Origin: an uncultured Kordiimonas sp.
Lineage (GTDB): Bacteria; Pseudomonadota; Alphaproteobacteria; Sphingomonadales; Kordiimonadaceae
Direction: 5' to 3'
Length of the DNA: 64,000 nt
NCBI GenBank assembly: GCA_947500295.1
Contig: CANMRM010000001.1
Span: 1,054,001 to 1,118,000, forward strand
A model generated the notes under the pieces. That model had not been told where the DNA came from, searched no databases, and worked only from the letters and a program-made list of their open reading frames with translations. Shown piece by piece: positions 1 through 64,000 of this stretch. The position numbers and the translations under genes were made by a program. The first letter of the stretch is position 1, and each line of letters starts with the position of its first letter.

Positions 1-237
1 CCCAGCGAAGAAGCAATCCTTGATGATTTGTTGCCGCGCAATGTTTCGGTGCAGATTTACCGGGGTCTTCTTGAGAACGCGGCTTCCGAGCAGGGCGCGC
101 GCATGACCGCGATGGACAGCGCGACCCGCAACGCTGGCGATATGATTGATAGCCTGACGATTACGTACAACCGGACCCGTCAGGCCAATATCACTAAAGA
201 ACTGATTGAAATTATTTCAGGCGCTGAAGCGCTTTAA
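1..237 (+). CDS. atpG: ATP synthase F1 subunit gamma, C-terminal end (partial)
   Basis: Only the last 78 codons are in the window; the frame is open from base 1 and ends with TAA. The C-terminal helix reads [16 protein letters not shown] and then [16 protein letters not shown], the conserved end of F1 gamma, the rotor shaft that turns inside the alpha3beta3 head. It is followed after 26 bases by atpD and then atpC, the usual F1 order, so this is the 3' part of an atp operon whose earlier genes lie upstream of the window. Identity is secure despite truncation by the window edge. Confidence 0.97.
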
Positions 238-260
238 GTAGATTACACGAAGGAGTGTAA

Positions 261-1682
<1,422 letters not shown>

Positions 1683-1696
1683 GGAAAGCCTGTTCC

Positions 1697-2101
1697 ATGG
1701 CCGATATGCTGCATTTTGAAATTGTCTCGCCAGAGCGTCTTCTCAAGGACGCTCAGGCTGCCATGGTTGTTGTGCCGGGCAGTGATGGTGATTTTGCTGC
1801 GTTGCCGGCGCACGCGCCCATGATGTCCACAATTCGCCCTGGTGTTGTCGAGATATACGAGACCGAAGGCGAAAACCCGGAGCAGTTGTTCGTGAAGGGT
1901 GGACTGGCGCAAATCAGTGCTGAGGGCCTGACGATTTTGGCTGAAGAAGCAATTCACCTTGAAGAGGTTGATGCGGCTGATCTGGCACAAAAAATCGCCG
2001 ACGCAGAGAGCGATCTCGCTGTTGCTGCCGACGATGTCGCCCGTGCAGCAGTTGAAAAAGAGTTGGCCTGGATGGCGGCGCTGTCCGAACTCGTTTCCTA
2101 G
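1697..2101 (+). CDS. atpC: ATP synthase F1 subunit epsilon
   Basis: 134-aa epsilon subunit. The N-terminal beta-sandwich starts MADMLHFEIVSPERLL and continues through VVPGSDGDFAALPAHAPMMS, which is diagnostic of the family; the C-terminal part is helical and rich in Ala, Glu and Asp (EEVDAADLAQKIADAESDLA). It couples gamma to the c-ring and restrains ATP hydrolysis. It is the last gene of the atp operon; a hairpin plus T-run follows 26 bases after the stop. An AAGGAAAG site precedes the ATG. Confidence 0.97.
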   Translation: MADMLHFEIVSPERLLKDAQAAMVVVPGSDGDFAALPAHAPMMSTIRPGVVEIYETEGENPEQLFVKGGLAQISAEGLTILAEEAIHLEEVDAADLAQKIADAESDLAVAADDVARAAVEKELAWMAALSELVS

Positions 2102-2127
2102 AGCCGGTCGAGCGACACTTTATGAGG

Positions 2128-2156
2128 AAGCGCTGCCGTTGGCGGCGCTTTTTTTA
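2128..2156 (+). terminator. Rho-independent terminator of the atp operon
   Basis: A 10-bp stem (AAGCGCTGCC paired with GGCGGCGCTT, one G-T wobble) with a 3-base loop is followed directly by a run of seven T. It works in the atp direction only: read the other way there is no U-run. It overlaps the last bases of the convergent rppH gene. Confidence 0.9.
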
Positions 2157-2624
2157 TGACATCAATGCAACAAGGACGGCCCTGTATACATCGCGTTTGA
2201 AGTCCACGATTTCATCAAGCACGTCAGCCGGAGATGACCACTTCCATTGACCAAATTCAGGGTGAGCGGTCTGGATATTGATGGCGCCGTCGCCAGCCAG
2301 CAGTTTCATTTTGAACCAGATTTGTTTTTGCCCGGCATATTTGCCGCCCCACATCTTGCCTTTCAGCTGGTCAGGCAAATCGTACAAAATCCAGTCTTCT
2401 GTCCGTGACAAAATTTCGACATCTCGAGCTGAAACGCCGATTTCTTCCTCGAGCTCCCTTACTGCTGCGTCTTCTGGTGTTTCGCCGGGGTCGATGCCGC
2501 CCTGAGGCATCTGCCAGGCACCTGGGCGATCAAGGCGTTCACCAACAAAAACCAGGCCTGCCTCATTGATCAGCAGAATACCTGCACAGGGCCGGTATGG
2601 CAGCGATGACGGGGTATCCGTCAT
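2154..2624 (-). CDS. rppH: RNA pyrophosphohydrolase (Nudix)
   Basis: 156-aa Nudix hydrolase. The Nudix box fits GX5EX7REUXEEXGU at residues 42-64 (G42, E48, R56-E57, E60-E61, G63). The opening [12 protein letters not shown] and the later WILYDLP and GQKQIWF segments are those of RppH, which removes pyrophosphate from mRNA 5' ends and so starts decay. The frame stays open 27 codons upstream, but the ATG chosen overlaps the TGA of the deacetylase gene by one base (TGATG), so coupling and homology both point to it. It is the last gene of the long minus-strand operon and converges on atpC. Confidence 0.93.
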
Positions 2625-3673
2625 CAGGGAGCAACAGGTTGCTGATTGGCGATCTGAGAAATGGGTGCCAGTGTGGCGCCGCGTGACTGCAAGCCACCAG
2701 CCCAAATGCTGACAGCGTCCATCGAAACGGGTAACGGCCGGATGATGCCCACTGCAAAGCCGTCACGAACCGCAATCTTTTCCAGCTCGTCCAGCCTTTC
2801 ACTGATGACCGCTGCAGATGGCTCCTCATCAAGGAAGCCCAGTCTGCTGTTAAAAGCGATGGGTAGTTGTAGCGAGCTGGCAAGCTGAGGGCCAACAGTA
2901 TACTGGCTGGCCTGGCTGTCGATATACATGAGCCCTCGCGCGGCGAAGTCGTTCATGATCGGTCGCATGCTATCAATGGCTGCCGTGAAACGAGAACCCT
3001 TGTGGCTGATCACACCAACATAGCCGGTCAGTTTGGAAAGCGATTCCCTGAGCCAGCGCAGGTTCTGGTCGGGTGTGTTGGTTACCAGCAGTGTCAATAC
3101 ACCAGGGTCATCCTGCGGGTAATTCACCGGCTCCATCGGTATCATCAGCAGGACTTCGTGATTGGCGCGCCGCGCCTGTTCCGCCCAACCGTTGTTGCCC
3201 TGCCCAAAGGGAGAAAAGGCAAAAGTTGTGTGCTCCGGCATTTCAGCGAGTGCGCGTCTTGTCTGCCGCGACTGCATGCCAAGGTCGGTGACAATGATTG
3301 CTATCTTCGCGAGATCTGGCGCTTGTACGGGGGTTGCTGCGTAATGGTCGGACGAACGCGTTCCGTCTGCGCTGATAACGGGCAACGGCCCCTGGTCGCT
3401 CATTTCCAGAAGCTCTGCAGATGCCTGTACCGGTATTGGCCGGAAAACAGGCTCTGGCGGGCCTGCTGGCTCGCCTTGAGCTGCATCGCCACCATTTGCG
3501 TCGGCCTGCTGCGAAGGATCATAAGTCACTTCAAGAAGGCCAATGCCTCCGAAAACAACGATCAGGCAAACGGCCCATGCAATAGCGAGTGATCTGAAAC
3601 TTGTCGGCATAGAAACATACATCTCTTGGCGCTGGAATTTGGCCAAATTACGCACAAAGTCGTTAAGAATCAA
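2624..3673 (-). CDS. Divergent polysaccharide deacetylase (YibQ-like) family protein
   Basis: About 349 aa. A single membrane anchor ([18 protein letters not shown], about residues 32-49) is followed by a Pro- and Gln-rich linker and a periplasmic domain from about residue 120 beginning [20 protein letters not shown], the hallmark of the divergent polysaccharide deacetylase family (COG2861). The segments [24 protein letters not shown] and [12 protein letters not shown] also fit. The family normally sits beside ctpA and envC, as here, and is presumed to act on the cell envelope; its substrate is not established. The start is uncertain: ATGs at 3622 and 3610 would place the anchor closer to the N-terminus. 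Confidence 0.88.
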
Positions 3674-3704
3674 TCAACAAGCTGATCAGTTTTGAGCTAT
3701 TGAG

Positions 3705-5054
3705 CTACCGGGAGGCAGGCTGCCGCACCTCTGCAACCTGCGACTGAGGTAGAGTTGACATGTTTTTCAGCAGCTTGATTGCATATCGCAGCTGCACGTC
3801 AACCTGAGGTGCATCAGGGTCGGCCGGCTCGATTGTCTCTTCCGCGTCCAGCAACGGGTCTTCATCTATTTCGCCTGCCCGGTCCTGACTAATCTGATCG
3901 TTTTCAATGTGTCCTTGCAGGTCCGCTTCGCGTCGTGCGCTGGCGCGCCGCTGATTGGGGAACAGGACTTCGATATCAGGCTCAACGCCGCGTTCCTGGA
4001 TTGATGTTCCACTTGGCGTAAAGTATCGGGCTGTGGTCAGTCGAATGGCCTGGTTGCCGGTGCGTCCCAGACGGATTTCGCTTTGCACCGTGCCTTTGCC
4101 GAAAGTGCGGTCCCCAAGAACAACCGCGCGCCTGTGGTCCTGAAGGGCACCCGCTACAATCTCTGATGCTGAGGCGGAATAGGCGTTCACGAGCACAACA
4201 ACAGGCACACCCTCGAGCATGTCGCCGCTCGTTGCATACCAGCGGCTGTTGTTATTGCGGATGCGACCACGTGTTGAGACAATCTCTCCGCGGTCCAGAA
4301 ATGCGTCTGAAATCCGAATCGCTTCGTCGAGCAAACCGCCCGGGTTGTTGCGGAGGTCCAGAATGACACCGTCCAGATTGTCACCCAATTCACCAACGAT
4401 GTTTTCAATGGCCTTTTCCACGCCTTCGCCAGATTGCATATTGAAGGTTGTCACCCGGATGTAACCAATCGACTCGTCTTCGATGCGATGACGGACAGAG
4501 CGCACAAGAATTTTCTCGCGTGTTATCTCTACTTCAAAAGGTTCGGGCTGCTCTTCACGCACAACAGTGATAGTGATTTTGGAGTCGACCGGGCCGCGCA
4601 TTTCCTTAACGGCCTCTGTCAGTGTTTTGCCAACTACGGGCGTACCGTCGATGTGCGTGATCAGGTCGCCGCCCTGAATGCCGGCTTTGGCTGCAGGTGT
4701 TTCATCAATGGGGGATACCACTTTGACCACACCGTTTTCCATCTGCACTTCGATGCCAAGGCCACCATATTCGCCTTCCATCTGAACTCTAACTTGTTGA
4801 TAAACATCAGGGTTTAGATAGGTTGAATGAGGATCAAGGGAGCGGAGCATGCCTTGAATGGCGGCTTCGATCAGCTCTTTTTCGTCCACTTCATCGACAT
4901 AATTGTCTCGTACCAATTTGAGGATGTTGGTCCAGGTATCGAGTTGGTTGTAAAGCTCGGATTCTTTCGATGTCGACTCTGATGCCCCTGGCATGGAGAC
5001 CATAAGTGCCATCATCGCACCGGTTACAAAATTTCGCATGTCGATACCTTTCAC
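3705..5054 (-). CDS. ctpA: Carboxy-terminal processing protease, S41 family
   Basis: 449-aa periplasmic serine protease. It has a weak signal sequence (FVTGAMMALMVSMPGASES), a PDZ domain at about residues 95-175 (YGGLGIEV, GDLITHIDG), then the S41 core with DLRNNPGG at 233-240, NAYSASASE giving the nucleophile (S295) and FGKGTVQ giving the Lys base (K320), 25 residues apart as in Prc. An acidic C-terminal tail of about 90 residues follows. It lies 36 bases downstream of the envC-like gene. In alphaproteobacteria this pair takes part in envelope maturation and cell separation. An alternative start at M6 (MRNFV) would shorten it by five residues. Confidence 0.95.
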   Translation of the reverse strand: MKGIDMRNFVTGAMMALMVSMPGASESTSKESELYNQLDTWTNILKLVRDNYVDEVDEKELIEAAIQGMLRSLDPHSTYLNPDVYQQVRVQMEGEYGGLGIEVQMENGVVKVVSPIDETPAAKAGIQGGDLITHIDGTPVVGKTLTEAVKEMRGPVDSKITITVVREEQPEPFEVEITREKILVRSVRHRIEDESIGYIRVTTFNMQSGEGVEKAIENIVGELGDNLDGVILDLRNNPGGLLDEAIRISDAFLDRGEIVSTRGRIRNNNSRWYATSGDMLEGVPVVVLVNAYSASASEIVAGALQDHRRAVVLGDRTFGKGTVQSEIRLGRTGNQAIRLTTARYFTPSGTSIQERGVEPDIEVLFPNQRRASARREADLQGHIENDQISQDRAGEIDEDPLLDAEETIEPADPDAPQVDVQLRYAIKLLKNMSTLPQSQVAEVRQPASR

Positions 5055-5090
5055 AATTTACTCACCGCACTTCCGGTCGCCCGAAAGTGA

Positions 5091-6338
5091 CTACCGCGCC
5101 GCTGCGCTTTGTTGCTGCAGCCATGGCAGCGGATTGATCGCCTCGCCGCCTCTCCGGAGCTCCAGATAAAGGCTGCCATCCGGCTGACCGTTTGGCATGG
5201 TTCCGACGGGTTCACCCATCAATACCCATTGCCCGACATCGCTTTGCAGCGTTTCAAACCCCGAAAGCAGGCTATGGTAACCATCTCCGTGGTCAATGAT
5301 CAACAACAGACCGTAATCTCGAAAGGGTCCGGCGTAAACCACACTGCCGTCATAGGGCGATATGACCTGTGCACCTTCTCTCGCCCTGATCCGAATGCCT
5401 TTGGCGGCTGCAACCCCGTCTTGCGCTCCAAATCGCTGCACGATCGGACCAATGGCGGGGTAAGGCAGCTGCCCTTTCAGTTCGCCAAGCGCCTTGCCAA
5501 GGCTGCTGAAGGGGCGTTCTATCGTCTCTGGCCTATCACGCCGGGCCGCCACAGCACGCCTGTTTGCGGCCTGCTGTTCCAGTTTCGCGATCAAATCCCT
5601 CAAGGATCGGGCTTCGTTTGCGAACCGTTGCAGTTCCGCACCCAGTTGTCGGGCCCGGCGATCTGCTTGTCCAGCCTCTGACCGCCGCGTTTCAATCAGT
5701 GAAGCAAGTCTTTCTTGATTTTGCGTTAATGCCTGGAGGCTGTTCTTGAGATTGAACCGCTCGTTTGAAAGGTCTTTCTGAATGTTGGCAAGCAGTTGCA
5801 GGTCTGTCCTCAGGGCACCTGCGCGCTCATCAATGAGTGGGACAAGCGATGCCATCAGGCCAGTTGATCGTGCTGTTGTAAGAGCGTCGTCCGGTTTTAG
5901 AAGCGCCAGCACGGCAGGCCGTTTGGAAAGTCGTTCGATTGCTGCAACCAGCTCAACAATATTGTCGTTGCTGGAAAGCAATTCGTCTCTTTTTTGCTCC
6001 ATATCGGCTTCAAGGTCCGTGATCCGTGTTTCCAGCCGGGACACATTTCCTTCCGCGATCTGGATTTCTCGCGCACTGTCAATAAGTTCGGCAGACAGGG
6101 CATTGGCCTGTGCACGTGCTCTGGCGCTCTGACGGGATAAAATATCCTGTTGGCGCTGCCCCGCAGCGATTTCAGCCTCGATCGCTTCCAGCTTCGTCTT
6201 GGCATCGTCGCTTGACTGCTGCTGCGCAGTTGCAGGCGGCAAGGTGACCGTCAGGAGACTGGCGATAAGCGCCCCTCGTATGAAGGCGTAGCTAGGCAGT
6301 GTGTTGGACCTGAGCTTTAAATGGAGCACCGGTGACAA
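5091..6338 (-). CDS. envC: EnvC-like murein hydrolase activator (degenerate LytM domain)
   Basis: About 415 aa. A signal-like segment (GALIASLLTVTLPPATAQ) is followed by a long coiled coil (about 40-255) and a C-terminal LytM/M23 fold (about 290-405; IGPIVQRFGAQ, VISPYDGSVVYAG, LLLIIDHGDGYHSLL). The M23 zinc ligands are missing: where active enzymes have HxGxD the protein reads AAKGIRI, and the final HxH is LSG. That is the pattern of EnvC, which activates amidases rather than cutting murein itself. The gene overlaps the end of gpmI: TTG at 6338 and GTG at 6329 are the start candidates, neither with a strong ribosome site. Confidence 0.9.
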   Translation of the reverse strand: MSPVLHLKLRSNTLPSYAFIRGALIASLLTVTLPPATAQQQSSDDAKTKLEAIEAEIAAGQRQQDILSRQSARARAQANALSAELIDSAREIQIAEGNVSRLETRITDLEADMEQKRDELLSSNDNIVELVAAIERLSKRPAVLALLKPDDALTTARSTGLMASLVPLIDERAGALRTDLQLLANIQKDLSNERFNLKNSLQALTQNQERLASLIETRRSEAGQADRRARQLGAELQRFANEARSLRDLIAKLEQQAANRRAVAARRDRPETIERPFSSLGKALGELKGQLPYPAIGPIVQRFGAQDGVAAAKGIRIRAREGAQVISPYDGSVVYAGPFRDYGLLLIIDHGDGYHSLLSGFETLQSDVGQWVLMGEPVGTMPNGQPDGSLYLELRRGGEAINPLPWLQQQSAAAR

Positions 6339-7866
6339 GGCTATGGCCGGTCATTTCATCGGGTTGAGACAGTCCCATAATGTGCAGCATCGTGGGCGCC
6401 ATATCGGCAAGGCTGCCATCCTCAAGAGCCATGTCATGATTGATCATCAGAACCGGCACATCTAACGACGTGTGGGCGGTATGTGGCTGGCCGGTGTCAT
6501 GGTCCATCATCATTTCGACGTTGCCGTGGTCTGCGGTTACTAACATTGCCGCGCCTGCCGAGATGACAGCGTCTTCCAATCTGGTCAAACAGGTGTCTAT
6601 GGTTTCAACGGCTTTTATCGCCGCTGACATTACGCCGGTGTGGCCTACCATATCAGGATTGGCGAAGTTGACGATGATTGCACCGTATTTGCCGCTGCCG
6701 ATTGCTTCCACAAGCTTGTCAGTCACCTCCGGTGCCGACATTTCGGGTTTCAGGTCGTAGGTCGCGACGTCGGGGGAGGGCACAAGGATACGGTCTTCGC
6801 CCTCAAATACCGGTTCGATGCCGCCATTGAAGAAAAACGTGACATGCGCATATTTCTCGGTTTCGGCGATCCTCAGTTGCGGCACGCCGTTGTTTGCTAG
6901 CACTTCACCGAGGCTGTTTTTGATCTCTATTGATGGAAACAGAAGAGGGTGAAATTCACTCAGAGCTGTTGAGTACTCGACCATTCCCAGTGTTGCTGAA
7001 AATTCAGGTATCCCGTTGCGTGCAAAACCGTCGAAAGCCGGATCAAGCAGCGCTGTCAGAATTTCCCGAGCACGGTCGGCGCGGAAGTTGGCCATCAGCA
7101 GGCCGTCACCATTTTGCATACCACGATAATCGCCAATGATGGTCGGCTCCGTAAATTCATCATTTTCTTCGCGCTCATAGGCATTTTTGACCGCGTCCAG
7201 GGCGGTTTTCGCAGCATGGTTTGCCCGAGCTGCTGTCAGTGCCGCGTACGCTTTCTCAACACGGTCCCAGCGCTTGTCGCGGTCCATGGCGAAATACCGG
7301 CCTGTGACTGTTGCGATTTTTGACAGGTCGGATGACTGCAAGTCGCTTTCAAACTTGCCTATAAACTCCAGGGCAGATTGTGGCGGTGTGTCCCTGCCAT
7401 CAAGAAAAGCATGAATATGAACCGTGATACCATTGGCGGCCAGTATGTTGGCAAGCGCTGCCATATGGTCCTGGTGGCTGTGGACCCCGCCAGGAGACAA
7501 AAGCCCCATCAGGTGGGCCGCACCACCCGATGCTTTGAGCCGGTCGATAAAAGCAACAAGCTCGGGGTCGCTGGCAAGCGTGTCTTTTTCGATCGCTTCA
7601 TCGATACGTGGCAGGTCCTGCAGCACCACGCGCCCGCCACCCAGGTTCATGTGACCGACTTCGGAATTGCCCATTTGGCCCTCGGGCAACCCAACCGCGA
7701 GGCCGCTCGTCTTCAGCCAGCTTCTGGGACAGGTCTGCCAAAGACGGTCATAGGTCGGCGTATTCGCCTGTTTGATGGCATTGTCCGCGATATCCTCGCG
7801 GTAACCCCAGCCATCCAGAATGCAAAGCACAACGGGTTTTTTTGCCGATGACGGGATTTGGCTCAT
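6292..7866 (-). CDS. gpmI: 2,3-bisphosphoglycerate-independent phosphoglycerate mutase
   Basis: 524-aa Mn-dependent enzyme interconverting 3- and 2-phosphoglycerate in glycolysis and gluconeogenesis. Seen: VLCILDGWGYRE at the N-terminus (metal-binding Asp), NSEVGHMNLGGGR with the phosphorylated Ser at S68, DGRDTPP, MANFRADRAREI, and VTADHGNVE near the C-terminus. Full family length. It starts 34 bases downstream of rlmH and its 3' end overlaps the envC reading frame by up to 47 bases, so translation of envC is probably coupled to it. Confidence 0.97.
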   Translation of the reverse strand: MSQIPSSAKKPVVLCILDGWGYREDIADNAIKQANTPTYDRLWQTCPRSWLKTSGLAVGLPEGQMGNSEVGHMNLGGGRVVLQDLPRIDEAIEKDTLASDPELVAFIDRLKASGGAAHLMGLLSPGGVHSHQDHMAALANILAANGITVHIHAFLDGRDTPPQSALEFIGKFESDLQSSDLSKIATVTGRYFAMDRDKRWDRVEKAYAALTAARANHAAKTALDAVKNAYEREENDEFTEPTIIGDYRGMQNGDGLLMANFRADRAREILTALLDPAFDGFARNGIPEFSATLGMVEYSTALSEFHPLLFPSIEIKNSLGEVLANNGVPQLRIAETEKYAHVTFFFNGGIEPVFEGEDRILVPSPDVATYDLKPEMSAPEVTDKLVEAIGSGKYGAIIVNFANPDMVGHTGVMSAAIKAVETIDTCLTRLEDAVISAGAAMLVTADHGNVEMMMDHDTGQPHTAHTSLDVPVLMINHDMALEDGSLADMAPTMLHIMGLSQPDEMTGHSLVTGAPFKAQVQHTA

Positions 7867-7900
7867 GTCGAATAGTCCTTACTGAAACTCTGCAGACAGT

Positions 7901-8362
7901 TTAATCGCGATGATACGGATGCCCAGCATTAATCGACCAGGCGCGATAAATTTGTTCACAAAGCAGCACTCTGACCAGCATATGCGGCCAGGTGAGGGTG
8001 CCAAACGCGAGCTTAAGGTCCGCTTTTTGAAGAACTGTGCTGTGCAGGCCATCGGCGCCACCAATCACAAAAGCGATATGGCTGTATCCTGTGGATTGCC
8101 AATCGTCGATTCTTCCGGCGAATGCACGCGACGTAAGCGACTTGCCGGTTTCATCCAGCGCTACCAGCGCCGCGCCGTCCGGAACTGCGGTCAGCAGGCG
8201 CTCGGCTTCGCGCAATTTGCGCTCTTCTGTATTCGCGGCCTGTTTTTTTATGTCGATCTCGGTGACGCTGTGTTTCCAGGGCAAGCGTTTCAGATAGTCA
8301 CTCATCAGCGACTGTTCAGGCCCGCGCTGCATGCGCCCAACGGCTATGATTGAAATGTGCAA
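7901..8362 (-). CDS. rlmH: 23S rRNA (pseudouridine1915-N3)-methyltransferase
   Basis: 153-aa SPOUT-class methyltransferase that modifies helix 69 of 23S rRNA in the assembled ribosome. The family marks are LVALDETGKSLTSRAFA, FVIGGADGLH (the AdoMet knot) and the C-terminal LCEQIYRAWSINAGHPYHRD. The ATG gives the standard N-terminus MHISIIAVGRM. It lies between rsfS and gpmI, a conserved alphaproteobacterial arrangement. About 80 bases with no gene separate it from rsfS. Confidence 0.96.
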   Translation of the reverse strand: MHISIIAVGRMQRGPEQSLMSDYLKRLPWKHSVTEIDIKKQAANTEERKLREAERLLTAVPDGAALVALDETGKSLTSRAFAGRIDDWQSTGYSHIAFVIGGADGLHSTVLQKADLKLAFGTLTWPHMLVRVLLCEQIYRAWSINAGHPYHRD

Positions 8363-8441
8363 GGAACCCTCTCCGAAGCAATTGCCCGGTCAGCAAAAGA
8401 ACAAGGTTCCTGCAATCCCCCGCAAACTGCGGAGGTGAAAC

Positions 8442-8867
8442 CTAATTCAGGACACGCGTGTCGTCGGTGTTGTCACCTTCGTCCGCGTTTTCATCAATGT
8501 CGGTCGCCCACATCTTGTCCAGATTATAGAAGCTTCTCACTTCTGGCCGGAAAATGTGAACAATGACGTCACCCGCGTCGATCAGCACCCAGTCAGCCTG
8601 CTCGAGGCCTTGAACGACCATGTCTTTATGGCCGAGTTTCTTGAGGCCTTTAACGACATAATCAGTCAACGCAGCGACTTGACGCTGTGACCGACCGCTC
8701 GCGATGACCATAAAGTCCGCGATACCGGTTTTTCCTGCTAAATCAATGGAGGTGATGTCTTCCGCCTTGTTGTCATCAAGTGATGCAATGACGGATTTCA
8801 AAAGATCCTCGGCGCTCATTGCCGGGACAGGATCAGTGACGCTATGCGTCTCCGATGATGCGTGCAA
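8442..8867 (-). CDS. rsfS: Ribosomal silencing factor RsfS (TTG start)
   Basis: 141 aa from the TTG at 8867, which has an AAGGAAAGGAA stretch just upstream and lies 16 bases after the nadD stop; an ATG at 8819 (MSAEDLLKS) is the alternative but has no ribosome site. The core, KAEDITSIDLAGKTGIADFMVIASGRSQRQV then DWVLIDAGDVIVHIF, is the RsfS/Iojap (DUF143) domain. RsfS binds uL14 and blocks subunit joining when nutrients are short. A 20-residue acidic tail (DIDENADEGDNTDDTRVLN) follows the domain. Confidence 0.93.
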   Translation of the reverse strand: MHASSETHSVTDPVPAMSAEDLLKSVIASLDDNKAEDITSIDLAGKTGIADFMVIASGRSQRQVAALTDYVVKGLKKLGHKDMVVQGLEQADWVLIDAGDVIVHIFRPEVRSFYNLDKMWATDIDENADEGDNTDDTRVLN

Positions 8868-8883
8868 GTAGGTTTCCTTTCCT

Positions 8884-9513
8884 TCATCGCCACCATTTTT
8901 TGCCTTTATGGCGGCGTATGTTTGTGGCCGAACCGCTGTGTCTTGGCATTTGCACAAAGGTCCAGGCCGGTGCACTGACTGTAAGCAATTTGCAAGCAGG
9001 GACGCGATAGCGCCTGAACTGACAAGCAAACTTGCTATTCAAGCCGCCCACAGAATACCCCGGACGGTCAAAAATCGCAATGGGTAGCGTACGAGCAATA
9101 AGTTGCCAGTTCTGCCACAGGTGAAAGCTTGCAAGATTATCGGCACCCATGATCCAGACAAAATCGGTTTTTGGCATGCCAGACGTGAGCGCCTGGATCG
9201 TATCGGCGCTATACCGGGTGCCAAGGTGCTTTTCAATATCGGTGACAACCATGCCCGGTCGCTCACCAACAAGCTCACGCAAGCTTTTCTTTCGGTGCTT
9301 GCGCTTTGCCATTTCTGACTTTTGTTTCAGCGGGTTGCCGGGACTTACCATCAGCCAGACAGCATCAAGCCCCAGGCGTTTCAGGGCCTCCTGTGCCACA
9401 TGGATATGGCCTTCGTGCGCCGGGTTGAAGCTGCCACCATACAGCCCGACCTTTCGGCCACGCCATCTGCTGGCAAGCTGGATCAGTGATTTAGGCTTTT
9501 GCTGTGGTTTCAT
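8884..9513 (-). CDS. nadD: Nicotinate-nucleotide adenylyltransferase
   Basis: 209-aa NaMN adenylyltransferase of NAD synthesis. The nucleotidyltransferase motif GSFNPAHEGH is at residues 27-36 (H33 and H36 bind ATP), followed by WLMVSPGNPLK and FVWIMGADNLASFHLW. The C-terminal GSATNIRR takes the place of the ISSTxIR motif that binds phosphate. It is 18 bases downstream of proA and just upstream of rsfS, the usual order in this class. Confidence 0.95.
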   Translation of the reverse strand: MKPQQKPKSLIQLASRWRGRKVGLYGGSFNPAHEGHIHVAQEALKRLGLDAVWLMVSPGNPLKQKSEMAKRKHRKKSLRELVGERPGMVVTDIEKHLGTRYSADTIQALTSGMPKTDFVWIMGADNLASFHLWQNWQLIARTLPIAIFDRPGYSVGGLNSKFACQFRRYRVPACKLLTVSAPAWTFVQMPRHSGSATNIRRHKGKKWWR

Positions 9514-9531
9514 GCGCGTGCGGTGCTGCCG

Positions 9532-10797
9532 TCAGGGCCGCACCTGTCCGTTGCCCCGAACCTGATACTTGAAACTGGTCAGTTGCTCCAGACCAACCGG
9601 ACCGCGGGCATGGATGCGCCCGGTCGCAATGCCGATTTCTGCCCCCATGCCGAATTCGCCACCATCGGCAAACTGGGTTGAGGCGTTGTGCATCACAATG
9701 GCGCTGTCCACTTTGTTCAGAAAGGCTTCCGCCGCTTCCGGGTTTTCTGTGATGATGCTTTCGGTATGACTAGATGAATAGTCGCCGATATGTGCGAGCG
9801 CTGCTTCCAGATTGTCCACCAGTTTAACCGAGAGAATGGCATCCAGATATTCCGTGTGCCAATCGTCTTCGTTCGCAGGCCTGACACGGCTATCAAGCGC
9901 TTGCACTGCCTCGTCCCCGCGAATTTCACAGCCTGCATCCAGCAGGTCATCCAGCATGGTCGGCAGCACATCTGCGGCCTGCTTGTCCACTAAAAGCGTC
10001 TCAGCGGCACCACAAATGCCGGTGCGCCGCATCTTGGCATTGAGGACAATATCGTGGGCTTTCTGCCGGTCGGCATCAGCATGCACATACACGTGGCAAA
10101 TACCTTCAAGGTGCGCAAACACAGGCACCCGGCTTTCAGCCTGAACCCGCTCCACCAAAGATCGGCCCCCGCGTGGCACGATAATATCGATGACCCCGGA
10201 CATGGTCAGCATTTTGCCTACAGCCTCCCGGTCGCGCGTTGGTACGAGCTGAATAGCCTCTTCCGGTAGTCCAGCTGCTTTCAGGCCCTCAACAAGACAG
10301 GCATGAATGGCGCTGCTGGAATGAAAGCTCTCGCTGCCACCGCGCAAAATGACGGCATTGCCAGCTTTAAGGCAAAGCGCACCAGCGTCTGCAGTAACAT
10401 TCGGGCGGCTTTCATAAATAACGCCAACGACGCCGAGCGGCACACGAACGCGCGCAATATCGAGCCCGTTGGGCCGACTCCAGCGCGCAATCTCATCTCC
10501 AACCGGATCGGGCAGGGCGGCGATATCTTCCAGGCCCTTGGCGATGCTCTCAATACGGTCTTGATCAAGCAGCAGTCGGTCGACCATCGCAGCTGACAGG
10601 CCTTTTTCTTCTCCAAAAGCGACGTCCCTGGCATTGGCGTCCAGGATAGCAGAAGTCTGACCACGAAGCGCCGTCGCTGCAGCAGTCAATGCCGTGTTTT
10701 TTGCTTCGGTTGTCGCAAGCGCAAGTTTTCCAGCAGCACGCCGGGCATTTTCGCCGAGCCGTTCCATCATACCGTCAATGTCTTGACTGTCGAACAT
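9532..10797 (-). CDS. proA: Gamma-glutamyl phosphate reductase
   Basis: 421-aa NADPH-dependent reductase making glutamate-5-semialdehyde in proline synthesis. It has the aldehyde-dehydrogenase-like fold: [26 protein letters not shown], and the catalytic Cys in [10 protein letters not shown] (about residue 277). The C-terminal segment [29 protein letters not shown] is split here only to note its conserved GRIHARGP core. It lies 22 bases downstream of proB and the two products act in sequence. Confidence 0.97.
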
Positions 10798-10819
10798 CTT
10801 AATCCTCGTTCTGTGCGAT

Positions 10820-11947
10820 CTAGATCAGCACCAGATCATCCCGGTGTATCAGGTTGGCGCGTCCGGTATACCCCAATATATGGATCACGTCCGCCGACTT
10901 TACACCTGCAATACGGTCCGCATCTACAGAATCATAGGATACGAGACCCTGCGCGACCAGGTGACCATCTGGTCCCATGCAGGCGACTAGGTCCCCCCGA
11001 TTGAAGCTGCCGTCAACTGATGTTACGCCGGCGGGCAGGAGGCTCGCGCCATTTTGCAAAGCTCTGACGGCTCCTGCGTCAATGTGGACGAACCCTCTTG
11101 GCGCCATCATGCCCTGGATCCATTGTTTCCTGAGTGTCAACGGATCTGAAGCCGCCGTAAAGAGCGTGCCGCGTTCGCCGCCAACAAGCCGTGATACAGG
11201 GGCCGGTGTGCGACCGTCCATAATCACCATCGAGCAACCCCCGGCGAGCGCAATTTTCGCCGCCATGATCTTGGTAATCATGCCGCCAGTACCGACCGTC
11301 ACTTCAGCAGGTGGGCCTGCCATTTCCTCAATTTGTGGCGTAATTGCCGTAACATGTTCAACAAACTCGGCATCGGTATGACGCCGCGGATCAGCGGAAT
11401 AAAGCCCGTCAATGTCGCTAAGCAACAAAAGCAGGTCGGCGCGCATCATTTGGGCGACACGGGCAGCCAGGCGATCATTGTCGCCGAACCGGATTTCGCT
11501 GGTGGCGACGCTGTCGTTTTCGTTGATCACCGGGACAACGCCCTTTTCCAGCAGGGTATCAACCGTGTTGCGCGCATTGAGATAGCGTGGTCGATGCTCG
11601 AGATCGTCAATCGAAAGCAGAATTTGCGCAATAGTGATGTCCTGGGCAGCAAACTCGTTCTGGTAGGCTTGCGCCAGTTTGATCTGGCCAATGGCTGCTG
11701 CGGCCTGGGCGTCTTCAAGCCGGTTGCTGCGCGACTTCAGGCCAAGGCTGTTGAGACCCAAGGCAACTGCACCCGATGATACCAGTATCACCTGTTTGCC
11801 CTTGTCCTTCAGGGACATAATGTCGGCAGTCAGTGCGGCGAGCCAGTTTTCACGCAGACGCCCACTGTCAACAAGCAGGGCCGACCCGATTTTGATCACA
11901 ATCCGGTCGGCATTTTCCAGCCTTGTCGTTATCATCCTGTGTGCCAT
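10820..11947 (-). CDS. proB: Glutamate 5-kinase
   Basis: 375 aa from the ATG at 11947 ([19 protein letters not shown]); the frame is open further back into obgE, but this start lies 16 bases after the obgE stop and matches the family length. The amino-acid kinase domain shows [27 protein letters not shown] and VGTGGMITK; the C-terminal 80 residues form a PUA domain (GALLPAG-like turn, [11 protein letters not shown]). It catalyses the first, proline-inhibited step of proline synthesis and is followed by proA. Confidence 0.96.
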
Positions 11948-11963
11948 GGGTTTCGTCTGCTGG

Positions 11964-13043
<1,080 letters not shown>

Positions 13044-13181
13044 TCAGATAGCGTGAACAAGGCAAAGCCCGGTGTCATGCGATACAGCGAGAAAATGCAA
13101 GGCGGGCTGGCATAGTGTCTTTTAGGTCAGGGTGTCTCCCCAAACTGGCGCCTGCGTCCTACCAATCTGTCAGCAAGAGAA

Positions 13182-13198
13182 GGTTGCCTATGGCAACC
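13182..13198. repeat. Small inverted repeat downstream of the chemoreceptor gene
   Basis: GGTTGCC and GGCAACC flank a 3-base loop. It lies 35 bases after the chemoreceptor stop in the direction of transcription but has no T-run, so it may be an mRNA 3' stem rather than an intrinsic terminator. Confidence 0.4.
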
Positions 13199-13232
13199 CC
13201 CAAGTGCTTCTCAAATCGAGCGCAGGCCGCCC

Positions 13233-15401
13233 TCAGGCTGCCTCAGCCTGCTGGACTCTGTTGATGTTGCTGACGAACTCCGAAACCTGTTCCTGCAGGG
13301 CAGATGTCTGGGATGCCAGGGTGTTAGAGGAGCCTGCCACATTGATTGACGACGACTGTGTACGTTCCGCCACTTCATGTACGGAACTCAATCGCTCTGC
13401 CACTTCCTGTGTGCTGGACTGCGCTTCCTGAGCGTTTCGCGCTATTTCAGCCGTTGCGGCTGATTGCTGCTCAATCGCCGCCGCCACGGCAGCAGAAGTC
13501 TCGGCCGTTTCAGTGACAGCTTTTTTGATGGTTCCAACCGCCTCGGTTATTTCCTCGGATACTGTGCGGATGCTGCCCACCTGGGATGCAATGGCTTCTG
13601 TTGCCCGTGCAGTTTGATCTGCCAGTTCTTTCACTTCATGAGCGACGACGGCAAACCCTCTACCTGCATCACCCGCGCGTGCCGCCTCAATGGTGGCATT
13701 CAGGGCCAGTAGATTGGTCTGTGCCGCGATTGTGCTGATCAATTCGACGATTTCGCCCACTGTTTCCGATGATTGCTGCAGGTCCTTGGCGACATCCACA
13801 GCTTTTGTCGCGCGCTCGTCAGCTGCTGCCGTGATGGTCGTCGAGCGTTCCACCTGGCGCTGAATTTCAGCAATGGACGCAGCAAGTTCTTCGCTGGCCG
13901 CTGCGACGGTTTGTACGTTGGCGTCGGTTTGGCTGGAAGCTTCTACGGCTTGCCCGCTTTGCTTCTTGTTTTCTTCCGCCTGCTGAGCCATCGCGCGCGA
14001 CGTGCTGTCCAGCTCCTCTGCCGCCAGCGATAGCGCCTTCACCAGGAAAGTAACCTGCTCTTCAAAATCGGTTGTGATCTGCTCTGATTCCTCGACTTTC
14101 CGTATCTGCTCTTCGGCATATTTTCGTTCTTTTTCGCGCTCGCGGCGAAGCTGTTCAGCGTCTTTTTCACGCTGGAGCTCCTCGTCCCGCAGCCTCCGTT
14201 CTTCTGTTTCTTTTGCTTCTTTTTCCAGCTGAATCCGTTGCAGGCTGTTGCTTTTCAGTTGCGCAATTGAGTTGGCCAATTTGCCGATTGAGCTGCCATA
14301 CTCCACATAGGGAACTTCTGTTTTCAAATCACCATCGCTGATTGCGGTCATTTTTTGTTCCAGCACGCTCATCGGTCGGGCGATGCTGCGAAATACGACG
14401 AGAGAGAAGGCAATCACAATTATCAGCGCAATCGTGACGATTGCCGTTACCGCGGTCAGATAGTCATTCGATTGAGTTTCCAGGCGGGCGGTTGCGGCCA
14501 GGATGCGGTCATTGGCGAAATTCACGACATCATTCATCAGGTTGATGCGGTTTGTTGCTTCATCGAACCAGCGCTGTCCGTCGTATGTGTCTGTGCCGAC
14601 CAGCCCATTTGTTTTCAGGACATAAGCACGCATCTGCTCCACCGAGCGTACAGAATTGCCTGTCACTTTTTCGTTGTAGAACCGCTGGACTGCCTCTGGT
14701 GCGAAGCCCTTGAACATGGTCGTGTAGGCGTTTTCCGCCGCAGTAAGAGCATAAAAGTTTTTCAGCTGATCGGGCGTGAAAACACCATTGTTGTAGCCGA
14801 GATTGCCGGTGGTGCGCTGGAGGCCGGCAAAATTCTTGGCTACCTGCAGATTGATGAGGGCGGAAAACTCGCGCGTGATCGGGGCATCGGTAGTCGCAAG
14901 TGCAATGCCCTTCATGGCAACAAACAGTGTTTCAATCGTTTCGGAATAGAAAGCCACTGTTTCCGCCACGCCGATGGTCATACTATCAACATCTACCCGG
15001 GTTTCCTGCAGATTGCGCAGCATGGTGTTTGCCTGGGACAGTCGGGTTGATAGCTGGGCATCATAGTTTTCGAGCGGGAATTCAGTGTAAGCTCTAAAGT
15101 AGCGGGAAAAGCTTGTATCCACTTCTGCTCGCTGGTCTGAAAGATCCGATTTCTCGGCTGCCGCGCCGCCGGTGCCCAGGTAAGCCGTGGATCGGCCCCG
15201 TTCCTTTTGCAGCTCATGAATCAGCCTGCTCATGTTCGGCGCAAACTGGACTATCCTGCTGATGTCAGTTGCTTCTTTAGAGGCACGGAATGCCTGCAAG
15301 CTTACAGCGATCGTTAAACCAACTATAAGCAACAATGGCACCACGATCTGGGATAGTATGCGAGTCCCGAGACCGAAACGGTTCAGAAACTTTTCCATCA
15401 T
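13233..15401 (-). CDS. Methyl-accepting chemotaxis protein with NIT sensor domain
   Basis: 722 aa. TM1 (about 18-38, [19 protein letters not shown]) and TM2 (about 318-345, [18 protein letters not shown]) bracket a mostly helical periplasmic domain of about 270 residues with the NIT signatures [17 protein letters not shown] and [18 protein letters not shown], typical of nitrate/nitrite-sensing receptors. A HAMP domain, a very charged coiled coil (about 395-450) and the MCP signalling domain follow, with the hairpin tip region [20 protein letters not shown]. The ligand is inferred from domain type only. No other chemotaxis gene is in the window. It separates rpmA from obgE, and its promoter region holds two inverted repeats. 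Confidence 0.93.
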
Positions 15402-15453
15402 TTACTCCTTGCGTGTATCTGCAGGAATTCCTGCGGCGCACCCCCATGCTTGA

Positions 15454-15489
15454 ACACGTATAACGGCATTTTATGCACATTATACGTGT
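15454..15489. promoter_or_regulatory. Inverted repeat, candidate operator of the chemoreceptor gene
   Basis: ACACGTATAA and its exact reverse complement TTATACGTGT are separated by 16 bases, about 52-88 bases upstream of the chemoreceptor start. Ten-base arms with about two turns between centres fit a dimeric regulator or a pair of half-sites. No regulator gene is adjacent. Confidence 0.5.
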
Positions 15490-15538
15490 ATCAAAAGTGT
15501 ATAAAAACTGTTAAATCTTTGTCGGAAAAGCGGTTTTT

Positions 15539-15561
15539 TACGATAGGTTTATCCTATCGTA
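15539..15561. repeat. Perfect 9-bp inverted repeat between chemoreceptor promoter and rpmA terminator
   Basis: TACGATAGG and CCTATCGTA flank the 5-base spacer TTTAT. The 3' side has no T-run, so it looks more like a protein-binding site than a terminator; a minor stem in the rpmA 3' trailer is the alternative. Confidence 0.45.
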
Positions 15562-15572
15562 CGGCAGGCAAT

Positions 15573-15606
15573 AAAAAAGGCGGACCCAAAGGCCCGCCTT
15601 TTTTTA
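15573..15606 (-). terminator. Terminator of rplU-rpmA
   Basis: On the minus strand AAGGCGGGCC pairs with GGTCCGCCTT (one mismatch) and is followed by a run of six T; on the plus strand the same stem is also followed by seven T, so it can stop transcription in both directions. It lies about 20 bases after the rpmA stop. Confidence 0.88.
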
Positions 15607-15625
15607 ATAATTTTTTATCGGTCTT

Positions 15626-15877
15626 TTAGTTCACAACCGAAACAAAGGCACGATCATCCTTGCCTTTGGAAAACTTAACCTGGCCTTCCACAAGCGCAAA
15701 CAGCGTGTGATCCTTGCCCATGCCAACATTTTCGCCTGGGTACCATTTGGTACCGCGCTGACGAACAATGATGTTGCCGGCGAGCACATTCTCGCCACCG
15801 AATTTTTTCACACCCAGACGGCGACCAATACTGTCGCGGCCGTTCCGGGAACTACCACCAGCTTTTTTGTGAGCCAT
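15626..15877 (-). CDS. rpmA: 50S ribosomal protein bL27
   Basis: 83-aa L27. [20 protein letters not shown] is the conserved N-terminus that reaches into the peptidyl-transferase centre, followed by [22 protein letters not shown] and [15 protein letters not shown]. There is no N-terminal extension of the kind removed in Firmicutes. It follows rplU by 29 bases and has a GGAG-type ribosome site; a strong terminator follows. Confidence 0.98.
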
Positions 15878-15906
15878 GAGAGTTACTCCTTATACTTAAC
15901 CGCGCC

Positions 15907-16284
15907 TTATTCGGCTGCAGCTTCTTTGGTTTTTGTTTCAGTCTTCTTCTTCGCAGGCGCCTTTTTGGCAGCCGTTTTAGCGATCTTCGTCACACGCAGA
16001 ACCGTAATCTGTTGGCGATGGCCTTTTTTACGGCGGTAATTGTGACGGCGCTTCTTTTTGAAGACCGTGATTTTCTTGTCTTTTTTCTGCTCAAGCACTT
16101 CGGCTGTCACGTTTGCGCCCTTTACGAGCGGCTCGCCAACCTTAACGCCTTTTTCGTCACCGATCATCAGGACTTCGTCGAGCGTAACTTTTTTGCCAAC
16201 TTCAGCGTCCAGTTTTTCAACTTTCAGCACATCACCTTCGGCAACGCGGTATTGTTTACCGCCGGTTTTTACAACTGCGAACAT
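15907..16284 (-). CDS. rplU: 50S ribosomal protein bL21
   Basis: 125 aa from the ATG at 16284 ([14 protein letters not shown]), which has AAGGAAC eight bases upstream; the frame is open 11 codons further back but that extension is not conserved. The L21 core ends in [19 protein letters not shown] and is followed by a Lys/Ala-rich tail of about 25 residues ([14 protein letters not shown]) common in alphaproteobacterial L21. It begins the rplU-rpmA unit. Confidence 0.97.
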
Positions 16285-16617
16285 CACAGTTCCTTTCTGT
16301 TTTTCGCGCCGCAGCAAACCGGGTGGGGCTCAACCCTTTGAAAAATCCCACACTTTGGGCGGTTTCCGCTGACTATTTTTCAATAGTACCAAATACGGCC
16401 AAACCTTGGTTTCGCCGCTGATCGCGCGGAATATACGGATTTCAAGGAAGGTGTCAATCTAATATCGAATTGGGTGTTTGGGCGACACGGTGGAGTAATC
16501 CTGATCAGTAAATCAATTTTTTGCACCCGAATGGCCATGTGGCGCCGTCTTGGGGGTATAGACCGGCTACTTAAACTGGCCCGCGGCTCGACAGCTACAA
16601 ATTGAGAGGACAAATTA
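16285..16617. other. Intergenic region between divergent rplU and DUF6249 gene
   Basis: 333 bases without a convincing gene. It must hold the promoter of rplU-rpmA on the minus strand and that of the 16618 operon on the plus strand. I could not assign -10/-35 elements with confidence. The only notable site is GAGAGGACA at 16604-16612, the ribosome site of the next gene. Confidence 0.6.
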
Positions 16618-16989
16618 ATGCATTCAGAGGTCATTATTTTCATCGTCATGTTTTTGGTGGGCGGCAGCACACTGGTCGCCTTGTTTTTCACGTTACTGAA
16701 GCGTGAGCAGGCAAGGCAGCAAACGCTGCAGAAAGCCATGGAGAACGGTCAGCAACTGACCCCAGAACTGGTCAATACGCTCGGCAAATCAGTTGATCAC
16801 GAGGCACGTGATTACCGAAGAGGCGTTATTCTTTGCCTGTTTGGCGCAGCGTTTCTTTTATTCACGCTACTTGTGCCAATGGAGCCTCAGGCCAAGGAAG
16901 TGGTGCCTTTCTTTGCGCTCTTTCCTCTGTTCATCGGAATTGGTTATCTTGTGGTATGGAAAACCAAAGGTGGCAGGACATTGGGATGA
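16618..16989 (+). CDS. Small membrane protein, DUF6249-like
   Basis: 123 aa. An N-terminal TM (about 4-26, IIFIVMFLVGGSTLVALFF) is followed by a cytoplasmic helix (KREQARQQTLQKAMENGQQL, then TPELVNTLGK) and two further TMs (about 68-86 and 92-112). The layout of TM, a short amphipathic helix with an NGQ/TPE turn, then two TMs is that of DUF6249 proteins often found beside sigma-70 ECF genes. It is followed after three bases by the sigma factor gene and has a good GAGAGGA site. Function unknown; a role in envelope sensing with the sigma factor is inferred from context. Confidence 0.7.
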   Translation: MHSEVIIFIVMFLVGGSTLVALFFTLLKREQARQQTLQKAMENGQQLTPELVNTLGKSVDHEARDYRRGVILCLFGAAFLLFTLLVPMEPQAKEVVPFFALFPLFIGIGYLVVWKTKGGRTLG

Positions 16990-16992
16990 AGT

Positions 16993-17562
16993 GTGGCCGC
17001 GGAACTTAAGGTGATTAGACCGGAGCTGGCCGACGCTCTTATCGCTGCTGCACAGGGCGGCAGCGATTACGCGTTTACGCGGCTTGTGCGCTTGTATCAG
17101 TCCCCAGTGCGGGCATTTCTGAGGCGCCTGTGCGGTGGGGACCATGCCCGTGCGGATGACCTCGCCCAAAATACTTTCATGAAAGCGCACCGGAAGATTG
17201 CTTCTTACACCGGTTCGGGCAGTTTCGCCGCGTGGCTCTACCAAATGGCTTATCGTCTGTTTCTGGATGAGCAGCGTAAACTCAAACGCCGGAAAGCGCT
17301 TCACGGTGGGCAGGAATTGCCTGAAACTGCTGTCTCTTCTTCGGCGATGGACCTGAAGCTCGATATCGAAGCTGCACTGGCGCGGTTGCGGCCCGAGGAA
17401 TGTGCCACCATCACCCTCTGTCTCAGTGAAGGGCTGAGCCATGAGGAAGCGGCAGCGGTGCTGTGCATGCCTGTCGGCACAGTGAAGTCTCACATTGCGC
17501 GAGGGCGCAAGAAATTGAAAGCCGGACTAAGGGTCTGGCGTCAGGAAAGGTCGGTCAATTGA
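16993..17562 (+). CDS. RNA polymerase sigma factor, ECF type (sigma-70 family)
   Basis: 189 aa from a GTG. Region 2 (about 24-95) shows ADDLAQNTFMKAHRKIASY and FAAWLYQMAYRLFLDEQRK; region 4 (about 120-180) shows LSHEEAAAVLCMPVGTVKSH and IARGRKKLK, the helix-turn-helix for the -35 element. There is no C-terminal extension. It lies between a DUF6249-like membrane protein gene and a two-TM protein gene that starts inside its stop codon, an arrangement suggesting an autoregulated sigma with membrane partners. The signal it answers to cannot be read from sequence. Confidence 0.92.
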   Translation: MAAELKVIRPELADALIAAAQGGSDYAFTRLVRLYQSPVRAFLRRLCGGDHARADDLAQNTFMKAHRKIASYTGSGSFAAWLYQMAYRLFLDEQRKLKRRKALHGGQELPETAVSSSAMDLKLDIEAALARLRPEECATITLCLSEGLSHEEAAAVLCMPVGTVKSHIARGRKKLKAGLRVWRQERSVN

Positions 17563-17852
17563 TTGCAGATATCAAAGACGAGGAACTGGAATCATTGCTC
17601 TGCGAGCCACTCGAGCCTGTTTTGGACAATGGCTTTAGCCAGGCTTTGGGCGCCCGCCTTGAACATGCAGCAAGGAGACGGAGGCAGGTGCTCGCGGTCG
17701 CATTTTCCCTCGCGGCGCTCTGCTTCGCTGCGGTTTTAACACCCGTACTGATGACCAGCATCAGTCTGGCATCCGGGTGGCAGGCGGCGATGGTCGCCTT
17801 TCTTGCGGTGAGCACACCAGCCGCATCACTTTTTCTTGTTGTCGACAGCTGA
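17559..17852 (+). CDS. Two-TM protein, putative anti-sigma partner (TTG start)
   Basis: 97 aa if started at the TTG whose second base begins the sigma factor stop codon; GGAAAGG lies nine bases upstream. An acidic N-terminal part (IADIKDEELESLLCEPLEP, then LDNGFSQALGARLEHAARRRR) precedes two TMs (about 50-70 and 75-95), with the Arg cluster placing the N-terminus inside the cell. The place, size and topology suit an anti-sigma factor, but there is no zinc HxxxCxxC motif and no homology I can name. Translational coupling to the sigma gene is the best evidence for the role. Confidence 0.65.
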   Translation: MIADIKDEELESLLCEPLEPVLDNGFSQALGARLEHAARRRRQVLAVAFSLAALCFAAVLTPVLMTSISLASGWQAAMVAFLAVSTPAASLFLVVDS

Positions 17853-17912
17853 GACATTGCTTTTGGACAACCATGTCCAGTAGCCTGCGGGCAAATGAAC
17901 CGGAGGCAGGCT

Positions 17913-18839
17913 GTGACGAAGATTACTGGTGCTGTGGTGCAGGTTGGCACCCCGCTTTATGACACGCCAAAAACACTGGAAAAGTTGGGTGACTGGACCG
18001 CGAAAGCGCGTTCGGAACACGCAAAACTTGTTGTTTTTCCAGAGGCGTTTGTCGGTGGTTACCCCAAAGGTATCGATTTTGGTGTCAGGCTGGGTTCGCG
18101 TTCGGACGAGGGGCGCGATGTCTTTCGTCGCTACTACGAAAGCGCAATTGACGTGCCCGGGCCTGACGTCGAGGTGATCGGGGAGATTGCAGCCAAGAAT
18201 GCGACGCATTTGGTTGTTGGGGTAATAGAGCGGGATGGTGGCACCCTCTATTGCACAATGCTCTATTTTTCACCCCAGGGACGTTTGCTGGGCAAACACC
18301 GCAAACTGATGCCAACGGCGCTTGAGCGGGTGGTCTGGGGTTTTGGGGACGGCTCCACGCTCGTGGCGCCCAAAACAGAGATCGGGACACTTGGCGGGGC
18401 CATTTGCTGGGAAAACTACATGCCGCAGCTGCGGCTCGCCATGTATCAGAAAGGTGTGGAATTTTACTGCGCCCCAACAGTGGATGACCGGGATGTCTGG
18501 TTGCCCACCATGCAGACTGTGGCGCTTGAAGGCCGATGTTTTGTGCTTTCAGCCTGCCAGTTCATGACACGGGGCCATGGGCCTGCCGACTTCAACCCAA
18601 TTCAGGGAGATGCGCCCGATACAGTTTTGATCAGGGGCGGCAGCTGTATCGTGTCACCACTGGGCGAAGTGCTGGCGGAACCTGTGTTCGGCAAAGAGAC
18701 AGTTCTCACAGCAGAGCTCGATAAGTCGGAAATTGTGCGCGGAAAATACGACATGGATGTGGTCGGCCACTATGCCCGACCCGATATTTTTCAACTCCAT
18801 GTGAATGAAAATGAGCAGTCCATTACGATGAAAAAGTAA
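17913..18839 (+). CDS. Nitrilase (carbon-nitrogen hydrolase), first copy
   Basis: 308 aa from the GTG at 17913, which has GGAGG six bases upstream; an ATG at 17895 has none. The Glu-Lys-Cys triad is seen in VFPEAFVGGYPKG (E44), KHRKLMPTALERVVWG and ICWENYMP; WGFGDGST and a second Glu in the ALEGRC segment are typical of true nitrilases, which turn nitriles into acids and ammonia. The substrate is unknown. Another nitrilase at 51292 has the same motifs. It is 61 bases after the sigma/anti-sigma pair on the same strand and might share their transcript. Confidence 0.9.
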   Translation: MTKITGAVVQVGTPLYDTPKTLEKLGDWTAKARSEHAKLVVFPEAFVGGYPKGIDFGVRLGSRSDEGRDVFRRYYESAIDVPGPDVEVIGEIAAKNATHLVVGVIERDGGTLYCTMLYFSPQGRLLGKHRKLMPTALERVVWGFGDGSTLVAPKTEIGTLGGAICWENYMPQLRLAMYQKGVEFYCAPTVDDRDVWLPTMQTVALEGRCFVLSACQFMTRGHGPADFNPIQGDAPDTVLIRGGSCIVSPLGEVLAEPVFGKETVLTAELDKSEIVRGKYDMDVVGHYARPDIFQLHVNENEQSITMKK

Positions 18840-18943
18840 CAGTTTCGCCCGACATGACCGTTGGTGGGACCTGCCAGATGGAACATCAGGCATATTACGT
18901 CGGATTCGTCCCGCGGGAAACCAATCGCCGTCCTATTGGGTGG

Positions 18944-20344
18944 TCAGGGCAGCTTGGAAGCCAGATTGATTTGTTCGCAACGTTCAACATATTTTTTGTG
19001 TTGTTTGTCGTTTGACAATGTCCAGAACATGGCATGTTCTCCACACTCGATATCCGAGCAAAGCTGATCAGGACACAATTGCACATGTTGATGGTGTTTT
19101 ACAAAGTTGCCTGCCAAGGCAAGCTGATCCACGTACCAGTAGCCTTGCCCTTCTCTACCATAGAATATTCTCGCCAGGTAGGAAGCGCAGTCTTCAGCAA
19201 ACATGAGCCCTGCTTCATTGTTGCACAGATACACGAAGGGAGCGGAAATCTTGTCCCAAATTGCCGCGTTCTCATTGAAGTAAAGGGCGGTTTGATCAGC
19301 GTTTTGTGTGAAGCTCAAAAGCGCGTCGGCGTTGTTTAGCAAAGAATCCGCGTCGACAATCAGATAGTCTCGCTGGAAGTGTTTCATAAAATCCGGTGCG
19401 GTTATGAACCGACTTGACGCGAGGTAGCTCTTGTTTTCGGCCAAGTCAGTGCCATCAGTGTTTTCACGGGATACAATCACCTCACCGGCATACTGTTGTC
19501 GAAACATTTCCAGCCAACTGAGTGTGTCAGTGGCTGGATTTATCAGGTGGGTGTGGACAGAGAAGGATTTTTCTAAAGTCTTGAACGAACGCAGAAGGTT
19601 TTTGGCGAACCGATTAAAATAGTCGTCATTGCAGGCAAAGTATAAAACCGGCAGCTCTGGTGTTGAGGCCGGCGCGGTTTCGATAGATACTTTAGGAATG
19701 ATGCCTTGGGCGGCTTGCGGGTTAAATTTTTTCCCGTCGAAAAGCATGTTGGCATTGAGTGCACCTACTCTTGTCGGGATGCCCATGGCAAGGAATGAAA
19801 ACACCAGTGCCTTGGTTTGCGTATGATGGAAATGATTATTATGCCGAAGCGCCTCGCGGGAACATTGAATCGCATTGCCATAGTCATTGGCGAGGGAAGC
19901 CAGTAGACCCAGATGAGCCCAGGCCAAGCTGTTTTTTGGGTCAAGGTGAGTGCAGGTTCTCAAGAACCGAACAGCATCGACATAATAGCCTTGCCGGACC
20001 ATAAAAAGACCAAAGGCAAAATGAAGCTGGCTGTCATTGGGGTAAGTGCTGATAAATCCCTGCATTTTTGTCAGTAGTTCTTTTCGAGCGCGTTTTTTGC
20101 CGGGGGCAACCAGTCTTCGAAATCGTATGTAGTTTTGCTCTGGCAACGCCAGTTTGTGCTCGCGTTTTTCCCTGACCAAGGCCTGTATCTTGTTTTCGTC
20201 CAGTTTTTCGCAAAAGGCAGGTTTTGGAATACCGTATTTGTTCAGGAGTTTCAGATAGTAAACGTTCGCTTTTGCAACATTATTGTAATCCATATCACCA
20301 AAGAGGTGGTGCAACCCTGATTTCATTTCGCCAAAGTCGAACAT
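18944..20344 (-). CDS. TPR protein fused to a GT-A-like glycosyltransferase domain
   Basis: 466 aa, no signal peptide. After a basic helical N-terminal part, TPR-like helices occupy about 90-185 (LHFAFGLFMVRQGYYVDAVRF, SLAWAHLGLLASLANDYGNA split by a loop). From about 225 a domain begins LPVLYFACNDDYFNRFAKNLLRSF and reaches DYLIVDADSLLNN, where DAD resembles the metal-binding DxD of GT-A transferases; NNEAGLMFAEDCASYLA and YWYVDQLALAG resemble the acceptor end of nucleotide-sugar transferases. It stands alone, convergent with the nitrilase. The fold call is by pattern; donor and acceptor are unknown. Confidence 0.65.
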   Translation of the reverse strand: MFDFGEMKSGLHHLFGDMDYNNVAKANVYYLKLLNKYGIPKPAFCEKLDENKIQALVREKREHKLALPEQNYIRFRRLVAPGKKRARKELLTKMQGFISTYPNDSQLHFAFGLFMVRQGYYVDAVRFLRTCTHLDPKNSLAWAHLGLLASLANDYGNAIQCSREALRHNNHFHHTQTKALVFSFLAMGIPTRVGALNANMLFDGKKFNPQAAQGIIPKVSIETAPASTPELPVLYFACNDDYFNRFAKNLLRSFKTLEKSFSVHTHLINPATDTLSWLEMFRQQYAGEVIVSRENTDGTDLAENKSYLASSRFITAPDFMKHFQRDYLIVDADSLLNNADALLSFTQNADQTALYFNENAAIWDKISAPFVYLCNNEAGLMFAEDCASYLARIFYGREGQGYWYVDQLALAGNFVKHHQHVQLCPDQLCSDIECGEHAMFWTLSNDKQHKKYVERCEQINLASKLP

Positions 20345-20661
20345 GACAAGCGTTTCCTGACAAACAATCCCTCAGCCTCGCGAGCTTTGGCTGAACAAGT
20401 TGCTGCATTGGAGAGCAGTAATAGATTCAAACACCGCGATAGAGGAAATAGGCCTTCTCTACAAGAGGCCTATATATTTTTATCCAATGCACACCTTTCT
20501 GTCCGTGTCGGAAACTACTATGGCAGCAGAGCTCGATACTGTTGCAATCGTTTGCGGAAAACAAACCAAGTGCGCGATCAGGCTGTGCGCTCGCTTATGG
20601 TAGGCATACTAACTCTCGACAGGACACATAGGATCTTTGCAATGAAGACCAAGGCGGTTTT
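20345..20661. other. Intergenic region between ABC permease and TPR-glycosyltransferase genes
   Basis: 317 bases without a convincing gene. It contains a perfect 8-bp inverted repeat described separately (20448-20473) and must hold the promoter of the glycosyltransferase gene. Short open frames here have unusual composition and no ribosome site, and I do not count them as genes. Confidence 0.6.
20448..20481 (+). terminator. Hairpin followed by T-rich tract, no plus-strand gene in front
   Basis: ATAGGCCT (20448-20455) and AGGCCTAT (20466-20473) form an 8-bp stem with a 10-base loop, followed on the plus strand by ATATTTTTAT. In shape it is an intrinsic terminator reading rightward, but the only genes around read leftward. 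Confidence 0.4.
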
Positions 20662-21429
20662 TCACAGGTTCATGTTTCTGTAGTTTCGGGCTGCCAGTGC
20701 TGCCATGACTGCCGAGAAGGCTGTTAGTGCTGCCACGTGGACAATGACATGTGTTGGAGCCGCGAAACCGATACTGGCCAGGGCAAGTTGGCCGCTGTGA
20801 AATGTTGGCAGCAACCAGGCAGCGGATTGCATGACCTCGGGAAACAGGGTGATGGGCAGCCACAGGCCACCAAACACGGACATCAGCATAAACAGGATGT
20901 TGACGATGGCAGGGGCGGCCTCAGTGGAGACACGAAACCCGATAGCCATTCCCATCAGAGCGAAAGGTACGGCAGTCAGGAGTTGTGTGGTCGCCATGAG
21001 GGTCCAGCCGGCAAGGGATATCTCGAGCCCGCCAAAAAACAGGGCAATTCCAGTCAGGATGAGAATCACAATGAAACCGAAGGTGAGGGCCATGAACAAT
21101 TTGGCCGCAATATATGCCGAGATCGGCATCGGTGATATTTTTTTGAGGTCAAGCCATCCGTTGTTTCGCTCGTTGGCGACATTGACGCCAAAGCCGAACA
21201 GGGCAGGCCCCAGCACACCGAAAGCGCCAAATGTCGCCAGCAGGTAGCGGGCCCTTCCGGCACCGCCTTCGCCAGCCAGGATAACGCCGAAAATCAAGTA
21301 AAAAACAATCGGGAATGCGATGGTCGGCACAGCAAACTGCGGCGTGCGGACCGCTTTCAGAATCTCGGACTTGCATTCCAGCCAGTAAATCATGCGGCTA
21401 TTAACGAGGGTGTGTGAGACGCGGTTCAT
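20662..21429 (-). CDS. ABC-2 type transporter permease
   Basis: 255 aa with six predicted TMs, ABC-2 type: TPQFAVPTIAFPIVFYLIFG, then FGAFGVLGPALFGFGVNVANE, RNNGWLDLKKISPMPI, and the later FMLMSVFGGLWLPITLFPEVMQ, a conserved turn of this family (MSVFGG.P...P). Its ATG overlaps the stop of the ATPase gene (ATGA), so the two are coupled. Such pairs export lipids, drugs or peptides; the cargo here is unknown. TM near the N-terminus is preceded by a short cytoplasmic helix. Confidence 0.9.
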   Translation of the reverse strand: MNRVSHTLVNSRMIYWLECKSEILKAVRTPQFAVPTIAFPIVFYLIFGVILAGEGGAGRARYLLATFGAFGVLGPALFGFGVNVANERNNGWLDLKKISPMPISAYIAAKLFMALTFGFIVILILTGIALFFGGLEISLAGWTLMATTQLLTAVPFALMGMAIGFRVSTEAAPAIVNILFMLMSVFGGLWLPITLFPEVMQSAAWLLPTFHSGQLALASIGFAAPTHVIVHVAALTAFSAVMAALAARNYRNMNL

Positions 21430-22328
21430 GTGGGCTCTCCCGTGCTTTGGTCCATCATGGCTTTGATGGCGTCTTCAAGGCTGCTGCTTTCAACCAGCAG
21501 GTCTGTGAGTGCAGGGTCTTTTGACAGGATCGCGCTCAACACGATGTTCTCGGCGTTTGTCGCGATGGTGGTCAGGCGTCCTACCCTGTCTACGGACATA
21601 ACGCCTTCCAGCGCCCGAATGGATTTCTCATCAAGGTTGGTTCGACAGATGATGTTCTTGTGCACCGTCTGCTTTTTGATGTTGCCGGTCAGGTCGTCGG
21701 CGATAATCCGTCCGTCTTTGATGATCACCAACCGGTCGGCAAGCGCTTCGATCTCGTCCAGATAGTGTGACGTCAGAATGATGGTGACGCCGCTGGCCTT
21801 GAGGGTTTGCAAGATTGCCCAGAACTCGCGCCGTATCTCCATGTCGAGCCCTACGGTCGGTTCATCCAGGAACAGCACTCTTGGATTGCCCGCCAGAGCC
21901 AGAGCAAACTGAACCCGGCGCTGTTGACCGCCTGACAGGGCCTTGTATCGACGACCCTGCAGATCAGTCAGGCCCGTCAGCGCGAGCAGATCGTCAAGCG
22001 GGCGAGGGGTGGGGTAATAGCTTCTGAACAACTCCACGAGTTCGCGCACTTTCAGTGCGTCCGGCAGGCTGGTCGACTGCAACATGGTGCCGCACATCTG
22101 GCGGACACTCAGTTCGCCGGGCTTTGCCCCGAGGATTGCAGCGCTGCCTTCGCTTGCAGGCAAAAGACCCATTAAAATCGAAAGCAAACTGGTTTTGCCC
22201 GCGCCGTTCTCACCGATCAGAGCGACAAACTCTCCTTCTGTTACGGCGAGATCCACGCCCCTGACTGCATGGACGGCGCCATAATGTTTGTGCAGGCCAC
22301 TGGCCGAAATTGCAACGGGAGCATTCAT
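21426..22328 (-). CDS. ABC transporter ATP-binding protein
   Basis: 300 aa from the ATG at 22328, preceded by GCGAGGAC; the frame runs on upstream across a palindrome, so a longer form is unlikely. Walker A is GENGAGKTS (about 40-48), the signature is LSGGQQRR, Walker B is RVLFLDEPTVGLD, and the His switch is in LTSHYLDEIEALADR. The C-terminal 80 residues match the DrrA/CcmA-type tail. It precedes and overlaps the permease gene. A perfect 18-bp palindrome lies 13 bases before the start codon and probably controls the pair. Confidence 0.93.
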   Translation of the reverse strand: MNAPVAISASGLHKHYGAVHAVRGVDLAVTEGEFVALIGENGAGKTSLLSILMGLLPASEGSAAILGAKPGELSVRQMCGTMLQSTSLPDALKVRELVELFRSYYPTPRPLDDLLALTGLTDLQGRRYKALSGGQQRRVQFALALAGNPRVLFLDEPTVGLDMEIRREFWAILQTLKASGVTIILTSHYLDEIEALADRLVIIKDGRIIADDLTGNIKKQTVHKNIICRTNLDEKSIRALEGVMSVDRVGRLTTIATNAENIVLSAILSKDPALTDLLVESSSLEDAIKAMMDQSTGEPT

Positions 22329-22340
22329 ATTAGTCCTCGC

Positions 22341-22358
22341 TTTCAAAGTACTTTGAAA
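22341..22358. promoter_or_regulatory. Perfect 18-bp palindrome in front of the ABC exporter operon
   Basis: TTTCAAAGTACTTTGAAA is its own reverse complement. A second, overlapping inverted repeat, ACTTTG-AAATA-CAAAGT, runs from 22350 to 22366. Both lie just before the ATPase start, where an operator overlapping the promoter would be expected. The cognate regulator is not in the neighbourhood. Confidence 0.7.
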
Positions 22359-22469
22359 TACAAAGTTAATATCTGACGCTTTTTTTTCAAGGCCAAAGCA
22401 CGATAAAGGCCGCAACAAACTCATTGGGCCCAGTGGCCGGTTTGGTGTTTTTAGCTGTTCTGTGGTGCC

Positions 22470-23159
22470 TCAGCGACCAACCCGTCCCGCATTCAGCACA
22501 GTGAAAAGCGGTTCGCCGGATATCTCCCGCAACACGTGGCCGCCGCCTTCTATGATTGTAAAGGAGATATGTGCACTGCCACAGGCTTCGAGGCTGTCGC
22601 GCATGCGCTCGGCGCCTCTCAGCCAACTTGCGTCGCGAGACCCGGTGATGAAGTTCACGCGTAAATTGTCATGAGTGCATATACCTTCCACTGCCCGGTT
22701 GCCGCCGTAGCCCGGAATGAAAGAAACAGATCGCAAGTCGGCACCAAGGGCTGCTGCATGACGGGCGCCTGCGCCGCTGCTTGCACTCCACGAAATCAGG
22801 TGCTGGTCAGCAATTCTATAGCCTTCCTGTTCCAGTTTTGCCCTGGCTGCATTCATGACAGCTTCCAGTTCCGCGGATGTTCCGCGATAGACTTTTTCAG
22901 TTTGCACGATGAACCAACCGAGCTTTTCCGGCGTGTCGCCCCAGAAAAAGGTGGGCCCGGGGTAATCCCGGCTGCCCGGCGAGAAGAGGATGGGATAAAC
23001 GGCGGTGCTGTCTACAGGCTCAGGCCGGATGATCGTGACAAACTCTTCCGTGCCGTTTGCTGTGGTGATTGTACCTGCGGTAAAAAAGTCTTCTGCAGAT
23101 GCCATACTCGCGGTGCAGGCAAGCATGCCGGCAAAGAGGATTGGTATCGTTTTCATCAT
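22470..23159 (-). CDS. Secreted alpha/beta-hydrolase-like protein
   Basis: 229 aa with a signal peptide (PILFAGMLACTASMASA, cleavage near residue 22). The mature part looks like an alpha/beta-hydrolase: YPILFSPGSRDYPGPTFFWG near the oxyanion region, SWSASSGAGARHAAALG as nucleophile elbow (Ser in SASSG), NFITGSRDASW for the acid and IIEGGGHVLREI for the His. It resembles poly(3-hydroxybutyrate) depolymerase/LpqC-like or esterase proteins in size, but I cannot assign a substrate. It lies 140 bases upstream of the ABC operon on the same strand. Confidence 0.65.
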   Translation of the reverse strand: MMKTIPILFAGMLACTASMASAEDFFTAGTITTANGTEEFVTIIRPEPVDSTAVYPILFSPGSRDYPGPTFFWGDTPEKLGWFIVQTEKVYRGTSAELEAVMNAARAKLEQEGYRIADQHLISWSASSGAGARHAAALGADLRSVSFIPGYGGNRAVEGICTHDNLRVNFITGSRDASWLRGAERMRDSLEACGSAHISFTIIEGGGHVLREISGEPLFTVLNAGRVGR

Positions 23160-23282
23160 GTCAGCCTCATTGTCATCCTTTGTCGTATCATCAACGATTT
23201 GACATCAATGGGGACCCCTAGCGGCTGAAAGACCGGTGTCTTGGTATGAGCAAGCAAAAACGATGCATGAGTGGCAGTCGGT

Positions 23283-23315
23283 AAAAAAAAGAGCGCCGCA
23301 AACCTTGCGGCACTC
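23283..23315 (-). terminator. Terminator of the nitronate monooxygenase gene
   Basis: On the minus strand GAGTGCCGCAA pairs with TTGCGGCGCTC (11 bp, one G-T wobble, 3-base loop) and is followed by eight T. It lies 29 bases after the stop of the 23344 gene. Confidence 0.92.
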
Positions 23316-23343
23316 CATCAATGTTTGCGTCTGAAAAACCGGA

Positions 23344-24303
23344 TTACGGGCAAACGCGGCTCTTGGCTGCCAGATACTGAGCTTCAAGCTGGTCAACATA
23401 CTCGGCAGTTGTCTGAACCTTGTCGACAGCGCCGATACCCTGACCGCAACCCCAGATATCTTTCCAGGCTTTCGATTTTTCGCTGCCGCCGGAGCCAAAG
23501 CTCATTTTTGACGGGTCACTTTCCGGCAGATTATCCGGGTCCATGCCAGCATCAACAATTGACGGCTTCAGATAATTGCCATGCACACCGGTGAAGAGGT
23601 TAGTGTAAACAATATCGTCTGCCTTATAGTCCACTATCGCCTGCTTGTAGCGCTCGTCAGCGTTCGCTTCCCTGGTGGCAATAAAGGCAGAGCCGATATA
23701 GCCGAAGTCGGCACCCATGGCCTGTGCTGCCAGTACAGCATCCCCCGTTGCAATCGAACCGGATAGCGCGATTGGCCCGTCGAACCACTGGCGAATTTCC
23801 TGGATAAGGGCAAAGGGCGACGTGGTACCTGCATGGCCCCCGGCGCCAGCGGCAACAGCGATCAGGCCATCTGCGCCTTTTTCAATCGCTTTGCGCGCAA
23901 ATTTGTCGTTGATGATGTCGTGCAGGACAATGCCGCCATATGAGTGAATGGCTTCGTTAACTTCCACACGTGCGCCCAGCGAGCTGATTACAATCGGCAC
24001 CTTGTATTTGACGCACATCTCCATGTCGTGCTCAAGCCGGTCGTTTGAACGATGCACAATCTGGTTTACGGCAAACGGTGCTGCCGGCTTGTCCGGGTTG
24101 GCTTCATTGTATGCGGCGAGCTCTTCCGTGATGCGGATCAGCCATTCTTCGAGCACAGGTCCGGGGCGGGCGTTTAGCGACGGGAACGACCCAACAATGC
24201 CTGCTTTGCACTGCTCGATGACAATGTCAGGATTAGAAATGATAAAAAGCGGCGAACCAATCACCGGAATGCGCAAATTCTGAAGCTGTTCTGGCAAAGC
24301 CAT
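23344..24303 (-). CDS. Nitronate monooxygenase family FMN enzyme
   Basis: 319 aa from the ATG at 24303, which has AAGGAGAG upstream. The TIM-barrel FMN protein shows IPVIGSPLFIISNPD at the N-terminus, GADGLIAVAAGAGGHAGTTS (split here: the catalytic His is in GGHAGT), IALSGSIATGDAV and MGADFGYIGSAFIATREANA for phosphate binding. This is the 2-nitropropane dioxygenase / NMO family, which oxidises alkyl nitronates such as propionate-3-nitronate; some members instead act on other enolate-like substrates. It is a single-gene unit with its own terminator. Confidence 0.9.
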   Translation of the reverse strand: MALPEQLQNLRIPVIGSPLFIISNPDIVIEQCKAGIVGSFPSLNARPGPVLEEWLIRITEELAAYNEANPDKPAAPFAVNQIVHRSNDRLEHDMEMCVKYKVPIVISSLGARVEVNEAIHSYGGIVLHDIINDKFARKAIEKGADGLIAVAAGAGGHAGTTSPFALIQEIRQWFDGPIALSGSIATGDAVLAAQAMGADFGYIGSAFIATREANADERYKQAIVDYKADDIVYTNLFTGVHGNYLKPSIVDAGMDPDNLPESDPSKMSFGSGGSEKSKAWKDIWGCGQGIGAVDKVQTTAEYVDQLEAQYLAAKSRVCP

Positions 24304-24413
24304 AGCGCTCTCTCTCCTTGGCAAGCCCGGCGGGTTGTGGCCGGCGGGCAAATTCTCTTGCTCAAGGAAACTAGAACAGCAAACCGCACAGTCCAGAAAA
24401 TAAATTCAAGGCA

Positions 24414-24824
24414 TCAGTCAATGGCCGCCAGAATTTCTGCGGCAATCGCGGCTTTATCGGTTTCCAGTCGAGCGGCAAACTCGGAGGGCGTGTTGGTCAA
24501 GGCATCATGCTTGGCGCTCCATGCGGTGATTTCAAGCATGATCGGCAGCAGGTCCCTTCCTTTATCCGTAAGACTATACAGGCGCTTGGTACCGTTTTGA
24601 GGGTCTGGTGACTTGGTTATGATGCCATTGTCTTCGAGCTGCTTCAGTCTGCTCGATAAAATATTGGTCGCAATTTTTTCGTCGCTTTGCAGAAACTCGC
24701 CAAAGCGCTTCTTCCCTTTGAACATCAAGTCCCTGACGACCAGCAGCGTCCATTTGTCACCAAGTGCCTCGAGCACAAAATTGATCGGACAATGGGAACG
24801 GCAATCTTGTGAATTATGGGTCAT
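24414..24824 (-). CDS. HxlR-family transcriptional regulator
   Basis: 136 aa from the ATG at 24824 (MTHNSQDCRSHCPI); ATG 24836 is possible, and farther starts would fall in the operator. The HxlR core is CPINFVLEALGDKWTLLVVRDLMF, then KRFGEFLQSDEKIATNILSSRL and the wing GIITKSPDPQNGTKRLYSLTDKG. Cys12-like residues (DCRSHC) precede the winged helix, as in redox-responsive family members. It is divergent from a two-gene unit, and two copies of an ACTTGC-N5-GCAAGT palindrome lie in the shared promoter, almost certainly its binding sites. Confidence 0.92.
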   Translation of the reverse strand: MTHNSQDCRSHCPINFVLEALGDKWTLLVVRDLMFKGKKRFGEFLQSDEKIATNILSSRLKQLEDNGIITKSPDPQNGTKRLYSLTDKGRDLLPIMLEITAWSAKHDALTNTPSEFAARLETDKAAIAAEILAAID

Positions 24825-24845
24825 GTACCCATGCATAAGAATATA

Positions 24846-24862
24846 ACTTGCAAATTGCAAGT
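24846..24862. promoter_or_regulatory. HxlR operator, site 1
   Basis: ACTTGCA-AAT-TGCAAGT, a 7-bp inverted repeat directly upstream of the HxlR start. The same 6-bp half-sites recur 37 bases away (site 2), so the pair is a shared regulatory element rather than chance. Confidence 0.78.
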
Positions 24863-24882
24863 ATTTGTCACAAAGTGCCATC

Positions 24883-24899
24883 ACTTGCGAAATGCAAGT
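24883..24899. promoter_or_regulatory. HxlR operator, site 2
   Basis: ACTTGC-GAAAT-GCAAGT, 34 bases before the start of the divergent membrane-protein gene. Its centre is 37 bases from that of site 1, about three and a half helical turns. Confidence 0.78.
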
Positions 24900-24932
24900 A
24901 ATTATCAGTTAACCTCAAAATGGGCGAGTCAG

Positions 24933-25559
24933 ATGAAACGAACAGCCAGGATGGCAGGTGCTTTTTTTGGTGCCGTTACGTTGGTGGCCACGGTCGTTTG
25001 GTATCAGTTTGCCGCACAGCCGCTCACTCAAGCGGAAGTCGATGCCTATATGGCAAAGATTGAAGCACAGGCGGACACCACAGCGGCGCGGCATGATATG
25101 GCCGCCCTAAGGCAGTTTTTGCAAAATGATAATGGCCTGCCCTTTTACACCGTAAACCTGTATCGATTTCATGATCTGGCAGCCTACAGCGAAGGATCTA
25201 CTTATAGCGGCACCGGGGCAGCAGCCTATGACCGGTTCAGCGCCACAATGGTGAAACTGCTGGCCGCCAGAGCCTCACATCCGATATTTGGTAGCAGTTG
25301 GTCCGATGCTTATGCTTCAAGCTGGGACCGGGTCGTCATTGTCCGCTATCGCAGCCGCCGGGATATTGCCAGCCTGTTTGCCAGCGATGAATTTGCCGCT
25401 GCGTCAGAACACAAATGGGCGGCCATCAAACAGAATGAACGCATGCTGGTGCATGGTGTGCATCTACCAAGCGGTTTGATCGTTGCGTTTTTTTTGGCCG
25501 CGCTTGCGTTCTTGCTGGCAAGCGCTGGAACAGGAAAATATCTCCGTCTCAGGCCTTAA
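24933..25559 (+). CDS. Membrane-anchored protein with dimeric alpha/beta-barrel-like domain
   Basis: 208 aa. It has an N-terminal TM (about 7-28, MAGAFFGAVTLVATVVWYQF) and a C-terminal TM (about 180-200, LIVAFFLAALAFLLASAG). Between them, LPFYTVNLYRFHDLAAY, GAAAYDRFSATMVKLLAARASHP and DRVVIVRYRSRRDIASLFAS look like the beta-alpha-beta repeats of DUF1330/NIPSNAP-type ferredoxin-like barrels, whose small members bind or modify small organic compounds. I recognise no described family with this double-anchored layout. Divergent from, and presumably repressed by, the HxlR regulator. The start was chosen at MKRTARM because upstream codons run through the operators. Confidence 0.7.
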   Translation: MKRTARMAGAFFGAVTLVATVVWYQFAAQPLTQAEVDAYMAKIEAQADTTAARHDMAALRQFLQNDNGLPFYTVNLYRFHDLAAYSEGSTYSGTGAAAYDRFSATMVKLLAARASHPIFGSSWSDAYASSWDRVVIVRYRSRRDIASLFASDEFAAASEHKWAAIKQNERMLVHGVHLPSGLIVAFFLAALAFLLASAGTGKYLRLRP

Positions 25560-25658
25560 GCCGGATTGCGCGCTGCCGGGAGAAGGCGTGTCATTGTCCT
25601 TGCGCTGGCTGCAATCACGGCTTTTAATGGCACACCCGAAACAATCCGGTTTGAGAAA

Positions 25659-26384
25659 ATGAAATTACCCGCAAAAGTCTATGCGGCTATCGTAGCCCTT
25701 GCGGGCTTGGGTGTCTTGTCTGCTCCAGACCTCGCCGCGCGGCAACAGCATTTTGAATTCGTCCTTCATGATGGGTTGCACGACCGGGAAGTCCTTCATC
25801 TTGAGAATGCCCTGGAGGCAAGTCATGCGCAGGTAATGGAAGCTCTGGGACTGAAAGTGCTACCTGTTGTAACAGTACAGGTATGGCGCAGCGAAGACGC
25901 CTATCAGGACCAGATGGAGGCGACTTTTGGCTCCCGGGCTCCCGGCTCGCGCGGATATGTGACTGGTCCCACGGACGTAAGGCTGTTGTTGCACTCCATG
26001 CCTTCGGCTTCGCGTGAGGCGGTGCACGAGTTTGCACACGCGGCCACGCTGACGCTCAACCCGGATTTTGGGAACAACCCGCGCTGGCTTTGGGAAGCTG
26101 CGGCCCAGTATCTGGCGGGTGAATTTTTTGATCCAAAATCAACAGACTTGTTCAAAAACGGCCAGTGCCCCTCGCTCGACACCCTGAATTCGCCTTTCGA
26201 CCGCGGCGGTTCGATTTATCGGTCAGGATACCTTCTGGGTGATTTTATCGTCCAGACATGGGGCGCAGAGGCCTTGCCGCAGCTCATCAGCTTGAACGGT
26301 GATACCGAAGCGGTCTTTAATTTATCCGAAAACGACTTTGAGCGTCAGTGGTGCGCCTATGTGCAAACACGCCACATGCAATGA
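25659..26384 (+). CDS. Exported HExxH metallopeptidase-like protein
   Basis: 241 aa from the ATG at 25659, which gives a signal peptide (AKVYAAIVALAGLGVLSAPDLA); a TTG at 25566 opens a longer frame without benefit. The zinc motif is HEFAH (REAVHEFAHAATLTLNP) and the likely third ligand is the Glu in PRWLWEAAAQYLAGEFF, the gluzincin pattern. This matches small peptidase MA-like proteins. It is co-directional with the 24933 gene, so HxlR control probably reaches it. Its TGA abuts the stop codon of convergent kbl with no base between. Confidence 0.72.
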   Translation: MKLPAKVYAAIVALAGLGVLSAPDLAARQQHFEFVLHDGLHDREVLHLENALEASHAQVMEALGLKVLPVVTVQVWRSEDAYQDQMEATFGSRAPGSRGYVTGPTDVRLLLHSMPSASREAVHEFAHAATLTLNPDFGNNPRWLWEAAAQYLAGEFFDPKSTDLFKNGQCPSLDTLNSPFDRGGSIYRSGYLLGDFIVQTWGAEALPQLISLNGDTEAVFNLSENDFERQWCAYVQTRHMQ

Positions 26385-27575
26385 TTAGACGCCGAGCAGT
26401 GTCTTTACCTCACCAAAAGCACTGATCGCCTTGTCGAGGTCAGAGCGTGTCAGCGCTGCCGACATCTGCGTGCGAATGCGGGCTTTTCCCTTGGGTACCA
26501 CCGGGAAGGAAAAAGCGACCACATAGATGCCGCGCTTGAGCATTTCGTCTGCGAACTTTGCTGCTGTCGCCGCATCATACAGCATCACTGGCACAATCGG
26601 GTGCTCGCCAGGCAATAGGTCGAACCCGAGCGCTTCCATGCCCTGGCGAAAATAGGCTGTATTGTCTGTGAGTTGCTCGCGCAGGTCATTTGACTGAGTC
26701 ACAAGCTCAATGGCCTTGATCGCGCCGGCGACCACCGGCGGGGCAACGGTGTTGGAAAAGAGATAGGGCCGCGACCGCTGGCGCAGAAGTTCAACAATCT
26801 CGCTTCGACCGCTGGTGTAACCTCCGCTTGCACCGCCCAGCGCCTTGCCCAGCGTGCCGGTGATGATGTCCACGCGGTCAATCACACCGCAATGTTCGTG
26901 GGTGCCTTTGCCACCCGCGCCCACAAAGCCTGTGGCGTGGCAGTCGTCGAAATGCACAAGGGCGCCATATTTATCCGCCAAATCACAGATTTTATCGAGT
27001 TGGGCAATGTAGCCGTCCATGGAAAAGACGCCGTCTGTCGTGATCAGCTTGTAGCGTGCGCCCGCAGCGTCTGCTTCTTTCAACTTGGCTTCAAGGTCTG
27101 CCATGTTGTTATTTCTGTATCGGTAGCGCATTGCTTTCGAGAGGCGCACACCGTCAATGATGCTGGCGTGGTTCAGCTCGTCTGAAATGACAGCATCTTC
27201 CGGACCGAGAATGGTTTCAAACAGGCCGCCGTTGGCGTCAAAACAGCTCGGGTACAGGATCGTGTCCTCGGCGCCCAGAAATTCACTGAGCACGTCCTCG
27301 AGTTGTTTGTGCAGCGTCTGTGTGCCGCATATGAAACGCACTGACGCCATGCCGTAGCCCCAGTCCTTGAGGCCTTGCATGGCAGCAGCATTGACTTCCG
27401 GATGCTGGGCAAGACCAAGATAGTTGTTGGCACAGAGGTTTAGCACTTCGTCGCCACCTGTTATGCCAACCGACGCCCCTTGGGGTGTCGTGATCAGGCG
27501 CTCATTTTTGTAGAGGCCGGCTGCGCGGATATCGTCCAGTTCAGCGGTCAGATGGTTCTTGAAATTTCCATACAT
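26385..27575 (-). CDS. kbl: Glycine C-acetyltransferase (2-amino-3-ketobutyrate CoA ligase)
   Basis: 396-aa PLP enzyme cleaving 2-amino-3-ketobutyrate with CoA to glycine and acetyl-CoA. Family marks: [45 protein letters not shown], and the PLP lysine in [14 protein letters not shown]. It follows tdh by 9 bases; the two enzymes carry out threonine degradation in sequence. Confidence 0.97.
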
Positions 27576-27584
27576 GGCTTGTCC

Positions 27585-28613
27585 TCAGGCTTCCCAGTTC
27601 AAGACAACTTTGCTGGCGTCGCCAGCGTTCATCAGGTCAAAACCCTGCTGAAAGTCCGTAAATGGCAACCGGTGTGTAATCACGGGTGAGATGTCGAGTC
27701 CGTTTTCAATCATCACCGACATTTTGTACCAGGTTTCATACATCTCGCGGCCGTAAATGCCTTTCAGCGTCAGCATGTTAAAGATGACCGTTTCCCAATT
27801 GATATCGGCACCCTGTGCCGGTATGCCGAGGATCGAAACCTTGCCGCCATGGCACATGTTTTCGATCAGGTCGTTGAATGCCATGCTGTTGCCGGACATC
27901 TCCAGGCCAACATCGAACCCTTCGCTCATGCCGAGCTCTGCCTGAACATCTTTGAGTTTTTCCGTGCGGACATCAACTGTACGGGTTGCGCCCAGCTTTT
28001 TCGCAAGCTCAAGTCTATCCGGGAGCACGTCGGTGATCACCACATGGCGGGCGCCTGCGTGTTTGCATACGGCAGCGGCCATTGCGCCGATTGGGCCTGC
28101 TCCGGTTATCAGCACATCCTCGCCGAGCAAATCCCATTGCAGGGCTGTGTGCACAGCGTTACCCAGTGGATCAAACAGCGAAGCAATGTCGAGGTCGATA
28201 TTGGGGCGATGTTCCCAGACGTTGGACATCGGAAGGGCGACATACTCAGCAAAGGCTCCAGGTCGGTTCACGCCAATGCCGCTTGTGTGGGCGCACAGAT
28301 GCCGGCGGCCCGCCATGCAGTTGCGGCAGCGACCGCACACCACATGACCTTCACCGGAGACAATTTGTCCGGCATGAAAGTCAATGACATTGGAGCCTAC
28401 ACCAACAATCTCGCCAACAAACTCGTGCCCTACCACCATGGGAACCGGGATGGTTTTTTGTGCCCATTCATCCCAATTGTATATATGCATGTCGGTACCG
28501 CAGATGGCGGTTCGTTTCACTTTGATCAGGACGTCGTTAATGCCGACTTCCGGCTCCGGCACGTCCCGCAGCCAAAGGCCAACATCAGCCTGTTCTTTTA
28601 CGAGTGCTTTCAT
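27585..28613 (-). CDS. tdh: L-threonine 3-dehydrogenase
   Basis: 342 aa from the ATG at 28613, the length of the E. coli enzyme; upstream codons in frame are not conserved. Catalytic-zinc Cys in [16 protein letters not shown], structural-zinc Cys cluster [15 protein letters not shown], and Rossmann motif [14 protein letters not shown] are all intact. It oxidises threonine to 2-amino-3-ketobutyrate with NAD and passes it to Kbl, whose gene is next. Confidence 0.97.
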
Positions 28614-28722
28614 GTTGCGACCCCATGGACCAATCGTTGATACGTACGTGTCTATTGCCCGACCGGGCAAGCCTGTGCAAGTCAATTCGTTTCACATGTA
28701 ACCAAGTGACGGTCATCCTGCA

Positions 28723-29697
28723 TCAGCCCCACAGAGCTGCGACCGGGGGCTGGATGATGCCTGCCTGGACCTGCAGTGCCTGCGGCCTGTCCTCTGCGAG
28801 CAGCAGCGGGCCATCCAGGTCCACATAGGCACAGCGTGGTGCGATCACCATGGCGGGCGCCATCGCAAGCGAGGTGCCGAGCATGCAGCCGACCATCAGG
28901 CCCAGCTTGCTGGCTTCTGCTGCGGCAGCGAGTTCCATGGCCGCCGTGAGGCCACCACATTTATCGAGCTTGATGTTCACGACATCATAACGTCCCTTCA
29001 GGCGGGGAATGTCTGAGGCCGTCATGCAGCTTTCATCTGCGCACAGGGGCACGGGGCTATCGAAAGTGTGTAACACGTCATCCGCGTCGCGGGGGAGCGG
29101 TTGCTCGATCAGTTTGACGTTTAAGGTACCGAGTTTCGCTGCAACGTTTTTAAGCTGGTCGAAACTAAGCGCTTCGTTGGCATCAACGATGATATCGGCA
29201 TCAGGGCGCGCATTATGCACAGCTGCCACGCACTCGAGAGGAGCTTCGCCTGCCAGTTTGAGTTTGAGGACCGGCAGGGTATTGGCTGCTGCAGCTCTCG
29301 CCATGGCCGCCGGCTTGTCGAGGCTGAGCGTGAAAGCTGTCTGGACCGGCGCGGCGGTGCGGTTAGCAAGATCGAAAACCGATTGGCCGGATAGCTTGGC
29401 GTCCAGATCCCAGAGCGCACAATCGAGCGCATTGCGGGCCCCGCCCGCCTGCATTTTTGCCTGGATCATGTCCCGTGTCAGGGGCTCGGACAGGGCGGCA
29501 AGAAAGCTATCGAGCTCGGCTTTCATCGAGCGGGCAGTTTCACCCTTATAGTTGACACCTGCCGCTTCACCGCGACCGGTGACACCATCTTTGGTAAGGC
29601 TCAGCACAAGCACATCTGTTGTGTCGCAGCGTCGACGTGAAATCACGAAAGGCACCTTGAGTGGCCAGGTTTCAATGGCAATGTGGTGGCTGGTCAC
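28723..29697 (-). CDS. Dipeptide epimerase (enolase superfamily)
   Basis: 324 aa from a GTG. Muconate-lactonising subgroup: N-terminal capping domain with RRRCDTTDVLVLSL and GRGEAAGVNYKGET, then a barrel with the KxK acid/base (VLKLKLAG), metal ligands in VDANEA, IEQPL and CADES, and the second Lys in NIKLDKCGG. The DxD-like CYVDLDGPLLLAED region at the C-terminus is that of L-Ala-D/L-Glu epimerases, used in murein peptide recycling; the precise dipeptide cannot be read. It lies three bases after ubiX. Confidence 0.87.
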   Translation of the reverse strand: MTSHHIAIETWPLKVPFVISRRRCDTTDVLVLSLTKDGVTGRGEAAGVNYKGETARSMKAELDSFLAALSEPLTRDMIQAKMQAGGARNALDCALWDLDAKLSGQSVFDLANRTAAPVQTAFTLSLDKPAAMARAAAANTLPVLKLKLAGEAPLECVAAVHNARPDADIIVDANEALSFDQLKNVAAKLGTLNVKLIEQPLPRDADDVLHTFDSPVPLCADESCMTASDIPRLKGRYDVVNIKLDKCGGLTAAMELAAAAEASKLGLMVGCMLGTSLAMAPAMVIAPRCAYVDLDGPLLLAEDRPQALQVQAGIIQPPVAALWG

Positions 29698-29700
29698 GGG

Positions 29701-30288
29701 TCAGCTACTGTTGGAACTCGGCCCCTGCCAACGATCTACAAGCCCGGTTTCAAGCTCAAAAAGATCAAGGACCCGACCGACAGTGTGATTGACCAGATCG
29801 TCAATGGTCTGCGGGCGCGTGTAGAGCGCGGGCATGGGCGGTGCAACGATGGCGCCAAGCTGGCTTGCTTTCAGCATCAGTTCGCAGTGGCCCGCATGCA
29901 AAGGTGTCTCTCTTGGCATAAGGACGAGCTTGCGGCGTTCCTTCAGTGCGACATCAGCAGCGCGGGTCAGCAGGTCATCAGCATGGCTGTGTACAATGGC
30001 AGAAAGGTTCTTCATCGAGCAGGCGGCAACAATCATTCCGTGCGTTTTGAAAGATCCACTGGCGATTGATGCACCGACCTGCGCCACACTGTGGACCTGG
30101 TCCGCAAGGGCTTCGACGTCTGCTGCCTCAAAATCGGTTTCCACCTTGATGTTCATGCGTGCGGTTCTGGACATGACCAGATGTGTCTCGACGCCCTCAG
30201 CGCCCCTGAGCACTTCCAGCAGGCGTATGCCATAAACAACGCCGCTGGCGCCGCCGATGCCGACAATCAGTTTTTTAGTGTTTGTCAC
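29701..30288 (-). CDS. ubiX: Flavin prenyltransferase UbiX
   Basis: 195 aa from a GTG with AGGAG upstream. IVGIGGASGVVYGIRLLEVL binds FMN, then ASIASGSFKTHGMIVAACSM and the C-terminal RPQTIDDLVNHTVGRVLDLF are diagnostic. UbiX makes prenyl-FMN, the cofactor of UbiD-type decarboxylases. No ubiD gene is in the window. It sits in front of the dipeptide epimerase gene with a three-base gap, a neighbourhood I cannot explain functionally. Confidence 0.94.
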   Translation of the reverse strand: MTNTKKLIVGIGGASGVVYGIRLLEVLRGAEGVETHLVMSRTARMNIKVETDFEAADVEALADQVHSVAQVGASIASGSFKTHGMIVAACSMKNLSAIVHSHADDLLTRAADVALKERRKLVLMPRETPLHAGHCELMLKASQLGAIVAPPMPALYTRPQTIDDLVNHTVGRVLDLFELETGLVDRWQGPSSNSS

Positions 30289-30399
30289 CGCGGAACTCCT
30301 TTACGCGTACCATATAGCGCTTGATGGCGCAGGCAATAGGGTCTATCGAACTTTGTGAGTTTTCATCGCGGTGGCCGCGTTATCAACAAAGAGTCGATC

Positions 30400-31266
30400 A
30401 TGGTAAGTTCCGAGAAAAACCGTTTCATCCTGACCGTTCGCTGCTGCGATGCGATGGGAATCGTTGCCGCAGTATCCGGCTATTTGACCGGAAAAAACTA
30501 TTTTATCGACGAGTCCGCGCATTTTGGCGATCCGATGACCGGCAATTTTTTCATGCGCACGGTTTTTACCCCACAAGGCGATGTGCCAAGCCGTGAAAGC
30601 TTCTCTCAAGAATTTGCCCCGATCGCCCAAAAATTTGACATGAATTGGCGCTTTTGTGACCCGCGTATCAAGCGGCGGGTGCTGATCATGGTATCAAAGT
30701 TTGATCATTGCCTGAACGACCTCCTCTATCGTTACAGCATCGGCGCGCTTAATATGGAAGTCCCGGCAATTGTCTCCAATCATATGGACCTGTCGGGCCT
30801 GGCTGATCGGCACGGCATTCCCTTCTTCCACATTCCCGTCAGCAAAGACAATAAACCTGAGGCGGAAAAACGCCTGTTGGATATCGTCGAGGACACACAG
30901 GCGGGCACTGTGGTGCTGGCGCGGTACATGCAGGTCTTGTCGGATGATTTATGCCGGGGCCTGCAGGGTCGCGTGATCAATATCCATCATTCCTTTTTGC
31001 CAAGTTTCAAAGGCGCGAAGCCCTATCATCAGGCACACGCCCGCGGCGTAAAGCTGATTGGTGCGACCGCGCACTATGTCACGCCCGAGCTGGATGAGGG
31101 CCCCATCATCGAGCAGATAGTTGAGCGGGTGGACCACACAAAAACACCCGATGAACTTGTCGCTATTGGCCGCGACGCGGAAGCCATCGCCTTGTCACGG
31201 GCGCTTTCGTATCATCTGGAAGACAGGGTGTTCCTGAACGAAGGCAAAACAGTGGTGCTTAAATAG
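30400..31266 (+). CDS. purU: Formyltetrahydrofolate deformylase
   Basis: 288 aa from the ATG at 30400 (MVSSEKNRFILTV); an earlier in-frame start adds 15 unconserved residues. An N-terminal ACT domain (FILTVRCCDAMGIVAAVSGYL split at residue 20) is joined to a formyltransferase-fold domain with INIHHSFLPSFKGAKPYHQA and the Asp in ELDEGPIIEQ. It hydrolyses 10-formyl-THF to formate and THF, balancing one-carbon and glycine metabolism, which fits the nearby glycine-producing kbl-tdh. Confidence 0.96.
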   Translation: MVSSEKNRFILTVRCCDAMGIVAAVSGYLTGKNYFIDESAHFGDPMTGNFFMRTVFTPQGDVPSRESFSQEFAPIAQKFDMNWRFCDPRIKRRVLIMVSKFDHCLNDLLYRYSIGALNMEVPAIVSNHMDLSGLADRHGIPFFHIPVSKDNKPEAEKRLLDIVEDTQAGTVVLARYMQVLSDDLCRGLQGRVINIHHSFLPSFKGAKPYHQAHARGVKLIGATAHYVTPELDEGPIIEQIVERVDHTKTPDELVAIGRDAEAIALSRALSYHLEDRVFLNEGKTVVLK

Positions 31267-31272
31267 GGAGCG

Positions 31273-31965
31273 CTAGCTCGCCCAGCCGCCGCTGAAAGGA
31301 ATGGCCTGGCCGACGAAAAAGTCACTTTCATCCGACGCCAGAAAAACGGCGAGCGCTGTATCTTCTTCTGGTTTTGCAAGCCTGCCCAGGGGCACTTCCC
31401 TCTTGAGATTTGCCTGAAATTTCGGATTGGCCTGCATTTCAGGTGGATAATATGCTGGGTTCTCCACCCAGTTCTGTGCAATGAGGTTGCACTGGATATT
31501 GTCTCGGGCGAGTTCGACCCCTGCGGATTTTACATATGAAATCTGGGCGCCGCGCGCTGCTGTGTAGGCCGCAAGCCTGCTCATCGGGCGCAAGGGCACG
31601 GCGCTCCCATACACCACAATCTTGCCCCGGCCACGGGCTTTCATTTGCGGGACAACAGCGCGCACCAGCCGGTGAAGTGGATAAACCATAACTTCGAAAG
31701 CAGTTTGAAAATCAGTGTCGTCGAGGGCATCCAGGGTTTTGCCGTACAGGTTATCGGATGCGAGATTTGCGACCAGGATGTCGATATCGCCGGCTGCATC
31801 CACAATCTTTTGAGGCTGACCAGGGTCGGCCAGAATGGAATCGTCGGTCACGACTTCCGCCCCCTCTCGCATAAAATGCGCAACAGTGGCCGGTCCCATA
31901 TAGTCTTTTGCCTGGGTGATCAGGGCTCGTTTTCCCTTTAGCCGTCCGCCGCTGTCGTCAGTCAT
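31273..31965 (-). CDS. Probable halohydrin dehalogenase (SDR-related, S-Y-R triad)
   Basis: 230 aa from the ATG at 31965, which has AAGGAGAGG just upstream. The fold is that of short-chain dehydrogenases, but the NAD(P) glycine motif is replaced by ITQAKDYMG, fitting T-x4-F/Y-x-G (T17, Y22, G24), and the catalytic set is Ser121, Tyr134 and Arg138, fitting S-x12-Y-x3-R, where SDRs have Lys. Both are the published signatures of halohydrin dehalogenases, which eliminate halide from vicinal haloalcohols to give epoxides and open epoxides with cyanide, azide or nitrite. The region NWVENPAYYPPEMQANPKF matches the NYL-FYPTEPWKTNP part of HheC as I remember it. It lies 57 bases behind the RTX gene on the same strand. 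Confidence 0.82.
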   Translation of the reverse strand: MTDDSGGRLKGKRALITQAKDYMGPATVAHFMREGAEVVTDDSILADPGQPQKIVDAAGDIDILVANLASDNLYGKTLDALDDTDFQTAFEVMVYPLHRLVRAVVPQMKARGRGKIVVYGSAVPLRPMSRLAAYTAARGAQISYVKSAGVELARDNIQCNLIAQNWVENPAYYPPEMQANPKFQANLKREVPLGRLAKPEEDTALAVFLASDESDFFVGQAIPFSGGWAS

Positions 31966-32022
31966 CTGCCTCTCCTTCGACACTCAAAGGGTGAGCCTGG
32001 GTTTTCAGACAGGCACGGGTGC

Positions 32023-34461
32023 TCAGACAAAAACGAATGTGACCGATGCTATGTCGTCGACCGACAGGCCAATCAGGAAAATGGAGTTGCCATCGCCGGT
32101 GTCAATTAACAAGCCGCTGTTTCCAGCCACGGAAGAGTTGCTCGAAGCGGCGGTTACATCAGCCACGCTGGCAAAATCTGTGATCGTTCCAGCAATGTTC
32201 AATATGTCCTGACTGACACTGAAGTCATTAATCACGTCATCGCCGTGGTCATTGGCGAAGAAAAAACTGTCAGCGCCGCTGCCGCCGGTCAGGCTGTCGT
32301 TGCCTTCGCCGCTGCGGATCAGATCTGCGTCTTGACCTGCGTCCACCAGATCGTTGCCAGCACCGTCAAAAATCTCGTCTGCACCGTTTTCGCCGCGGAT
32401 GGTGTCGTTGCCGCCGCCGCCAAACAGAGTGTCGTTTCCGGCGCCGCCTGAAACACTGTCCGCGCCGCCTGAAGCGAACACGATATCATTGCCGTCGCCG
32501 CCGTTAAAAACGTCATTCAACACTGTAGACGATTGATCGTTTCTACCGCCGTATATGGTGTCGTTTCCGGCACCTGCTTCGACAGTATCGTCCCCGGTGC
32601 CGCCACCAAGAATGTCGTTGCCGGCTGCGCCGAATAGTTGGTCGTTGCCAGTCCCTGCATAGGCCGTGTGATTGCCGCCGCCGTCGGTAACGGCTTCTCC
32701 TGCATCCAGCCGCTGGTTGCCGTTTGCGTCATTAAAGCTTCCGGTAATCAGAATGTCATTGCCTGCGCCGCCAAACAGGGTGTCGCTTGCTCCGGCAGTA
32801 ACGGCAGATGCGGTCACACCAATGGCGGTCTCTGTGCCAATGTAGCTGCCACCGATCACGGTATCGTTGCCGCCGCCACCGCCAAGCACATCAGCGCCAT
32901 TGTCACCTGCGATGAGATCATCACCGGTGTCGTCTCCGCCAGCAAACAGGATATCGTTTCCGTCACCACCGCTTACGGTGTCGCTGCCCGCGCCGCCGGT
33001 AACGGTGTCGTTTCCGCTGCCGCCCAGCAGCTCGTCATTGCCACCTTCTCCGAGGACCCGGTCTGAACCCGCTGCACCTTCTAGCTTGTCCGAGCCGTCG
33101 CCCCCTTCAATCCGGTTGTTGGCTGCATTGCCGACGATTGTGTCATTGCCACCGGCTGCTTCAATGTTTTCGATGACCGTTTCGGGGGTCAGGAAGACGG
33201 TATCATCCCTGGATCCGACAGCTATTCCCCCACTTCGATAAGTGACAGTGGTGCCCACATCAATGAAAGCCCCGCCAAATGCGTCATCACCCGTCAGGTT
33301 AATCCTAACGCTTTCACTGCCGCCGGTTATTCGAATGGTGTCTGTGCCGCCGGTATCGAATATGGTCTCAAAATATTGATCGTTGACGTTAAAAGTATAG
33401 ACGTCATCGGCATCCGCACCCTCAGGAGCCCCGTATATTTGCCGGAGCGCCAACAGGTCAAGATAGCCAAATGTTGTCGGATAAAAGCTGACGCTTGTGG
33501 CACTGGGGAAAAAGGCTGACGAGAAGCTCGGTGTCAGGAGCGTAAACTCCGCTCCTGCAAATTCGGCCGGGAAGTCAGGCGCCTCGTCAAGGTCTGCGTG
33601 TTCCAGGCCCAGGGCATGCCCCAGTTCGTGCAAAACCACGAAGCGCAGCAACCCGTCATTAAAGATGCGGCTCTCAAAGATCGCCACGTCACCACCGGCC
33701 GGAGACTCGCTCGGCAGTCCGGCTAACCCAATGGTATTGCCTGAGTCGAACGAGCTCTGGATGCCAAATATGCGTAGAATGCCGGATGCTTCTCCGTCAT
33801 CTGCAACCTCCTGGAAGCGAATGTTGACATCCTCTTCAATCTGCTGAAGGCCGTCGCGGAAAAAGGCTTCGGACGTTGACGAAATCGGAATGGCAAATGG
33901 TGTTACGTCCTCGTCGTCCAGGTTCAGTGCTGCACGAAATGTTGCGTCAGCGCCCGGAATACTGAAAGTGACGGTCGGTGTGTCGACACCGTTGCCGTAG
34001 CCGCGCCCAAATATCAGCGTATCAACGGCGACGTTGCCAGTGTTGCCAACCGAATGCAGAACAAGCGGATCCGGCCGATCGCTCAGTGCTTCTTCTTCCA
34101 CAAAAAGGGTATAGCTGCCGGTATCTGTCAGGTTCACATTGTTAAAGGAGCTTGCACCAATAAAATATGTTCCGGACACCGTGGGTGTGAACAGAATACG
34201 GCTATTGGTCGAGACACCATCATCATCGTCCGCGTTCGCTATTCTGACTCCACTGGCGTTAAAAACACCCGTGAGGAAGGGGTCGACAAGCGTGCCGGAT
34301 GCCGTGCGGCTGCCTTCGAGGTCAATCTGGTAGGTTACCCCTGCGACCAGATTGACGGCAAAAAAATCAACGTCACCTTCTTCCTCGATCGTGCCACTGA
34401 CGCTGCCACCGACCGAAACCGCTAGATTGGTCAGAATACTGCCCGTTGGTTCGTCGTCCAT
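32023..34461 (-). CDS. RTX-type secreted metalloprotease-like protein with PPC domain
   Basis: 812 aa, very acidic, no signal peptide. Residues 5-125 form a PPC-like domain (VSGTIEEEGDVDFFAVNLVAG). A metzincin-like domain follows with HELGHALGLEH at 278-288 (three zinc His). Where serralysins have the Met-turn the sequence is FTLLTPSF (306-313), without Met, and GYLDLLALRQIYG follows. From about 410 to 750 there are at least a dozen GGxGxD calcium-binding nonapeptides, and the C-terminus (SVTFVFV) fits a type I secretion signal. Apart from the initiator there is no Met and no Cys. No type I exporter gene is near. The start has CAGGAGT upstream. Confidence 0.88.
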   Translation of the reverse strand: MDDEPTGSILTNLAVSVGGSVSGTIEEEGDVDFFAVNLVAGVTYQIDLEGSRTASGTLVDPFLTGVFNASGVRIANADDDDGVSTNSRILFTPTVSGTYFIGASSFNNVNLTDTGSYTLFVEEEALSDRPDPLVLHSVGNTGNVAVDTLIFGRGYGNGVDTPTVTFSIPGADATFRAALNLDDEDVTPFAIPISSTSEAFFRDGLQQIEEDVNIRFQEVADDGEASGILRIFGIQSSFDSGNTIGLAGLPSESPAGGDVAIFESRIFNDGLLRFVVLHELGHALGLEHADLDEAPDFPAEFAGAEFTLLTPSFSSAFFPSATSVSFYPTTFGYLDLLALRQIYGAPEGADADDVYTFNVNDQYFETIFDTGGTDTIRITGGSESVRINLTGDDAFGGAFIDVGTTVTYRSGGIAVGSRDDTVFLTPETVIENIEAAGGNDTIVGNAANNRIEGGDGSDKLEGAAGSDRVLGEGGNDELLGGSGNDTVTGGAGSDTVSGGDGNDILFAGGDDTGDDLIAGDNGADVLGGGGGNDTVIGGSYIGTETAIGVTASAVTAGASDTLFGGAGNDILITGSFNDANGNQRLDAGEAVTDGGGNHTAYAGTGNDQLFGAAGNDILGGGTGDDTVEAGAGNDTIYGGRNDQSSTVLNDVFNGGDGNDIVFASGGADSVSGGAGNDTLFGGGGNDTIRGENGADEIFDGAGNDLVDAGQDADLIRSGEGNDSLTGGSGADSFFFANDHGDDVINDFSVSQDILNIAGTITDFASVADVTAASSNSSVAGNSGLLIDTGDGNSIFLIGLSVDDIASVTFVFV

Positions 34462-34664
34462 AGATACTCCTGACTAAGCTGCCCCCGAGCCGTTCCTGGT
34501 CTATACCGTTGGGGTCTAAACCATTGGCTCATTCTGCATTTCGTTTATGAGGGATCAACCTTAATCAGGAATGAACAAGGCCACCCAGTCACGCCCGCTC
34601 ACAATGCTGTGCGCAGTCAGAATGACCAGATAGCCTAAAGATTTTGAAGGACGGGACCGGAACG

Positions 34665-34931
34665 CTAGGAAGCCAGCAGGGTGGTTTCCACCTGCGCGGA
34701 CCGTACGGTAATGATCTGACGAATTTTATTGAGAAGAACGTCGGCGCTATGGTCTTCGACGTCGCGGCAATCCAGCTCAATCCACTGCATGCCATCGTTG
34801 GTTTTGCGCGCTGACATGGTGTCATATGTGGCACCACGCACAGCAAATATCTCAAGCACGCGTGAAAGCGTACTGGGCTCAAATTCCGCCTGCACTGAAA
34901 AACGGGTGCGGCTGTTACCTGTCATCACCAT
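34665..34931 (-). CDS. Small ACT-domain protein
   Basis: 88 aa. One ACT fold (RFSVQAEFEPSTLSRVLEIF, then GATYDTMSAR and MQWIELDCRDVEDHSADVLL) of the IlvM/IlvH type that binds branched-chain amino acids as the regulatory part of acetolactate synthase; no catalytic subunit gene is near. A GAGAGGAG site precedes the ATG. It is divergent from an Lrp-type regulator, and the 128 bases between them presumably carry both promoters, suggesting an amino-acid-responsive pair. Confidence 0.8.
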   Translation of the reverse strand: MVMTGNSRTRFSVQAEFEPSTLSRVLEIFAVRGATYDTMSARKTNDGMQWIELDCRDVEDHSADVLLNKIRQIITVRSAQVETTLLAS

Positions 34932-35059
34932 CGTTAGGCTCCTCTCTTCGCTGACGATGGAACCCTATAGAGGTTCAGGCGAAAAAGGGTTCCTATTGTG
35001 CAGTGTTTCTGCAATAAAATGAGAAGAAATTTCAATAAAGACACATATATCGAGACATT

Positions 35060-35542
35060 ATGATGGAAATAGACGAAACAGATGCACGTATTCTCGATTG
35101 TTTGCAGAACGACGCCAGCATGTCGCTCAATGATGTTGCCGACATTGTATCCTCAAGCCGGTCTGCGGTTTGGCGACGTGTGCAGAAGATGGAAGCCGAC
35201 GGCATTATAAAAAAACACACCATTCTGCTGGACGGGCCCAGAATCGGGCTTGGCGTGATGGTGTTTGCGCACATCAAGATGCAGGCTCAAAACCGGGACA
35301 GTCTGCCTGAATTCATCGCAAAGGTCGGCAGTTTTCCTGAAGTGATGGAATGTCATACATTGATGGGAGACATCGATTTTATCCTCAAGGTGCAGGTGAA
35401 AGACGTGCAGGCCTATGAGGATTTCTTCTGGAACCAACTATCAAAAATTGACGGTGTCCGGGAAATCAGTTCCTCCATAGCCCTGACAGCAGTTAAAAAT
35501 ACCACCAGCTTGCCCGTTCTCCATCATATCAGGCGTTCATGA
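35060..35542 (+). CDS. Lrp/AsnC-family transcriptional regulator
   Basis: 160 aa. N-terminal helix-turn-helix (DETDARILDCLQNDASMSLN, DVADIVSSSRSAVWRRVQKM) and C-terminal RAM/ACT-like domain (MVFAHIKMQAQNRDSLPEF, VMECHTLMGDIDFILKVQVK). The ATG is doubled (ATGATG). Family members sense amino acids and often control neighbouring genes; here the divergent ACT gene and the downstream vitamin importer are candidates. The effector cannot be read from sequence. Confidence 0.92.
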   Translation: MMEIDETDARILDCLQNDASMSLNDVADIVSSSRSAVWRRVQKMEADGIIKKHTILLDGPRIGLGVMVFAHIKMQAQNRDSLPEFIAKVGSFPEVMECHTLMGDIDFILKVQVKDVQAYEDFFWNQLSKIDGVREISSSIALTAVKNTTSLPVLHHIRRS

Positions 35543-35639
35543 ACCCCTTGCTCTTCAATTGTCTCATGCCTATAGCCAACAGGCTGCGGCTGTGGCAGCT
35601 TGCCCGAACGCAATCTTTCGACTGAATTGGACGCACTTC

Positions 35640-36647
35640 ATGTCTGCTCGATCCGTAATGTCCTATACCCGCTTCAATATCCTGCTTGGGGTGTTGCTGT
35701 TTGCAGCCATCACCGCAGGCGGACTGTTTGGCTCAACAGACTTGAGCGTGGAGCAATTGGTGTCAGGCTTGTTGGGGCAGGCGGACACGGGCACCAACAT
35801 TATTGTCCGCGAGCTGAGACTTCCCCGTCTTCTCCTTGGTGCCTTGTGTGGTGCCACACTTGGATACGCGGGCGCACTTTTGCAGGGGCTGCTCAGAAAC
35901 CCCCTTGCTGATCCGGGTGTGGTGGGTGTCTCTGCGTCTGCAAGCCTCGGTGCTGTAGCCGCTATCTATTTGGGTGCCGCAACGGTTGGCAGTTTTTCAG
36001 TGCCGGTGGGCGCTATAGTTGGCGCGCTGGGTGCGACTGCCCTTCTGTTGCTGGTGTCTCTGAGGGACGCCAGCGTGCTGACCCTGATCCTGACCGGCGT
36101 GGGCATATCCAGTCTGGCAACCGCGGGCATCTCACTGGTGATGAATTTTGCGCCTCATCCGATGACCTTGCAGGAGATGATACTGTGGATGATGGGGTCG
36201 CTTGAGAACCGGTCCTATGATGATGTCATGCTGGCCCTGCCTTTCATGGCGGCAGGCCTGGCTTGTGTGCTGGGTGCCGGGCAGGGATTAAACGCTCTCA
36301 GCCTCGGTGAAGACACGGCGCGCACGCTGGGTATTGATCTGAAACGGCTGAGGCTCAGGGTTGTGGTCGGCACCGCGCTGGCGGTCGGTGCTACCGTCGC
36401 TGTCGCCGGCGCCATTGGATTTGTAGGGCTGGTGGTGCCACATTTTGCCCGGGCTGTTGTAGGCTTTGAACCCAAACGTATACTTGTTCCCAGTGCGCTT
36501 ATGGGCGCCGCCCTCCTGACGCTGGCCGACATGCTGACGCGCCTGCCCATCGGGTATGGGCAACTTAGGCTCGGTGTGGTCATGGGGATCATTGGTGCCC
36601 CCATCTTCCTGTATATTATTTTCAAAACTCGCGAGACGATGCGATGA
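35640..36647 (+). CDS. btuC: FecCD-type ABC importer permease, probably cobalamin (BtuC-like)
   Basis: 335 aa from the ATG at 35640; an ATG at 35658 is also possible. About ten TMs of the FecCD family: LLLGALCGATLGYAGALLQG, LRNPLADPGVVGVSASASLG, and IGFVGLVVPHFARAVVGFEP, the loop that meets the ATPase. The ATPase gene overlaps its stop and cobyric acid synthase follows, so corrinoid is the likely cargo, though the family also moves haem and siderophores. No substrate-binding (btuF) gene is in the cluster, and the 97 bases upstream show no cobalamin riboswitch. Confidence 0.82.
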   Translation: MSARSVMSYTRFNILLGVLLFAAITAGGLFGSTDLSVEQLVSGLLGQADTGTNIIVRELRLPRLLLGALCGATLGYAGALLQGLLRNPLADPGVVGVSASASLGAVAAIYLGAATVGSFSVPVGAIVGALGATALLLLVSLRDASVLTLILTGVGISSLATAGISLVMNFAPHPMTLQEMILWMMGSLENRSYDDVMLALPFMAAGLACVLGAGQGLNALSLGEDTARTLGIDLKRLRLRVVVGTALAVGATVAVAGAIGFVGLVVPHFARAVVGFEPKRILVPSALMGAALLTLADMLTRLPIGYGQLRLGVVMGIIGAPIFLYIIFKTRETMR

Positions 36648-37429
36648 CCGCGCCCTTTGATATAAACCTCGATGGTGTCTCTGTCCGTTACGGCGACAAA
36701 ACGGTGGTTGACCAGGTCAGCCTGTCTCTGAAAACCGGCGAGCTTGTTGGCCTTATCGGGCCAAATGGGGCGGGGAAAACGAGCCTGCTGCGAGCATTGC
36801 TGGGTCTTGCTCCGTCAACCGGCAGCATTACAGTTGGCAATCAGGACCTTGCCGATCTGCATGTAAAGCAGCGCGCAAAATTGTTCGCCTATCTGGCACA
36901 GGGCGGCACGATTCACTGGCCGCTTTCTGTTGAAAGCCTTGTGGCGTTGGGTCGGTTGCCGCACATGACGCCATGGCAGCGTTTGACAGACGATGATCAG
37001 GATCATATCGAGCGCGCGATGCAGGCGACAGGTGTGCTCGCGTTTCGGGACAGGATTGTCACGCAGCTTTCCGGCGGTGAGCGTGCGCGTGTTCTGCTTG
37101 CCCGCGCATTGTCCTCCAAAGCGCCATTCCTGCTTGCCGATGAGCCGGCCGCAGCGCTTGACCCTCATTATCAGCTTGAGATGATGGCGCTGGTGCGGGA
37201 TCACATCAACGCAGAGCAGGGCGGTATTGTAGTGATGCATGACCTTAATCTGGCGCAACATCATTGTGATCGCCTGATTGTTATTGATGGCGGGGCCATT
37301 GTTGCCGACGGCACCCCGGCCGATGTACTGACAGACGCTTTGCTTGCCGACGTTTTTTCAATCAAGGCAGCCAGGTGGAGCGAGGCTGGCGACAGTTTCC
37401 TGGTGCCGCAGTCCCTCACGAAAGCCTGA
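36644..37429 (+). CDS. btuD: ABC importer ATP-binding protein, probably cobalamin (BtuD-like)
   Basis: 261 aa. Walker A GPNGAGKTS, signature LSGGERAR, Walker B PFLLADEPAAALDP and the switch His in VVMHDLNLAQHHCDR. The stretch VALGRLPHMTPWQRLTDDDQ is typical of ATPases serving FecCD permeases. ATGA overlap with the permease gene couples their translation. It runs into cobQ with a two-base gap. Confidence 0.85.
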   Translation: MTAPFDINLDGVSVRYGDKTVVDQVSLSLKTGELVGLIGPNGAGKTSLLRALLGLAPSTGSITVGNQDLADLHVKQRAKLFAYLAQGGTIHWPLSVESLVALGRLPHMTPWQRLTDDDQDHIERAMQATGVLAFRDRIVTQLSGGERARVLLARALSSKAPFLLADEPAAALDPHYQLEMMALVRDHINAEQGGIVVMHDLNLAQHHCDRLIVIDGGAIVADGTPADVLTDALLADVFSIKAARWSEAGDSFLVPQSLTKA

Positions 37430-37431
37430 TA

Positions 37432-38904
37432 ATGGACGCCCGTCGTCTCATGGTGCAAGGCACCGGCTCTGATGTTGGCAAGTCAGTTCTTGTTGCCGGC
37501 CTGTGCCGCGTGTTTCGCAACCGAGGCAAACGGGTGTTGCCCTTCAAGCCGCAGAATATGTCCAACAACGCAGCAGCAACAGCCTGCGGTGGCGAAATTG
37601 GTCGGGCCCAATGGCTCCAGGCAGTTGCCTGCGGTGCTGAACCGGCGGTTGATATGAACCCCGTGCTGATCAAGCCGCAAGGCGACGCAGGTGCACAGCT
37701 TGTTGTGCATGGTCGGGCAGTGGGGTCAATCGGTTCCGGTTATTACCGTGAGCACAAGCAAGACCTGCTGGCCACAGTTATCGGAAGCTATGAAGCGCTA
37801 TGTGCTGACGCGGATCTTGTGCTTGTGGAAGGGGCGGGAAGCCCGGCGGAAGTTAACCTGCGCAAGGCGGACATCGCGAACATGGGTTTTGCCGTGCCGA
37901 CAAAAACGCCCGTTGTTCTGGTGGGGGATATCAACAGAGGCGGTGTAATTGCAGCCATTGCGGGCACGCATCTATTGCTGGAACCCCAGGAACGCGCGCT
38001 GGTCCGGGGCACGATCATCAATCAATTTCGCGGCGACGTTTCCCTGTTTGACGACGGGTTGACCATTCTTGAGGATCGGACTGGCTGGCGGTCGTTTGGC
38101 GTAGTGCCATTTTTACGCGCTTTTCGGGACCTGCCAGCGGAGGATGCGGTGGTGCTGGAACACGGGGCGGCCAGATCAACCGGCTCCTGCCTGATTGCGG
38201 TGCCTATGGTGCCCCGAATTGCCAATTTTGACGATCTGGATCCGCTGCAAGCCGACCCTGATGTCGAGGTGCGTTTTTGTCCGCCGGGCACGCCGCTTCC
38301 GCAACAGGCCGACCTGATCATTCTGCCGGGCTCCAAAGCGACAATCGCGGACCTGCAATTCCTCAAATCGGAGGGCTGGGCAGACGACATTAAAGCCCAT
38401 GCCAGGGCCGGTAAGCCGGTTCTGGGCCTGTGCGGCGGATACCAGATGCTGGGCAGGCACGTCAGCGACCCGGGCGGTGTGGAAGGTGCAGCAACCAGCG
38501 AAGCGGGCCTTGGGCTTCTGGATGTTGAGACTGTTATTGGGCCCACCAAGACTGTCGGGCTGACCAAAGCGCGGTCTGACATGCTGGACGCTGAAGCGGA
38601 AGGCTACGAGATCCATGCCGGTGAAACACACCTGGGCCCGGACGCCCTTCCTTTCCTGCTTTCGGGCGAAAGGGTGATCGGTGCCCGTGCTCCCGGTGGA
38701 CGCATCGCAGGGACTTACATGCACGGGCTCTTTCAGTCCGGTGCTTTTCGGGCCGCGTATCTGGAAAGTGTCAGCCTTGCATCAGGTGGGCGGCAAGACC
38801 ATGGTCACCTGATTGACAAAACACTCGACAATATTGCCGATGCGCTTGAAACATGTCTTGATATAGACGGGCTTTGGCAGGCAGCGGAGACAGGCCATGC
38901 ATGA
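37432..38904 (+). CDS. cobQ: Cobyric acid synthase (glutamine-hydrolysing)
   Basis: 490 aa from the ATG at 37432 (MDARRLMVQGTGSDVGKSVL), placed two bases after the btuD stop. The dethiobiotin-synthase-like ATP site GTGSDVGKS and FKPQNMSNNAAAT are at the N-terminus; the glutaminase domain has its Cys nucleophile in GLCGGYQMLG and the His in TYMHGLF. It amidates four side chains of adenosyl-cobyrinic diamide. The enzyme implies cobamide synthesis or corrinoid salvage, in line with the importer before it. Confidence 0.96.
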   Translation: MDARRLMVQGTGSDVGKSVLVAGLCRVFRNRGKRVLPFKPQNMSNNAAATACGGEIGRAQWLQAVACGAEPAVDMNPVLIKPQGDAGAQLVVHGRAVGSIGSGYYREHKQDLLATVIGSYEALCADADLVLVEGAGSPAEVNLRKADIANMGFAVPTKTPVVLVGDINRGGVIAAIAGTHLLLEPQERALVRGTIINQFRGDVSLFDDGLTILEDRTGWRSFGVVPFLRAFRDLPAEDAVVLEHGAARSTGSCLIAVPMVPRIANFDDLDPLQADPDVEVRFCPPGTPLPQQADLIILPGSKATIADLQFLKSEGWADDIKAHARAGKPVLGLCGGYQMLGRHVSDPGGVEGAATSEAGLGLLDVETVIGPTKTVGLTKARSDMLDAEAEGYEIHAGETHLGPDALPFLLSGERVIGARAPGGRIAGTYMHGLFQSGAFRAAYLESVSLASGGRQDHGHLIDKTLDNIADALETCLDIDGLWQAAETGHA

Positions 38905-39502
38905 CCTTATTATCATTCTGGACCTTGCAGGTGTGTTTGTTTTTGCGGTCAGCGGCGCGCTTGCCGCCGTACGTAAAAGCATGGATATGTTTGGTGTTGC
39001 TGTGCTCGCGATGATGCCCGCTATTGGTGGTGGGACACTGCGCGACCTGACGCTTGGACAGCCGGTATTCTGGGTGGAAAACACGTGGCCTATCTGGGCG
39101 GCTCTTGCGGCCGCGGCCGCGTCTTTCTTTTTTGCGCGCTTCATCGAAAGCCGGCTTCGTTTTCTGACGTGGGCGGACGCGGTCGGGCTGTCGCTTTTTT
39201 GTGTTACCGGTGCAGAGAAGGCACTGGAGGTTTCGGGCAGTGTGTTGATCGCCGCAATCATGGGTGTGGTGACCGGTGTTGCTGGCGGTATTATCCGCGA
39301 TGTGATCTGCAACGAAATTCCGATTGTGATGCGCCGGGGCGAGATTTATGCGACCGCAGCTTTCATCGGTGCAGGTGCATTTTGTATCATGATGCTGTTG
39401 GGTGTGCCGGAATCGATAGCTGTGTGGGTTGCGATGGCAGGCGCTTTCTTTGCCCGGGCGGGTGGCATTGTTCGCGGCTGGGCACTCCCAACCGCGAAAT
39501 AA
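38897..39502 (+). CDS. TRIC-type cation channel family protein (UPF0126/YadS-like)
   Basis: 201 aa, seven TMs in two related halves: LDLAGVFVFAVSGALAAVRK with MMPAIGGGTLRDLTLG, and LFCVTGAEKALEV with VTGVAGGIIRDVICNEIP. The paired GGGxxRD and GGxxRD kinks are the K+ pore signature of trimeric intracellular cation channels. Overlaps the cobQ end by eight bases, so it belongs to that transcript although a link to corrinoids is not obvious; some homologues lie near glycine or amino-acid genes. Confidence 0.9.
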   Translation: MHDLIIILDLAGVFVFAVSGALAAVRKSMDMFGVAVLAMMPAIGGGTLRDLTLGQPVFWVENTWPIWAALAAAAASFFFARFIESRLRFLTWADAVGLSLFCVTGAEKALEVSGSVLIAAIMGVVTGVAGGIIRDVICNEIPIVMRRGEIYATAAFIGAGAFCIMMLLGVPESIAVWVAMAGAFFARAGGIVRGWALPTAK

Positions 39503-39524
39503 GCTGAATTTTGCCGAAAGGCTT

Positions 39525-40607
39525 TTAGAAAGACAGGATGTATCCCTTTTTGGGGCTGGCGCTGCCGTCCAGCACGCTTGCATACACGCGGTTCATGGCG
39601 TCTTCGCCGCTCTCTTCGATCACTTCAACCCAGTCATCGGCACGGGCAACGAAGCTTACCCAGGCCTCCGCAATACGTTGTTGCAGACCGGCTTGCCCCC
39701 AGTCCGCAGAGCGCTTTTGAGCCTGTGCCGGCGCGAAGAAGAGCGTGGGTTTGGGGCCTTTGAGCTCTTTATTGCTGCCCATCTGGTCCCAGTTGGTTGC
39801 ACCGACCGAGCAGCTGTATTTGAGGGCATCGTCAAAATGGGCATGGATGCGTGCGCGCACATCGCCGTTACCTGCCATATCCACATAGACGGTGGGGGTG
39901 TCGCCATCGAGTGTTTCAATGTCGCCGTAAGCGAGGGTCTGATCATAAAGGCCCATTGACGCCACGAAATCTACATTGCCGGGCGAGGTCAGGCCAACCA
40001 CTTTGAGGCCCTTTCGTTTGGCCAGCTGGAAGGCAAGACCATAGGCGGTTTTTGAGGACGCGCTCGACAGGATAACCTGTCCGGCGCCGTAAAAATCATT
40101 GTCCTCAAGGAAGTCGTCGATCAGGAAGGACGTCGTGAACAACGGTTTGAAGAGCATCTGGATTTCTTCAAGGTCCGGCTTGTAGCCCGGGTCACCCGCG
40201 CAGCGCGTGTAATAGTTGTAAACCGGGCTTAGTTCAGCCCGGTGTTCCTTGCTGTCAAAAAAGCCAGCGGGGGAGTTTTTGGCGGGAGAGACGATCAGGT
40301 GGCTGGCCATCGGGAAATAGCCATAATATTTGTCACCAACCGCAATATCATCCAGTGCGCTGTCGACAACTGTTGCGAAGCCCCAAACAGGCACAAATCC
40401 CTGCCCTTCCGATGCCGGGAAAAAATTCCAGTATTTCATTGCGTCACCAAACGCAGCGTAGGTCACATTGTTGGCAGTGAAGGCAAAACGCTCTACAGCA
40501 AATCTGATTTCGCCGGGTTCAAGGGCCCGATCAGCGGCAGCGCACCCTTCCTGGAAGCTGGTTTTGTTGATGTCCGTTCTGTCTACCGTGAATTCTGCGG
40601 TTGTCAT
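39525..40607 (-). CDS. DUF2855 family protein, zinc-free MDR-like
   Basis: 360 aa. GEIRFAVERFAFTANNVTYA and FPASEGQGFVPVWGFATVV at the N-terminus, then GAGQVILSSASSKTAYGLAF and GLKVVGLTSPGN in a nucleotide-binding half, and TNWDQMGSNKELKGPKPTLF near the end: the DUF2855 pattern, a distant branch of medium-chain dehydrogenase/reductases without zinc Cys clusters. Function is not established. It is a single gene divergent from mscS; about 160 bases lie between them. Confidence 0.86.
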   Translation of the reverse strand: MTTAEFTVDRTDINKTSFQEGCAAADRALEPGEIRFAVERFAFTANNVTYAAFGDAMKYWNFFPASEGQGFVPVWGFATVVDSALDDIAVGDKYYGYFPMASHLIVSPAKNSPAGFFDSKEHRAELSPVYNYYTRCAGDPGYKPDLEEIQMLFKPLFTTSFLIDDFLEDNDFYGAGQVILSSASSKTAYGLAFQLAKRKGLKVVGLTSPGNVDFVASMGLYDQTLAYGDIETLDGDTPTVYVDMAGNGDVRARIHAHFDDALKYSCSVGATNWDQMGSNKELKGPKPTLFFAPAQAQKRSADWGQAGLQQRIAEAWVSFVARADDWVEVIEESGEDAMNRVYASVLDGSASPKKGYILSF

Positions 40608-40770
40608 TTTGTCCTCCCTTGGGCGTGTCTAATCACCATGTAGCGCCCTCGCTCTCATTTTCAAAGCGCGAGCCGTGCAAAAAGCTTCCGTCAAACTTTA
40701 ACGAGTACTTGGCTACCGCTGTCATAATTGGCATAGTCGCGCTCTGGGGGCGTTGATAGGGAGTTTCCAT

Positions 40771-41598
40771 ATGGACTTTTTTAATGACGAGTCGATCAAC
40801 TGGGATGAGTTGATGACTCAAGGGATCGACATGGGCTTGTTGATCCTGGGCGCGTTTGTCGTCCTGGTTATCGGTTTGTGGCTGGCCGGGTTTGTTGAGC
40901 GGCGGCTGACAGCCCTTTTTGCCAAGAGCGATCGCATTGACAATACCGTCTCTTCGTTTTTGGCGAGCCTCGGCAAATATATCGTCTTCATATTCACCGG
41001 CATCGCCCTTCTTGACCAGTTTGGCGTTGAGACAACAAGCCTTGTTGCCCTTTTGGGTGCTGCCGGTCTGGCCATTGGCCTTGCCTTGCAGGGTACGCTC
41101 TCCAATCTGGCAGCAGGTGTGATGCTTCTCATCTTTCGCCCCTTCAAAATCGGTGATTTCATCACCGTGGGCGGCGAGTCCGGTTCGGTGAACGCAATTT
41201 CACTGTTCACGACACAGCTCGATACCCCGGACAATGTTCGCATCACCATCCCCAACGGATCAGTCTGGGGCAATGCGATCACCAATTTCAGCTTTCATGG
41301 CACCCGGCGTGTGCAGGTCGTGGTCGGCATTGGCTATGATGACAAGATTGATGACGCCATGCAGGTGATTAAGGATATCGTCGCTGCAGACGAGCGTTGC
41401 CACACAGACCCCGAGCCTGTTGTGGCGGTGACCGAGCTTGGCGACAGTTCGGTTAACGTCATGGTGCGCGTATGGTGTGTGTCCGGCGACTATTGGCAGC
41501 TCAACTGGGATCTTCTGAAGACGATCAAGGAAGCCTTCGACGAGAAGGGAATCAATATCCCGTATCCAATCCGCACGGTATATAACGTAACGGATTAG
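40771..41598 (+). CDS. mscS: Small-conductance mechanosensitive channel, MscS family
   Basis: 275 aa from the ATG at 40771, with AGGGAG upstream; a TTG 18 bases earlier is less likely. Three TMs (about 22-43, 68-88, 95-118), TM3 being the Gly/Ala-rich LLGAAGLAIGLALQGTLSNL that lines the pore, then the beta domain (FKIGDFITVGGESGSV, DNVRITIPNGSVWGNAITNF). It releases solutes on hypo-osmotic shock. A GC-rich hairpin follows the stop. Confidence 0.94.
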   Translation: MDFFNDESINWDELMTQGIDMGLLILGAFVVLVIGLWLAGFVERRLTALFAKSDRIDNTVSSFLASLGKYIVFIFTGIALLDQFGVETTSLVALLGAAGLAIGLALQGTLSNLAAGVMLLIFRPFKIGDFITVGGESGSVNAISLFTTQLDTPDNVRITIPNGSVWGNAITNFSFHGTRRVQVVVGIGYDDKIDDAMQVIKDIVAADERCHTDPEPVVAVTELGDSSVNVMVRVWCVSGDYWQLNWDLLKTIKEAFDEKGINIPYPIRTVYNVTD

Positions 41599-41661
41599 GC
41601 GCTGTTTTGGGTTCATAGCGGCTCGAAACATAAACCAAAGTACAAATTACGATAAATTTAC

Positions 41662-41694
41662 CGGCCCGCTTGTTGACAGGCGGGCCGCATCTTT
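41662..41694 (+). terminator. Terminator after mscS
   Basis: CGGCCCGC and GCGGGCCG form an 8-bp GC stem with a 10-base loop, followed by CATCTTTT. The T-run is short, so strength is uncertain. Confidence 0.65.
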
Positions 41695-41775
41695 TACCGT
41701 GCCTGTCGGTGTCTGGCTGGGCTGGCCCAAACACCTGTGGGAAATTCAAAATACCAAAAGAAAAGGGAGGGGATC

Positions 41776-43863
41776 TTGAAACAGATTCTGAAAACATCGG
41801 TCGCTATTTCAGCATTGATGCTGGCGGCCTGTTCGGACAATCAAACGCAAAACACCGGAGCGGACGGAAGCGCCGAGGTTACCGCGACGGCTCAACAACC
41901 GGAGCTTGGCACCTGGGGCGTCGACATGACGGCTGCAAAACCCAGCGTGAAATGGGGTGACAATTTCTTTGCTGCTGCCAACGGTACCTGGCTCGATACT
42001 TTCGAAATCCCGGCGTCACGAACCGGATACGGCGCCTTTAACGTGCTTGCCGACAGATCGCGTGACCGGGTAAAGACCATCATTGATGATCTCGCTGCCG
42101 GGTCGTTCGAGGCAGGCTCGTTAGAGCAGAAAATCAGTGATTATTTCAACACCTATATGGATGTCGAAACAGTGAACGCGCGCGGTATCGCGCCGCTGCA
42201 ACCATCGCTGGACCGCGTGGCAGGCATTCAGTCCATGGCGGACCTTGTGCAGGCATTTGGCCGGGAAGGGCTTGAGGGCAGTGAAGCCCCCATCGCGCTG
42301 TTCGTTGGCCTCAACCGCGGTAACCCTGACCGCACCGTGCTCAATATCGCTCTCGGCGGCCTCGGCCTGCCGGACCGGGACTATTATCTTCAGGACAGTG
42401 AGCGCTTTATCGGCATCAGGGAAGCCTATGTAGCGCATATTGCCCAGATGCTGGGTTTTGCCGGCATCGACGGCGCTGAAGAAAAAGCAGCAGCGATTCT
42501 GGCGCTGGAGACACGCATAGCGGAGCAGCAGTGGCCACGGTCACAGCGCCGCGACCGGGACCGGATATACAATCCGATGAGTTATGCGGACTTCAAGGCC
42601 GAATACAGTGGTTTTGACTGGGACAGCTTCTTAGCTGAAAACGGTATCGAAAACCTGGAAGACGTGAATGTATCGCACCCCGAGCCAGTGGCAGCCGCCA
42701 TTGAAATCATTAACTCGGCGTCGCTTGACGACTGGAAAGCGTATCTGAGCTATCACCTCATCTCCAACAATGCCGCGCTCCTGTCACAGGATATCGACGA
42801 TGCGAATTTCGAATTCTATGGCAAGACCCTGCGCGGCCAGCAGGAACAACGTGAGCGCTGGGAACGCGGCGTGCTGCGCGTCGGTGCCCGCAACGCCCTT
42901 GGTGATGCGATTGGCCAGATATATGTCGATCGCTATTTCCCGCCGGAGGCCAAAGAGCAGATGGTCCAGCTGGTTGAAAACCTTCGTACCGCCACGGGTG
43001 AACGCATCGACGGCCTGACCTGGATGAGCGAAGAAACCAAAGTTGAAGCCCGCGCTAAACTGGCGTCTTTCAACCCCAAAATTGCGTATCCGGATGTGTG
43101 GCGTGACCGGTCCGGCATCGAAATTGTCGCCGGCGACCTGTTCCAGAGCGCACGCAATGTTGCGGCCTTCAATCAGGCGGATGCTGCCGCGCGCCTCAAG
43201 CGCCCGAGTGACCGCAACCGTTGGGGTATGACGCCTCAAACCGTCAACGCCTACTATAATGCCCAGTTCAATGAGATCGTATTCCCGGCGGCGATCCTGC
43301 AACCACCATTTTTTGACCCTGCCGCTGATCCGGCTGTGAACTATGGTGGCATCGGCGCTGTGATTGGTCATGAGATGGGCCACGGGTTTGATGACCAGGG
43401 CTCCAAGTCGGACGGCAAAGGCATCCAGCGCAACTGGTGGACCGATGCGGACCGCGCCAATTTCGAAGAAAAGGCCGACGCGCTTGTGGCGCAGTATAAC
43501 GAATTTGAGCCTGTGCCCGGTAACTTCGTCGACGGCCGCTTCACACTGGGTGAAAACATCGGCGACCTTGGCGGTTTGTCGATGGCGTATCACGCTTACA
43601 AGCTGTCGCTTGGCGGCAGGCCCGCCCCCGTGATCGACGGGCTGACCGGCGACCAGCGTTTCTTCCTGGCTTGGGCGCAGGTCTGGAAACGCAAGACACG
43701 CGATGCAGCGCTTGTGAACCTCCTGAAGTCAGACCCGCACTCACCGGGCGAGTTCCGCGTCAACGGTGTCGTCCGCAACATGGACGCCTGGTATGAAGCC
43801 TTCGGCGTGCAGGAAGGGGATGCCCTCTATCTGCCACCCGAGCAGCGTATTTCGATCTGGTAA
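41776..43863 (+). CDS. M13 family (neprilysin-like) metallopeptidase lipoprotein, TTG start
   Basis: 695 aa from the TTG at 41776, preceded by GGGAGGGG; an upstream start would put the ribosome site inside the gene. The signal peptide ends in the lipobox LMLAAC (Cys19), so it is a lipoprotein. The M13 marks are VNAYYNAQFNEIVFPAAIL, zinc motif HEMGH at 532-536, and ENIGD at 593-597. The C-terminus is ISIW, keeping the terminal Trp but not the Cys of the CxxW seen in eukaryotic members. It is a single gene with its own terminator; it probably trims periplasmic peptides. Confidence 0.95.
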   Translation: MKQILKTSVAISALMLAACSDNQTQNTGADGSAEVTATAQQPELGTWGVDMTAAKPSVKWGDNFFAAANGTWLDTFEIPASRTGYGAFNVLADRSRDRVKTIIDDLAAGSFEAGSLEQKISDYFNTYMDVETVNARGIAPLQPSLDRVAGIQSMADLVQAFGREGLEGSEAPIALFVGLNRGNPDRTVLNIALGGLGLPDRDYYLQDSERFIGIREAYVAHIAQMLGFAGIDGAEEKAAAILALETRIAEQQWPRSQRRDRDRIYNPMSYADFKAEYSGFDWDSFLAENGIENLEDVNVSHPEPVAAAIEIINSASLDDWKAYLSYHLISNNAALLSQDIDDANFEFYGKTLRGQQEQRERWERGVLRVGARNALGDAIGQIYVDRYFPPEAKEQMVQLVENLRTATGERIDGLTWMSEETKVEARAKLASFNPKIAYPDVWRDRSGIEIVAGDLFQSARNVAAFNQADAAARLKRPSDRNRWGMTPQTVNAYYNAQFNEIVFPAAILQPPFFDPAADPAVNYGGIGAVIGHEMGHGFDDQGSKSDGKGIQRNWWTDADRANFEEKADALVAQYNEFEPVPGNFVDGRFTLGENIGDLGGLSMAYHAYKLSLGGRPAPVIDGLTGDQRFFLAWAQVWKRKTRDAALVNLLKSDPHSPGEFRVNGVVRNMDAWYEAFGVQEGDALYLPPEQRISIW

Positions 43864-43889
43864 GACGAAGATATACTCGAATGATAGGG

Positions 43890-43917
43890 AGAGCCGGTTT
43901 CGACCGGCTCTTTTTTT
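43890..43917 (+). terminator. Terminator of the M13 peptidase gene
   Basis: AGAGCCGG and CCGGCTCT form an 8-bp stem with a 6-base loop followed by seven T. It lies 26 bases after the stop and before the convergent DUF2306 gene. Confidence 0.92.
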
Positions 43918-43942
43918 GTTCAGTTTGCTCTTTTGCAGCCTG

Positions 43943-44773
43943 TTATGCCAACAGGCGGGGGAACCACATGATCGCGGTTGCACCGAGAATGCCGACACTC
44001 ATTATCAGGGTAAGTAGCATAATCAGTCCGGCGGTCATTTGCTGGCCGCGGGCGCTGCCGCTTTTTTTCATATGGCGGTAGAGCTCATAGACGGCAAGCG
44101 GCACCATAAACTGGGCGAAATACAGCATGCTGAAAACTTCTTTCATGGCATAACCGCCACCGACGACAGCCCAGAACATATAGCCAACCCGGAAAAACCA
44201 CACGGAGCTGCCCGCCAGGAACAGCCGGAAAGCCCACTCTGAATGCACTGTGATGCGGCGGTTGACCGCATGATACAGCGCAAGCCCGGCAAAAATCAGC
44301 ACCAGTACACCGCTTGTGGATACGCCGACCTGGCCCAAAAGCCCGCCAATCACCGGATCACGGGTCCATGTCATATAAAGCCCGCCAAGCACGCTGACGA
44401 CAACAGCCGACATGTAAAGCCGGCCATTCCATCGGTGAAACGACGGATACCGCGCCCGAATCCGGGGGATGATCTGCAACGGACCGCCGCCAATAATCGC
44501 GATCGCCAGCACCAGATGTGCGACCATGGCGGCATTGCCTATGGTGTCGCCGGGGATGTAGCCATTTGGCAGGTGGGTCTTCTCCAGCGCCGCCACGCCG
44601 CCCTCTATCAACAGGGGCATGTAAAAGGAGATGATGTAGGCCAGAAACAGCCAGTGCCCGACGGCAGCAATGCCAAACCAGATGGCGGCGGACTTTTTCA
44701 GAATATCTTTTGGGCTTGCTTTGCGTGAAGGGGTATCGGGGCGGATTGCCCCAAGCTCGATGCTCGTTGTCAT
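43943..44773 (-). CDS. DUF2306 family membrane protein
   Basis: 276 aa from the ATG at 44773 (MTTSIELGAIRP); the open frame extends upstream through the divergent AraC gene and is not real. It has about seven TMs, the first at about 32-55, then NAAMVAHLVLAIAIIGGGPL, a loop RIRARYPSFHRWNGRLYM with the conserved FHRWxGR, and further TMs ending near the C-terminus. This matches DUF2306, a cytochrome-b561-like group of unknown role. Divergent from an AraC-type regulator with 60 bases between, so regulation by it is likely. Confidence 0.85.
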   Translation of the reverse strand: MTTSIELGAIRPDTPSRKASPKDILKKSAAIWFGIAAVGHWLFLAYIISFYMPLLIEGGVAALEKTHLPNGYIPGDTIGNAAMVAHLVLAIAIIGGGPLQIIPRIRARYPSFHRWNGRLYMSAVVVSVLGGLYMTWTRDPVIGGLLGQVGVSTSGVLVLIFAGLALYHAVNRRITVHSEWAFRLFLAGSSVWFFRVGYMFWAVVGGGYAMKEVFSMLYFAQFMVPLAVYELYRHMKKSGSARGQQMTAGLIMLLTLIMSVGILGATAIMWFPRLLA

Positions 44774-44833
44774 ATGTGGATCCTCGCTTATAATGTTTTT
44801 TGACAGTTTTAATGGGGACAACGCGGCACGCAC

Positions 44834-45895
44834 ATGACCGCGGACATCAAAAACATGACTTCTGGAACCAATCTGAATTTTGTGCAGGCCGAGCCAACAG
44901 TTGCGGTCGGCTATGCAATGGAACTGGTGAATTTTGCCGTGGCACACGGCGCAGATCAAAACACGCTCTTTGAGTGCGGTAACCTCAGCGACGAGCGTGT
45001 CGCTGACCCCGATCACCGGTTGCCGTTCGAAGGCTATGTGAAGTTGATGCAGGCCGCCAAAGAGCTATCGGGTGACCCGGCCTTTGCTCTCAGGCTCGGG
45101 GCAGAACATGACTTTCATACGGTCTCTGTGGTTGGGTTGTTGTGTTACGCCGCGCCTACAATGGGCGAGGCCCTGCAGGCCCTCAACCGATACGGCAGGC
45201 TGGTCGCAGAATTTGACATGCCCGAGCCGGGCAATCGGTTCCAGCATGTCGAAGACGCAGAAGGGCTTTGGCTCACCGATACGCAAACCGGTGCCCTCGA
45301 CTTCCCGGAAATGACCGAAGAAACCTGGTCGCGTTTCATTGCGGAAACCACGCGCAACTTTCCCGGGTTTCCCTTTGTCAAACGTGTGTGCGTGCCCCAC
45401 AAGGCGCCGCCCTATGCAGATGAGTATGAGCGCCTCTGGAAAGTGCCGGTGACTTTCGAGAGCGAACGCAATGCCATGCTGATCAACAGCGACTGGCCCG
45501 CGATCCCGCTTCACAAACCAAACCCTTATGTCTTTGGGATATTGAGCGCGCATGCGGGCAAGCTCCTGGAAAGCCTCGAGCAGTCAAAAACCGTGCGCGG
45601 CCAGCTGGAAGCGGCCCTCATTCCCCTCCTGCATACGGACAAGGCCAATATGGATCATTTGGCCTCCCTGATGGGCATGAGCCGGCAAACCCTGTATCGG
45701 CGGCTTCGGGACGAAGACGCGACCTTTGAGCGTGTACTGGATGAACTGCGGCATCAGATGGCGCTCCATTATCTGGAGGGCAAGCAGACCACGGTTTATG
45801 AAACCGCTACGCTTCTCGGGTTTTCAGACGCCAGCGCCTTTTCCCGCGCCTTCAAACGCTGGACCGGCACCAGCCCCAAAAGCCGGAAGGTGTGA
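44834..45895 (+). CDS. AraC-family regulator with arabinose-binding-like (PF12625) domain
   Basis: 353 aa. The N-terminal sensing region (LPFEGYVKLMQAAKELSGDP, FHTVSVVGLLCYAAPTMGEAL with a gap) is of the OruR/ToxT-like type; the C-terminal 100 residues hold two helix-turn-helices (MDHLASLMGMSRQTLYRRLR, TVYETATLLGFSDASAFSRAF without its last residues). It starts 60 bases from the divergent DUF2306 gene, the most likely target. The inducer is unknown. Confidence 0.92.
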   Translation: MTADIKNMTSGTNLNFVQAEPTVAVGYAMELVNFAVAHGADQNTLFECGNLSDERVADPDHRLPFEGYVKLMQAAKELSGDPAFALRLGAEHDFHTVSVVGLLCYAAPTMGEALQALNRYGRLVAEFDMPEPGNRFQHVEDAEGLWLTDTQTGALDFPEMTEETWSRFIAETTRNFPGFPFVKRVCVPHKAPPYADEYERLWKVPVTFESERNAMLINSDWPAIPLHKPNPYVFGILSAHAGKLLESLEQSKTVRGQLEAALIPLLHTDKANMDHLASLMGMSRQTLYRRLRDEDATFERVLDELRHQMALHYLEGKQTTVYETATLLGFSDASAFSRAFKRWTGTSPKSRKV

Positions 45896-45906
45896 CCGCC
45901 GTCACA

Positions 45907-45934
45907 TTGACAAAGTTGCAAATCTTGTAACAAT
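45907..45934 (+). promoter_or_regulatory. Candidate sigma-70 promoter of the 45984 cassette
   Basis: TTGACA (45907-45912), a 16-base spacer and AACAAT (45929-45934) lie about 50 bases before the first gene of the cassette and just after the AraC stop. The -35 is a consensus match; the -10 matches four of six. Confidence 0.55.
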
Positions 45935-45983
45935 TGCGCGCAGGAGTTGCGAGTCCCTCACTAAGAATAACCAGGGGGCATAA

Positions 45984-46520
45984 ATGAAACGTCTATATAC
46001 GCATCTGTTGATTACGGGTGTTGTCTCGCTTGTAGGCATAGCTGCCATCTCCCTAGCAGGAAGATATTCAGAGTTTTCGTCGCTGCTGATTTTGTTGTTC
46101 TTTGTTGGAACCTTCGGCGCAGTACTGAACAACTACTTCCGGATATCCAGATTAGAGAAGGTGGAAGACCAGCCCATTGTAACGGATAGTCAAATCGACA
46201 CCAGATCGATATATTACATACAGATTTATGTCTCGACTTTGATGTCCGGTGTAATGGGGCTCTTAATGTATGTGATATGTGCAGCGGGACTAATAGGGGG
46301 AGAGTTGTTTCCAAATTTCAATGGTACCTCTGCCGATGTTGACGGGAATGCAAAAGCGGCAGTTTACGTGGGTTTCAGTGAAATGCTGCAAACCGTCAAA
46401 CCTGCAGCGAACATTGATGCAATGAAAGCATTTGTATGGACATTTATCGCAGGCTTCTCAGAGCGGTTTATCCCAAATGCCTTAGATGAACTAGCAAACA
46501 AAGCGAGCCCAAAACCATGA
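45984..46520 (+). CDS. Unknown membrane protein, first gene of a small-ORF cassette
   Basis: 178 aa, not recognised. TMs at about 7-25 (LLITGVVSLVGIAAISLA) and 32-50 (SLLILLFFVGTFGAVLNN), a charged cytoplasmic loop, one or two TMs at about 78-108, and a C-terminal segment AFVWTFIAGFSERFIPNAL. The GFSERF-P motif near the end of a membrane segment is one I have seen in uncharacterised bacterial membrane proteins, without a known role. A strong AGGGGG site precedes the ATG and a TTGACA promoter lies upstream. Its stop overlaps the next start by four bases. Base composition is more AT-rich than the flanking genes. Confidence 0.75.
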   Translation: MKRLYTHLLITGVVSLVGIAAISLAGRYSEFSSLLILLFFVGTFGAVLNNYFRISRLEKVEDQPIVTDSQIDTRSIYYIQIYVSTLMSGVMGLLMYVICAAGLIGGELFPNFNGTSADVDGNAKAAVYVGFSEMLQTVKPAANIDAMKAFVWTFIAGFSERFIPNALDELANKASPKP

Positions 46521-46633
46521 ATACAGTCAAAGAAACCCTGATCAGCGCTGCACTTGTTTTAGCAGGCACTACACCCTCATATGCGCAATCAAACACTTGG
46601 CGCAGGTTGGTGGTGGCGATGGATGTGAGATAA
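46517..46633 (+). pseudogene. Small signal-peptide ORF, probably frameshifted
   Basis: The ATG overlaps the previous stop (ATGA). It encodes 38 aa: a convincing signal peptide (TLISAALVLAGTTPSYAQ) and then a short tail ending at 46633. A -1 shift near 46600 would continue AQVGGGDGCEIKLENGSIHN to a TGA at 46666-46668, overlapping the next ATG (46658) by 11 bases. That restored frame would make a secreted protein of about 50 aa coupled on both sides like its neighbours. Either one base has been lost in this genome or read, or the short product is real. No slippery site for programmed shifting is seen. Confidence 0.5.
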
Positions 46634-46657
46634 AACTGGAAAACGGGAGTATTCACA

Positions 46658-46879
46658 ATGGAGCGTGATCAACTGGTGCTTGGGCTTTCCAAATTTCTTG
46701 ATATACGTCCAAGCGAAGCAGAGGAAATTCTAACGAAGGAACTGCTGAAACGAGGCATTGGTGCCACCACGGTTACCAGTGGAGGCAGTGGGGGCAGTGA
46801 GAGCGGCGGCAATGACATCTATGATAATCTGCCAGCCTACGCACCAGATGTGGGTGAAGGTGGTGGGTTTGATCCATGA
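46658..46879 (+). CDS. Small protein with helical head and Gly/Ser-rich tail
   Basis: 73 aa, not recognised. Residues 1-35 form an amphipathic helical domain (DQLVLGLSKFLDIRPSEAEE, ILTKELLKRG); residues 36-73 are flexible and acidic (TSGGSGGSESGGNDIYDNLP, then VGEGGGFDP). There are no TMs and no Cys. The layout recalls small adaptors or peptide precursors with a leader-like head, but this is only a resemblance. Its stop overlaps the next ATG by four bases, and it lies between a secreted peptide ORF and a membrane protein gene. Confidence 0.72.
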   Translation: MERDQLVLGLSKFLDIRPSEAEEILTKELLKRGIGATTVTSGGSGGSESGGNDIYDNLPAYAPDVGEGGGFDP

Positions 46880-47280
46880 GTCAGGATACTGACAGCCCAC
46901 AAAAGAAAGCCGATGATGATTTTTTGAGGTTTGCGAACAAAGTTTCCGATCTGTGCAGATACATTGGCTTGGGTCTGCCAGTCGCCACATACGCGATAAT
47001 AACAGATGACAGCGCCAGCTTTAAAGAGCTTGTGAATGAATCCCAGTTTGTGTTGATAACCATAGCCATGCTGGGAGCGTTGGCCGTAACTCTTGACTAT
47101 CTAAACTACCTTTTGGGATTGCTGGCGGCGAAAGACGCGAAAAACGGTGCTGGTGCTTTGTCGTCCAAAGGAAAAAAGATTTACAGATTGGCGGAAGTGA
47201 CATTCTACATAAAGCAGGTGCCAGCAATAATCGGATCAATAACGTTGGTGGCAGTGTTGATAAAGTATCTTTATGGCTAA
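46876..47280 (+). CDS. Unknown three-TM membrane protein, last gene of the cassette
   Basis: 134 aa, not recognised. A charged N-terminus (SQDTDSPQKKADDDFLRFAN) is followed by TMs at about 33-47 (GLGLPVATYAII), 58-82 (FVLITIAMLGALAVTLDYLNY) and 112-132 (PAIIGSITLVAVLIKYL), with a Lys-rich loop between the last two. It resembles small membrane proteins found with conflict or sensor systems only in general shape. The ATG overlaps the 73-aa gene (ATGA), so production is coupled to it. Confidence 0.75.
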   Translation: MSQDTDSPQKKADDDFLRFANKVSDLCRYIGLGLPVATYAIITDDSASFKELVNESQFVLITIAMLGALAVTLDYLNYLLGLLAAKDAKNGAGALSSKGKKIYRLAEVTFYIKQVPAIIGSITLVAVLIKYLYG

Positions 47281-47572
47281 GGGCGAATAGGAGGCCTCCA
47301 TGCGAAGTGCGCCACCGAGATCTTGAAGTGGGATCAGCGCCGAGACGGCACTGACCTAATCGCTATTCAGAGGTATCCGACGGCGAAGTAGTGTTGCCTG
47401 CCTCATCTTCGCGTGTAGCATGATTCGGCCTTGAAGAACCAATCCACTGGTCGAATGTGAAAAAGAGCGGCGTCGATTTTTTGGCTTCGACACAATGCCT
47501 CTGGCATTCAGCGCCGGATACGATATACAGGACACCAGCATTTTGGGTCCACAGTAACAAGAGCATATCGTC
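47281..47572. other. Intergenic region between the cassette and gcdH
   Basis: 292 bases without a convincing gene. AGGAGGCCTCC at 47289-47299 looks like an ideal ribosome site but leads into only eight codons (ATG 47300). The region must hold the gcdH promoter; I cannot place it. Confidence 0.55.
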
Positions 47573-48751
47573 ATGGCCGACAAGCCTTCCTTCAAATGGG
47601 ATGATCCTTTTCTCCTCACCGAGCAACTGAGCGAAGAAGAACGCCTTATTCAGGCGAGCGCGGAAGATTTTTGCCAGTCGAAGCTGATGCCGCGCATCCT
47701 CGAAGCCAACCGCCACGAGGTGTTTGACCCCGAGATCATGCGCGAGCTGGGTGAGGTGGGCCTCCTTGGCGCCACCATCCCGGCTGAGTATGGCGGGGCG
47801 GGGGTCAATCATGTGGCCTACGGCCTGATTGCCCGGGAAGTGGAGCGTGTGGACAGCGGCTATCGGTCTGCGATGAGTGTTCAATCCTCGCTCGTCATGC
47901 ATCCTATCAATGCCTACGGCAGCGAAGAGCAGCGCCAGAAGTATCTGCCGAAGCTCGCCAGTGGTGAAATGATCGGCTGCTTTGGCCTGACGGAGCCTGA
48001 CCATGGCTCCGACCCCGGCGGCATGAAAACCCGCGCGGAAGCGGTGGATGGCGGCTACCGGCTGACGGGCGCCAAGATGTGGATCACCAATAGCCCGATC
48101 GCGGATATTGCGGTGGTCTGGGCCAAGCTGGACGGCCGCATTTGCGGCTTCATCCTCGAGCGCGGCATGGACGGCTTCTCGACACCCAAGATTGAGGGCA
48201 AGCTTTCGCTCCGGGCCTCGATCACCGGCGAGATTGTCATGGACAATGTGTTTGTGCCCGAGGAGAACCTGCTGCCAAACGCCAGCGGGCTGGGCGGGCC
48301 CTTTGGTTGCCTCAACAAGGCGCGTTACGGCATCGCATGGGGCGCACTGGGCGCTGCGGAGTTCTGCTGGCATGCCGCGCGCCAATATACGCTTGATCGC
48401 ACCCAGTTCGGCAAACCGCTTGCGCAAACCCAGCTTGTGCAGAAAAAGCTCGCGGACATGATGACGGAGATCACGCTGGGGCTGCAGGCCTGTGTGCGGG
48501 TTGGTCGCATGCTCGACGAGGGCACGGCGGCGCCAGAGAATATTTCGCTCATCAAGCGCAACAGCTGCGGCAAGGCGCTCGATATCGCCCGCCATGCCCG
48601 TGACATGCATGGTGGTAACGGGATTTCAGACGAATATCATGTGATGCGTCATATGGTGAACCTGGAGACAGTGAACACCTATGAAGGCACCTATGACATT
48701 CACACACTGATCCTGGGCCGGGCACAAACCGGTCTGCACGCGTTTTTCTGA
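47573..48751 (+). CDS. gcdH: Glutaryl-CoA dehydrogenase
   Basis: 392-aa acyl-CoA dehydrogenase. [20 protein letters not shown] and [17 protein letters not shown] bind FAD and substrate; the catalytic Glu is E371 in [16 protein letters not shown]. The set [18 protein letters not shown] and TEPDHGSDP is characteristic of the glutaryl-CoA branch, which dehydrogenates and decarboxylates glutaryl-CoA to crotonyl-CoA in lysine and tryptophan catabolism. The next gene encodes a CoA transferase suited to activating glutarate, supporting the call. Confidence 0.95.
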
Positions 48752-48768
48752 TAGCTAGTTCGGTGCCA

Positions 48769-48831
48769 GCCCACACCCCCACCCGGCCACCGCACGGTAT
48801 CGTATCTGGGTGGCCGGGTGGGGGTGTGGGC
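48769..48831. repeat. Perfect 23-bp inverted repeat between gcdH and the CoA transferase gene
   Basis: Bases 48769-48791 (starting GCCCACACCCCCACCCGG) are the exact reverse complement of 48809-48831, with a 17-base loop. The arms are very GC-rich, with purines on one strand. No T-run follows, and the right arm ends 31 bases before the next start codon. In mRNA it would form a very stable hairpin that could protect the gcdH message end or slow translation of the next gene. Confidence 0.9.
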
Positions 48832-48862
48832 CGGTCCAGCTCCAAACAGCAAAGGGAATGAC

Positions 48863-50086
48863 ATGACTGGTCCCCTTAAAGGCATACGGGTGCTGGACCT
48901 CAGCCGGGTGCTTGCAGGCCCCTGGGCCGGGCAGTGCCTGGGCGACCTGGGTGCTGATGTGATCAAGGTGGAGCGGCCGGGCGTCGGGGACGACACCCGC
49001 AGCTGGGGCCCGCCTTTTTTTGAAAGCAGTGTCGAGCCCGGGGAGACCATGGCCGCCTATTATATGTCGGCCAACAGGAACAAGCGCTCGATCACCATTG
49101 ATATCACCCAGCCGGACGGCCAGGAGCTTGTCAGGCGGCTGGCTGCCAAGTGCGACATCGTGGTTGAAAACTTCAAGGCAGGCGGGCTCAAGAAATACGG
49201 GCTTGATTACGCGGGCCTGTCGGCCGTCAATCCCGGTCTTGTTTACTGCTCGATCACGGGGTTTGGCCACACAGGCCCCTACAAGGACCGGCCGGGTTAT
49301 GATTTTTTGGTGCAGGGGTTGGGCGGCATGATGAGCGTGACCGGCGAGCGCGATGACCTGCCGGGCGGCGGCCCTCAGAAAACCGGCATTGCAACCGCCG
49401 ATGTTTTTACCGGCCTTTACGGCGTCATCGGCATTCTGGCGGCGCTGCATCACCGCGAAAAAACCGGCGAAGGCCAGCATATCGACATGTCGCTGCTGGA
49501 TACGCAGGTGGCGATCATGGGCAATCAGGCGCTCGGGTATCTTGTGTCAGGCAATGAGCCGGCGCGCATGGGTAATGCGCACACCAGTATTGTGCCCTAC
49601 CAAAGCTTTGCCAGCCGGGACGGCCACATCATTTTGGCGGTGGGCAATGACGGTCAGTTTGCCCGCTTTTGCAAAGCGGTCGGGCGCGAGGACCTGTCAG
49701 CTGACGACCGTTACCGCACGAACCCGGGCCGGGTGCGCAACCGCGCGACACTCATCCCGGTGATTGAAGAGATTATGACATCCCGCACCACCGATGAGTG
49801 GGTCGAATTGTTGGAAGCGAGCACGGTGCCCGGTGGGCCGATCAACGGCATGAAGCGGGTGTTTGAAAACGAACAAGTTGTCTCGCGCAACTTGTGGCAA
49901 AAACTGGACCGGGGAAATGGCGAAACCGTGCCGACAATCGCCAGTCCGATTGTCTATTCGAAAACCGAAGTCGCCTATGATCGCCCGCCGCCGAAACTCG
50001 GGGAGCATTCAGAGGAAATCCTCGATGATGTTCTGGGGTTGAATGACGATGAAAAAGCCCGGTTTCGCGACATTTTAGGCGATTAA
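48863..50086 (+). CDS. Family III CoA transferase (CaiB/BaiF), probably glutarate CoA-transferase
   Basis: 407 aa from the ATG at 48863 (MTGPLKGIRVLDLSRVLAGP); codons upstream run into the hairpin. Class III marks: LADLGADVIKVE-like GDLGADVIKVERPG, NFKAGGLKKYGLDYAGL, VYCSITGFGHTGPYKDRPGY with catalytic Asp in DRPGYDFLVQGLGGMMSVTG and IDMSLLDTQV. Partnered with gcdH, it most likely makes glutaryl-CoA from glutarate using succinyl-CoA (SUGCT type); the donor cannot be proved from sequence. Confidence 0.87.
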   Translation: MTGPLKGIRVLDLSRVLAGPWAGQCLGDLGADVIKVERPGVGDDTRSWGPPFFESSVEPGETMAAYYMSANRNKRSITIDITQPDGQELVRRLAAKCDIVVENFKAGGLKKYGLDYAGLSAVNPGLVYCSITGFGHTGPYKDRPGYDFLVQGLGGMMSVTGERDDLPGGGPQKTGIATADVFTGLYGVIGILAALHHREKTGEGQHIDMSLLDTQVAIMGNQALGYLVSGNEPARMGNAHTSIVPYQSFASRDGHIILAVGNDGQFARFCKAVGREDLSADDRYRTNPGRVRNRATLIPVIEEIMTSRTTDEWVELLEASTVPGGPINGMKRVFENEQVVSRNLWQKLDRGNGETVPTIASPIVYSKTEVAYDRPPPKLGEHSEEILDDVLGLNDDEKARFRDILGD

Positions 50087-50217
50087 ACTGCCTTTTTTGG
50101 CTGCTTTTCGTCCTTTTTTCACACGCCGCACACGTTTTCTTTATCGGTCTTGAGATGCGGACCCGCATTTTGCACCCTATATCGCGGGCATCACTTCAAT
50201 CGATAAGGGCTAGTATC

Positions 50218-50703
50218 GTGAACAAAATCCTCTCCCAAATTGTCGCATTTGCGATGTTGCTGGTGGGCGCCAGTGCCGCCGCCTCAGCAGCCGACGAACC
50301 GATCTACACCGGTCTTTTCAACAACCGCGCGGTCAGCGGGTACGACACTGTCGCCTATTTCACCGAAGGCAAGCCGGTGAAGGGCAGCAAGAAGTTCCGC
50401 ACGGAATACCAGGACACTGAATGGCGCTTCGCCAGCCAGGAAAACCTCGACCTTTTCCTGAGCGACCCTGAGAAATATGCGCCCCAGTATGGTGGTTACT
50501 GCGCCTGGGCCATGGGCGGCGGTGACAATGGCACGCGGGGCTACAAAGCAAGTGGCGATCCCAAGCAGTGGAAGATCGTCGACGGCAAGCTTTATCTGAA
50601 CTACAACGCTGAAATTAAAGGCAAATGGGTTCAGGACATCCCCGGCTTTATTGAAAAAGCCGATGGATTTTATCCGATCGTCGTGGACCTGAACGGCGAG
50701 TAA
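50218..50703 (+). CDS. Exported YHS-domain protein (GTG start)
   Basis: 161 aa from the GTG at 50218, with AAGGG upstream; this start gives a clean signal peptide (IVAFAMLLVGASAAASAADE). The YHS domain begins RAVSGYDTVAYFTEGKPVKG and includes FASQENLDLFLSDPEKYAPQ and YGGYCAWAMGGG, with one Cys. Such small periplasmic proteins are implicated in metal or cofactor handling, with no settled function. A terminator follows. Confidence 0.88.
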   Translation: MNKILSQIVAFAMLLVGASAAASAADEPIYTGLFNNRAVSGYDTVAYFTEGKPVKGSKKFRTEYQDTEWRFASQENLDLFLSDPEKYAPQYGGYCAWAMGGGDNGTRGYKASGDPKQWKIVDGKLYLNYNAEIKGKWVQDIPGFIEKADGFYPIVVDLNGE

Positions 50704-50711
50704 GATTTGAG

Positions 50712-50737
50712 GGCTCCGCAGATGCGGGGCCTTTTTT
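50712..50737 (+). terminator. Terminator of the YHS protein gene
   Basis: GGCTCCGC and GCGGGGCC form an 8-bp stem (one wobble) with a 4-base loop, followed by six T. It lies between the YHS and VOC genes. Confidence 0.85.
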
Positions 50738-50754
50738 AATGGGAGGAATAAAAC

Positions 50755-51285
50755 ATGAATATCAAGGGTTTGGCGCGCGGCCTGCTGGCTGCGTTTTTTG
50801 CGTTTTCAGCACCCGTTGGTGCACAGGACGAAACGGTGTCTGTCACTGAAGGCGTCAACCATATCGGGCTTGCCGTCAGTGACCTGGAGGCTTCCGCCGC
50901 ATTTTTTACAAATACGCTTGGATGGCGGCGTGCGGGCGGGGACCCGGACTATCCTGCGGTTTTCGTGACGGACGGCAATGCCTTTGTGACGCTGTGGCAG
51001 GTTACAGATCCGGCGACAGCCGTGCCGTTTGATCGCAAGAACAATGTCGGCCTTCATCATCTGGCCTTCACAGTCGGAAGCCTGAAAGGCCTGCACGACC
51101 TCCACGCAAGATTCCTGAACGCTGAGGGCGTGCGCATCGAGTTTGCGCCGGAGTTTATGGGGCAGGGGCCAACCACGCACATGATGATCAGGGAGCCGTC
51201 CGGGAACCGGCTCGAGTTTGTTGTGCCCGGCAGCCGTGTACGCGCGGAAAAAGCGAAAGCGGAACAGGCCGAAGGCAGTCGTTAA
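50755..51285 (+). CDS. Exported VOC-superfamily protein (glyoxalase-like)
   Basis: 176 aa with a signal peptide (LARGLLAAFFAFSAPVGAQ). One vicinal-oxygen-chelate module: GVNHIGLAVSDLEASAAFF supplies a first His, NVGLHHLAFTVGS a second, and GNRLEFVVPG a Glu. The second half ends in a Lys/Glu tail. Metal site looks complete for a dimer; export is unusual for glyoxalase relatives. The substrate is unknown. Convergent with the nitrilase, only six bases apart. Confidence 0.85.
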   Translation: MNIKGLARGLLAAFFAFSAPVGAQDETVSVTEGVNHIGLAVSDLEASAAFFTNTLGWRRAGGDPDYPAVFVTDGNAFVTLWQVTDPATAVPFDRKNNVGLHHLAFTVGSLKGLHDLHARFLNAEGVRIEFAPEFMGQGPTTHMMIREPSGNRLEFVVPGSRVRAEKAKAEQAEGSR

Positions 51286-51291
51286 ACCGCT

Positions 51292-52266
51292 TCAATCCCT
51301 GAATTTTACACCCGGCTGCGGCTGGGTGTTGACGGTGAGCTCAAAAACATCAGGACGGCTGTAGTGGCCGTCCGTATCCAGTGTCTGCCCGGCTTCTCGC
51401 CGCACATTGAGATCGATTTTGCCCGTGACCAGGCCGGCCCGGTCAAACACAGGTTCGGTGATATAGCTGCCGTCCGCAGCGATCAGGGCGCTGCCGCCAT
51501 TATGAATGAAATCGCCCGCGTCTCCCGGCATGCTTTCCAGCATTGCGTCAGCCTCGGGTTCGCTCAGCCCCAATGACCGAAAGCCTTCGATCACATCCCC
51601 CTTGGTCATGATGGAACCGGCGGCCGCGACAGCGCAGCGGCCCTCAAAGGCATAGTGCCGGCTCGCCACCTGATGCATGTCTTTCACAATAGGCCACTGA
51701 GCCACATGCAGAAATTCTTTCTTGGCATGCATGGCAGCCCGCGCAAGCGGCATCCAGTGTTCCCAGCAGATCAGGCTGCCCAGAACTCCCCAGGGGGTTT
51801 CTGTGGTTTCAAGTGTTGAACCATCGCCGCGCCCCCACACTAGCCGTTCCGTGTAGGTAGGTACCAGCTTGCGGTGCGGCAGTGGAGCCTCCAGGTTTGG
51901 AGAGAAAGTGAACGTTGTGTTATAAAGTGTTGCACCATCCCGTTCATGGGTGCCGAGCACAATAAACACACCCAGCTCCCTCGAAAGCGCCTGGAGTTTC
52001 TCGAGGTATTTGTCCCCTGCAACAACACTGTTTTCAGCGAGCAGCCGAAACAAAGCTTTGGCCCCCGGTGCATCCCACAGCGCGGCCCCTGGCGCAAAAT
52101 CAAGCCAGACCGGATAACCAGGCAGCCAGCATTCTGCGAACGCCACGATATCGGCGCCTGCGTTTGCGGCCTCTCTGATATGCTCGACAGCCTTGTCGGC
52201 GCTTGCGGCCAGGTTCAGAAATACCGGTGGTTCCTGCACGATTGCGACCGTCGGGTTTTGGTCCAT
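51292..52266 (-). CDS. Nitrilase (carbon-nitrogen hydrolase), second copy
   Basis: 324 aa with GAGGAG before the ATG. The triad is in VAFAECWLPGYPVW (Glu), PHRKLVPTYTERLVWG (Lys) and SLICWEHWMPLARA (Cys); WGRGDGST and FEGRCAVAAAGS are nitrilase features. Compared with the copy at 17913 the motifs agree but surrounding sequence differs, so they are old paralogues or separate acquisitions. It is divergent from the GGT gene, with about 135 bases between. The substrate is unknown. Confidence 0.9.
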   Translation of the reverse strand: MDQNPTVAIVQEPPVFLNLAASADKAVEHIREAANAGADIVAFAECWLPGYPVWLDFAPGAALWDAPGAKALFRLLAENSVVAGDKYLEKLQALSRELGVFIVLGTHERDGATLYNTTFTFSPNLEAPLPHRKLVPTYTERLVWGRGDGSTLETTETPWGVLGSLICWEHWMPLARAAMHAKKEFLHVAQWPIVKDMHQVASRHYAFEGRCAVAAAGSIMTKGDVIEGFRSLGLSEPEADAMLESMPGDAGDFIHNGGSALIAADGSYITEPVFDRAGLVTGKIDLNVRREAGQTLDTDGHYSRPDVFELTVNTQPQPGVKFRD

Positions 52267-52401
52267 GCCGTTTTCTCCTCATGCGTGGCGCATTCAGCAT
52301 TAGATTTTGTATAACGGTGTAGAAAAAATAATTGAACACAATAGAGTGTGATCGCTCTATCTTAATGATCAAGTCAGAAAAGCAACCTCTCGGAGCTCAG
52401 T

Positions 52402-54153
52402 ATGCGTTTCCCTGCCGCCATTCTTCTCGCAATCCTAGCATTTATGACCGCGCCGGCTACTTTGCTGGCGCAGTCTGCAACACCGATCATCACATACAAT
52501 ACCCAGTTTCATCCAACGCTGGCCCGCAAAGGCATGGCGGTCAGTCAGGACTATTATGCCAGTGAAGCCGGGCTGGAAATTTTGAAACTTGGAGGCAACG
52601 CAGTAGATGCAGCCGTGGCAACGGGCTTTGCGCTTGCCGTCACTCATCCGCAAGCCGGTAACCTTGGCGGTGGCGGTTTCATGCTCATTTACCTGAAGTC
52701 AGAAGATCGAGTCATTGCAATTGACTATCGGGAAATGGCGCCGGCGGGCGCGTCGCAGGACATGTTCCTTGACGCAAACGGCAATGTGGATAACAGCCGG
52801 GCACGTTTCAGCCTCCAGTCTTCCGGCGTACCGGGCACAGTGATGGGTTTGACGGACGCGCTCAGCAAATACGGCTCGCTTCCGCTCGCGACAGTTATGG
52901 CGCCGGCAATCCGGCTCGCTGACGAAGGCTTCCCCATGACCTGGGCGCTCAATGTTTCGCTGTCTCGGTACCGGGAACGGCTTAGCCGTGACCCGGTGAC
53001 GGCAGCTCAGTTCTTCAAGGAAGATGGCAGTGCCTATCAACAGGGAGAGATATTCCGCCAACCCGAGCTTGCTCTGACGCTGAAGGAGATCGCTTCAAAA
53101 GGGGCGGATGGGTTCTACGCCGGATGGGTCGCGGACCGCATTGTTGACACCATGACCGCAGATGGCGGCCTGATTACACGACGGGACCTTGCAAATTATG
53201 TCGCCAAGGAAAGGGAGCCGCTGACCGGGTCTTTCCGCGACTATCAGGTCGTCACGATGCCACCTCCCTCGTCGGGCGGGGTCCACGTGATCCAGATGTT
53301 GAATGTGCTTGAAGGCTGGGACATGAAGGCGCTTGGTCACAACAGTGCCAATTATATCCACCGCCTGACGGAAAGCATGAAATATGCGTACGCAGACCGC
53401 TCCAAATATTTGGGGGACCCGGACTTTTTCAACGTGCCTGTCAGCGCGCTTACCGACAAGGCCTATGCAGAAAGTATCCGGGCTCGTATTGACCTGCAGC
53501 GTGCAACACCTTCAACCGACATTGCGCCGGCACCCGAGCTTCCTTTCGAGAGCAAAGACACGACGCATTTCTCCACTATGGACGCAGCGGGCAATATGGT
53601 GGCCAACACCTACACGCTGAATTTCACCTACGGAAATGGCCGTACCGTGGCTGGCGCAGGCTTTCTCCTGAACAATGAGATGGATGATTTTTCGGCAAAA
53701 CCCGGAACACCAAACGCTTTTGGCCTGCTTGGCGGTGAAGCCAATGCCATTGAAGCGGGCAAACGTCCCCTCAGCTCCATGACACCAACGCTGTTGTTCA
53801 AGAATGGCCAGCCCATCATGGCGACAGGAAGCCCTGGCGGATCAACCATCATCACAGCCGTTTTGCAAACGGTGCTGAATGTCGCGGAGTTCGATATGAA
53901 CGCAGCCACGGCGACAGCACGGCCCCGGATTCACCATCAATGGTTTCCCGACCGCCTGATACTGGAGCCAGGACATTCCGTTGATACCCGGCTTCGCCTC
54001 GCTGAAATGGGGCACAGCGTGAGTGCTGTTGCTTCCTATAATGAAGGCGAGCGCGTGCTGGGGGCAACCATGACAATCATTCGTCGACCTGATGGCTTGA
54101 TTTCAGGGTCTGCAGACCCCCGACGCCCCGGGGCGCACGCCGCCGCGTATTGA
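52402..54153 (+). CDS. ggt: Gamma-glutamyltransferase (GGT)
   Basis: 583-aa periplasmic enzyme with signal peptide (AILLAILAFMTAPATLLAQ). The precursor cuts itself before the nucleophile Thr387 in SKDTTHFSTMD. Also seen are the substrate Arg region FMLIYLKSEDRVIAIDYREM, MPPPSSGGVHVIQMLNVLE and PLSSMTPTLLFKNGQPIMAT with the SSM that binds the product. It splits glutathione and other gamma-glutamyl compounds or transfers the glutamyl group. A terminator stem follows. Confidence 0.96.
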   Translation: MRFPAAILLAILAFMTAPATLLAQSATPIITYNTQFHPTLARKGMAVSQDYYASEAGLEILKLGGNAVDAAVATGFALAVTHPQAGNLGGGGFMLIYLKSEDRVIAIDYREMAPAGASQDMFLDANGNVDNSRARFSLQSSGVPGTVMGLTDALSKYGSLPLATVMAPAIRLADEGFPMTWALNVSLSRYRERLSRDPVTAAQFFKEDGSAYQQGEIFRQPELALTLKEIASKGADGFYAGWVADRIVDTMTADGGLITRRDLANYVAKEREPLTGSFRDYQVVTMPPPSSGGVHVIQMLNVLEGWDMKALGHNSANYIHRLTESMKYAYADRSKYLGDPDFFNVPVSALTDKAYAESIRARIDLQRATPSTDIAPAPELPFESKDTTHFSTMDAAGNMVANTYTLNFTYGNGRTVAGAGFLLNNEMDDFSAKPGTPNAFGLLGGEANAIEAGKRPLSSMTPTLLFKNGQPIMATGSPGGSTIITAVLQTVLNVAEFDMNAATATARPRIHHQWFPDRLILEPGHSVDTRLRLAEMGHSVSAVASYNEGERVLGATMTIIRRPDGLISGSADPRRPGAHAAAY

Positions 54154-54154
54154 A

Positions 54155-54184
54155 CAAAAAAAGGCCGCTGCGAACAGCGGCCTT
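54155..54184 (-). terminator. Terminator of the RND efflux operon
   Basis: On the minus strand AAGGCCGCTG pairs perfectly with CAGCGGCCTT (4-base loop) and is followed by six or more T. It lies 23 bases after the pump stop and also just behind the convergent ggt gene; read rightward it has no U-run. Confidence 0.92.
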
Positions 54185-54207
54185 GAGACTTGCAAGGATA
54201 AGCCGGC

Positions 54208-57200
54208 TTACTCGGCTTGTGTTGGCGTGGGCTGAGCCCGGCCACCTGGCATCATGCCTTTGACGCGCCGCTTGCCACCTGCGAACGCTTTCTCGATATC
54301 GTATCCTACCGAATAAAGCGCTGGCACCAGGAACAGCGTCACGAAGAAGGCTGTCAGGACACCGTAGGCCAGTGACACGACGATCGGCTTGAGGAAGGCT
54401 GCCTGCGTCGACCTCTCCAACATCATCGGCACAAGGCCAACGAATGTCGTGACCGTGGTCAGGAAGATCGGACGGAAGCGGGCAACCCCCGCGTCCACGA
54501 TCGCCTGCACATGCTCAACACCGCGTTCTCTGAGCCGGTTGGTATAGTCCACGAGCACGAGGTTGTCGTTCACGACAACACCGGCCGCTGCTGCCACACC
54601 AAAGTAGCTGAAGATGGCGATGGTCAGGTCGGTCACATAGTGGCCGAGCACAGCACCAACAAAGGCGAACGGGATCGCGACCATGATGAGTACGGGCTGG
54701 AAGTAGCTCCGGAAGGCAATTGCCAGCATCATATACATGGCAAACAGGGCCATGGAGTAGAGGCTGATAACTTCCGCAAAGAAGCGACGCTCACCCTCGG
54801 CCTGACCGATGGCACCACGCTGGACGCCCGGGAATCTGTCTTCCCAGGCAGGGAAGAAGTTCTCGTTGAGGTCATCCATGATATCCTGCCGCACATCATC
54901 TTTCAGGTCGGCGCTGACGATGGTCGCGCGGCGACGATCCCAGTGCAAAATCTGATTGATGCCGGGGGCATAGGTCAAATCGGCAACCGACTCCAGCGGC
55001 ACTTCACGACCGTCATTTGTCCGCACCCGGAAATGCTTCAGGCTTTCAATGTTGCGACGTGCTTCAATCGGGTATTTGACCATGACTTTCACGTCCTGGC
55101 CTTCACGTGGCAGACGCTGTGCTTCAAGGCCAAAGTAAGCTTGGCGAACCTGACGCGAAACTTCAGCGATCGTGAGACCGAGTTTTTCCGCACCCGGTTT
55201 CAGCGACATCTGAATTTCCTCCGTGGCACCCGATATATTATCGCGGATGTCGTAGAGGGCATCGTAGGTCCGCAGATGCGCCATGAAGTCCTCTGAGGCT
55301 TCCTGCAACATATCCAGATCAGGGTGGCTGATCGAGAACTGCATACCTGGGTCATTGTCGTTGAGGGTGTACCGCACGGTCACTTCCTCAGCGTCCGGAA
55401 TGTCGCCGATCAATTCCCGCAACCGCAGGGCCGCATCTTTTGCAGGCATAGCCCGCACTTCAGGGTCGGCAAGCTTAACGATAGCAATCACGCTATCGCG
55501 GCGAGACCGAGTGTACCAGTTTTCAATCAGCTTCTGCTGTCCGGCGGATTGCTCTTCAACCTCTGCAACAAGCTGGGCCTGCGCATCCTGCATTTGAGCC
55601 AACACCTCTTCAGCACGGCTGTATGGTGTGCCATCGGGAAGCGTCACGTCGATATTGATTTCTTCTGACTCAATCTCCGGCATAAAGGCTGTTTTCACAT
55701 ACCCATTGCCGAGAAGACCGAAGGCAAAAATCATATAGACCGCAACGAAAATCGATGTCACCAGCCACGCATGGTTCACCGTCCACTGGCTTGCCGGACG
55801 ATAATAGCGCTCGGCGATGGTGGTGATGCCGGATGCAACCCGTTTCTGCACAGTGCCGAACCGGCCCAGTTTTTGGCGGGGCTTCAGCTTGGAAAGGTGT
55901 GCAGGCAGGATCATCAGCGCCTCGATGAGAGAGAAGGCAAGCGCGAGGATAACCACCCATGTGATGTGGCGGGTAAATTCGCTGGTGCCGCCCGAGATGA
56001 AGATCCATGGCAGGAATGCGATGATGGTTGTCAGGACACCGAAGATCACCGGCTTGGCGACGAGTTGTGCGCCAAACACAGATGCGGTAATGCCGCCACC
56101 GGTCTTCTGACTTTCGGTATGGATACTTTCGCCGACAACAATCGCGTCGTCCACCACGATACCAAGCACCAGAAGGAAGGCAAAAGTGGAGATCATATTC
56201 AGCGATACATCCACAGTGGGCAACAAGACAAAAGCACCTGCATAGGCTGTCGCGATACCAACGGATACCCAGAAGGCAACCACCGGACGAAGCGTCATCA
56301 TCAGCACGATCATCACCAGGATCAGGCCCTGGCCTGCAGCGCCCATAATGGTGCTCATGCGGCTTTTGAAGTCTTCAGCCTGATCGGTCCACAAGGTTAG
56401 CGTAACGCCTGTAGGCAGGGTTTCAGACCGTTCCTCAATCCATTTCACAACCGCATTGGAGGCCTCGACAATATTCATTGTCTCGCCCGACATCACCTGA
56501 ATGAGGATCGCCGGTTCACCGTTCAGTGTCGCGAGGATTTCTTCATCTTCAAAGCCGTCAACAACAGTGGCGACATCACCCACGCGGATGGTGCCACCGT
56601 CACTGGTTTGTCGAACAACAATGTCGGCGAATTCTGATTCGGTGTCAGCGCGATTGCGGACGGCCAGCTGAAGAGAGCCCGCGTCGGTGCGCACAGACCC
56701 CGAGGACAGATTGAGGCTGCTGTTTGTAATTGCCGTGGCAACATCCGAAAAACTGATGTTGTAGCGGCGCAGCGACTCTTCCGAGACTTCGATAGAGACC
56801 TCTTCCCTGCGCGTGCCGAACAGTTCGACAAGAGAGATATGGTCCAGCGACGCCACTTCGCGGCGCATGGTTTCTGCTAACCGCTTGAGTTCCCGTTCAC
56901 CAACATTACCGTGCACAGCAACGCGCATGAACTCGTCCCGGTTCACCCATTGCTGAACGATTGCCGGTTCCATATCACGCGGGAAAGAATTGATGCCGTC
57001 GATACGTTCGTTGGCGTCATTCATAAATTGCGTGAAATCGACCGTGTCGAGCGCTTTCATCCATACATTGCCGCTTCCCTCGCGGGAAATCGACCGAATG
57101 AAATCAATGTTGTCCAGATCGGAAAAGCTTTCCTCGATCCGGGTGATAATCTGCTCTTCAATTTCCTTGGGTCCAGCGCCCGGCCAGGTTACCGAGACCT

Positions 57201-57339
57201 GTAGGCCGTTGAAGCGGACGGTTGGATCAATCTCCCGCTCCATATTCTGAAACCCGATGATCCCGCCGAGGATGATGCCCACCATCAGCAGGTTGGCGGC
57301 GACGGTATTGCGTGCCCACCATTCAATCAAACCATTCAT
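54208..57339 (-). CDS. RND efflux pump inner-membrane transporter
   Basis: 1043 aa, AcrB/MexB-type. TM1 (TVAANLLMVGIILGGIIGF), two large periplasmic loops, and TM4 with GIVVDDAIVVGE carrying the paired Asp of the proton relay; the equivalent later helix reads GVVVNDNLVLVDYTNRLRE. PSLHRWD-like pore segments and the C-terminal basic tail are present. It pairs with the adaptor gene 12 bases upstream; no TolC-type gene is in the window. Substrates cannot be read; the sequence is of the hydrophobe/amphiphile branch rather than the metal branch. Confidence 0.95.
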   Translation of the reverse strand: MNGLIEWWARNTVAANLLMVGIILGGIIGFQNMEREIDPTVRFNGLQVSVTWPGAGPKEIEEQIITRIEESFSDLDNIDFIRSISREGSGNVWMKALDTVDFTQFMNDANERIDGINSFPRDMEPAIVQQWVNRDEFMRVAVHGNVGERELKRLAETMRREVASLDHISLVELFGTRREEVSIEVSEESLRRYNISFSDVATAITNSSLNLSSGSVRTDAGSLQLAVRNRADTESEFADIVVRQTSDGGTIRVGDVATVVDGFEDEEILATLNGEPAILIQVMSGETMNIVEASNAVVKWIEERSETLPTGVTLTLWTDQAEDFKSRMSTIMGAAGQGLILVMIVLMMTLRPVVAFWVSVGIATAYAGAFVLLPTVDVSLNMISTFAFLLVLGIVVDDAIVVGESIHTESQKTGGGITASVFGAQLVAKPVIFGVLTTIIAFLPWIFISGGTSEFTRHITWVVILALAFSLIEALMILPAHLSKLKPRQKLGRFGTVQKRVASGITTIAERYYRPASQWTVNHAWLVTSIFVAVYMIFAFGLLGNGYVKTAFMPEIESEEINIDVTLPDGTPYSRAEEVLAQMQDAQAQLVAEVEEQSAGQQKLIENWYTRSRRDSVIAIVKLADPEVRAMPAKDAALRLRELIGDIPDAEEVTVRYTLNDNDPGMQFSISHPDLDMLQEASEDFMAHLRTYDALYDIRDNISGATEEIQMSLKPGAEKLGLTIAEVSRQVRQAYFGLEAQRLPREGQDVKVMVKYPIEARRNIESLKHFRVRTNDGREVPLESVADLTYAPGINQILHWDRRRATIVSADLKDDVRQDIMDDLNENFFPAWEDRFPGVQRGAIGQAEGERRFFAEVISLYSMALFAMYMMLAIAFRSYFQPVLIMVAIPFAFVGAVLGHYVTDLTIAIFSYFGVAAAAGVVVNDNLVLVDYTNRLRERGVEHVQAIVDAGVARFRPIFLTTVTTFVGLVPMMLERSTQAAFLKPIVVSLAYGVLTAFFVTLFLVPALYSVGYDIEKAFAGGKRRVKGMMPGGRAQPTPTQAE

Positions 57340-57351
57340 GATGTCCCCCTA

Positions 57352-58542
57352 TCAGCGAGATGCTGGTGTGTTCTGCTGGCTGGCGCTGCGCACAATTGGC
57401 TGCGCCGGCATGCCGTTGTAGGCACTGCGAACTGGTGCGGTGACCACTTTTTCGCCGTCAGCAACACCGCTTAAAACAATCACCTGATCAGCCGACGTGG
57501 AAATGACATCGACCGTACGGATTTCCAGCTTGTTCTCGTCATTGATTACGTAAACCTGATCCTGCTTACGCAGGGCGGTCCGGGGCATCACCATCGCATC
57601 GTGCGGCAGTACACCCTGAATTTCAGCGTTCACAAACAGACCAACAGCGAGCGGCATTCCGTCATCAGCAGCGGCGCCATATGGATCTTCAACCTCTGCA
57701 ACCGCATAAACCAGGCGTGTCTGATTATCGACAGATGCATTGACGCGCTTGATCCTGCCAACCCAGGTGTGACGTTGCCCCCCAACGATAGCGGATAGGG
57801 TCACTTGAGGTGCGGTGGCCTCTGTTGGTGCAAAACCGATCGGCAGTGCCAGTTCGGCGAGTTGCGCATCAGTCAGGGGTAGTCTGACTTCAACCGTATC
57901 TGTGGCAAAAACCTGACCAAGGCGGGTGCCAACGGAAACAAATTCACCAAGGCCCACTGTGCGCTCGGTCACACGGCCTTGAAAAGGAACTTTGATCTGT
58001 GTGCGGGCAAGATTGAGTTTTGCGGTTTCCAGGTTGGCTTCAGCAGCGCGCAGGGATGCCTGCGCTTCAGCAACCTGCGGTTGGTTAAGGGCAAGCGGTG
58101 TCGGCTCGCCGTCGACGACCCATTCTTCCCACTGTTTGCGCTTGATGCGAGCATCCGCAAGCTCCTGCTCCACACGAACAGCAGCTTGCGCCACCTGCGC
58201 CTCAGCGCTGGTTACGGCAAGTTTGTAGTCTGCGTCGTCGATTTGCAGCAGGGTCTCGCCCGGCTGGAAATGGCCACCTTCGTTGAAGGCGTCAGCCACG
58301 GATACCACACGGCCTGTTACCTGAGGCACCAGGCCGATGTTTGTTTTTGCCCGAACTTCGCCTTGCGTGCGGACGGACACCGTCACACGCTCTGAGCGGA
58401 CTTCATCGACATAGAGCGACACAAGACGCGCTTCTTCGACTTTCTTTTCGGGAGCTTCTTTTGCCGATGCCAGCACCATCACGGACCCAACACCAGCCGC
58501 TATCACCAGAACCGGTGCAGCGAACTTGAGTATTTTCCTCAC
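57352..58542 (-). CDS. RND efflux periplasmic adaptor (membrane fusion protein)
   Basis: 396 aa from a GTG with GAGGAT upstream. A signal anchor (FAAPVLVIAAGVGSVMVLAS) is followed by a beta-barrel/lipoyl part (VRTQGEVRAKTNIGLVPQV, GRVVSVADAFNEGGHFQPGE split) and a coiled hairpin (SAEAQVAQAAVRVEQELADA, SLRAAEANLETAKLNLARTQ). The C-terminal beta domain ends near VISTSADQVIVLSGVADGEK. It bridges the pump and an outer-membrane channel and is the first gene of the two-gene operon. Confidence 0.93.
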   Translation of the reverse strand: MRKILKFAAPVLVIAAGVGSVMVLASAKEAPEKKVEEARLVSLYVDEVRSERVTVSVRTQGEVRAKTNIGLVPQVTGRVVSVADAFNEGGHFQPGETLLQIDDADYKLAVTSAEAQVAQAAVRVEQELADARIKRKQWEEWVVDGEPTPLALNQPQVAEAQASLRAAEANLETAKLNLARTQIKVPFQGRVTERTVGLGEFVSVGTRLGQVFATDTVEVRLPLTDAQLAELALPIGFAPTEATAPQVTLSAIVGGQRHTWVGRIKRVNASVDNQTRLVYAVAEVEDPYGAAADDGMPLAVGLFVNAEIQGVLPHDAMVMPRTALRKQDQVYVINDENKLEIRTVDVISTSADQVIVLSGVADGEKVVTAPVRSAYNGMPAQPIVRSASQQNTPASR

Positions 58543-58789
58543 TTTATCCTCGCAATGTTTTGTCGTTTTTATTGAGCGGCTTTTTCGCCACTTTTACTTA
58601 TCTTTTAAGCTATATAATAAAAATATATGGAAGTCACTGACAAAAATTGAAGACCCAAGAGGGTTAAATATGCAGTTTTTCAGTTAATTTTGCCATTTTC
58701 TGGCCGCCTCAAACCGTATGAACGAGTTTCAGGGCGATGTTCATATTTTGTGAAGAATTTAGCGGTATTATTCCCACACTGTTGAGAGT
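58543..58789. other. AT-rich divergent promoter region between the efflux operon and the histidine kinase gene
   Basis: 247 bases, markedly AT-rich, with TATATAATAAAAATATAT near 58612-58628 as a likely -10 zone for one or both directions. No gene is supported; very short ATG frames here (5 and 11 codons) have no ribosome site. Confidence 0.5.
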
Positions 58790-60367
58790 GTGCACAGGAT
58801 TCTGGTCAACGTGACGACATCTATCAACCCCTATACAAAGCACGAAAAAGCAGACGCCTCAGCGCAGGCGTTGTTGCTGGATGAAATTGCGGAGGGCGTT
58901 CTGGTCCGCAATCATCAGGAAGTGGTCTTTGCCAACAAGGCCATGTTCAGCATTCTGGGTGCTGACTTTGAAAACCCTGCGCATGCCCGCCGACCGGTTG
59001 ACGACTGGGTGCATCCCGCAGACAGGCAGAAAATCGAGCAGTCATTTCAAGCCCGTGTCAGCGGAGGAGAGGCTGCGGACCAGTATGAATTTCGTCTGGT
59101 GAAAATGGATGGAAGTTATGTCTGGGTCTCCTGCCGTGCAGCACTGATAGACTGGGCGGGAGAGACATGTGTCGCAGCTTATATAACCGATATTTCTTCC
59201 GAGATAGAAAGCCGCAATAAACACCAGCTGAGCAACGACCTATTCAAGAATATCTTCAATGTCACACCGGACTTTATGCTGCTGTTCGGGTTGTCGGATG
59301 CGTGCGTTATAGACGTAAACCCGGCTTTCCTGAACGTCTTCGGGTATCGCAAGGATGCTGTCGTGGGCAGGGAAGTCAGTACGCTGAACTTCTGGTCCGA
59401 TCCCACTTTTTTTGAACGGTTTCTCGAAGAATTGAAAACGACCGCTTCGATAACCGACATCCCGGCTGCCCTGACCACGCGTGGTGGCGTTATTCGACAT
59501 TTCAGGATGTTTGCGCGCCGAATCGACGGTGTTACCGAACCGCTTTTGCTGATGACCGGACGCGACGTAACAGAGGAAATCAGCCACGCTCAGGAATTGC
59601 AGCGTACGCGCGATGCTGCAGAGTTATCCAATCGGACCAAATCAGAATTCCTGGCAAACATGAGCCATGAACTCCGGACACCACTCAACGCAATTCTCGG
59701 GTTTTCAGAGCTGATTCGGGATGGAGCAGGCGGTATTCACCTGACCGACAAGCACGGTGAGTACGCCAATGATATCCATCGAAGTGGCACCCACCTTCTT
59801 GCAATTATCAATGACATTCTCGACCTCTCGAAAGTGGAAGCGGGGCGACTGGAAGCCCATATCAATCTGCTTGACCCCATACCCTGTTTCGACATGTGTC
59901 TACGCCTTATACATCATCGGGCGAGCGAAGGGGGTGTTTCAATACGTCATGAATTTGACCAAACCCTTATGCTTGAGGCCGATGAAAGGCTGTTGAAGCA
60001 GATCGGCCTGAACCTTCTTTCCAATGCGGTCAAATTCACAGAAACTGGTGGCTCTGTTGACATGAGTTTTTCCAGATCAAAGGACGGTGGTGCCTGCCTG
60101 GCAGTTTGTGACACGGGTATCGGCATGACAGCAGAGGAAATCACCATTGCAAAACGCCCGTTTGGGCAGGTGGATTCGAGCTTGAGCCGGTCCCAGCAAG
60201 GTTCGGGCCTCGGGCTGCCGCTTGTTGTGGCTTTTGCTGAAAAGCTCGGCGCCCGTATGACGATCGAAAGTGAACCCCGGCAGGGCACGCTCGTGCGGGT
60301 ATTCTTTCCGTCTTCTGTTGTTCGCAATCGCGAAGCGCCGCAAGCGCCAGAGGCTATGGCGTCCTAA
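58790..60367 (+). CDS. Soluble PAS-PAS sensor histidine kinase
   Basis: 525 aa without TMs, so a cytoplasmic sensor. Two PAS domains (about 28-140 and 150-265, GEFRLV-like [19 protein letters not shown] and [20 protein letters not shown]), then HisKA with the phospho-acceptor H293 in [20 protein letters not shown] and a HATPase with [17 protein letters not shown] and GSGLGLPLV. No cognate regulator is adjacent. Start GTG 58790; GTG 58811 is an alternative. Its stop overlaps that of purD. The signal is unknown. Confidence 0.93.
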
Positions 60368-61644
60368 GAGCTGATTTTTTCCCGCGCAACAGCACGCCAG
60401 CCAATATCCGAACGACAGAAACCCTCAGGCCAGTCAATCACGTCGATGGCCGAATATGCTTTTGCCTGAGCTTCGGTGACCGTCGTCCCCAAAGCAGTAA
60501 CGTTCAGCACACGGCCCCCGGTTGCGATAATTCGCCCGCCCTCCACTTTAGTTCCTGCGTGGAACACTTGCGTACCTGTTGCTTCAGCAGGCGCTATGTT
60601 GCGGATATCGCTTCCTTTTTTGTAGCTGCCGGGATACCCCTTTGCTGCCAGCACGACCGTAAGCGCCGACTGGGCATGCCATTCTACACCTTGCTGAGCC
60701 AGTGTTCCTTCCGCGCAAGCCTTAAGCAGAGGCACGATATCGCTTTTAAGGCGCATCATCAGGACCTGGCATTCCGGGTCACCGAACCGGCAATTGTATT
60801 CGATCAGTTTTGGCCCCGTGGAGGTAATCATTAATCCTGCGAAAAACACACCTTTGTAAGGGCAACCCAAATCGCGCATGGCCTGTGCCGTCGGCTCGAC
60901 AATCTCGCGCATCACCTGTTCAACCATCTCGTCGGTCATAACGGGTGCTGGTGAATAGGCGCCCATGCCGCCAGTGTTGGGGCCTGTGTCTCCATCGCCA
61001 ACAGCCTTGTGGTCTTGAGCGGTTGCTAATGGCAAAACCGTGGTGCCGTCGGAGAGAGCAAAGAAACTTGCTTCTTCCCCTTCAAGGAATTCTTCTACGA
61101 CCACTTCAACCCCGGCTTCACCAAACGCACCGGCGAACATGTCGTCGATGGCCTGCGTCGCCTGCAGCTCTGTTTGCGCTATGATCACGCCTTTGCCGGC
61201 GGCCAGTCCATCTGCCTTGACCACAATCGGAGCGCCTTGTTCCTTGACGTAGGCTTTCGCCGCTTCGGCATCAGCAAACCTTCCGTAGGCTGCTGTCGGG
61301 ATGCCATAGCGGGCGCAGATATCTTTGGTGAAACCTTTTGACCCTTCAAGCTGAGCAGCAGTTTTCTGAGGACCGAATACGGCTATCCCCGCAATTGTGA
61401 GTGCGTCAGCGAGGCCATCGACCAAAGGTGCTTCAGGGCCTACAACCACGAGATCGATGTGTTTTTCCTGGCAAAACTCGATAACGTCGGCGTGTGAGCC
61501 GGTATCAAGGTCCACATTTTCAGCAATATCCGCCATGCCGCCGTTGCCGGGTGCGCAACAGAGCGATTGGACCATAGGGCTTTGAGCAATTTTCCAGGCC
61601 AGGGCGTGTTCCCGTCCGCCTGATCCGATCAAAAGAATATTCAT
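60364..61644 (-). CDS. purD: Phosphoribosylamine-glycine ligase (GARS)
   Basis: 426 aa from the ATG at 61644 ([17 protein letters not shown]), which gives the exact family N-terminus; upstream in-frame codons are discarded. ATP-grasp enzyme: [51 protein letters not shown] and [11 protein letters not shown], plus [17 protein letters not shown] for metal binding. It is the second step of purine synthesis. Divergent from xseA, and its stop codon overlaps that of the kinase gene by two bases. Confidence 0.97.
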
Positions 61645-61818
61645 ATTTTTTGCCCCTTCACCCCAGCTGCAATCTTGAAAGCACGATCCTTGTATCATAG
61701 GCTCGCAGGCACTCAAGACCCAAGTGTCCGGATCGTTTGCCAGATAATGGAAATGATGGCAGGACCTGACTTCTGATTATGGATGGATAGGCTCAAATTA
61801 TGTCGGTGAGCATGCACT

Positions 61819-63285
61819 ATGAATGAAGGCTGGCCCGTTTCCAATGTGCAGGAATTCAGCGTTTCTGAACTCTCGTCTGCGCTCAAGCGCTCTGTTGAGG
61901 ATCAGTTCGGATACGTTCGGGTTCGGGCAGAGCTCTCGGGTGTGAAGCAAGCAGCGTCGGGCCACCTGTATTTCGCTTTGAAGGACGACAAGTCGGTTCT
62001 TGACGGCGTTTGCTGGCGTGGTCAGGCCCAAAAACTGGGCTTCCGTCCCGAAGACGGCCTGGAGGTGGTGTGCAGCGGCAAGCTCACAACCTATGCCGCT
62101 CGCTCCAAATATCAGATGGTGGTGGACCATATGGAGCCTGCGGGTGCCGGTGCTTTGATGGCACTTCTGGAGGAAAGGCGCAAAAAGCTCGCTGCAGAGG
62201 GCCTCTTCGATACTGACAGAAAAAAGCCGATACCCTATCTACCGGCAATTATCGGAGTAGTAACCTCTCCCACCGGCGCGGTGATACGGGATATTTTGCA
62301 TCGGCTAGCTGATCGCTTCCCGCGTCAGGTCATTGTCTGGCCCGTTGTTGTTCAAGGCGAAGGGGCAGCAAGCCAGATAGCGGGTGCAATAAGGGGGTTT
62401 GATGCACTTGAAGCAGATGGCTCCATACCGCGTCCCGATGTGCTGATCGTCGCACGAGGTGGCGGATCGATTGAGGACCTCTGGTCTTTTAATGAGGAGG
62501 AGGTGGTGCGAGCGGCTGCGGAATGCAGCATTCCACTTATTTCTGCCGTTGGCCATGAAACTGATACGACGCTTATTGATCATGCTGCTGACCTTCGCGC
62601 GCCAACCCCGACTGGTGCTGCGGAAATGGCTGTGCCTGTTCGTGAAGAGCTCATGGCTACAGTCAGTGACCTTGGACGCCGTCTTGCCATGCAGCGCATG
62701 CAGATTGTGCAGATGCGGGCGGAAAAGCTTCGGGCACTTGAACGGGCGCTGCCCAAACCCACCGACCTTCTGGGCTTGCTGCAGCAAAGGTTTGATGATT
62801 TGTGTGACCGGTTGCCAAGAGCCTTGTCGTTTGTTGCGCGCAGCAAGGAAAGTCAGCTGAACAGGATTGCGGGCGCACTGACTGTTAATAGGCTTAGCCA
62901 AATGCTGATTTATCAGAAGCGCGAGTGGCAAGCTTTGACAAATCGCCTGCGACCGGCGCTTTCCAGACAAATGGGCACGCGTTCAGATAGCCTGAAAGCA
63001 ACGTCAAGGGTGCTGGACAGCCTGTCTTATGAGCGGGTGCTGGATCGAGGATTTGCTCTTGTTGAGGACCTGAGTGGCAGTCCTGTTTCTCGTGCGTCTT
63101 CTCTCAAGAACGGGGACCAGGTCGCGCTGCGGTTCGCTGACGGTACCAGAAATGCCAATATTGATGATGACCAGGTCGCAAGTCCGGTGAAGAAACCGGC
63201 CAAATCAAAACAAACTGCGCAACCTGCAAAGAAATCGCCGAAAAAGTCAGGCTCCCGACGCACAAACCAGGGGGAACTCTTTTAG
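61819..63285 (+). CDS. xseA: Exodeoxyribonuclease VII large subunit
   Basis: 488 aa. An N-terminal OB fold (FSVSELSSALKRSVEDQFGY, LKDDKSVLDGVCWRGQAQKL) is followed by the catalytic core with GVVTSPTGAVIRDILHRLAD and ARGGGSIEDLWSFNEEEV, then a coiled-coil region and a Lys-rich tail (KKPAKSKQTAQPAKKSPKK). It degrades single-stranded DNA with XseB, whose gene is not in the window. The start is the ATG at 61819, without a strong ribosome site. Confidence 0.96.
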   Translation: MNEGWPVSNVQEFSVSELSSALKRSVEDQFGYVRVRAELSGVKQAASGHLYFALKDDKSVLDGVCWRGQAQKLGFRPEDGLEVVCSGKLTTYAARSKYQMVVDHMEPAGAGALMALLEERRKKLAAEGLFDTDRKKPIPYLPAIIGVVTSPTGAVIRDILHRLADRFPRQVIVWPVVVQGEGAASQIAGAIRGFDALEADGSIPRPDVLIVARGGGSIEDLWSFNEEEVVRAAAECSIPLISAVGHETDTTLIDHAADLRAPTPTGAAEMAVPVREELMATVSDLGRRLAMQRMQIVQMRAEKLRALERALPKPTDLLGLLQQRFDDLCDRLPRALSFVARSKESQLNRIAGALTVNRLSQMLIYQKREWQALTNRLRPALSRQMGTRSDSLKATSRVLDSLSYERVLDRGFALVEDLSGSPVSRASSLKNGDQVALRFADGTRNANIDDDQVASPVKKPAKSKQTAQPAKKSPKKSGSRRTNQGELF

Positions 63286-63338
63286 CTAACTCGCGGCAAA
63301 GCCCTTATTTTGCCTTACTTCTAGAGGAGACATTCGGC

Positions 63339-64000
63339 ATGATCCGGATTTTAGCTGTCACCATATTCTTTTGGTCTATTGCGTCGCAGGCCACTGCTGC
63401 ACCCCGCCTTGAAGGACAGGCCGTACAGGGTGGCATGCTGTGGGGTAAGGTTGTGCCGGGCACCGCGATTTCGCTTGATGGACAGCCAGTCGCTGTACAC
63501 CAAAACGGCGTATTTGTTCTCGGTTTTGGCCGGGACGCTGCCAAGTCTTCTACTTTAAGCTATCGCTCACCTGATGGGCAAACCGAGACAGTGTCTCTGG
63601 ATATCCAGCCACGACAATTCAACATTGAGAAGGTCAACGGATTGCCACCAAAAACGGTTACGCCGCCACCGGAGTGGCGGGATCGCCGGAAAGTCGAAAC
63701 AGGTCGTGTCCGCGCCGCGCGCGCCGTCATGATGCCGGAAACACAATGGTTAGGTGGTTTTCTAAAACCAGCAGAAGGCAGATTTTCGGGATTTTACGGT
63801 AGCCAGCGTATACTGAACGGAGAGCCCCGTAGCCCTCATTATGGCCTTGATATTGCTGCCGAGACCGGTACACCCATATTTGCACCCGCAGGCGGCGTTG
63901 TGCGCCTGGCTGCATCTGATTTTCTTCTCGAAGGTGGTATTGTTATCATTGATCATGGCCTGGGTATCACTTCAACGCTTTTTCATATGAATTCGGTGAC
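63339..64000 (+). CDS. Exported M23 (LytM-type) peptidase, truncated by the window end
   Basis: Open to the window edge, 220 codons shown. AGAGGAGA precedes the ATG. A signal peptide (IRILAVTIFFWSIASQATA) is followed by a beta-rich region of about 110 residues, then the LytM fold: FSGFYGSQRILNG, the zinc motif HYGLDIAAETGTPIF (His and Asp intact) and TLFHMN with the next His. Unlike the EnvC-like protein at 5091 the ligands seen are complete, so it should be an active murein endopeptidase. It lies 53 bases after xseA. Confidence 0.9.
   Translation, partial: MIRILAVTIFFWSIASQATAAPRLEGQAVQGGMLWGKVVPGTAISLDGQPVAVHQNGVFVLGFGRDAAKSSTLSYRSPDGQTETVSLDIQPRQFNIEKVNGLPPKTVTPPPEWRDRRKVETGRVRAARAVMMPETQWLGGFLKPAEGRFSGFYGSQRILNGEPRSPHYGLDIAAETGTPIFAPAGGVVRLAASDFLLEGGIVIIDHGLGITSTLFHMNSV

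Follow-up and report, generated by a model that had tools for sequence, protein, structure and literature searches.

A probable cofactor-free halohydrin dehalogenase of the B/D branch encoded by an uncultured Kordiimonas sp.

In a window of 64,000 nucleotides (the whole stretch of DNA that was analysed) from an uncultured Kordiimonas sp., we found that the gene at 31273-31965 most probably, with a likelihood that we place at about 92%, encodes a cofactor-free halohydrin dehalogenase (HHDH) of the B/D branch, as judged from its sequence, trees and a structural model. The protein carries both signature motifs of the family, has lost the NAD(P) loop and the catalytic lysine of the SDRs, and closely matches HheB, HheD2 and HheD8 in sequence and in predicted fold. 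HHDHs are of use for chiral epoxides and beta-substituted alcohols, and a search of open-licence PubMed Central found no paper joining Kordiimonas with halohydrin dehalogenase. Altogether, there is good support for placing the gene, which a generic annotation hides, in a known enzyme family as a new member; the gene is modest in itself, and the part worth following is the pattern of neighbouring genes in its relatives.

Reading frame, signature motifs and annotation

The open frame runs on the minus strand from an ATG at 31963-31965 to a TAG at 31273-31275 (Table 1), the stops on the plus strand of this interval interrupting the frame translated. The ATG at 31965 is supported as the start by AAGGAGAGG just upstream, and a GTG six codons further upstream would give a protein of 236 residues. 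The first-pass annotation had placed a gene here without naming a strand; the frame is intact, and the residue numbers it gave (T17, Y22, G24, S121, Y134 and R138) are exact when counted from this ATG. So numbered, the first motif reads T17-Q-A-K-D-Y22-M-G24 and the second S121-...-Y134-T-A-A-R138, matching the T-x4-F/Y-x-G motif and S-x12-Y-x3-R triad of HHDHs, motifs reportedly described by Schallmey in 2014. The classical glycine-rich cofactor loop of SDRs, TGxxx[AG]xG, is absent from the sequence, and the YxxxK of the Ser-Tyr-Lys set is replaced, Lys having become Arg.

Table 1. Positions of the predicted HHDH gene, its parts and its neighbours in the window, and of genes beside HHDH genes in relatives (locus handles given).
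Feature	Position or loci	Strand	Basis or remark
Predicted HHDH gene, 230 aa	31273..31965	-	Open frame, Shine-Dalgarno-like AAGGAGAGG, HheB/HheD2/HheD8 relatives, trees
Motif 1, T17-x4-Y22-x-G24; predicted nucleophile/halide pocket replacing the SDR glycine loop	31894..31917	-	Sequence, relatives
Motif 2, S121-x12-Y134-x3-R138; predicted catalytic triad	31552..31605	-	Sequence, relatives
Ribosome-binding-site-like AAGGAGAGG	31969..31977	-	Read in sequence
Serralysin-like RTX protein, upstream neighbour, 57 bp before HHDH start	32023..34461	-	Model matches
Formyltetrahydrofolate deformylase PurU, convergent neighbour	30355..31266	+	Model match
GST-like genes directly beside HHDH	L052:9282-10687, L082:9087-10672, L087:4220-5665		
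GST-like genes directly beside HHDH	L097:44-1912, L099:9315-10678, L064:9120-10678		
HpaB-type genes	L045, L050, L051, L054, L055, L064, L069, L070		Downstream of HHDH; clusters C28, C105

Both motifs at comparable spacing turned up in 1 of 20,000 shuffled versions of the protein with unchanged composition and in none of the 1,163 further gene calls from the window and from the best 80 of at least 550 related loci, among which motif 1 alone was present somewhere in 108 and motif 2 alone in 36; these comparisons rule out a chance occurrence. As a reference, one SDR cluster of 31 members among the gene calls had the Ser-Tyr-Lys pattern in 30 and Ser-Tyr-Arg in none. The genome itself has 18 other matches, nine of which were read: motif 2 was found in none and a Ser-Tyr-Lys-like pattern in all nine. 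Motif 1 was absent from the three read at full length and from matches L002, L004 and L007 in a stop-to-stop reading; the start call had removed the N-terminus in six of the nine, these last three included, and the other three of the six are uninformative on motif 1.

Across 55 aligned sequences, S121, Y134 and R138 show no variation, and T17 and G24 almost none. The best 80 of at least 550 relatives, all from named records, carry motif 2 in every case and both motifs in 79; in one relative (L105) the motif 1 Thr is replaced by Ser and an ambiguous residue lies within the motif, and two natural variants at the Thr position are mentioned in PMC11976700. Under our own start calls motif 1 is visible in 74 of these 80, the other six comprising four late starts, one motif beyond the searched span, and L105.

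In Pfam the protein matches two adh_short models, neither of them before residue 52-53, and the NCBIfam matches displayed are SDR models far under cut-off. The gene and its relatives are easily missed because both libraries scanned file the gene as an SDR, just as the first-pass annotation had warned of a generic label hiding it. Its companion statement that known HHDHs are few no longer agrees with the number of related sequences, at least 550 HHDH-like stretches. The predicted structure, a monomer model, has the HHDH fold. HheG (5o30) matched with an E value of 3.9e-19 in the PDB ranking and a TM-score of about 0.8 in the fold list, where HheA, HheC and HheG were placed among or below SDRs, so that the missing gap in that list is uninformative.

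It is extremely improbable that the protein is an SDR oxidoreductase that drifted at both motifs and kept its use of NAD(P). Such an enzyme would share the overall fold common to SDRs and the HHDH protein and would be named by SDR models only, as observed in Pfam and NCBIfam, but the glycine loop is gone, Arg stands in for Lys, the Pfam match omits the N-terminal part, the top-matching structures are HHDHs, and the two motifs recur together in nearly all of the best 80 of at least 550 relatives. An NAD(P)-type SDR identity was rejected on the PDB ranking, the Pfam start, the motifs and the tree described below. That the protein is an HHDH-family pseudoenzyme without activity is also very unlikely, if slightly less so, given an intact frame, the conservation of the triad and of T17 and G24 noted above, and genus orthologues 77-84% identical with both motifs present. 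The designation as a probable halohydrin dehalogenase in the first-pass annotation is supported by motifs, trees and predicted fold, with catalysis predicted from sequence and model.

Phylogenetic position and distribution

We placed the window protein in a tree of 100 rows together with the best 80 of at least 550 relatives from named records, 10 further relatives hand-picked from 20, six HHDHs from the PDB, and three SDRs of its own genome, the full-length ones of nine; HheE, HheF and HheG have no rows in our trees. HHDH rows and the three SDRs split at 100/98, several long branches being flagged. The protein falls together with HheB, HheD2 and HheD8, and not with NAD(P)-binding SDRs, the grouping that had been named beforehand as speaking against an HHDH; it shares a branch with HheB and HheD2 that is distant from HheA2, HheC and 6a41. 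The Kordiimonas rows form a single clade (100/99), nested with HHDHs of Rhizobiaceae, Phyllobacteriaceae and Rhodospirillaceae records (99/97).

The trees differ on whether the window enzyme goes with subtype B or D. In the tree with SDRs, HheD2 and HheD8 form an outer clade, and the alphaproteobacterial clade of the window protein joins HheB and gammaproteobacterial rows (96/94); in a tree of 64 rows without the outgroup, from which 10 distant and 26 near-duplicate or long rows were left out, a weak branch (93/67) puts the same clade on the side of HheD. Constraining the Kordiimonas rows with HheD, represented by two D-type sequences only, was not rejected (p-AU 0.18), nor was constraining them with HheB (p-AU 0.09), which they do not join directly in the trees. 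The test is crude, since only the eight Kordiimonas rows were constrained and their other alphaproteobacterial neighbours were left out.

The gene was found in 8 of 19 genomes of the genus and, at an E value of 1e-40, in 14 of 385 genomes of a draw from the class, the own genome being included in both counts. In a species-level collection, at least 593 stretches match our search patterns and at least 550 encode a relative (tblastn, E 0.001), the best 80 of which were kept for motif, tree and neighbour counts. These 80 are mostly from metagenome-assembled Pseudomonadota, with two Actinomycetota and one Myxococcota. The six closest named records among the matches listed are two uncultured Kordiimonas, one Kordiimonadaceae and three with broader labels, one of them 'Sphingomonadales'. 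HHDHs of marine bacteria are already known: PMC6922532 describes HheD12 from Pseudomonas pelagia, together with similar genes of its marine relatives.

Genes beside the dehalogenase gene in the genus and in relatives

In each of the eight carriers within the genus (the window, L031-L036 and G017), the RTX gene directly precedes the HHDH gene; in L031-L036 it is separated from the matched HHDH segment by 41-90 bp. Of the best models for the RTX protein, the Pfam calcium-binding and PPC models reach their curated cut-offs and the others score lower. Every one of the 19 genus genomes has RTX-protein matches, and in the stretches read around an RTX homologue in four genomes that lack the HHDH gene (L168-L171) no HHDH match was found by tblastn at E 1e-8. 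No functional link between the paired genes is evident. Downstream of the HHDH gene in the window lie genes for PurU, a UbiX-type prenyltransferase, a DgcA-model racemase, Tdh and Kbl; UbiX is near the HHDH gene in seven of the eight carriers and distant in G017. The scanned neighbours in the window revealed no pathway and no recognisable dehalogenation gene. The window has no match to our own-built GST profile, and the genome has 26 GST_N_2 matches and no match to an EHN-type epoxide hydrolase at E 0.001. A promoter/terminator scan returned 3 and 6 sites against shuffle means of 3.1 and 5.1 and is uninformative.

To survey the neighbours in relatives, 1,244 gene calls from the window and the best 80 of at least 550 loci were clustered by similarity. 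GST-like genes lie within 3 kb of the HHDH gene in 30 of these 80 loci. Their density is 30 in 450 kb near the gene, versus 10 in the 580 kb that lie more than 5 kb away, a comparison in which the profile is biased to near genes because it was built from GST clusters noticed near HHDH genes; as an independent yardstick, ten genomes with 39.6 Mb between them contain 249 GST_N_2 matches, or about 6 per Mb. Nineteen of the 30 loci form one gammaproteobacterial block and are not independent, and the remaining 11 fall into seven sequence clusters, which are not proof of seven origins. In several loci the contact is operon-like, with overlaps of 4 bp (L052) and 1 bp (L082) or gaps of 12 bp (L087), 57 bp (L097) and 101 bp (L099); Pfam GST domains were found in L052, L097, L099, L070, L082 and L064, and weakly in L087. 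No account of GST neighbours of HHDH genes is evident in open-licence PubMed Central listings.

Among the same best 80 of at least 550 loci, 28 have a glyoxalase-family gene, 18 have malate synthase and 13 have a member of a cluster of EHN-type epoxide hydrolases, for which Pfam was run on L078, L083 and L086. Five of the 13 are within 1.5 kb: in L083, L085, L086, L091 and L109, from two gammaproteobacterial groups, the hydrolase gene lies 130-979 bp downstream of HHDH. The 2016 count of HHDH genes that share an operon with an epoxide hydrolase was two (PMC4989007). As a separate observation, HpaB-type (4-hydroxyphenylacetate 3-hydroxylase family) genes lie downstream of HHDH in eight of the best 80 of at least 550 loci, as identified by Pfam on L070 and L055; in L069 the gene was called in two pieces.

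Proposed mechanism, native role and known enzymes

In HHDHs, Ser positions the substrate hydroxyl, Tyr acts as the base and Arg lowers the Tyr pKa, the anion occupying the site where SDRs keep nicotinamide (PMC4989007). By analogy with this published mechanism, Ser121 would hold the substrate hydroxyl and Tyr134, acidified by Arg138, would take its proton; the alkoxide would displace the adjacent halide to give an epoxide, and the halide would exit into a pocket partly lined by motif 1. In the reverse direction, this pocket would supply halide, azide, cyanide or nitrite for opening the epoxide. At a guess, the natural substrate may be a small molecule, either a halohydrin or an epoxide, that derives from marine organohalogens.

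A different view of the role, fully compatible with HHDH identity, is that the enzyme opens a natural epoxide with an anion (chloride, nitrite, cyanide or another) and that dehalogenation is a side reaction; we consider this a serious contender, with a chance just short of even. It gains from the lack of recognised dehalogenation genes among the scanned neighbours and of an EHN hydrolase in the genome, and from the GST-like, glyoxalase and malate synthase genes frequent beside relatives, but neighbours in other lineages do not reveal the role of the window enzyme, and their identification covered recurrent families only. Sea water is rich in chloride and bromide, so both directions of the HHDH reaction are plausible. 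A 2016 review gives HHDHs no settled native role and does not exclude other physiological functions (PMC4989007).

The recurrent GST-like neighbours make one answer to this question testable. We suggest, as an unlikely but specific idea, that the large B/D branch acts on natural epoxides and halohydrins in concert with glutathione-dependent enzymes and did not arise for the breakdown of pollutants, in which case the Kordiimonas gene would be a stand-alone form that depends on GSTs from elsewhere in the genome. If this were true, the HHDH would interconvert epoxide and halohydrin, and a transferase, or in some lineages an epoxide hydrolase, would dispose of the product. Because the window gene has neither neighbour, the pattern bears on the branch: it is a lead on the native role of the family and no evidence about the window gene.

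Compared with known enzymes, the window protein is 52% identical to HheB of Corynebacterium sp. N-1074 (PDB 4zd6; mutant 5b12), which sits in a separate clade, and 52% identical to the gammaproteobacterial HheD2 (PDB 7b73), which belongs to another well-supported clade; HheD8 (PDB 8xxb, a triple mutant with chloride) clusters with HheD2 and not with the window protein. The source strain of HheB was enriched on haloalcohols or epihalohydrins (PMC4989007). Y22 is a Tyr at the central motif 1 position, as in HheB and HheG, where it occurs naturally; motif 1 residues influence nucleophile binding, and in HheB this Tyr makes no direct chloride contact (PMC11976700). HheA2 (PDB 1zmo) and HheC (PDB 5kwe) have in common with the window protein the two-motif pattern and, going by the review (PMC4989007), its predicted chemistry, but they are only 36% and 31% identical to it and lie on a distant branch. 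The gene samples an alphaproteobacterial clade apart from the B- and D-type enzymes compared.
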